Source: a virus
Length of the DNA: 25,818 bases
Virus record (IMG/VR): IMGVR_UViG_3300035643_000220
Span: 1-25,818 of that record
Strand: one strand, 5' to 3'
The position numbers and the translations under genes were made by a program. The notes under the pieces were generated by a model that saw only the letters and a list, made by a program, of their open reading frames with translations, ran no database searches and was not told where the DNA came from. This document shows positions 1 to 25,818 of the stretch, one piece after another; positions within the stretch are counted from its first letter, which is position 1, and each line of letters opens with the position of its first letter.

Positions 1-35
1 ATGACTTGGAAAAGTTCGCATGCCACAGGCAACAT

Positions 36-110
36 CGCCACCCGCAAAAAAGGTGGCGGGGTCAGGAGAAAACAGGGCGGGGTTGCCCCAACTCCACATC
101 AAGTGGCGAT
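36..110. repeat. Inverted repeats upstream of the first gene
   Basis: The first 191 bases hold no gene I trust. CGCCACC at 36-42 pairs with GGTGGCG at 52-58 around a nine-base A-rich loop. ATCGCCAC at 34-41 can alternatively pair with GTGGCGAT at 103-110, so two mutually exclusive stems are possible. This could be a regulatory leader, a terminator of an upstream gene, or an origin-like element; nothing decides between these. Confidence 0.4.
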
Positions 111-191
111 ATCTCCAATTAATCGCTTCTTCGCGGCTACTCTCCTTTTTTTGTCTAATTCGGAGGTAGCCGGTCTTGGGTTTCCATTGCC

Positions 192-1088
192 TTGTATGGC
201 GTGAAATCGAGAGAAGATGATGATCTTTTGGCTGGAGCCCATCGAAGTAAAAACTTGCGGTCTTCAAAGTACAAAGTAAAATTTGACACCAGTACTGTCC
301 GCACATGGGTTCTTCCGTTACTAAGGCGTATCGAGGCTGGCGATTATCCGACCAAGGCTGGCCGCATCATAGGGCTGAGCCGTCAGCATACCTGGTACTA
401 CATCAACAAGCTTGAGGAGGCTAAGCTTATCACCCGCCAGATTCGCAGCAACGTGGTCTTCTACGAGCTCACCAGTCAAAGTAAAAGCCTGCTCACGTCA
501 TGTGAGGGTCGCCTGTTCCCGAGAGAGCTTTATCGTTTGGACAAGTGTCAGGTCTGCTTTGGGATCGTAGCTGATGGGCTTGCTCCTAAAGATTTTAGGC
601 GTGTGGAGATGGTTAATTGGACCGCCCTGCTAGGGTCTGAATTAGGCGTTAAGGTTCGTAAGACGTCTCGCAGTTGGATCGTGCACATCGAGGTTATTCG
701 TGGGCGGAATCCGATTGAAGTTACGAACTTGGCTATGAACTTGGCGAATCGTGTCAGGGCTGCGTTGATGAGCAAGTATGGCTGCGTTCTTGGCGAGGGA
801 AAGGTTGTCAGTGGCGAGTTGGCTGTTGAGGATCCTGTGGCGAGTTTGTTCGGGCGATACTTCACTGTGCGCACGCCTAAGCGGAAGATAGACCACAGCT
901 GGACCGTTGGCGAATTGGAGCATTTGCAGAAGGACGCTGTGATCGAGTATTTGCAGATGCCCGAACGCGTGAAGAGCGTTGAGTCTAAGCTTAACAGGCT
1001 TACTGCGGTGCTCGAGAAATTTGTGAATTTTGAAGAAGAGAAGCTTTTGCCTGAGGGCCAGAGGAGCATGAAAGACTATGTCAGCTGA
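192..1088 (+). CDS. Winged-helix DNA-binding protein, putative virus regulator
   Basis: 298 residues. Residues about 35-95 read as a winged helix-turn-helix: a helix pair around KAGRIIGLSRQHTWYYINKL, then the turn KLITRQ and a hairpin ending in VVFYELT. The middle (about 115-225) is mixed alpha/beta and unknown to me; the last 45 residues are charged and likely a coiled coil. The start is TTG at 192 or GTG at 201; an in-frame stop at 156 excludes anything earlier, and GGAGGT at 162-167 is too far for a normal ribosome binding site. It overlaps the next gene by 11 bases, so the two are probably cotranscribed. As the leftmost gene of the virus-like block it could be a regulator or a replication initiator; the sequence only supports DNA binding. 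Confidence 0.7.
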   Translation: MYGVKSREDDDLLAGAHRSKNLRSSKYKVKFDTSTVRTWVLPLLRRIEAGDYPTKAGRIIGLSRQHTWYYINKLEEAKLITRQIRSNVVFYELTSQSKSLLTSCEGRLFPRELYRLDKCQVCFGIVADGLAPKDFRRVEMVNWTALLGSELGVKVRKTSRSWIVHIEVIRGRNPIEVTNLAMNLANRVRAALMSKYGCVLGEGKVVSGELAVEDPVASLFGRYFTVRTPKRKIDHSWTVGELEHLQKDAVIEYLQMPERVKSVESKLNRLTAVLEKFVNFEEEKLLPEGQRSMKDYVS

Positions 1089-1479
1089 TGTCTTGCCGAA
1101 TGTTGAGCCTACTTCTTTTGAGTTTGTTGATGGTAATTTGTATTATCTTCCGCCTGAAGGTGGACAGTACAGGATTACTCAAGCGATTATTGTTGCTAAT
1201 GGAACTCGTGATTTATGCATAGCATCCAAGGGACCTAGAGCTAATGATGTCAATGTAGCGAAGATTTCTGAAACTGAAAAGGATAAAGTGCTCTGGATTC
1301 CGAAGGGTGACATTTTATGGCTTACATTGGACAGAGCATACAATGGTTCCTTTTCGATGATTCTGGATTTGAAAGGCGATCCAGCACTTGCGAAAATGCT
1401 GACGACAATACTTCGTAAGTTCAATTCTTGCGAGAAAGGTGAAGATTTCGATATGTACGCTGGAGGATCTTGGGTGTGA
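1078..1479 (+). CDS. Hypothetical protein
   Basis: 133 residues, unrecognised. The start ATG lies inside the end of the winged-helix gene, with GAGGAG at 1061-1066 as ribosome binding site, which points to translational coupling. The sequence is soluble and beta-rich in the first two thirds (alternating hydrophobics around NLYYLP, ITQAIIVANG and DILWLTLD), followed by a short helical stretch near ALAKMLTTILRKF. No metal-binding or catalytic motif is evident. It is probably a small accessory protein of the same operon. The low GC third positions match the neighbouring virus genes. Confidence 0.6.
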   Translation: MSADVLPNVEPTSFEFVDGNLYYLPPEGGQYRITQAIIVANGTRDLCIASKGPRANDVNVAKISETEKDKVLWIPKGDILWLTLDRAYNGSFSMILDLKGDPALAKMLTTILRKFNSCEKGEDFDMYAGGSWV

Positions 1480-1481
1480 TT

Positions 1482-1538
1482 ATGTCAGCTAATTGTTGCA
1501 CATCAGCCTATTTGGAGCCAAATATGGTGGGTGTCTGA
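1482..1538 (+). CDS. Possible micro-ORF (18 residues)
   Basis: ATG two bases after the preceding stop, ending in TGA that overlaps the ATG of the next small frame (TGATG at 1536-1540). The peptide begins MSANCC. The tight stop-start arrangement is the only support; there is no strong ribosome binding site at the right distance. Confidence 0.2.
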   Translation: MSANCCTSAYLEPNMVGV

Positions 1539-1645
1539 TGCTAAAAGTTTGTTCTGGTATCGAGTTTCTGGATTGTTTGAATTCGGAGGGTTTATGGAGT
1601 GAGCTTGCGGACTTTAACGAGGAAGACGAAGGTTCAGTTATTTAG
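1538..1645 (+). CDS. Possible small ORF (35 residues)
   Basis: Starts at the ATG within TGATG at 1536-1540 and encodes an acidic peptide (MLKVCSGIEFLDCL, ending in a Glu/Asp-rich tail). It overlaps the start of the next, better supported gene at 1599. It may be translated by coupling, or may be chance. A strain comparison for synonymous change would decide. Confidence 0.25.
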   Translation: MLKVCSGIEFLDCLNSEGLWSELADFNEEDEGSVI

Positions 1646-2084
1646 TGTCGACCAAGATGTTTGTGAGCTCTTGTTCAGTCGTAAGCGGGCTCAGCATGCA
1701 TGTCGCTTATTCCTGGAGTTTTTGAAAGAGCATGATGGTCTTACCCGGGCTGAGTTGAATCGGTTTAGTTGGGATTTGCACGCTGGAAATATCGAGAAGG
1801 GCTTTCGTTACAGTCGCACAAGATTTTACATACAAATTCGTAAGACTTTACTAACTCTAGGCCTCGTCGCTATTGAACAGCGGTTTATTGTTGGCAGCCT
1901 GGAGCCGGATCTGGTGCCTGAGCACCGTTACCATAAACAAGTTGTGGAGAAGTATGTAGCTGTGAGGCAGCCTATTCCGAAGCGCCCTCCGGATGGCTTG
2001 AACTTGCCGAGGCTCGTGTGGAATATCTGCAGAGCATGGAACGAAGAATTTTTAGATTCAAAGAAGCAAGCGGTGGAAGAGTGA
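1599..2084 (+). CDS. Hypothetical protein, possible winged helix
   Basis: 161 residues starting at GTG with GGAGGG at 1585-1590. Residues about 30-100 are helical and basic; LTRAELNRF followed by YSRTRFYIQIRKTLLTLGLV and IEQRFIVG resembles the helix-turn-helix and wing of a winged-helix fold, but the match is weak. The C-terminal half contains a proline- and basic-rich linker (RQPIPKRPP) and a helix. The stop overlaps the GTG of the following zinc-ribbon gene (GTGA), so the two may be coupled. A small DNA-binding accessory protein is the best guess. Confidence 0.55.
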   Translation: MSLRTLTRKTKVQLFSVDQDVCELLFSRKRAQHACRLFLEFLKEHDGLTRAELNRFSWDLHAGNIEKGFRYSRTRFYIQIRKTLLTLGLVAIEQRFIVGSLEPDLVPEHRYHKQVVEKYVAVRQPIPKRPPDGLNLPRLVWNICRAWNEEFLDSKKQAVEE

Positions 2085-2342
2085 CAAACAAGAAACAGCC
2101 AAGAGTAAAATGCAATCTCTGCGGAAAAGATGAAATTGAAGATCACTGCGAAACGCTGACGCTGGAACCATCACTAGTTGATGGAGTAAGAATGATTGCG
2201 AACAAGTTTCCTGATGTTGATTTAGAAAGTTTCCTGAAGAAGAATACGGGGAATATCGTGACCAAGTGCCTGAAAATAGTGGCTGGGAATGGCTTGTCTG
2301 CAGAAAGTGCCAGCGGAAGCTAGCTAAAGACGTTCTTACTTG
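2081..2342 (+). pseudogene. Zinc-ribbon protein broken by a frameshift
   Basis: Starts at GTG 2081, overlapping the preceding stop. The first frame gives KCNLCGKDEIEDHC (a CxxC knuckle) and runs open to a stop at 2323. However, another frame, open from 2221 to TGA at 2340-2342, continues with FPEEEYGEYRDQVPENSG, WEWLV and CRKCQRK, which supplies the second CxxC expected of a zinc ribbon and looks far more protein-like than the tail of the first frame. The frame change must fall between about 2219 and 2240. I read this as one gene of about 85 residues with a frameshift (mutation or assembly error). No canonical slippery heptamer is present at the junction. Confidence 0.55.
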
Positions 2343-2496
2343 AGAATGGCTACTTGACTCTTATCATTCTGCAGTCAATGGAGAAAAGAGAGAAGCTGAA
2401 AAATGGGTGAAGCTTGGAGCGCGCTATGAGCTAAAGGTTGAATCAAACGTTCTTCCACAAGAGATAAGAACGCAGAATCTGATAGCATTCTATTGA
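2343..2496 (+). pseudogene. In-frame remnant after a stop codon
   Basis: Directly after the TGA at 2340-2342 the same frame stays open for about 50 codons (EWLLDSYHSAVNGEKREAEK, then KWVKLGARYELK) to TGA at 2494-2496. There is no credible start codon near its beginning, while the composition is protein-like. It looks like the C-terminal part of the broken gene upstream, cut off by an acquired stop. Confidence 0.35.
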
Positions 2497-2513
2497 TAAG
2501 CTGATGTGGAGAG

Positions 2514-3011
2514 GTGTTCTTGGCATCTCTAGAGCGTGATCGTGTTCCGCCTGCTCGTCCTATCTCTACTGGATACGTAGACCTTGACAAGCTATTGGGT
2601 GGCGGTTTACCTCCGAACTTGGCAGTAGCGTTAACGTCTCCTGCTTGCAACGAGAGAGATCTACTAGTTAGAGGCTTTCTTGAAACAGGAGCAAGAAATG
2701 GCGAAGTCACATTCTACGTGACGATAGACCCAGGCACCGCAAAGCTTTCTGCAGAAGAGTTTCCCGCAAACTTTCACCTATTCGTATGCAACCCTCAAGC
2801 GGACACAATCGTGGAGGATTTGCCCAATGTTCTCAAGCTCAAGGGAGTGGAAAACCTCACCGACGTTAGCATGGCCTTGACTTCAGCGATCCGCAAACTC
2901 GATCCCTTCGACCAAGGCCGCGAGAAGAATCTGCCTAGGCCTTGTTTCAGACATCCTTCTGCAGCACCATGCGGTTCAAACGAGAAAATGGCTTGCTGGG
3001 CTTATTCCTGA
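2514..3011 (+). CDS. KaiC/RAD55-like domain, N-terminal part of a frameshifted gene
   Basis: Starts at GTG 2514 or more likely TTG 2520, with GGAGAGGTG just upstream. Residues about 15-140 resemble the RecA-fold KaiC/RAD55-like domain of archaeal signalling proteins: TGYVDLDKLLGGGLP, ERDLLVRGFLE, VTFYVTIDPG, HLFVCNPQADT and LKGVENLTDVSMALTSAI. No GxxxxGK(S/T) P-loop is visible, so ATPase activity is doubtful. From about codon 136 (base ~2920) this frame turns into non-protein-like sequence, while the +1 frame continues the domain (ARRICLGLVSDILLQHHAVQ, WLAGLIPELKSAGFTTLGVL) straight into the next entry. The two were therefore one gene. GC content is visibly higher than in the virus genes, as in the downstream part. 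Confidence 0.6.
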   Translation: MFLASLERDRVPPARPISTGYVDLDKLLGGGLPPNLAVALTSPACNERDLLVRGFLETGARNGEVTFYVTIDPGTAKLSAEEFPANFHLFVCNPQADTIVEDLPNVLKLKGVENLTDVSMALTSAIRKLDPFDQGREKNLPRPCFRHPSAAPCGSNEKMACWAYS

Positions 3012-3045
3012 ACTGAAGTCAGCGGGATTCACAACTCTGGGAGTA

Positions 3046-4665
3046 TTGGATTCTCGCATTCACCCTTCAGAGGAGCTCTATGCGATTCTCGGGCTTTTCG
3101 ACGGAGAAATCATCATCTTCGAGAAAGAAGGCGAGAAGGGCGGAGGGAAATACTTGAAGATCAACAAGATGAGCAACCAGAAGTATCTAGAAGACGAGCT
3201 GCCTCTGAAAAGAGAAGAGGAAGTAAAGCCGCAAGGATCGGCGATTGGGCAGGTCGTTCTCGATAAGCATCGGATCGCAGTGTTGCCCTTTGTCAGCATG
3301 AGCCCCGACCCCAACGATGAGTACTTCGCCGACGGCATGACGGAGGAAATCATCTCCACTGTGTCTGGGATCAGCGGGCTCGATGTCATTTCAAGAACCT
3401 CTATCATGCGCTACAAGAAGACAGAGAAGGCAGTGGAGGAGATTGGAAGGGAACTCAAGGCCGGCTCTCTCCTCGAGGGGAGCTTCAGGAAAGCGGGGAA
3501 CAGGATCCGAGTCACCACGCAACTCATCGACGTCGCAGCGGACAGACACCTGTGGGCGCAGAACTACGACAGAAACTTGGACGACATATTCGAGGTCCAG
3601 AGCGACGTGGCGAAGCAAGTTGCGGAGGCTCTGCGAGTCCGGATACTGTCCTCAGAGAAAGAGCGCGTGGAAAAGAAGCCTACGGAGAGCACGGCCGCCT
3701 ACACCCTCTACCTTAGGGGAAGGAGCCTCTGGAACAAGCGAGACCGAGAGAACCTCAAGAAGGCGATGGAATACTTCGAGCTCTCCGTGCACGAGGACCC
3801 TGGCTTCGCCCTCGGCTACGTCGGACAGGCAGACTGCGCAGTCCTGCTCCGAGGCACTTGGGACGTAGACCGAGAAGAGAACCTGGCGAAAGCCAAGGCG
3901 ATGCTGGAGAAGGCCCTGCAGCTCGACCCGGCGCTGGCCGAGGCGCACGCAACCTTGGGAATGGTCTGCTATGATGAGTACGACCTCCGCAGGGCCGAGG
4001 AGGAGTTCAGGAGGGCGATCGAACTGAAGCCGAGCTACGCGACGACCCACCAGTGGTACTCCATTCTCTTGCGCTCAGAGCTGAGGTGGGACGAAGGCCT
4101 GAAGGAGATAGAGAAGGCAGTCGAGCTGGACCCCCTCTCGGGAGTAATCATCCACAACCTCGGGGGATACTACTTGACAAGGAGGGATTTCAGCAAGGCT
4201 GCCGAGAAGCTCAAGATTGCGGTCGAACTGGGGTTTGAGGGCGCTCATTATAGCCTATTCTGGGCCTACGGGATGATGAAGATGTACGACGAGATGGAGA
4301 AGGAAGCGGAGGCCGACGCAAGATTGTGTAGCGCGCGCGACATCTTTCCCCGCATTAGGACCCTTCACGATGTGTCCAGGGCATACTTCAAGGGTGATAA
4401 GGAGACCGTCAGGAGGCTCCTCCCCGAACTTGAGGCCTATCCCAAGGAGACCAGCGCGCTGGCAACCGAAATCGCTGATTTTCATTTCTTCTTGGATGAC
4501 GTCGACAAGGGCTTCGAGTGGCTCGAACGGGCATACTCCAAGAGAGAAAACTATCTTTTGGGCATTCAGTTGGATCGGGATCTGGACGGGGTCCGCACTG
4601 ACCCGAGGTACCTTGACCTGCTGAAGAGACTAGGATTGGACCAGACTGCACATCCGACAAGCTAG
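3046..4665 (+). CDS. TolB-like + TPR protein, C-terminal part of the frameshifted gene
   Basis: 539 residues from TTG 3046, though the frame is open back to about 2886 and continues the KaiC-like domain. Residues 1-60 finish that domain (LYAILGLFDGEIIIFEKE). Residues 75-205 are a TolB-amino-terminal-like (FlgO-like) domain as found next to bacterial adenylate cyclases: RIAVLPFVSMSPDPNDEYFA, DGMTEEII, VISRTS, YLLEGS-type SLLEGSFRKAGNRIRVT and LWAQNYDR. Residues 215-430 are tetratricopeptide repeats (AYTLYLRGR, YFELSVHEDPGFA, LDPALAEAHATLG, LKPSYATTHQWYS, LDPLSGVIIHNLG). It is probably a soluble scaffold or signalling protein, not a virion part. High GC third positions and the unrelated function suggest capture of a host gene, or a host segment inside the window. 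Confidence 0.75.
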   Translation: MDSRIHPSEELYAILGLFDGEIIIFEKEGEKGGGKYLKINKMSNQKYLEDELPLKREEEVKPQGSAIGQVVLDKHRIAVLPFVSMSPDPNDEYFADGMTEEIISTVSGISGLDVISRTSIMRYKKTEKAVEEIGRELKAGSLLEGSFRKAGNRIRVTTQLIDVAADRHLWAQNYDRNLDDIFEVQSDVAKQVAEALRVRILSSEKERVEKKPTESTAAYTLYLRGRSLWNKRDRENLKKAMEYFELSVHEDPGFALGYVGQADCAVLLRGTWDVDREENLAKAKAMLEKALQLDPALAEAHATLGMVCYDEYDLRRAEEEFRRAIELKPSYATTHQWYSILLRSELRWDEGLKEIEKAVELDPLSGVIIHNLGGYYLTRRDFSKAAEKLKIAVELGFEGAHYSLFWAYGMMKMYDEMEKEAEADARLCSARDIFPRIRTLHDVSRAYFKGDKETVRRLLPELEAYPKETSALATEIADFHFFLDDVDKGFEWLERAYSKRENYLLGIQLDRDLDGVRTDPRYLDLLKRLGLDQTAHPTS

Positions 4666-4724
4666 GGCGCTTAGCATATACTCAGTAAGCTTGGCCAGGC
4701 TGCCTCTTCTTTGGGACGGACGCG

Positions 4725-5060
4725 CTATATGACTATTTTTCTTGGGTCGAGGTGATATCTGTATCTCATGCTGTTATGGTCGACTCTTGTGATTAGGAAA
4801 TCGCCGAGTCTGTGTAGCTGGGAATGATTGATCTTCGGGATTAAGTATCTCAGGTGATTGATGCTGACTCCTCTTATGCCTTCTTCTTCTTGGTAGACGT
4901 ATAGGGCGGTGACTATCTCCACGCTCCTGAGATTCACGTATGGAGTCCGCTTTCTGACGTTCTCCTCAACGCTTGTCCTCCAAACGCTGTTCTTCATTAG
5001 CGAAGTAAACCTATCAACGATTACTCGTGGGGGAGGACCGATCAAATTGCCTCTTTTCAA
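4725..5060 (-). CDS. Hypothetical protein cotranscribed with the RHH regulator
   Basis: 111 residues on the minus strand; the TTG start overlaps the stop of the ribbon-helix-helix gene (TTGA), so it is translationally coupled. N-terminal half is basic (MKRGNLIGPPPR, RKRTPYVNLR). The C-terminal half, VEIVTALYVYQEEEGIRGVS followed by INHLRYLI, SQLHRLGDFLIT and YRYHLDP, resembles a winged helix with a final hairpin. Pairing of a small RHH protein with a second DNA-binding-like protein suggests a two-component repressor, though a toxin-antitoxin-like pair cannot be excluded from sequence. It ends about 60 bases from the convergent TPR gene. Confidence 0.6.
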   Translation of the reverse strand: MKRGNLIGPPPRVIVDRFTSLMKNSVWRTSVEENVRKRTPYVNLRSVEIVTALYVYQEEEGIRGVSINHLRYLIPKINHSQLHRLGDFLITRVDHNSMRYRYHLDPRKIVI

Positions 5061-5224
5061 AACTGCGCCTCCGAAGAGTGCCTTCTCTGAGTTCTGTGAT
5101 TTTCCAGAACTAGTTTTATGTATGAGTTGAGGCTTCTGCCCTCTTTGTCAGCTTCTTGTCTGAGCCATTTGGCAAGATCGTTTGGGAGATAGAGGTTTAG
5201 GCGGGATGCTGACAAGCGGATCAA
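5057..5224 (-). CDS. Ribbon-helix-helix (Arc/CopG-like) regulator
   Basis: 55 residues. TTG start at 5224 reading LIRLSASRLNLYLPNDLA: the strand SRLNLYLP is the DNA-binding ribbon, followed by helix A (NDLAKWLRQEADKEG), the turn, and helix B (SLNSYIKLVLENH), the exact plan and length of Arc/CopG/MetJ-type proteins that bind DNA as dimers. The tail is basic and polar (RTQRRHSSEAQF). There is little room for a ribosome binding site; an AT-rich TATA-like stretch lies about 20-25 bases upstream of the start, so the message may be leaderless. An array of GTTTAAAC boxes lies directly upstream, suggesting autoregulation. The stop overlaps the next gene's start. Confidence 0.8.
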   Translation of the reverse strand: MIRLSASRLNLYLPNDLAKWLRQEADKEGRSLNSYIKLVLENHRTQRRHSSEAQF

Positions 5225-5237
5225 TCCTATTGGGAGC

Positions 5238-5282
5238 GTTTAAAATTTAAACATTGTTAAACAGATTTAAACAGTGTTTAGC
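5238..5282. promoter_or_regulatory. Phased GTTTAAAC operator array
   Basis: A perfect palindrome GTTTAAA-A-TTTAAAC spans 5238-5252. Related boxes begin at 5246 (TTTAAAC), 5256 (GTTAAAC), 5266 (TTTAAAC) and 5276 (GTTTAGC), exactly 10 bases apart. TAAAC-AGT-GTTTA at 5268-5280 is a second palindrome. One box per helical turn is what cooperative binding of RHH dimers would need. The array lies directly upstream of the RHH gene and overlaps the 3' end of the HNH gene; its AT-rich core also looks like the TATA element. Confidence 0.65.
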
Positions 5283-5695
5283 AAAATAACTTCATTTTGG
5301 GCTTCTTTATGGGGACAAACCCCAAGAATTGATTTTGCCATATTACAGTTATAGCAAAGTACTTGGAAACCGCTTGGGTATCCATTTTTCTTGAGCCAGC
5401 GATAAAAAGCCATTGAGCCTTTATTTTTCACAACTTCTTTTCTGTGTTTCAAACCGTTACCCTCAATATGGTCAATACATAAGAACGCAAGTTCACTCTC
5501 TCCGCAGCATGCGCACTTAGGCACATCTCCACCATAGGCTCTTAGCACTGAAAGCCTCAAATCTTTATGGTGGCGATTAACGCTTTCACGAAGACGCCTA
5601 AGATATTCATTCCTAGGTTGTTTAGCGACCCACTCTCTATAATACTCTGCTTCTCGCCTTTTTCTTTCGTCAATTGATAGTGGTTTTCTACCCAT
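5267..5695 (-). CDS. HNH-type endonuclease-like protein
   Basis: 142 residues from ATG 5695. The first 45 are a very basic helix (ERKRREAEYYREW, RNEYLRRLRESVNRHHKD), likely DNA-binding. Residues 60-130 form a zinc-supported HNH finger: C61-x2-C64 (KCACCGE), the IDHIEGNG motif with D75 and H76, FYRWLKKNGYP, then C114-x2-C117 (VLCYNCN) and further C127/H129. Such proteins occur in many viruses as packaging-associated nucleases or as free-standing homing-type enzymes. It sits upstream of the RHH gene on the same strand, separated by 42 bases that hold the operator array, so the two genes may be under linked control. Nicking or cleavage activity is inferred from the family. Confidence 0.8.
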   Translation of the reverse strand: MGRKPLSIDERKRREAEYYREWVAKQPRNEYLRRLRESVNRHHKDLRLSVLRAYGGDVPKCACCGESELAFLCIDHIEGNGLKHRKEVVKNKGSMAFYRWLKKNGYPSGFQVLCYNCNMAKSILGVCPHKEAQNEVILLNTV

Positions 5696-5710
5696 CTTAG
5701 AGCTCCCAAT

Positions 5711-5786
5711 GTTTCTTTTGTTTAACTTTGTTTAAAAAGCTTCATTTGCTAGTTCCGACTCTTTTTTAACTCGTTTAAGTGTTTAG
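5711..5786. promoter_or_regulatory. Divergent control region with GTTTAA boxes
   Basis: Between the minus-strand HNH gene and the plus-strand packaging genes lie GTTTC at 5711, GTTTAAC at 5720, GTTTAAA at 5730, TTTTAAC at 5764, GTTTAAG at 5773 and GTTTAG at 5781. The box and the 9-10 base spacing match the array in front of the RHH gene. This is the likely place where the RHH protein controls both the HNH gene and the late (packaging and structural) genes; the AT-rich boxes could also overlap the TATA elements of both promoters. Confidence 0.5.
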
Positions 5787-5833
5787 TGCGCTTTTTCAGT
5801 TGCCGCCAGCGAGTGGCATGACGGTGAAGTATT

Positions 5834-6118
5834 TTGGTTCATAAAAGGAGCGTGGATAAGCTATTACTGCGACGGGTTCGCAGGATAATCTATTCGCTCA
5901 GTTATGATGACCGTGTCGTCTGCGAGACCGTGAGCAGAGTTTCTCGTGAGCAGGTCCTTGGGTTTATCGATCAGGCTGTTCAGCTTAGCGATGTGCCAGA
6001 TGTTGAGAAGGGTGAAGTTCTTGCTGATACTCGGGGAAGAGGCACGAGCCAGATGTACAAAGACCCGAAGAGCAGCAAATTCACTGTTGTACCTGTTGCT
6101 GGTAGGAGTCTTTCATAG
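5834..6118 (+). CDS. Hypothetical protein, first gene of the packaging operon
   Basis: Up to 94 residues from TTG 5834; AGGAG at 5846-5850 fits no later in-frame start well (GTG 5852 is only one base away), so the start is uncertain. The N-terminal half is basic and helical (KLLLRRVRRIIYSL), with DDRVVCETVSRVSREQVLGF reading like a helix-turn-helix region, and the C-terminal half is polar. Its TAG overlaps the GTG of the next gene. Position directly before the terminase and a possible DNA-binding helix make it one of two candidates for a small terminase subunit. Confidence 0.5.
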   Translation: MVHKRSVDKLLLRRVRRIIYSLSYDDRVVCETVSRVSREQVLGFIDQAVQLSDVPDVEKGEVLADTRGRGTSQMYKDPKSSKFTVVPVAGRSLS

Positions 6119-6444
6119 TGCTGCATGATAAAAAAAAGAATTCTTTTTTTGTTCATACGCTCAAGTTCTGTAAGCTTGTACAGAGCATAGATCCTGCTGA
6201 CTTTGCGAAGGCTCAAAGCTATTTAGCAAGAGATAAGGTGTCGCGGTTACTGGCTGCCGAGTGTTATGCGCTTGCGCTTGAGTTTAGAGAGAAGAAGCAA
6301 GAAAGACTTGCACTGCAGTATATGAAGTTGGCTGCTAAGCTTCTCGGCATGAGTCTACGGCCTAAGCGGCTGAGTGATCTGGAGAAGATCAAGGCTGCAT
6401 TGAAAGAACTTAAGGCTGAGAAGGCTCAGGAAAATGTCGAATGA
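6118..6444 (+). CDS. Hypothetical helical protein, small-terminase candidate
   Basis: 108 residues from GTG 6118 with AGGAG at 6104-6108. Almost wholly helical: SIDPADFAKAQSYLA, LLAAECYALALEFREKKQER, ALQYMKLAAKLLGM and a Lys/Glu-rich C-terminal helix. Lies immediately upstream of, and overlaps by 11 bases, the large terminase gene, the usual place for a small terminase. No helix-turn-helix is clear, so the assignment rests on position. The first codons run through an A8 tract and a perfect palindrome (6131-6150), which is odd for a coding start. Confidence 0.55.
   Translation: MLHDKKKNSFFVHTLKFCKLVQSIDPADFAKAQSYLARDKVSRLLAAECYALALEFREKKQERLALQYMKLAAKLLGMSLRPKRLSDLEKIKAALKELKAEKAQENVE
6131..6150. 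repeat. Perfect 20-base palindrome A7-GAATTC-T7
   Basis: Seven A, GAATTC, seven T, with an extra A at 6130. It lies at codons 5-11 of the gene before the large terminase. The T7 half could act as an archaeal-type termination or attenuation signal just ahead of the packaging genes, and the A8/T7 runs are slippage-prone. It may also be a bent-DNA site. Confidence 0.6.
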
Positions 6445-7813
6445 TGCGTTCTGGCGTGACATTGAGAAGTTACGTCAGAAGAAGCAAGCCAAGTCTAAAG
6501 GCGCAGTTCTGCCAAAAGCCCCGAAAGAGTTCGTCGAGAAGCTATTCAATTTCAAGCCGAAAGACTATCAAGCTGCCCTCCTCGAGGACAACTCTAAACG
6601 GATTGCTGTTCGCTGGTCCAGACAAGCCGGCAAGACAACCTGCATAGCCCTCCGTGCAATATGGTTTGCTTTAACTCATCCGAAGACTTTGACGCTGATT
6701 GTGGCGCCATCACTGCGCCAGAGCATGATCATGAGTGACCGCATCGGCGACTTTCTCGGCGGGCTTTCATCAGACTATAAGTGCTATATTGAGAAGCTGC
6801 AGAGGACTACTGTACGGTTTTCAAACGGAAGCCGGATCGTCGCACTGCCCAATAGCCCACAGCTACTCAGGGGGTACACGGCAAATCAGGTTATAACGGA
6901 TGAAAGCGGCTTCTTCAAAGACGACCAGCTTGTCTTCTACAGTGTCTTGTACCCGATGCTAAGCACGACAGACGGCATTCTTATCGCCTCGAGTACGCCC
7001 TGGAGCAAAGACAGCGTCTTCTATCAGATGTGCCAGAGTTCAGAGTTTACGAAGCACCTGTGCACCTGCGACGACGTTGTAAAAAGCGGCTTGGTCAAGC
7101 AGAGTTTCATGGATGAGATGCGAGCTCAGCTTCCGTTTGAGCGTTTTCAGCGGGAGTTCATGGCTGAGTTCGTTGAGGATGTTGATGCTTGGCTCACGCA
7201 GAGCCTCATCGTCAGCTGCATCGACAGCAACTTGCAGCCCTACGATTTTCAGGACCAGCCTAAAGGCGAGTTCTACATCGGTGTAGACTTTGGCAAAGAA
7301 ATGGACTTCAGCGTCGTGCTTGTTATGCAGAAAGTTGGTGCCTTGGTGCAGGCTGTGCACGTGCATCGTTTTCCGCTTAGGACCGAGTATGCCAGCGTGA
7401 TCGGCTACGTGAAAAGCCTCTTGGATCGTTGGCATGAGATCCGCGCTGTCTACGCTGACGTTACTGGCGTTGGAAACTACATCGTTGAAGATATGTTCCG
7501 GAGTGGCATCCAGAACGTCAACGGGATCACTTTCACTGTTCAGTCGAAGGAAGAGATGGCTACGATAATGCGGGAGAAAATGCGGAATGCCGAAGTTAAG
7601 CTCTTTTACATCCCTGCAAACAAGCGAGAAGACGTGGACCTAACAGCCGAGTTAAACATTGAGAAATACGAGCTTATGAAAACTGGCCATCTGCGATTCA
7701 GCCATCCTGAAGGCGGACACGACGACGTTTTCTGGAGCATGGCTCTAGCCGTCTACGCAGCCGTCAAAGCGCCATTGCCAGGAGCGGGCGCATTTATGCT
7801 TCCACATCATTGA
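6434..7813 (+). CDS. terL: Terminase large subunit
   Basis: 459 residues, normal for the family. It is the DNA-packaging motor: an N-terminal ATPase and a C-terminal RNase H-like nuclease that cuts the genome to length at the portal. Walker A reads SRQAGKTT (62-69), preceded by the Q-motif-like region DYQAALLEDNSK. Walker B is VITDES (153-158, with E157 catalytic), and ASSTPW (185-190) is the coupling motif III. The nuclease acidic residues are D285 in YIGVDFG, D342 in VYADVTG, and D430/D431 in GGHDDVFWSMALA. Starts at ATG 6434 inside the end of the previous gene. The intact motifs indicate a functional enzyme. Confidence 0.95.
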   Translation: MSNDAFWRDIEKLRQKKQAKSKGAVLPKAPKEFVEKLFNFKPKDYQAALLEDNSKRIAVRWSRQAGKTTCIALRAIWFALTHPKTLTLIVAPSLRQSMIMSDRIGDFLGGLSSDYKCYIEKLQRTTVRFSNGSRIVALPNSPQLLRGYTANQVITDESGFFKDDQLVFYSVLYPMLSTTDGILIASSTPWSKDSVFYQMCQSSEFTKHLCTCDDVVKSGLVKQSFMDEMRAQLPFERFQREFMAEFVEDVDAWLTQSLIVSCIDSNLQPYDFQDQPKGEFYIGVDFGKEMDFSVVLVMQKVGALVQAVHVHRFPLRTEYASVIGYVKSLLDRWHEIRAVYADVTGVGNYIVEDMFRSGIQNVNGITFTVQSKEEMATIMREKMRNAEVKLFYIPANKREDVDLTAELNIEKYELMKTGHLRFSHPEGGHDDVFWSMALAVYAAVKAPLPGAGAFMLPHH

Positions 7814-7830
7814 GAAGCGTGCGCAAGAGT

Positions 7831-7864
7831 TAAATATTATATAGAAGACGTACTGCTGGCGAGG
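7831..7864 (+). promoter_or_regulatory. TATA-like box and ribosome binding site of the PD-(D/E)XK gene
   Basis: TAAATATTATAT at 7831-7842 stands out in an otherwise mixed sequence, about 28-39 bases ahead of the ATG at 7870; GAGG at 7861-7864 is five bases from the start. Together they look like an archaeal promoter giving the gene its own transcript, separate from the terminase. Confidence 0.5.
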
Positions 7865-7869
7865 AAAAA

Positions 7870-8529
7870 ATGCCTGGCATTGATTATGCAAAAAAGATTA
7901 CGCAGTCAATTATCAAAGATTTGAAACAGGAATTGACCGAAAAACCTTTTTTTATAGTGACCGAAGCAGATCTTCAAGGATATCTGTATTTCAAACTGCT
8001 GTCGAAAAATGATCTTAGTCAACCATTCTTCTATCGTGACAAAGAGAATTTCAGGATACACCTCGAATTCCCTAGATACTACTATGAAGAGACAGACAAA
8101 ATACGCAAGAAAGGAAGATACGACATAGCGATTCTGAGGAAAGAGAAATGCGACGAGCTTGTCGCAGAAGAGGAGGACTTGCTAGATAGAAGACGAGTTG
8201 AGGTGGGATTTGAACTTAAGTTGGACTGGGACTCGAGGCGTGGGAAAATCATCCAAAATTTTAGGGCAGATATTTCTGCCTTCGAAAACAAAGATAAAGA
8301 TGGCAAAACGAAGATCGTAGCAGACTCTGCAGTAATCATCAATGTCAATGTAGGAGTGTGTGATGAGCGTCGTTCTTCGCAACTTGATCTATCCAGTATA
8401 CAAACTGATATAACTAAAGAAATCAGCTCAAGAAAACAAGTGGTCACCGTCCCATTGTTCTATGTTTATCTCGAATCATATCGCAAACAGGGTGAGATGC
8501 CTCAGGAAATGACAATCCTGCAGACTTGA
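7870..8529 (+). CDS. PD-(D/E)XK nuclease-like protein
   Basis: 219 residues from ATG. The core has the order expected of the PD-(D/E)XK fold: a helix with E32 (VTEADL), then D85 in KGRYDIAILR, then E115-x-K117 in VEVGFELKLDW, followed by a helix (IIQNFRADISAFE) and a strand (DSAVIINVNVG). It is charged, more AT-rich than the terminase, and has its own promoter, the signature of a cargo gene inserted between terminase and portal. Possible roles are a restriction-type or anti-host nuclease, or a recombination/packaging nuclease. The target is unknown, and the fold call rests on motif spacing only. Confidence 0.6.
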   Translation: MPGIDYAKKITQSIIKDLKQELTEKPFFIVTEADLQGYLYFKLLSKNDLSQPFFYRDKENFRIHLEFPRYYYEETDKIRKKGRYDIAILRKEKCDELVAEEEDLLDRRRVEVGFELKLDWDSRRGKIIQNFRADISAFENKDKDGKTKIVADSAVIINVNVGVCDERRSSQLDLSSIQTDITKEISSRKQVVTVPLFYVYLESYRKQGEMPQEMTILQT

Positions 8530-8534
8530 ATTGA

Positions 8535-8544
8535 AGCGCGCGCT
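8535..8544. repeat. AGCGCGCGCT palindrome, copy 1
   Basis: A 10-base perfect palindrome six bases after the stop of the nuclease-like gene, inside a 175-base gap. The identical word recurs at 10948-10957 and a nine-base version at 11155-11163, all at or between gene ends. Confidence 0.5.
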
Positions 8545-8595
8545 AGGTAGACAGCTTCAGAAGCAAAGATTTGCAGCTTCTTAACCTTCATATCC

Positions 8596-8730
8596 ATGTC
8601 CAACGACCGTCGTATCCACAATTTGAATACTTTGGAGACTTTAGTAACTGTGACTTACGAGCAGCGTTTTCATATTCATCGGAAAAAGAAGAGGAAGAAT
8701 CAGAATGGAAGAAGAAGTGTTCCTCGCTAA
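8596..8730 (+). CDS. Possible small basic protein (44 residues)
   Basis: ATG 8596 to TAA 8730, overlapping the start of the next gene. The product is strongly basic at its end (RFHIHRKKKRKNQNGRRSVP) and begins MSNDRRIHNLNTLETLV. It could be a small nucleic-acid-binding peptide. Support is limited to composition; the ribosome binding site is poor and the frame overlaps another open frame. The rest of the 8530-8704 gap shows only the palindrome. Confidence 0.3.
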   Translation: MSNDRRIHNLNTLETLVTVTYEQRFHIHRKKKRKNQNGRRSVPR

Positions 8731-8902
8731 TGGTAAGGGTGAAGTCAAAGCCTTAGGTATGAAAGTGAACTGTGCTCCTACGGACTTGCACATCTACGTT
8801 AACGGTGTTGATATTACAAAAAGTGTGGTGCTCGAGGAAGTTCGCATTGTTATCTCTCGGGAGCAACAGCCCACAGCAATAATGGTGCAGTCTCAGAAGT
8901 AG
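8705..8902 (+). CDS. Small beta-rich protein upstream of portal
   Basis: 65 residues from ATG 8705, with an AG-rich ribosome binding site (AGAGGAAG) about nine bases upstream. MEEEVFLANGKGEVKALGMK followed by CAPTDLHIYVNGVDIT and LEEVRIVISREQQ predicts mostly beta strands. Similar small proteins sit beside portal genes in many tailed viruses, without known function to me. It ends with an 11-base tandem repeat (8899-8920) just after the stop. Confidence 0.6.
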   Translation: MEEEVFLANGKGEVKALGMKVNCAPTDLHIYVNGVDITKSVVLEEVRIVISREQQPTAIMVQSQK

Positions 8903-8920
8903 TATCAAAGTAGTATCAAA
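8899..8920 (+). repeat. 11-base tandem repeat before the portal gene
   Basis: GTAGTATCAAA twice in a row, starting in the last codons of the preceding gene. It lies 13-35 bases ahead of the portal start. May be replication slippage or a regulatory half-site pair. Confidence 0.6.
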
Positions 8921-8933
8921 ATCAGATGAGAAT

Positions 8934-10307
8934 ATGCCCTGGACGGGAAAACAAGATAAACCTGGGCTTCAAGCCCAGCGTCAGTATCCAGAGGAGATCA
9001 GCAAGCAGCAGATCGCTGAGGAGATTCCGCTTAGCTGGCGTGCTGACAGTACGTTGTGGGGCTACGTTACAAAGTATTACTTGAAGGGCTCTGGCGCAGG
9101 CTTTGTTGTTCCACCCTATGCGGCTTACTGGGAGAGAATTTGGGGCGCTACTCCTGTTGAGGATCTTCCGAAATATAAGGATCTTTACGCCTTTACGCCG
9201 TACATTAAAGCATGCATCGACGTTACTGTTAATCTCGCCATTAGTCCTGGCTTCGAGCTTGAAGGCGGAGATGAGGCCGTTCAAGAGTGGCTCATGGACT
9301 GGTGCGATGAACATAATATTCTGCAAACTTTGAGGATTGTCGCTACTGACATGCTCGTTTTTGGCGGCGGCTTCTTCGAGATCTGCGGAAAGGCAGAGAA
9401 TCTTCCCCCTGAGTCATGGTGGCTTAAGCCGCTAGACCCTGTGAACATGCGCGTGAGACGTGACGCTTATGGTCAAGTTCTTGGTTACGTGCAACTTCTT
9501 ACTATGCCCCCCGTAACATTCACTGCGCAGGAGATCAGTCATATTCGTTGGGGCGCAAAAAGCTGGTGGTATGAATACAACTACGGAATTAGCCTGATTA
9601 GGCCACTCCTCAAGATTCAGGCATATTTGGACCAGCTGGAGTCAGATCTTGCGGTTATCACACACTGCTATACGAAACCGATGCTGTGGATTCAAGCGGG
9701 GCGTCCGGAACAGCCCTTCGGGGATACGCAGCTTAGCCAGTTGATGCAGGCGTTCGCAAGCAGAGGTCAAGCTACAGACGTGTTCACTCGAGGCGACGTC
9801 AACGTCAAGCCTCTGACGAGCCTCACGAGAGATATTAAGGTTGACTATTGGCTCGATTATCTCTATAAGCAACGTGAAGCTGTGCTTTCGGTCCCAAAAA
9901 TCTTCCTCAGCGAAGCTGAAGGGACTAATCGCGCTACTGCCGATATCGTGATGCAGGAGTTTTGTTGTCGTCTGCGCATGCTTGAGCAGCTGATCAGCGA
10001 TGATGTTGAGACTGATTTGTTCGCGCAGCTTGTTGAGGCAAAGTTTGGCGAGGGCGTTGAGGTTCCACACTTAGCGTGGAAGCCCGTGTGGGAGCCCACG
10101 CTTGATCTTAAAGCCAAATACATTGGTGAGCTCGTGCAGCTAGGCATTATCTTGCCGAGTGAAGCGAGGCCGCAACTGGGATATCCGGTGCAGCCGCCAG
10201 ATGAAGCGATTCAAGCCGCTAAGATGCTGCCGCCTCCAAGAGGTCCAATCAAGGGCTTGATGAGTCCTTCATCCGAAGAGACGCAAGGCATTCCCGCTGG
10301 TGACTAA
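8934..10307 (+). CDS. Portal protein
   Basis: 457 residues, from ATG. The portal is the dodecameric ring at the capsid vertex through which DNA enters and leaves and onto which the connector proteins dock. Diagnostic features: YAFTPYIKACIDVTVNLAIS with GFELEGGDE early (65-115), the wing region with LKPLDPVNMRVRRDAYGQVL and ISHIRWGAKSWWYEYNYGIS (170-225), the crown/stem helices around YLDQLESDLAVITH, and the conserved YKQREAVLSVPKIFL then SEAEGTNRATADIVMQEF (about 310-345), the clip/stem helix of SPP1/HK97-type portals. It ends in a Pro-rich tail. It lies downstream of the terminase and upstream of the protease, the standard order. Confidence 0.9.
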   Translation: MPWTGKQDKPGLQAQRQYPEEISKQQIAEEIPLSWRADSTLWGYVTKYYLKGSGAGFVVPPYAAYWERIWGATPVEDLPKYKDLYAFTPYIKACIDVTVNLAISPGFELEGGDEAVQEWLMDWCDEHNILQTLRIVATDMLVFGGGFFEICGKAENLPPESWWLKPLDPVNMRVRRDAYGQVLGYVQLLTMPPVTFTAQEISHIRWGAKSWWYEYNYGISLIRPLLKIQAYLDQLESDLAVITHCYTKPMLWIQAGRPEQPFGDTQLSQLMQAFASRGQATDVFTRGDVNVKPLTSLTRDIKVDYWLDYLYKQREAVLSVPKIFLSEAEGTNRATADIVMQEFCCRLRMLEQLISDDVETDLFAQLVEAKFGEGVEVPHLAWKPVWEPTLDLKAKYIGELVQLGIILPSEARPQLGYPVQPPDEAIQAAKMLPPPRGPIKGLMSPSSEETQGIPAGD

Positions 10308-10309
10308 TT

Positions 10310-10633
10310 TTGAAGCGTCCGAAGCTGAAGTTTCCTAAGATTTCAATCGGTGCATTGCCATGTAAGAGCATATGCCATCATCCGCTTCATAGGTGGCATA
10401 TTAGTTGCTTCTACTGTCGCATACGCAGGTTATTTTATGGTACGAGAGACGGCTTGCTGTTTCGTAAGCTAAGCGCTCAGAGGGGAGATCACTATAACAA
10501 GTACATGGGCATAGTCATGCCTCAGAGGCAGCAGACCTACGTTCTTCTCATCGATTGTGATAGGCACATGAAAGTAGTGAAGGAGATTCTGTTGAAGCGA
10601 GTTTTAGAATTGGCAGAGATGCTGGCGAACTAG
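10310..10633 (+). CDS. Hypothetical basic protein, frame uncertain
   Basis: 107 residues from TTG two bases after the portal stop, with GGTGA as a weak ribosome binding site. The first part is basic with many Cys/His (PCKSICHHPLHRWHISCFYC) but in an overlapping frame (10350-10472) the same bases encode a much more convincing membrane helix. The last 45 residues (MGIVMPQRQQTYVLLIDCDR, then a helix) look like real protein. One or two short genes, or a frameshifted one, may be hidden here. Confidence 0.4.
   Translation: MKRPKLKFPKISIGALPCKSICHHPLHRWHISCFYCRIRRLFYGTRDGLLFRKLSAQRGDHYNKYMGIVMPQRQQTYVLLIDCDRHMKVVKEILLKRVLELAEMLAN
10350..10472 (+). CDS. Alternative small membrane peptide (40 residues)
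   Basis: GTG 10350 to TAA 10472, fully inside the previous frame. IIRFIGGILVASTVAYAGYF is a clean single transmembrane helix flanked by arginines. No ribosome binding site is visible. It competes with the overlapping frame; only one is likely to be real here. Confidence 0.3.
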   Translation: MHCHVRAYAIIRFIGGILVASTVAYAGYFMVRETACCFVS

Positions 10634-10634
10634 T

Positions 10635-10949
10635 ATGCCTGGGCTTGAAGAGGGCACGATGGTCTGGAGATACCGGGTTCAGGATCCAGCGAAATTCGAC
10701 AAGTTCCGTGTTAAGGACATTGGCAGCGGAGGCGTTAAAATCACGGTGGGCAGAGTCAAGGGCACGAATCGCTGGGAAGTTCAGAATTACATGTTCGATA
10801 AAGACCGCTTCAAAACAAGAGAGCAAGTTCGGAGCTGGCTAAACAAGTACCTGAAGAGCCAGATTCAGTCACTTTTAAATTTCAAATCATGGGATGAATG
10901 GCGCCGTCGCGCAGTTAATGCATACATGCAAATCTCAAACGTCACTTAG
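10635..10949 (+). CDS. Small virus-associated protein before the head protease
   Basis: 104 residues from ATG one base after the preceding stop. The core DPAKFDKFRVKDIG, GGVKITVGRVKG, NRWEVQNYMFDKDRF and REQVRSWLNKYLK matches my memory of a short domain encoded next to protease or portal genes in many tailed viruses and prophages (seen as the N-terminal part of XkdF-like proteins). Predicted fold is a small alpha/beta domain ending in a helix. The role is unknown; its place between portal and protease suggests capsid morphogenesis. The stop codon lies inside the AGCGCGCGCT palindrome. Confidence 0.65.
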   Translation: MPGLEEGTMVWRYRVQDPAKFDKFRVKDIGSGGVKITVGRVKGTNRWEVQNYMFDKDRFKTREQVRSWLNKYLKSQIQSLLNFKSWDEWRRRAVNAYMQISNVT

Positions 10950-10957
10950 CGCGCGCT
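10948..10957. repeat. AGCGCGCGCT palindrome, copy 2
   Basis: Identical to the copy at 8535-8544. It overlaps the stop codon of the preceding gene and lies six bases from the 3' end of the convergent C2H2 mini-gene. Confidence 0.5.
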
Positions 10958-10962
10958 TTGTC

Positions 10963-11106
10963 CTATTCATGACTTTCGCCTTCCACTTGTGCGTGTCTAC
11001 GTAACCTGAAAAGGTGCTCTTCTTTGTTCGACCCAAATGCTTTCATGTGAGCTTCAAAATCAGATTCTGTTTCAAATTCACACGAGCAATATGGACATTT
11101 CTTCAT
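10963..11106 (-). CDS. C2H2 zinc-finger mini-protein
   Basis: 47 residues on the minus strand from ATG 11106, with GAGG about seven bases upstream. MKKCPYCSCEFETESDFEAH has the C4-x2-C7-x12-H20 pattern of a classical C2H2 finger, with H31 or H38 as a later histidine, followed by a basic tail (RLRRHAQ). Single-finger proteins of this kind are common in archaeal viruses and usually taken as transcription regulators. It is the only minus-strand gene in the head module and would oppose the structural transcript. Spacing to the last histidine is longer than the canonical 3-5, so metal binding is probable but not certain. Confidence 0.65.
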   Translation of the reverse strand: MKKCPYCSCEFETESDFEAHMKAFGSNKEEHLFRLRRHAQVEGESHE

Positions 11107-11255
11107 TTCGACGCCTCAAATCAAGTTCTCTCTAGCTGAATTAAAGGCTTTGACAGCGCGCGCGAAACGACAGATGAAAACACTGGAGAGTTGGGTAAAA
11201 GTGTCCAAAAATGCGAGCTCCTGAAAATTACGTGTCTTTGAGTGAAGGATAAAGC
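11107..11255. promoter_or_regulatory. Spacer before the protease gene, with GC palindrome copy 3
   Basis: AGCGCGCGC at 11155-11163 is a third copy of the GC palindrome word, here followed by G so it is imperfect. On the minus strand, CTTTAATT around 11140-11147 could be a TATA element for the C2H2 gene. No other gene is visible in this spacer; AAGGA close to 11244 serves the protease gene. Confidence 0.4.
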
Positions 11256-12479
11256 ATGCAGCTACGATATTTTGTTCCTTTCAAAGCTCAGCAGGGCGCA
11301 GATTCACAGTATGCCCTAAAGGAGAAACTGCTGAATATTGACGGTATAGCGGTAGATACGAGTGTTAACTTGAATAAGTGGCAGGTTCCTGAGGAGGATC
11401 TTGACTTTTTTGTGTCGACACTTATCGGTGCTCAGCTCAGGGTTGATCATGCTGAGAGTGCGATGGCAGTGATCGGTAAGGTTCCTGAGGGTAAACGGGT
11501 AGGTAACACGGTTGCCTTCCGGGCTGAGGTTGGAGATGAGGCTATTATCGAGAAGATCATACGGGGCTACTTGACTCACGTTAGTGTTCAGGTCGACTCG
11601 GACGATGTTGAATGCAGCAAGTGCAAACGGCCTACTCGCAAGGAAGGCATACTGATCCACCTGTGCCCAGGAGCCTGGGAGATTGTTCATAAGCCACGCG
11701 TAAGAGAACTCAGCATCGTTGCCAGCCCCGCGTACAAGAACACGAGTTTTCAACCGTTGGGCTTTGCTGCTGCAATGAATGAGGATCAGTTCGGAGCCAT
11801 TCTCCGCAGTGTTCAGGGTTCACAGTTATCGGAAGATGACAAAAATGTGGGTTCTAGGCTAAAGCCGCAAGAACCTGAAAACAAAAAATTAGATGCAAAA
11901 ATGGAGGTGAAGGACTTGTCTCAAGAGCAGAATGCTCAGGCAAGTTCTTCTCCGCACAATGCACAGATAATCAATCTTGGCGAGGGCGAAAAAGCTCCAT
12001 CACAAGTTGACTATGGACCGTTCATGAAGCAGCTTCAAGACCTGGAGAATCAGATAAGGCAGGCAAGTGAGGGCGCTGAGGGCGATGCTGAAATAGACAC
12101 GTTGAAGCAACGTTTGTCAAAGCTTGAGTCTGACGTCGCGAAAAGAGCTACCAAACGAGCACTGAGCAAAAAAATCAGCGAGCTCAGCAAGAAACTCTCT
12201 GAAGAAGGCGAAGAAGGAGACGAAGGCGGACCTCAGCCTTCAGGTCCTATCGATGTTATTTCTAAGCGTAAGGGCGAAGAGGCTGAAGAGGGCGCGGAAG
12301 CAGAGGAAGCTGAAGAGGCTGAGGCTTCGAGTAAGACTCGGAGTGTCGTTAGGGCTGCTGGTCTTGGCATTATTGCACCTGAAGAACTCAAGAATGGTGA
12401 TGCGTTGAAGTCGCCGGACTACGACTGGTTCAGCAAGGACCTTCTGAAGGCGCACAGCAAGCTTGTTGGAATGAAGTAG
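11256..12479 (+). CDS. Head maturation protease fused to scaffold
   Basis: 407 residues. Residues 1-170 are a herpesvirus/HK97-type prohead serine protease: H65 in LRVDHAES is the catalytic histidine and S153 in VRELSIVASPAY the nucleophile. Between them C120, C123, H135 and C137 form a knuckle-like insertion (CSKCKR, LIHLCPG), unusual in this family. Residues about 200-380 are charged and coiled-coil (QLQDLENQIRQ, LKQRLSKLESDV) with a Glu/Ala-rich low-complexity stretch (12277-12330), typical of a scaffolding domain digested during maturation. The last 40 residues (PDYDWFSKDLLKAHSKLVG) likely bind the capsid protein. The fusion explains why the capsid protein has no separate delta domain. 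Confidence 0.85.
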   Translation: MQLRYFVPFKAQQGADSQYALKEKLLNIDGIAVDTSVNLNKWQVPEEDLDFFVSTLIGAQLRVDHAESAMAVIGKVPEGKRVGNTVAFRAEVGDEAIIEKIIRGYLTHVSVQVDSDDVECSKCKRPTRKEGILIHLCPGAWEIVHKPRVRELSIVASPAYKNTSFQPLGFAAAMNEDQFGAILRSVQGSQLSEDDKNVGSRLKPQEPENKKLDAKMEVKDLSQEQNAQASSSPHNAQIINLGEGEKAPSQVDYGPFMKQLQDLENQIRQASEGAEGDAEIDTLKQRLSKLESDVAKRATKRALSKKISELSKKLSEEGEEGDEGGPQPSGPIDVISKRKGEEAEEGAEAEEAEEAEASSKTRSVVRAAGLGIIAPEELKNGDALKSPDYDWFSKDLLKAHSKLVGMK

Positions 12480-12490
12480 GCTGATAGAGT

Positions 12491-12916
12491 ATGTCTCAGA
12501 CTTTTAGTACTGGACCGTTTCCGCAGTGGGAAGCTTCAGCCGCAACAGGCGCGTTGATAGCGGATCGTTTCATCAACACGTACATTGCAGGCGAAGACCT
12601 AACCGGTGGTCCTGGACTGGCTGTTTACTTGTCTGCGGCCTTCACAGTGAAGAGAGTTAACGCTGCGAACATGACAACCTTTATCGGCATCACAATGACG
12701 AAGGCTGCAAGCGGCGCAAAAGTAACAGTTCTTTCCAGAGGCTTAACAAGAGCAACTGGTTTCGGCTCAATCTCAGCAGGAGATCAACTGACAACTGGTC
12801 CAGCAAACCATGTAGGCACAGTGCAGACGGATAATAGCAGCAAGAACACGACGATTATCGGCATGGCATTGCAGGCGATTAGCAGCGGCGGCACCGGTAT
12901 CATAATGCTCTGGTAG
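12491..12916 (+). CDS. Capsid decoration (cement) protein, DUF2190-like
   Basis: 141 residues from ATG. Beta-rich, with GEDLTGGPGLAVYL, FIGITMTKAASGAKVTVLSR, GFGSISAGDQLTTGPANHVG and IIGMALQAISSGGTGIIMLW, the pattern of DUF2190-type decoration proteins (an aGD-L-x-G-x-G strand followed by iGxAl and a Gly-rich end). Lies between the protease/scaffold and the major capsid gene, where such proteins are encoded. It probably forms trimers on the capsid surface that stabilise the expanded shell. Function is inferred from pattern and position. Confidence 0.75.
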   Translation: MSQTFSTGPFPQWEASAATGALIADRFINTYIAGEDLTGGPGLAVYLSAAFTVKRVNAANMTTFIGITMTKAASGAKVTVLSRGLTRATGFGSISAGDQLTTGPANHVGTVQTDNSSKNTTIIGMALQAISSGGTGIIMLW

Positions 12917-12927
12917 GGTGAGAGGGC

Positions 12928-13821
12928 ATGAGTCTTTTTAGAGATGCTTTAACGTGGGTTGATACAGCGGGTGTAGCGTATCCTGCTTTGCACGCAAAGA
13001 TTGTCGAGCTGACTATGCCGGCGCTCGTTGTGAAGCAACTGCTTCCTGAGGTTCCTTTAGTCGCTGGCAAGAGCTTTACCATAACTAAAGAGAAGGGCAG
13101 CCGCAGCATTGGTATATCGGAAATCACGGAGGGCGCGGAAGTCCCTCTTGACTTTACACCGCTAAGCTACGTGAACGTTATCCCATACAAGAAAGGGCAG
13201 AGAGAACGCATTTCGAGAGAAAACATCGAAGATCTCTATATCCCTGTGATCGAGCAGCAACTACGACGTCTAGCGCGTCGTATGGCTTACGCCATTGACC
13301 TTGACTGCATGACCTGCATCGCAGCTGCTGCAGCGTCTGCGGGTACGGCCACGGGTAAGTCACTCTCAGCGACCGGTACAGAGTTCACCATAACAGGGGG
13401 GTTGGGTACGAAAGATATATTGAGCGGCAAGGCTCTGATCGAAACTTACAACGCAATTCCTGATACAATAATCATGAATCCCATAAACGCCCGTGACATG
13501 TACTACTTGCCGCAATTTAGCCTCTACGGAGAGTATGGTGAAGCCATCGTAAAAGGCGGGTACATCGGCACTGTCTATAACATGCGAGTCTTCGTCACAA
13601 CAGTGTGCTCAGCTGGAAGCGCCTATATCCTGAGCACTGGCCAGAACGTCTCCGGAGCATATGCTCCTCTTGGATTCTTCGTTATCAAACGCCCGCTCAT
13701 GACTGATGTAATATTGCAGAAAGAGTTCGACTCGGTAGACGTCCAGCTAACGACAAGGTATTCTCCAGTCGTTATGTGCGGAGAATTTGTCTGCAAGAAA
13801 ATCGGGTTGAACACAAGTTAG
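12928..13821 (+). CDS. Major capsid protein, HK97 fold
   Basis: 297 residues with a good ribosome binding site (GGTGAGAGG). Family marks: the N-arm, E-loop region with SFTITKEKGSRSIGISEITE and GAEVPLDFTPLSY, the spine helix (IEQQLRRLARRMAYAIDLDC), A-domain with DTIIMNPINARDMYYLPQF and GTVYNMRVFVTT, and the final strand block YAPLGFFVIKRPLMTDVI to TRYSPVVMCGEFVCKKIGL. There is no N-terminal delta domain, fitting the protease-linked scaffold upstream. The E-loop lysines (KEKG) make covalent cross-linking conceivable, but this cannot be told from sequence. A pyrimidine tract after the stop probably ends the transcript. Confidence 0.9.
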   Translation: MSLFRDALTWVDTAGVAYPALHAKIVELTMPALVVKQLLPEVPLVAGKSFTITKEKGSRSIGISEITEGAEVPLDFTPLSYVNVIPYKKGQRERISRENIEDLYIPVIEQQLRRLARRMAYAIDLDCMTCIAAAAASAGTATGKSLSATGTEFTITGGLGTKDILSGKALIETYNAIPDTIIMNPINARDMYYLPQFSLYGEYGEAIVKGGYIGTVYNMRVFVTTVCSAGSAYILSTGQNVSGAYAPLGFFVIKRPLMTDVILQKEFDSVDVQLTTRYSPVVMCGEFVCKKIGLNTS

Positions 13822-13840
13822 CCTCAACAATCAACAGTAA

Positions 13841-13863
13841 TTTTCTTTCTCTTTCCCCCTTTC
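13841..13863 (+). terminator. Pyrimidine-tract terminator after the capsid gene
   Basis: TTTTCTTTCTCTTTCCCCCT-type run starting 19 bases after the capsid stop. T-rich tracts without a hairpin are the usual archaeal terminators, and ending a strongly expressed head transcript here makes sense because a new promoter follows at 13952. Confidence 0.5.
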
Positions 13864-13909
13864 TAGGTCATTAGTTTTCGGCTAGCCCGTAATCATTCTT
13901 TGTTCTAAA

Positions 13910-13933
13910 GCTCACTCCCCATGCGAAGTGAGC
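13910..13933. repeat. Hairpin GCTCACT/AGTGAGC
   Basis: Seven-base perfect stem (13910-13916 with 13927-13933) and ten-base loop, between the capsid terminator and the next promoter. It has no T-tract, so it is more likely an operator-like palindrome or RNA structure than a terminator. Confidence 0.4.
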
Positions 13934-13951
13934 GGAACATCTCGTGGCAAT

Positions 13952-13973
13952 AATATAAGCCTCATGGAGGTGA
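13952..13973 (+). promoter_or_regulatory. TATA box and strong ribosome binding site of the duplicated membrane protein
   Basis: AATATAAG at 13952-13959 is a good archaeal TATA match; GGAGGTGA at 13966-13973 is a full-length Shine-Dalgarno match ten bases from the ATG at 13984. The gene therefore seems to have its own promoter and efficient translation. Confidence 0.55.
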
Positions 13974-13983
13974 ACGAAGAAAG

Positions 13984-14460
13984 ATGTCATTGGTATTCAA
14001 CCTCACGAAGGGGTTACTCTACGGCATCGCTTTGGGGATACTCTTCGGACTTTCGATTTTCCTGATTGGCACGGTTGCTGCTGGCTTGGGCTTCATAACG
14101 ATGTCGCCGACGCTGCTCGCAGGCTTAGTCTTCGCGAACGGCATCCTAGGCGGAGTCGCTATGGAGTACGGGAAATGGCTTAAGCTTCAGAAGAACGGCG
14201 GCTTAATCTTCGGGCTTGCAAACGGCTTTCTGTCGGGTGTTGTTCTCGGTATCTATTTCGGCTTGGCTGTCTTCTTGATGGCAGGTGCGATATACACGCT
14301 CGGATGGCTGACGCTGACGCCTGTCCAGCTTGCAGCTCTATCGTTTGCAGTCTGCATATTGATGTTCATCACGTACGAGTATAGTCAATGGCTTGACGCC
14401 CAGAATGGTAACGTTGCGAAGGCGCCTTTAGCTCCTACTGGTCCGCCTCCGACGCCATAG
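13984..14460 (+). CDS. Internally duplicated four-helix membrane protein
   Basis: 158 residues with four hydrophobic helices. The two halves are copies: LYGIALGILFGLSIFLIG in the first matches LSGVVLGIYFGLAVFLMA in the second, GFITMSPTLLAGLVFANGIL matches WLTLTPVQLAALSFAVCIL, and MEYGKWLKLQKNGG matches YEYSQWLDAQNGN. The repeat unit is about 70 residues with two helices each; the tail is Pro-rich (APTGPPPTP). It sits between head and connector genes but is bracketed by its own promoter and terminators, the arrangement of a cargo gene. Candidate roles are holin, superinfection exclusion or membrane docking; none is shown. Confidence 0.75.
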   Translation: MSLVFNLTKGLLYGIALGILFGLSIFLIGTVAAGLGFITMSPTLLAGLVFANGILGGVAMEYGKWLKLQKNGGLIFGLANGFLSGVVLGIYFGLAVFLMAGAIYTLGWLTLTPVQLAALSFAVCILMFITYEYSQWLDAQNGNVAKAPLAPTGPPPTP

Positions 14461-14490
14461 TTAGAAGCCCACGTAAAATATCAAAAATTC

Positions 14491-14500
14491 CCCTTTTTTT
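14491..14500 (+). terminator. T-tract terminator
   Basis: CCC followed by seven T about 30 bases after the membrane gene stop, a plausible archaeal terminator isolating it from the connector operon. Confidence 0.4.
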
Positions 14501-14527
14501 GGTTATCCTCTCATTTCATCCTGCTGA

Positions 14528-15007
14528 TTGGTTGGAAAAAGCTTGACTGTACAGTACGTAGCCTATTCGGATATTCAAAGCGAGCTTAACGCTACGTTAG
14601 ACGCTTCAACGGGAATTTACACAGTTTTCGGTTTGTCGGTTCTTCAGGCCGCTTTTCAGGCGCATGTTGACTATGCTAACTTGTACGTTAACTCGATTGT
14701 GGGGCAGGATCTCGGCAGTACTGATCCCAGGTATAATTGGGCTAAAATGACTGCGATAAACCTGGCTTGCCTGCGTGTTCTAGTCGCTGCGAGCGGCGGC
14801 ATGCTCACGGGCGCTTTCGATTATCGACTAGGCGACTTGTACATTACGAAGGCGAACATTGGCAAGTTCGCTTTTCAAAGTGCAGTTCAGGGCTTCAGAG
14901 ACTCTTTAGTCCGATCTTTGCTCAATTTCTCGACGCCTGCCATGACGATGGATATGGAAGCAGCTGGTCAAGTTCCAACTTATAAGGGTACGTTGATTAG
15001 TCCATGA
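14528..15007 (+). CDS. Head-tail adaptor (gp6-like) protein
   Basis: 159 residues from TTG 14528 (TTG 14543 also possible; neither has a strong ribosome binding site). Predominantly helical with IQSELNATLDAST at the front, LQAAFQAHVDYANLYVNSIV, DPRYNWAKMTAINLACLRVL and ITKANIGKFAFQSAVQGF, the layout of the small helical connector proteins (HK97 gp6/SPP1 gp15 type) that bind under the portal. It directly follows the head genes and precedes the stopper. The last codons overlap the next gene (ATGA). Confidence 0.65.
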   Translation: MVGKSLTVQYVAYSDIQSELNATLDASTGIYTVFGLSVLQAAFQAHVDYANLYVNSIVGQDLGSTDPRYNWAKMTAINLACLRVLVAASGGMLTGAFDYRLGDLYITKANIGKFAFQSAVQGFRDSLVRSLLNFSTPAMTMDMEAAGQVPTYKGTLISP

Positions 15008-15210
15008 GTTACGGTTATAGTGTTTCAGCTGGCTCTGCGTCATTAGATTTTAGTGTTCCCTGGCATCCTCAGGAAAAGTCGCTCTACACTGGCAATTATG
15101 TTGTGGCTAGAGTTGAAGGGCAGAAGCTTGTATTGACGAGTGAGGAACTGAAGCAGTATTTGAGAGCTGGCTATGATGTTGAAGTTTTAGGGCGTGAGCA
15201 GGGAGAGTAA
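15004..15210 (+). CDS. Small connector-operon protein
   Basis: 68 residues, ATG overlapping the stop of the adaptor gene (ATGA). MSYGYSVSAGSASLDFSVPW is polar, while YVVARVEGQKLVLTSEEL then KQYLRAGYDVEVLG predicts strand-helix-strand. Unrecognised. Tight coupling places it in head-tail joining; it may be a small accessory of the adaptor or stopper. Confidence 0.6.
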   Translation: MSYGYSVSAGSASLDFSVPWHPQEKSLYTGNYVVARVEGQKLVLTSEELKQYLRAGYDVEVLGREQGE

Positions 15211-15216
15211 ATCAGT

Positions 15217-16839
15217 TTGGGTCTTGTGCCAGAGAGCTATTATGATTTCGTTATGCATTATGCGCCCTACTTTTACGTGGATCCTACGAGCTTGACTGCG
15301 GACGCAAGCAGCGGTCAGAAGAACGTTACAGTGGCTAACGGCGCCATGTTCCAAGCTGGCTTTCCCGTGCAGATCTATGACAGCAGCAATAGCGAATGGA
15401 ATGTTGTTGGGAGCGTCAATGGCAACGTTGTCACGATGCAGAATAATCTCTCGAATAGCTACAAGGTAGCTCATGGCGGAACGGTTGAGGGACCAGATCC
15501 TAATTATGGGCAAGGCGTGATGGCTGCAGCTTTCGCAATTGACTTTCTCTATCTCGCCTACAGCTCCTCACAATTCAGCGCGGATCAAGCTGCTATTCTC
15601 TCGGAGATCAGTACACTTGCGAACTTTATTCTGTCGCAGCAGTGCACAGACAATACAAAGAGCGCTTACGGTGGCTTTGCAAGTGCTATTGGAAGTATAG
15701 AATATTGGGCTGTTGACGCATGCAGGTGTATTCCAAGCCTTCTGAGGGCTTATTCACTAACGAATAATGCAAACTATCTTAATGCTGCAGTCCTTGCCGG
15801 GAAGACTTTTCTTTATAATATGCAGCGTCTGCCAGTATTCTTTGGTGTGCATGATAAGTATTACGGCGCTTTTGCTCGGTACGTGGATATAAACGGGGAC
15901 TGGAGCCCGTACATGGACGTTGAGTGTCTATATGGCTTAATCGGTTTGTCGATGCTAGCAGAAACTTACGACGTCGGGAATGCAGGAACCTACGATAGCA
16001 TAATGAGCGGTCTTGTGGGCTTCTTAAGGTCCGGTTTTGAGCAGCTCTACATGGACTTTTATCCCCTGCCAACGGGTGATGGGAATTGGCATCGACTAGG
16101 CTCGCCTGAGACGCAGGTTTATGATGATCCTATCGCCTTCGCTATGCTGGGGCTTTATACTTACGAAGGGATGAGTTCAAGCTGCTCCAAAGTTTACGAT
16201 CTGATTCAGAATATCATGGCTTCAGCAGAGTATCCAGCTTACAATCCGTACATCTGCTGGCCAGGCTACATCGACGTTATCGTTCGCTTTCCAGCATGCA
16301 GCTACTATGATGACGTGTCGATCGGCATCTTGGGGCAGATTCGAAAAGTCTATGATAAACCGTCATACTCACTGGAGAATCAGATACTCAGCAGTTATCC
16401 AACACAGTTTCTCTATTGGGACCCTGAATTCACGGATTATAATCCAATAACCGTCCAGAAGGCTATGGCAAACGTCTGCTGGCTCGGAGAGTTCTTCTTC
16501 AATTATGTTGAGCCACAAACGGACTTCACGAAGCTGCTAGGGCTTAACGGTGATGACTTAACTCTCTATCCGATAATAGCAGCTGCTGACGAAGTCTCCT
16601 GGGCGCAGCCGATTAGCCTAATGGGCATGGTAACTATTGGTGCAACAACAGAATTAATCCTTGAGCCTGGCTACATAACGCAGGAGCATATCACAGTTTT
16701 CACGTTCTTACCCGTGCGTGTGCACGACAAGATCCGCTATAGCGGGGTAGATTATGAAGTTATCACAGTCAGCGATTATGATCTGAACGGTTCACCACAG
16801 TTTTACAAGAGTGCTTGTAGGAAGTTGATTACTCAATGA
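15217..16839 (+). CDS. Head-tail stopper fused to a toroidal glycosidase-like domain
   Basis: 540 residues from TTG with GGGAGAG at 15201-15207. Residues 20-92 form a small beta-module (LTADASSGQKNVTVANGAMF, ending in YKVAHGGTVEG). Residues 95-440 are helical and repetitive, as in (alpha/alpha)6 toroids of six-hairpin glycosidases: YGQGVMAAAFAIDFLYLAY, YWAVDACRCIPSLLRAY, YMDVECLYGLIGLSMLAE, VYDDPIAFAMLGLY, YYDDVSIGILGQI. Acidic candidates at the toroid mouth are D228, D234, D303/D304 and D365/D366. Residues 460-540 (PISLMGMVTIGATT, VRVHDKIRYSGVDYEVITVS, FYKSACRKLI) match the beta-barrel of SPP1 gp16-like head-tail stoppers, normally a stand-alone protein of about 100 residues. The enzyme could cut host surface glycans from the neck of the virion; catalysis is inferred, and it could be glycan-binding only. 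Confidence 0.7.
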   Translation: MGLVPESYYDFVMHYAPYFYVDPTSLTADASSGQKNVTVANGAMFQAGFPVQIYDSSNSEWNVVGSVNGNVVTMQNNLSNSYKVAHGGTVEGPDPNYGQGVMAAAFAIDFLYLAYSSSQFSADQAAILSEISTLANFILSQQCTDNTKSAYGGFASAIGSIEYWAVDACRCIPSLLRAYSLTNNANYLNAAVLAGKTFLYNMQRLPVFFGVHDKYYGAFARYVDINGDWSPYMDVECLYGLIGLSMLAETYDVGNAGTYDSIMSGLVGFLRSGFEQLYMDFYPLPTGDGNWHRLGSPETQVYDDPIAFAMLGLYTYEGMSSSCSKVYDLIQNIMASAEYPAYNPYICWPGYIDVIVRFPACSYYDDVSIGILGQIRKVYDKPSYSLENQILSSYPTQFLYWDPEFTDYNPITVQKAMANVCWLGEFFFNYVEPQTDFTKLLGLNGDDLTLYPIIAAADEVSWAQPISLMGMVTIGATTELILEPGYITQEHITVFTFLPVRVHDKIRYSGVDYEVITVSDYDLNGSPQFYKSACRKLITQ

Positions 16840-17819
16840 GCGCTTGCGAAGATCCAGTTACAACAGTTATTCGGATTCTCAGTGATAAGATTGAAGTTAT
16901 CAAAGACGACGGCTCGATCGCTAAAATCTACGTCAGCAAAGAATGGTACGACCGTGAACTTTTCAAGAATTACGATGCTCAGATAAGCATCGGCTTAGCC
17001 CAAAGCCAAGATCAAATGCTGGAGATATCCGGAAACATACGGAGACGCCTCGGAAGACTCAGAGTTAACATCTGGGCAAGTGATAAAACCGGTTCTTCAG
17101 ACACTGGTCGAGAGATCAGGGAGAAAACAGTCGAGCAGGTTAACACCGTCGTTCACCAAAATATGAAAGTCCCGAACATTGCTCTCTACAATTTCTTAGG
17201 TGAAGGCGCCCCTGGAAGCCCGCATAAAGCCTATTCTGCGGCTGCTGCATCTGAGCTGCTTCCGAGCAGCACATCTTGGGCCGAGATCACGTCAGCTCAG
17301 TATGAAGATATCTGGTATGCAGACGGCGAAGACTATGGTTTCAGCACGTCTGTAAATGGCGACTACGCAATGGACCTCTTCTGCTTCCAGCTTGACACTG
17401 AAGCAGATATGCTACAGCAGATCGTCTTAACATTTCTCGGTTACGGCTCTGCCCCGGCTGGTTACGGATGCACGATCAAAGTTTGGAATGTCGTAGATAA
17501 CGCTTGGGAAAGTGCCTCAACAGGATCTGGAAGCGCTAACCAGTATGTCACTATCACGTTAACTTCGAACCTAACAAATTATGTCGACTCTAACGGCCGC
17601 ATCTGGCTTCTGGTCCGGACAACAAACACGAGCAATGGCTCGATTCCAGCAGTGCTCTACTGCGATTATGTGAGCTGCACAGTTACGATTAACGGCATAA
17701 CATACCTTAACGTGATGAGCTACCGTGATATTGATAGGGTTGACGTGAAACCCTTCATCTTCAGAACCGAGTTTTTGCTCACATCATGGTTCTTCGAGAA
17801 CATCGGAGGAACATTCTAA
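16836..17819 (+). CDS. Tail terminator/completion protein with inserted beta-sandwich
   Basis: 327 residues, ATG overlapping the stopper stop (ATGA). Residues 1-120 (PVTTVIRILSDKIEVIKDDG, YDAQISIGLAQSQDQMLEIS, RRLGRLRVNIWA) and the last 35 (YRDIDRVDVKPFIFRTEFLL, SWFFENI) together form a tail-completion domain. Between them residues about 130-287 are a Ser/Thr-rich beta-sandwich: YAMDLFCFQLDTEADMLQQI, GCTIKVWNVVDNAWES, NGRIWLLVRTTN and YCDYVSCTVTI, much like the jelly-roll of archaeal surface and carbohydrate-binding proteins. The usual family length is about 130-170 residues, so the insertion doubles the protein. Gene order (stopper, terminator, tube) supports the call. Confidence 0.65.
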   Translation: MSACEDPVTTVIRILSDKIEVIKDDGSIAKIYVSKEWYDRELFKNYDAQISIGLAQSQDQMLEISGNIRRRLGRLRVNIWASDKTGSSDTGREIREKTVEQVNTVVHQNMKVPNIALYNFLGEGAPGSPHKAYSAAAASELLPSSTSWAEITSAQYEDIWYADGEDYGFSTSVNGDYAMDLFCFQLDTEADMLQQIVLTFLGYGSAPAGYGCTIKVWNVVDNAWESASTGSGSANQYVTITLTSNLTNYVDSNGRIWLLVRTTNTSNGSIPAVLYCDYVSCTVTINGITYLNVMSYRDIDRVDVKPFIFRTEFLLTSWFFENIGGTF

Positions 17820-17836
17820 AAAGGTGAAGAAAACAC

Positions 17837-18718
17837 ATGAGCTTTGAAACATACGGTGCGCAAGCGTGTAAAGTCTACTTCGTCACAGAATCCACATACG
17901 GTGTCTGCCCAACAAGTCCATCGCTGCTCGGCATAAACACTGAAGGTCCAGAGCCTAAAATTGATCCCTCGCTAATCGAAGTGTTAGGAATAGGATCCAG
18001 AGATCTCCAAGCCCTATACAGAGGTCTGCAAAAGGTTCAGTTGAAGGTCCCAGGAATACTCAGCCCAACGGCGCCAACAAGCTTGCTGCAGTACGCTGGT
18101 CAAATCCCACTATCAAGCTTGAGTGTCCTCGTCGCTTACTATCAAGGCCAGTGGGCAAGCCCGTCAAGTGTAATTGCTCATATGCATAGCGGCTGCAAAT
18201 TGAACAAGGCAACAGTCTCAGCTAAAGTCGATGATATCGTAAAAGCAGACTTCGAATTCATGGGACAAAGCATCTCACGGTCAACAAGCTTGCCATCTGG
18301 AGCAACTTATGGCGACTACCCGAACGGAATCCCATTCTACAACGTTCCTGTACAACAGGGTGCCGCTACAGGCGGAAGCTACTCAACACTCACAGACGTT
18401 CAAGAATGGAAATTCGAGATCGACAACAACCTGAAACCCGTAGGCGTGATTTCCAGCGCCGGAACAGCTTACATGCTGAAGTACCTCGTCGAAAGGAACA
18501 GAAAGCTAACCGGAGAATTAACACTCGAGTTTGAATCCGACTGGGCTCTCCAGAATATACTGAATGATCAGCTTTTCAGCTTAAACTTCAATCTCCCCAG
18601 CAGCCACGCTGTCTTATTCACGAATTGCAAGTGGGCTGACTGGGACCCGAAAGTAAAAATCAAGGACCTCGTCGACGTAGACTTGAAGTTCACGGCTGGA
18701 ACCGTAGCCATAACTTAA
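17837..18718 (+). CDS. Major tail tube protein
   Basis: 293 residues with AGGTGA ten bases before ATG. Begins YGAQACKVYFVTESTYGVCP, the start typical of tube proteins, and continues with beta strands: ISRSTSLPSG, LTDVQEWKFEIDNNLKPVGV, YLVERNRKLTGELTLEFESD and the final CKWADWDPKVKIKDLVDVDL then KFTAGTVAI. This is the hexamer-ring tube fold; no sheath gene follows, so the virus should have a non-contractile tail. It is the last gene of the connector block, followed by a minus-strand gene. Confidence 0.8.
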   Translation: MSFETYGAQACKVYFVTESTYGVCPTSPSLLGINTEGPEPKIDPSLIEVLGIGSRDLQALYRGLQKVQLKVPGILSPTAPTSLLQYAGQIPLSSLSVLVAYYQGQWASPSSVIAHMHSGCKLNKATVSAKVDDIVKADFEFMGQSISRSTSLPSGATYGDYPNGIPFYNVPVQQGAATGGSYSTLTDVQEWKFEIDNNLKPVGVISSAGTAYMLKYLVERNRKLTGELTLEFESDWALQNILNDQLFSLNFNLPSSHAVLFTNCKWADWDPKVKIKDLVDVDLKFTAGTVAIT

Positions 18719-18724
18719 CCGCTG

Positions 18725-19207
18725 CTATTCTTTGGTCTTTGCAGAAGGCTTACGCATCGAACCCAGGTACACTCCTATGAAACCAAACACCAGCGCATAA
18801 ACAGCATATATAGATGCCTCCATCGTCAGTAATGCGTTTTCATACCAGAACCACTGAGCGTTTGACCAAGAACTGGTGGCAGTTTTGCCGTACATATTAG
18901 TTAGAGTTTCATCAGCCCAAGCATTATAATGCCCGATAGGTGCACTTGAAACCGCAACAAAGATCATTATCGCAACCGCAAACAAAACAACCACTTTGCC
19001 AGTCGAAACCCATCTGGATTCTTCTCGTAACTTGCCAGCGAAGACATAACCAACGACCAAGCCTGAGATAAGAATAGACAGCATGAAAGCGACATCACCT
19101 CCAGAAGATGCACTTGCTGGAATCAGCACAAAATTCAAGAGTGTGTCAATAAACCAAGCAACCAACAACAGAGAAGCCACGGCAATAATGATATCTCCAA
19201 ACTTCAA
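18725..19207 (-). CDS. Four-helix membrane protein, cargo gene in the tail module
   Basis: 160 residues from TTG 19207, with GGAGGTGAT immediately upstream. Four hydrophobic segments: DIIIAVASLLLVAWFIDTLL, VAFMLSILISGLVVGYVFAG, VVVLFAVAIMIFVAVSSAP and SIYAVYALVFGFIGVYLGSM, with an outside loop between 3 and 4 (NAWADETLTNMYGKTATSSW). Opposite orientation to every tail gene and its own signals mark it as a cargo (moron) gene. Similar four-helix proteins occur, as far as I recall, in uncultured archaeal genomes without known function. It could alter the host membrane during infection. Confidence 0.65.
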   Translation of the reverse strand: MKFGDIIIAVASLLLVAWFIDTLLNFVLIPASASSGGDVAFMLSILISGLVVGYVFAGKLREESRWVSTGKVVVLFAVAIMIFVAVSSAPIGHYNAWADETLTNMYGKTATSSWSNAQWFWYENALLTMEASIYAVYALVFGFIGVYLGSMRKPSAKTKE

Positions 19208-19318
19208 CCCATCACCTCCATCAAGATAAAACAGTCAGATGTGTTCTCTATTCAGCTATAACTTTTGCGCCACGTGCATTTATTGGAAATCTTATGATAG
19301 TCATGGAGATGATTAATC
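19208..19318. promoter_or_regulatory. Divergent spacer between membrane gene and tail chaperone
   Basis: Holds the ribosome binding site of the minus gene (about 19209-19217) and GGAGATG ahead of the GTG at 19319. The middle is AT-rich (TATAACTTTT near 19256) and could hold promoters in both directions; no clear operator is seen. Confidence 0.35.
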
Positions 19319-19657
19319 GTGCAGACAGATACTGTAAGTGTAGATGAGCGTTTTGGCAAAGAGTATGCTGGCGAATACGTCTTCCAAGAGATAACGCGAA
19401 TCAAGAGACTACGGATAATCAAAAAGTACACGAAATACAGTGCACAAACTGGCTCAGTAGTGGATTCTGATATTGCAGCGATCGACGCTGAAACAATCTG
19501 GGCGAGCTTGAAAGAGCAGCCGGAGAATAAGCCGATCACTCTTGAGAGGCTTCTAAGCGAGGGTGAAGATGGTCTGCCGAACCGGTTGACGTCGCTTTTC
19601 GCCAAGACTGTCAACGAGCTAAACGGCATATCCCCTGAAGAAATAAAAAAATCTTAA
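19319..19657 (+). CDS. Tail assembly chaperone, gpG-like
   Basis: 112 residues from GTG with GGAGATG upstream. VFQEITRIKRLRIIKKYTKY, DIAAIDAETIWASLKEQPEN and LPNRLTSLFAKTVNELNGIS are the small helical gpG part of tail assembly chaperones, which bind the tape measure before tube polymerisation. It ends in EEIKKS followed by TAA at 19655-19657, directly after the A7 slippery run. Ribosomes that do not slip make this short form. It lies between the tube and tape-measure genes, the conserved place. Confidence 0.8.
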   Translation: MQTDTVSVDERFGKEYAGEYVFQEITRIKRLRIIKKYTKYSAQTGSVVDSDIAAIDAETIWASLKEQPENKPITLERLLSEGEDGLPNRLTSLFAKTVNELNGISPEEIKKS

Positions 19658-19839
19658 GGGCAATGAGACGGGGAATCCCGAACCCTGACGTTACAGATTT
19701 CAGGCTCTGCAAAGAATTCGGCTTCGATGTAGACCGTCAGCCCAACAAACGCATCGAAAAGTTCCTTGTCATCCTCAACGAGAGCGACAGACAAGCACAA
19801 GAAGAAATCGAGAAAGCTAAGCGAGAGTCTAAACGTTGA
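19319..19839 (+). CDS. Tail assembly chaperone, gpGT-like frameshift product
   Basis: Slipping back one base on A7 (19645-19651) joins EEIKK to ILRAMRRGIPNPDVTDFRLC and onward to TGA at 19837-19839, about 173 residues in all. The second frame has no good start of its own (ATG 19663 has poor upstream signals) and reads as protein throughout, with a helical C-terminus (NESDRQAQEEIEKAKRESKR). This is the classical -1 frameshift architecture of lambda G/GT. The long form would recruit tube subunits. The end overlaps the next gene (TTGA). Confidence 0.8.
19645..19651 (+). promoter_or_regulatory. -1 programmed frameshift site A_AAA_AAA
   Basis: Zero-frame codons are ATA AAA AAA TCT TAA; the seven As satisfy X_XXY_YYZ exactly, and the zero-frame stop comes two codons later. 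After slipping, reading continues ATC TTA AGG GCA ATG. Confidence 0.75.
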
Positions 19840-20207
19840 GCGTTCAAGTAACAGTAGATGTAACGGGCATCGACGAATTCCAGGAGAAAATGCTTCGGCT
19901 TGACGAGGAATTCCGCGATGAAGTTCAAGATGCACTTATTCGCACTGCAGAAGCTGTAAGCATTCGCGCCCAGGAACTTGCGCCTGTCCGCACTGGTCGC
20001 CTTATCAGCAACATTTTCGTTGTCGTCATATCTTTGTGGCTTGTGCGAGTTATCTGCAGAGTGCCGTATGCAATCTTTCAGGAACTGGGCACACGGTATA
20101 TTGCGCCCAGATATTTCATGACACGTGCCCTGGCTGAGTATGCACCTCAGTTCATGGCAATTGTTGGAGCTGCTTTGGCAGAAGCTGCTGCTGAAGTGAG
20201 CGAGTAA
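19836..20207 (+). CDS. HK97 gp10-like tail protein
   Basis: 123 residues from TTG overlapping the preceding stop. VDVTGIDEFQEKMLRLDEEF, then a helix, then IRAQELAPVRTGRLISNIFV and CRVPYAIFQELGTRYIAPRY followed by FMTRALAEYAP, which is the HK97 gp10 family pattern (APVxTGxLxxS ... PYAxxxExGTR ... P+xFxxxA). The protein takes part in tail completion. It normally sits before the tube gene but here lies after the chaperone. The strand between the two motifs is unusually hydrophobic (VVVISLWLVRVICRVPYA). Confidence 0.8.
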   Translation: MSVQVTVDVTGIDEFQEKMLRLDEEFRDEVQDALIRTAEAVSIRAQELAPVRTGRLISNIFVVVISLWLVRVICRVPYAIFQELGTRYIAPRYFMTRALAEYAPQFMAIVGAALAEAAAEVSE

Positions 20208-20234
20208 AAGTATCCAAATTTTGGAGACTTTCCC

Positions 20235-21299
20235 ATGAGTTTGGCTGAGCTTGGCGTAACGATACGGGCTATTAATGAGGTGAGTCCGGAGTTCCAGCAG
20301 ATCAGCAGCGACGCTGTAGCAATGGCTTCTGAAGTTTCTGGATCGCCGCTGGTCTTAAGTCTTGATAATCAAGCGTCGCCTGGAATAGCTCAAGTTGCAG
20401 AAGACGCTGCGAACGTGAAAGCTCAAGTTGAAGGCTCACCCGTAACATTGCCTTTTGCACCGATCACTATTCCGCCCCTGCCACCAGTTGACACGACGTC
20501 TGCTCAAGCGAGCCTTAACGAAGTTAGAGTTGCTGCCACTGCGATGGGTTCCCAAGTTGAAGGTGCTATAGAGCCTATCCCTGCGAGTCTCGATAATGTT
20601 GAGCTGGCTGCTGCTGGTATGGGGTCTGAAGTTGAGGCTGCATCTTCAGAAGCTGTTCCCGCAATGGCTGATGTTAGTGCGGCTGCTACGGATATGGCTT
20701 CTAAGATTGAGGCTGCTTCTTCGAGTTTTGATGATATGTCTGCACATGCAGATGCTACAATGGTGAGTTTGCGCACTGTCTCCAGCGGCATCAGAAGCTT
20801 TGGCATGATGGGCACTGAATTGACAACTTTAGCTGGGGATTTCGGGCTCGTTGACAAGGGCACAGAAAAGTACCTTCGCACGATTATGACTATGATAACG
20901 GTCGCGAGTACTGCTGCTCGCATGTACAGCTTTCTGCAGCTTATGACAACTGGAGAAACAGCAGCAGTTGCAGTTGAGGGTACGACTGAAGAAGCTACGA
21001 CAGGCGCTTTGAGCGCAGGTACCATTGCACATAACATTTATGGAGCTGCGTGCAATTTTGCTGCTTCATGCGAGGACGCGCTTAATGTTTCTCATGCGAC
21101 CTTCTTGGCTCTCACGGGCGTTGGAATAGGCGTTATAATCGCAGCGGCTGCTGCAGTTGCTCTTTTTGCTTCAAGTATGAATCATGCTGCGAGTAGCGTA
21201 CAGAATTACAATGCTGCTGCGAATCAGTCTTCTGCTGCTAGCTCGAATATAGTGAGGGCTCAGTCACAGGCTATGAGCAGAGCGGGTGTTGAGAGCTAA
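20235..21299 (+). CDS. Tape measure protein (short)
   Basis: 354 residues from ATG. Ala/Ser/Val/Met-rich and helical. Three units of exactly 25 residues centre on M104, M129 and M154 (ATAMGSQVEGA, AAGMGSEVEAA, ATDMASKIEAA), with two more divergent units earlier near 30 and 61 separated by a Pro-rich linker (ITIPPLPPVD). A hydrophobic stretch near 290-315 (GVGIGVIIAAAAAVALFASS) is the membrane-active segment typical of tape measures. At about 0.15 nm per residue the tail would be near 50 nm. It follows the chaperone genes, as expected. Confidence 0.75.
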   Translation: MSLAELGVTIRAINEVSPEFQQISSDAVAMASEVSGSPLVLSLDNQASPGIAQVAEDAANVKAQVEGSPVTLPFAPITIPPLPPVDTTSAQASLNEVRVAATAMGSQVEGAIEPIPASLDNVELAAAGMGSEVEAASSEAVPAMADVSAAATDMASKIEAASSSFDDMSAHADATMVSLRTVSSGIRSFGMMGTELTTLAGDFGLVDKGTEKYLRTIMTMITVASTAARMYSFLQLMTTGETAAVAVEGTTEEATTGALSAGTIAHNIYGAACNFAASCEDALNVSHATFLALTGVGIGVIIAAAAAVALFASSMNHAASSVQNYNAAANQSSAASSNIVRAQSQAMSRAGVES

Positions 21300-23186
21300 T
21301 TGTCAGGAACTGTTGGCCTTCCCACTGCTGCTATCATCTTTGGGAGCGTAACGCCGCCACAGGGCGACGTCGTAACTTGCAAGATTAATCTGGGCTGCAC
21401 GAAGCAGGTTAGCAGCTTCGAGGTCCTCCTTCAGAATTGGAATGGAAAGTACAGTCCTAACGGCTCTTATCCGATTACCGTGGGGATGACTGGAAGCATA
21501 AGCCTCGGCAGAGGCGCAACGTGTCCCCTAGTCATAACTCTTCGTGTTGAAGTCGTTCAGTATGAAGAGACTGCTGTTCAGTATTATGTTCGTGTCAGTG
21601 GTCGATGCTGGGGCGAAAAACTCTTCCGCATGGTTGTAACGAAAGATTACATCAACCAGAAGGGAGAGGCAATAGTTCAAGATCTCGTTGCGAACTACGC
21701 AGGCCTCAACTACAGCAGAACAGTACTCTTGACGCAGAACGCAGCTTACGGGCAGCCGTACGTTTACATCGCACCAGGCGATACAGCAAAATTTAGCATA
21801 GATCAAACTGTTACCCTCGCCGACTCGCAGAATAGCGAGAGTAACACGATCAACGCTATTGGCATCAACATCTATAATCAAGGCTGGCTGCGCATGAACA
21901 ATCCCCTGGCGCATACGTACACTGTTGCTAATGGGGCAAACGTTAACTATCAAACTATTATGGCCACAAGCGACACTTTCGACTTCCTCGAGTACAAGAA
22001 CAGCCCAGTTTGGGATGTCCTCACCTATCTGGCAGGAGCATGCGACCTTAACGGCGCCATAGGCTTCGACTTTCGCGTTGCTCCTGACGGCGTGTTCGAA
22101 TGGTTTCCGATCGGTTCGAAAGCGTCTCCCCTTGGCAGCCTTTCAGGAGTCATTGAAAGCTGCCCAGACTATACACATGCAGCTAAGAAGGATATCAGCC
22201 GAGTACGGAATCTAATCACTGTTTATGGTTCAAACGGCGATATGAACCCTACGAATGGCGATGCTTGCGAAAGCTTAACCGGATGGACTGACGTTACGCC
22301 AGGATCGCTCTATCTCGACAGCAGCATGCCGAAAGTTGGCAGTTACGACGTCTGGTGTTACGCTAACCCGACAAGTGGCGACTCAGACTTTTACTATAGC
22401 CTGGCTGCTTCAGCTATCATCGAAGACGGAGAGGATCTAGTTTTCTGGGGGCGCAGTTACGCTGCGCAGTGGAATACTCAGCAGATTCGAATAAAAGCGC
22501 CAGATGCGAGTAACTACTTTCTTTATAGCTTACCAGGCTCAGGCTTATCCTCGACTTCTTGGACGCTCTACACGCTTCCCTGTGGCGAAAGTCAAGAGTA
22601 TGATGCGAACAATAATCCGAGTGGAATATGGACAAAAGTTGGATCACCAAGCTGGCTAAACGTGACAGCAGTTGAATTCTACTTCATAGGACCGACAGGT
22701 GTAAGTATCGCAGTCTGCGTCGACGGCTTACACTTCGACTCAGTCCCGTATCAAGCTACTGAGCAGGATGCGAATAGCCAGAGCGCTTGGGGAGTCCGTC
22801 AGCTAACGGAGACTGATGAATCATTATCAAGCGATGCTGCATGCGACATGCGAGCCAAGGCCTTGCTGAATTACTATAGTTCTCCAGACGTCTACATCAA
22901 ACTGGCAAGCACAGTCATCGATTACGGCTGGACACCGCTATTACCTGGAGATATGATTAACGTCGTCTTGCCGAACGAGAATGTAAACGCCAGCTATCGC
23001 ATCGACACTGTCGAATACTACGTTGATAATAGCAGTGGCGGCGAAGCAATGGCGCTTCAGATAACTGTAGAGTTAGGAGTAGTTCCGCCCCAGCTTGCAG
23101 ATTATCTCTATGGAATCCGGACAAGAGGCGTAAAACCTGAGAAGCTTTCTCGCATAAAAGTTGGAAAACAACGAGTCACAAAGTGA
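21300..23186 (+). CDS. Tail hub/tip protein with inserted carbohydrate-binding-like domain
   Basis: 628 residues from TTG directly after the tape-measure stop. Residues 1-140 (VTCKINLGCTKQVSSFEVLL, VEVVQYEETAVQYYVRVSGR, EAIVQDLVANYAGLNYSRT) and 225-310 (WDVLTYLAGACDL, FDFRVAPDGVFEWFPIG, RVRNLITVYG) plus 495-595 resemble gpD/gp27-type hub domains. Residues 145-215 carry a beta-module like the one in the stopper fusion. Residues about 312-485 interrupt the hub after ITVYG: ESLTGWTDVTPGSLYLDSS, DSDFYYSLAASAIIEDGEDL, VFWGRSY, AVEFYFIGPTG and VCVDGLHFDS, a carbohydrate-binding-module-like jelly roll. It would sit at the tail tip and could bind host glycans. Confidence 0.7.
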   Translation: MSGTVGLPTAAIIFGSVTPPQGDVVTCKINLGCTKQVSSFEVLLQNWNGKYSPNGSYPITVGMTGSISLGRGATCPLVITLRVEVVQYEETAVQYYVRVSGRCWGEKLFRMVVTKDYINQKGEAIVQDLVANYAGLNYSRTVLLTQNAAYGQPYVYIAPGDTAKFSIDQTVTLADSQNSESNTINAIGINIYNQGWLRMNNPLAHTYTVANGANVNYQTIMATSDTFDFLEYKNSPVWDVLTYLAGACDLNGAIGFDFRVAPDGVFEWFPIGSKASPLGSLSGVIESCPDYTHAAKKDISRVRNLITVYGSNGDMNPTNGDACESLTGWTDVTPGSLYLDSSMPKVGSYDVWCYANPTSGDSDFYYSLAASAIIEDGEDLVFWGRSYAAQWNTQQIRIKAPDASNYFLYSLPGSGLSSTSWTLYTLPCGESQEYDANNNPSGIWTKVGSPSWLNVTAVEFYFIGPTGVSIAVCVDGLHFDSVPYQATEQDANSQSAWGVRQLTETDESLSSDAACDMRAKALLNYYSSPDVYIKLASTVIDYGWTPLLPGDMINVVLPNENVNASYRIDTVEYYVDNSSGGEAMALQITVELGVVPPQLADYLYGIRTRGVKPEKLSRIKVGKQRVTK

Positions 23187-23193
23187 CACTTGA

Positions 23194-23871
23194 ATGTCTG
23201 GCCAAATAACAGATTCGCTGGGACAGAAGCTTCTACAGATTCTTAACCAGCTAACTTCTGCTGGCAGTGCTGTCTTGTATCTTCCGGTGCGTTTGACTGA
23301 CGGCTCGAACTTTTATGCTGCAACGGGCGGAGGCGGCGGTTCATCTGTTGTTCAGATTAAAAGCAGCAGCGGCTCAGGATTTCTACTTATAGATAGCACG
23401 GGAAAAATTGGCATAAACAATTTTCCCTCTAATTATCCTGACTCATCCGCGGACTCTACACTTTCTTCGATACTGACAGCACTTTCAAGCGTGGGAGTTA
23501 CGTCTCTTCCCTCAAATTATCAGTCCTATATTCGCTGGGGCATACCTCGAGAGCCAGCATGGGTTGACGGTTCAGAAACAACAGCGCCAGCAGCGGGCAC
23601 GGCTCTTGTGAGCAAAACTGTTTCATCGGGCAAGACGGGAAGGGTCTTTGGCGTGCACATCGCGGCTCCAGAAGCTAATAGGTTCCAACTGCAAAGCGGG
23701 GGAAGCGTGATTAAAGATTTCACCGTTGGCATAGAAGGGGTCATTCACATTGTCTTGCCGCTGCCACTGCTCAATAACGTTGCTGCAGGCACAGCCATAA
23801 CGATAAACAACGTTACTGCAGGCGCAAGCGGCGCAGTCTATCAGGCTTCGCTCCTGTATGATGAGGCTTAG
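23194..23871 (+). CDS. Tail tip/receptor-binding protein candidate
   Basis: 225 residues from ATG. The N-terminal helix (DSLGQKLLQILNQLTSAGSA) may dock on the hub; a Gly/Ser linker (TGGGGGSSVV) and a repetitive middle follow (DSSADSTLSSILTALSSVGV). The C-terminal 100 residues are a beta-sandwich (TVSSGKTGRVFGVHIAAPEA, VIKDFTVGIEGVIHIVLPLP, GTAITINNVTAGASGAVYQA) as in knob domains of viral fibres. Between hub and the last tail gene, a fibre or receptor-binding role is plausible, but nothing names the receptor. Confidence 0.55.
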   Translation: MSGQITDSLGQKLLQILNQLTSAGSAVLYLPVRLTDGSNFYAATGGGGGSSVVQIKSSSGSGFLLIDSTGKIGINNFPSNYPDSSADSTLSSILTALSSVGVTSLPSNYQSYIRWGIPREPAWVDGSETTAPAAGTALVSKTVSSGKTGRVFGVHIAAPEANRFQLQSGGSVIKDFTVGIEGVIHIVLPLPLLNNVAAGTAITINNVTAGASGAVYQASLLYDEA

Positions 23872-23886
23872 TTTGAGGGGAACGTA

Positions 23887-25023
23887 ATGGCTAAGTCAAA
23901 GAGGCTGGAGCGACGGAGAAAGACTGCGGCTGATGATCCTTCTTCGACTAATAACCCATCCTCAACAAGCGTTCAAAAAGCAGGCTGGGCTAACCCAACG
24001 TACGCTTACGCTTTAGATCAGAAATACGCGACGACGAGCACCGCAGCAGCACAGCAGAATTATGGCGGCTACGGGTTTAACATACCTTCAGGTTCAACGA
24101 TAAACCAGCTCATCATCAAAACAGAAGCCTATTCCAACAGTCCGTCAAGCGACATTCTTTACGTTTGGGTTTACGACGGCTCAGTTTGGCACCAGAACAC
24201 TACACCATTGGCTTTGACAACGTCTGAGCAAGAGTTTGATTGGGACATCACCAACCTGATCCAGTGGACTCCTGCCGCAGTGAATAGTATACAGACAAGG
24301 ATCGATTATGAGAACGCTGGAGGATGCTTTCCGCCTGCTGTGGAATGTCTTTGCTTCAGTAAGACGCAAGAGGAGCTTGAGGCGCTTGCTGGCATGCCCG
24401 CTGATTGGACAGACAGGAGCGACTTTTGGAATGCGGTTTTTGCCAAGACGAAAGAATCGGGCGGAGACCTGTTCAAGCTTGTAAGAGTTGATCAATTAAC
24501 CGAGCAGGATACTCTGGTATTCCTGCATGCTCTGGATCCTGAATCGGGTTTGCCCATTGATCGTCCTGAGATCGACCATAAAAAGTGCGAGAAGCGAATA
24601 AGCCTGAAAATCTTCCCCGAGCATCCAAAAGCGGTCGTGAAGCATACCGGAGCTTTCAATCTGATACATGCGTACTTCCCTATTCCGGCGCACCTTCTTC
24701 GAATCTATGCTCAGCATGAAATATTCAGAAGGCTCCTGAACGTTCCAGATCCTATTCCGCCCGAAGGGGTTCTGGCTGATATTTGCATCACAGATAATCA
24801 TCACGTTTGGGTTCGGAACAGAGGAGTAATCACTGCCGGCGAGTTGCAAGTTGGCGAATTGGTCGGCGAGATCGTCTGGGACAACGGCTTCTGGTACACT
24901 GTTCCCTTGCCGATTGTAAGGATTGATGTTGAACCGTGGACAGGCAGCGTTTATGATGTTCAGTTCCCGCACACGCACCACATATTGACGAGGTATCTGA
25001 TTGGGCACCTTTCAAAAAAATAA
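23887..25023 (+). CDS. Jelly-roll tail protein interrupted by a Hint/intein-like segment
   Basis: 378 residues. Residues 30-146 are a beta-sandwich of an archaeal surface type (QNYGGYGFNIPSGSTINQLI, DILYVWVYDGSVW, EFDWDITNLIQWTP, IQTRIDYENAGG). After G146 the sequence changes at C147 (CFPPAVECLCF) to an unrelated 140-residue segment, then Hint-type block B (T302-D-N-H305, WVRNRGVITAGELQVGELVG) and blocks F/G (VYDVQFPHTHHILTRYLIGH, then L375, S376). The missing last strands of the beta-sandwich lie immediately downstream in another frame (25022-25144). This is the layout of an intein inside the protein, with S376 as a possible first C-extein residue, but block A is poorly conserved and the usual terminal Asn is Leu. 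Splicing competence is therefore doubtful. Confidence 0.65.
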   Translation: MAKSKRLERRRKTAADDPSSTNNPSSTSVQKAGWANPTYAYALDQKYATTSTAAAQQNYGGYGFNIPSGSTINQLIIKTEAYSNSPSSDILYVWVYDGSVWHQNTTPLALTTSEQEFDWDITNLIQWTPAAVNSIQTRIDYENAGGCFPPAVECLCFSKTQEELEALAGMPADWTDRSDFWNAVFAKTKESGGDLFKLVRVDQLTEQDTLVFLHALDPESGLPIDRPEIDHKKCEKRISLKIFPEHPKAVVKHTGAFNLIHAYFPIPAHLLRIYAQHEIFRRLLNVPDPIPPEGVLADICITDNHHVWVRNRGVITAGELQVGELVGEIVWDNGFWYTVPLPIVRIDVEPWTGSVYDVQFPHTHHILTRYLIGHLSKK

Positions 25024-25144
25024 GAAGCACAAGACCGTCTACGTGGACTGGATAGGCATCTACGCAAGCTGGACCCCACCAGCAGTAACCGCTCGGGAGC
25101 CTTTCAGCCTCAAGATTGGAGGCATAACAATTTTTACTGCATAG
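25022..25144 (+). pseudogene. Out-of-frame C-terminal end of the jelly-roll protein
   Basis: 40 codons open to TAG 25142-25144 without a start. KKHKTVYVDWIGIYASWTPP is the expected last strand pair of the upstream beta-sandwich, whose relatives commonly end in a VYVDW motif followed by a final strand. The preceding frame stops at TAA 25021-25023 straight after an A7 run (25014-25020). One A fewer in DNA or mRNA, or a +1 slip, would join the two. It could be decay, an assembly error in the homopolymer, or programmed transcriptional slippage. Confidence 0.6.
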
Positions 25145-25163
25145 TTTTCGGAGTGATCTTTGT

Positions 25164-25577
25164 TTGAGTGAAATGTACCAGGACGTGATCGTTGCTAACC
25201 CGAAGGACGTGAAGAAGCGGATCAAGCTTCGCTTTCTGGTTGACACGGGCTGCAGCGGCTGTGCCATCCCGGAGAGTCTTGCGAAACGTTTGCGACTGAA
25301 AGCCATCGGTGAAGGGGACGTTCAGCTTGCGGACGGCTCGATCATTAAGACGAAAGTGGCTTATCTTTACATGTGCATCGGCGGCGAGCACGTGTTCACG
25401 CTCGTCACATTCAACGGGTGCCATCAGCCGCTTCTGGGCTTCGATATCATGGCCATGCTTAGGCTACAGCTTGACCCTCATAACAAGCAAGTGTTGAAGC
25501 CTATTAGGCGGTTCAAGCTGCTCAACTTTGTCCTGCGTAAGGGCTGGATAGGTAGAAACCATGAGCGGGTGGGTTAG
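25164..25577 (+). CDS. Retropepsin-like (clan AA) aspartic protease
   Basis: 137 residues from TTG, with GGAGTGA at 25150-25156 seven bases upstream. FLVDTGCSGCAIPESLAKRL carries the D27-T28-G29 active site, LADGSIIKTKVAYLYM and HVFTLVTFNG are the flap and core strands, and QPLLGFDIMAMLRLQLDP is the second conserved motif (hydrophobic-LG-x-D). These features define a single-lobed protease that works as a homodimer, as retroviral proteases do. The C-terminal tail is basic. In a virus tail module it could process a tail or lysis protein, but the target is unknown. Overlaps the next gene by 17 bases. Confidence 0.8.
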   Translation: MSEMYQDVIVANPKDVKKRIKLRFLVDTGCSGCAIPESLAKRLRLKAIGEGDVQLADGSIIKTKVAYLYMCIGGEHVFTLVTFNGCHQPLLGFDIMAMLRLQLDPHNKQVLKPIRRFKLLNFVLRKGWIGRNHERVG

Positions 25578-25818
25578 AAAAGCCTTAACCAGAAAGCTAA
25601 TCCGCACGAGTCCACGTGGAAAAGAGCAGATAATAGTCGTTGAACCGAATGAAAAGCTCGTTCTCCTCGTCAAATTTGCTCTCGGCATAACTCTATGCTT
25701 AACCGGACTCGAAGTTGCCAGCATAATCGTCTTGCACTCTTGGAACAGCGAAGTTTTCGCAACGATAACCGGCTTAATAGGCACCGTTTCAGGAGTGCTC
25801 ATCGGGTCAAATACATGA
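25561..25818 (+). CDS. Small two-helix membrane protein, holin candidate
   Basis: 85 residues from ATG, ending on the last base of the window. The N-terminus is basic and cytoplasmic-like (RKALTRKLIRTSPRGKEQ). Two hydrophobic helices follow: LVLLVKFALGITLCLTGLEV and FATITGLIGTVSGVLIG, the latter Gly-rich like the second helix of many small phage holins. Placed after the tail genes, where lysis genes often begin. There is no lysis enzyme in the window to pair it with, so holin remains a guess. Confidence 0.5.
   Translation: MSGWVRKALTRKLIRTSPRGKEQIIVVEPNEKLVLLVKFALGITLCLTGLEVASIIVLHSWNSEVFATITGLIGTVSGVLIGSNT

Follow-up and report, generated by a model that had tools for sequence, protein, structure and literature searches.

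Inteins are usually viewed as mobile passengers obliged to leave their host protein, and viral inteins have been reported in enzymes such as terminase, DNA polymerase, and MCM. The locus described here raises the question of what an intein-like segment is doing inside a beta-sandwich protein of a virus particle. The window, which is the whole stretch of DNA analyzed, comprises the virus record IMGVR_UViG_3300035643_000220 (positions 1 to 25,818; 25,818 bases). The tail genes of the window have matches in many viral contigs, and because the relatives of one tail gene (16836–17819) sit mostly within Bathyarchaeia genomes, the host of this virus is very probably a member of the Bathyarchaeia. A large part of the left 6 kb was without coverage by related loci.

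The gene in question lies on the plus strand as an ORF of 378 amino acids (23887–25023). Residues 1–146 (23887–24324), which share 45% identity with the homologue in genome G127, end in ...RIDYENAGG, and the stretch from about residue 30 to residue 146 is a widespread kind of beta-sandwich, interrupted directly after G146. The inserted segment (C147–L375; 24325–25011) opens with a cysteine codon at 24325, the position of an intein Cys1, and contains a block B (DICITDNHHVWVRNRGVITAGELQVGELV; 24778–24864) with the motif TDNH (T302 to H305; 24790–24801) and blocks F/G (VYDVQFPHTHHILTRYLIGHL, VYDV...IGHL; 24949–25011) that align with the ends of archaeal MCM and SMC mini-inteins (VYDLYVPTFHNFIAEGIVVHN). 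An A7 run follows (25014–25020), at which the frames of the two host halves differ, and a TAA stop at 25021–25023 ends the ORF. The last sandwich strand and C-terminus (KKHKTVYVDWIGIYASWTPP...FTA) continue in the +1 frame, where KKHKTVYVDWIGIYASW... runs from 25022 to a stop at 25144; this frame opens no earlier than 25001 and lacks a convincing start codon. An earlier note on this DNA had described the ORF, C147, TDNH, the F/G blocks, the A7 run, and the VYVDW strand, and its coordinates and reading were correct on recheck, as was its description of block A as weak, which in the window amounts to Cys147 and a CFP...LC pattern only. The place of the gene among structural genes in the window, in a related viral contig (L108), and in proviruses suggests that the product is a particle protein, which may lie on the particle surface.

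Against a profile built from four uninterrupted Bathyarchaeia relatives (L083, L086, L087, and L088), residues 1–146 alone scored 83.7 bits and rose to 94.7 bits when joined to 25022–25141, a gain of 11 bits that none of 500 shuffled C-ends equaled (best 91.7). Because the score rises on joining and no shuffle reaches it, the window sandwich is taken to be broken directly behind G146 and is completed beyond the insert. The homologous sandwich of the provirus-like loci rose from 80.1 to 93.4 bits with its last strand (0 of 500 shuffles), and the L108 sandwich gained less (39.6 to 46.6 bits; best shuffle 47.7). The last strand of the window also matches KTWYVDWLPVRVTY of the provirus homologue. 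All four uninterrupted relatives run straight through the site, for example as KKSGG-ADSVSLDWIPVEVTY and ...TQVVHKKSGG-ADSVSLDWIPVEVTYS; the earlier note had named relatives that lack the segment yet fail to join there as the finding that would count against it. This outcome favors the note, whose picture of a virion beta-sandwich split by a Hint-type segment, with the last strand behind it and out of frame at A7, is supported. In a second archaeal phylum that was searched, only uninterrupted sandwiches were found.

The identity of the insert is carried by its second half. A profile was built from five archaeal mini-inteins (one in RadA, two in SMC, and two in MCM) that come from genomes belonging to the same phylum. 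On this profile the whole insert scored 21.1 bits, and the last 90 residues of the insert, which hold the B–F/G half, 24.0 bits, relative to a best of 5.1 bits among 1000 shuffles and 5.5 bits for the best other frame of the window. The same half aligned with the provirus homologue at z = 9.0 and with one SMC mini-intein at z = 9.2, the provirus insert reached 26.2 bits on the mini-intein profile (best shuffle 11.2), and a profile-profile comparison over blocks B to F returned a probability of 95.9 (E 5e-9). When a four-member profile of the insert family was run over 398 genomes, the Hint region matched at four places only, all of them inteins in SMC and MCM genes. Blocks B to F/G of the insert can be regarded as a genuine Hint domain on these comparisons. 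Residues 148–297 are not recognizably Hint, and the A–B part compared with the provirus Hint at z = 0.5. The distance from Cys1 to block B is 155 residues in the window, and this is less odd than it first appears because the mini-inteins used for the profile, which have no endonuclease, already reach about 85–105 residues, as counted on printed sequences.

Standard searches were less informative. Searches of Pfam, NCBIfam, PHROGs, and PDB sequences and a phage and plasmid tblastn, all with the window ORF as query, yielded no usable match, no homing endonuclease family was found in the insert with Pfam and NCBIfam, and the same two collections missed the provirus and L108 proteins. Curated intein models did not detect the insert. 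Fold prediction with AlphaFold2, for which the frame-broken protein was read through the break once, used two sequences only and gave no usable model (mean pLDDT 28.6 and 30.7). Scans of viral sequences with the window protein alone returned no relative; a cyanophage match to the ORF (E 0.8) and a match at L095 on the opposite strand of another gene were taken as chance.

Inserts at the same site were found elsewhere, so that the family consists of four sequences in three lineages: the window, a provirus-like pair, and L108. Two Bathyarchaeia provirus-like loci (L084 and L085, in G127 and G128; 92% identical) encode a 355-amino-acid sandwich protein in which a complete Hint begins with CYPKETFLLCVD at this site and is followed by the last strand without a change of frame. 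The gene lies behind those for a cement protein, an HK97-type capsid, and a portal. The viral contig L108, from a sister virus, whose terminase and portal match those of the window at about 62–76% (main tblastx segments), encodes a 383-amino-acid protein with a 210-residue insert at the same site and in frame. By eye this insert has Hint-like features (ENGKRILKSIGDVKVGDEVL), but its scores on the Hint tests (2.5–3.5 bits, with shuffles up to 10.3) are not significant, and similarity to the Hint superfamily over blocks B and F was found for the window and the provirus pair and not for L108. It is counted here as a same-site insert and is not proven as a Hint. A degenerate family pattern run over viral contigs recovered only the L108 contig again, and an upstream gene as a conserved partner had sequence support for L085 and L108 only (E 3e-4).

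With relatives available, the break at A7 can be considered separately from the insert. An error of sequencing or assembly at A7, with the viral protein in fact intact, could well be the cause of the break, although we give this slightly less than even weight; it would concern the break alone and is compatible with the other readings discussed below. The homopolymer position and the in-frame relatives favor an error, as does a second one-base frame disruption near 2905–2925, in a gene that we take to be KaiC-like (2514–4665) and whose downstream half is read in a different frame and leads into a TPR protein ORF at 3046. Conversely, where homologues cover the viral coding sequence (about 13.9 kb), the sense strand switches frame nowhere else, and this speaks against sequence of generally poor quality in the window. 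Because the KaiC-like gene is likewise disrupted by a single base, error and real loss are both plausible.

The residues used in class 1 splicing are only partly present in these inserts. Cysteine occupies position 1 in the window and, by alignment, in the provirus pair, and is uncertain in L108; block B carries TDNH in the window and TPNH in the pair, while L108 has Gln in place of His. Cys1 and TxxH have thus been kept in window and provirus copies that share only about 29–35% identity. At the other end, no terminal Asn, Gln, or Asp precedes a Cys, Ser, or Thr in the inserts of the window, the provirus pair, or L108. Leu375 holds the place of the class 1 intein Asn, with Ser following (HL|S where HN|S is expected), as the earlier note had it. 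Because no insert ends in Asn, Gln, or Asp ahead of a nucleophile, class 1 splicing of these inserts is not expected. In intein chemistry, Cys1 and TxxH without the last residue leave an N-S acyl shift possible and remove C-terminal cleavage, and a self-cleavage or thioester at the N-side of the window and provirus copies is plausible.

Selection on the Hint was estimated from one pair of related genomes (L084 and L085) and speaks for the provirus lineage only, where dN was 0.031 and dS 0.377 (dN/dS 0.08; bootstrap 0.04–0.16), comparable to about 0.09 for the host N-terminal part. The pair differ by 31 synonymous and 13 non-synonymous codons and by no change in length. The most constrained part is block B–F (dN/dS 0.03) and the least constrained is the stretch past block F (0.22, with a wide interval). 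The provirus Hint is under purifying selection, as expected of a working, permanently included domain.

Because the site is shared and in frame, the C-terminal HN is missing, and the provirus pair is under purifying selection, our leading explanation, held tentatively and at somewhat less than an even chance, is that an intein-derived Hint domain has been fixed as a permanent, non-splicing domain and, where Cys1 and TxxH are kept, performs the N-side step only. In some Bathyarchaeia viruses and proviruses, the Hint would have become a fixture of the loop that precedes the final strand of the virion beta-sandwich and, without the C-terminal Asn needed for splicing, would stay in the protein. 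As in Hedgehog-type Hint domains, the bond before Cys1 in the window and provirus copies would rearrange into a thioester, to be subsequently cleaved or passed to a nucleophile. This would leave a nick immediately ahead of the protein's last strand, and that strand might remain bound in the sandwich and keep the pieces together; if the window sequence is right, the A7 break would yield a product without that strand. From the presence of Cys1 and TxxH onward, we infer each of these steps, the absence of splicing included. The suggestion in the earlier note that the Hint serves another purpose comes close to this explanation, apart from its slippage-controlled display, which lacks positive support. 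The further proposal of a virion surface protein with a domesticated Hint, in which a thioester at, or a cut of, the bond before the last strand makes the particle protein nicked or covalently reactive, is in our estimate unlikely. In adhesion receptors, self-cleavage of the GAIN domain likewise takes place immediately ahead of the final strand of a beta-sandwich, and the sandwich stays assembled. The proposed nick would resemble it if the mechanism is right; no homology is claimed, the chemistry differs, and the GAIN domain holds no inserted domain. Should the explanation hold, viruses of uncultured archaea would have made a working domain of an intein that has no exit chemistry and is kept by selection at one fixed place in a particle protein.

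The main rival, which we consider somewhat unlikely, is that the insert is fixed but chemically inert, with the Hint fold serving as a structural or host-binding elaboration and no bond being cut. It is the strongest rival because a structural use of the insert may occur in one lineage or more, as suggested by the in-frame L108 insert, in which the block B His is missing. N-side chemistry cannot be general across the family for the related reason that the L108 insert lacks this residue and is not statistically Hint. Purifying selection would look the same for an inert domain, and Asn is missing from every member. An inert role sits poorly with the conservation of Cys1 and TxxH across the divergent window and provirus copies and with the concentration of constraint in block B–F.

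An ordinary intein in decay, which homed to the site, lost splicing separately in each lineage, and is on its way out, A7 break included, is decidedly improbable. The window by itself would fit such a history, through its HL|S in place of HN|S, its poor block A, and its broken frame, and inteins of a given host protein typically occupy the same insertion sites. However, two in-frame lineages without HN and the low dN/dS of the provirus Hint speak against decay, and no HN-ending copy was found at the site in 257 Bathyarchaeia genomes, 398 genomes of the phylum, or viral contigs. The decaying intein offered by the earlier note is consequently set aside as the main reading, given same-site, in-frame inserts in two provirus-like loci and L108 that always lack HN. 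Splicing by an unusual route, or a programmed slip at A7 that makes the full protein, can draw on the penultimate His, the following Ser, and a plausibly slippery run but is very improbable, as no member ends in Asn, Gln, or Asp, the relatives read through in one frame and need no shift, and downstream RNA structure at A7 is no better than chance (z −0.43), with no recoding signal seen.

Among known systems, the closest are the archaeal class 1 mini-inteins of SMC, MCM, and RadA, which share block B, blocks F/G, Cys1, the lack of an endonuclease, and a wide spacing between Cys1 and block B. Their terminal HN precedes Cys, Ser, or Thr, whereas the window has Leu and the other inserts have Ala- or Ser-like residues; these mini-inteins also sit in conserved enzyme motifs rather than in a virion beta-sandwich. 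The Hint of Hedgehog proteins uses the N-side first step only (PMC7664689, PMC7765530), and its C-terminal (Hog) form likewise retains Cys1 and block B without a C-terminal Asn, so that only an N-side step would be possible (PMC7664689). Hog is C-terminal and carries a sterol-recognition region, unlike the nested insert here, behind which a host strand follows in L085 and L108. Bacterial intein-like (BIL) domains, which mainly cleave, are also Hint domains outside housekeeping enzymes (PMC7664689, PMC7765530), and the location of the insert outside conserved enzymes fits them; BIL domains are described without a +1 nucleophile, whereas the present inserts have lost the terminal residue and occupy a fixed site within the sandwich. 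One survey of Bathyarchaeia viruses, within the open-access literature consulted, does not mention inteins.

Several observations concern the surroundings of the gene. Residues 41–107 of the sandwich ORF have weak similarity to the window's own tail protein (16836–17819), in which residues 143–291 form a domain that bears a weak resemblance to this sandwich (E about 0.02 for 1000 sequences); the profile of this tail protein made a poor test of the sandwich join, as it gains nothing from the last strand. The segment directly downstream of the sandwich gene (25164–25577) encodes a small aspartyl protease that is retropepsin-like (PF13650, E 1.9e-9). This enzyme may process particle proteins and was not found in the related viral loci. 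In G127 and G128 (L097 and L098), the cement protein, HK97-type capsid, portal, and sandwich-Hint genes form a shared conserved island that adjoins a gene for a zinc-dependent phospholipase C; neither a terminase nor tail genes were noticed across the 18–20 kb read, and the island is possibly a domesticated provirus. The sandwich-insert gene has moved between genomes, lying between portal and protease in L108 (5089–6237), behind the tail genes in the window (23887–25144), and near the portal in the proviruses. Finally, the viral contig L051 has a major capsid protein 90% identical to that of the window, yet its tail gene matching 16836–17819 is only 55% identical, and the two viruses read as a mosaic of head and tail modules.
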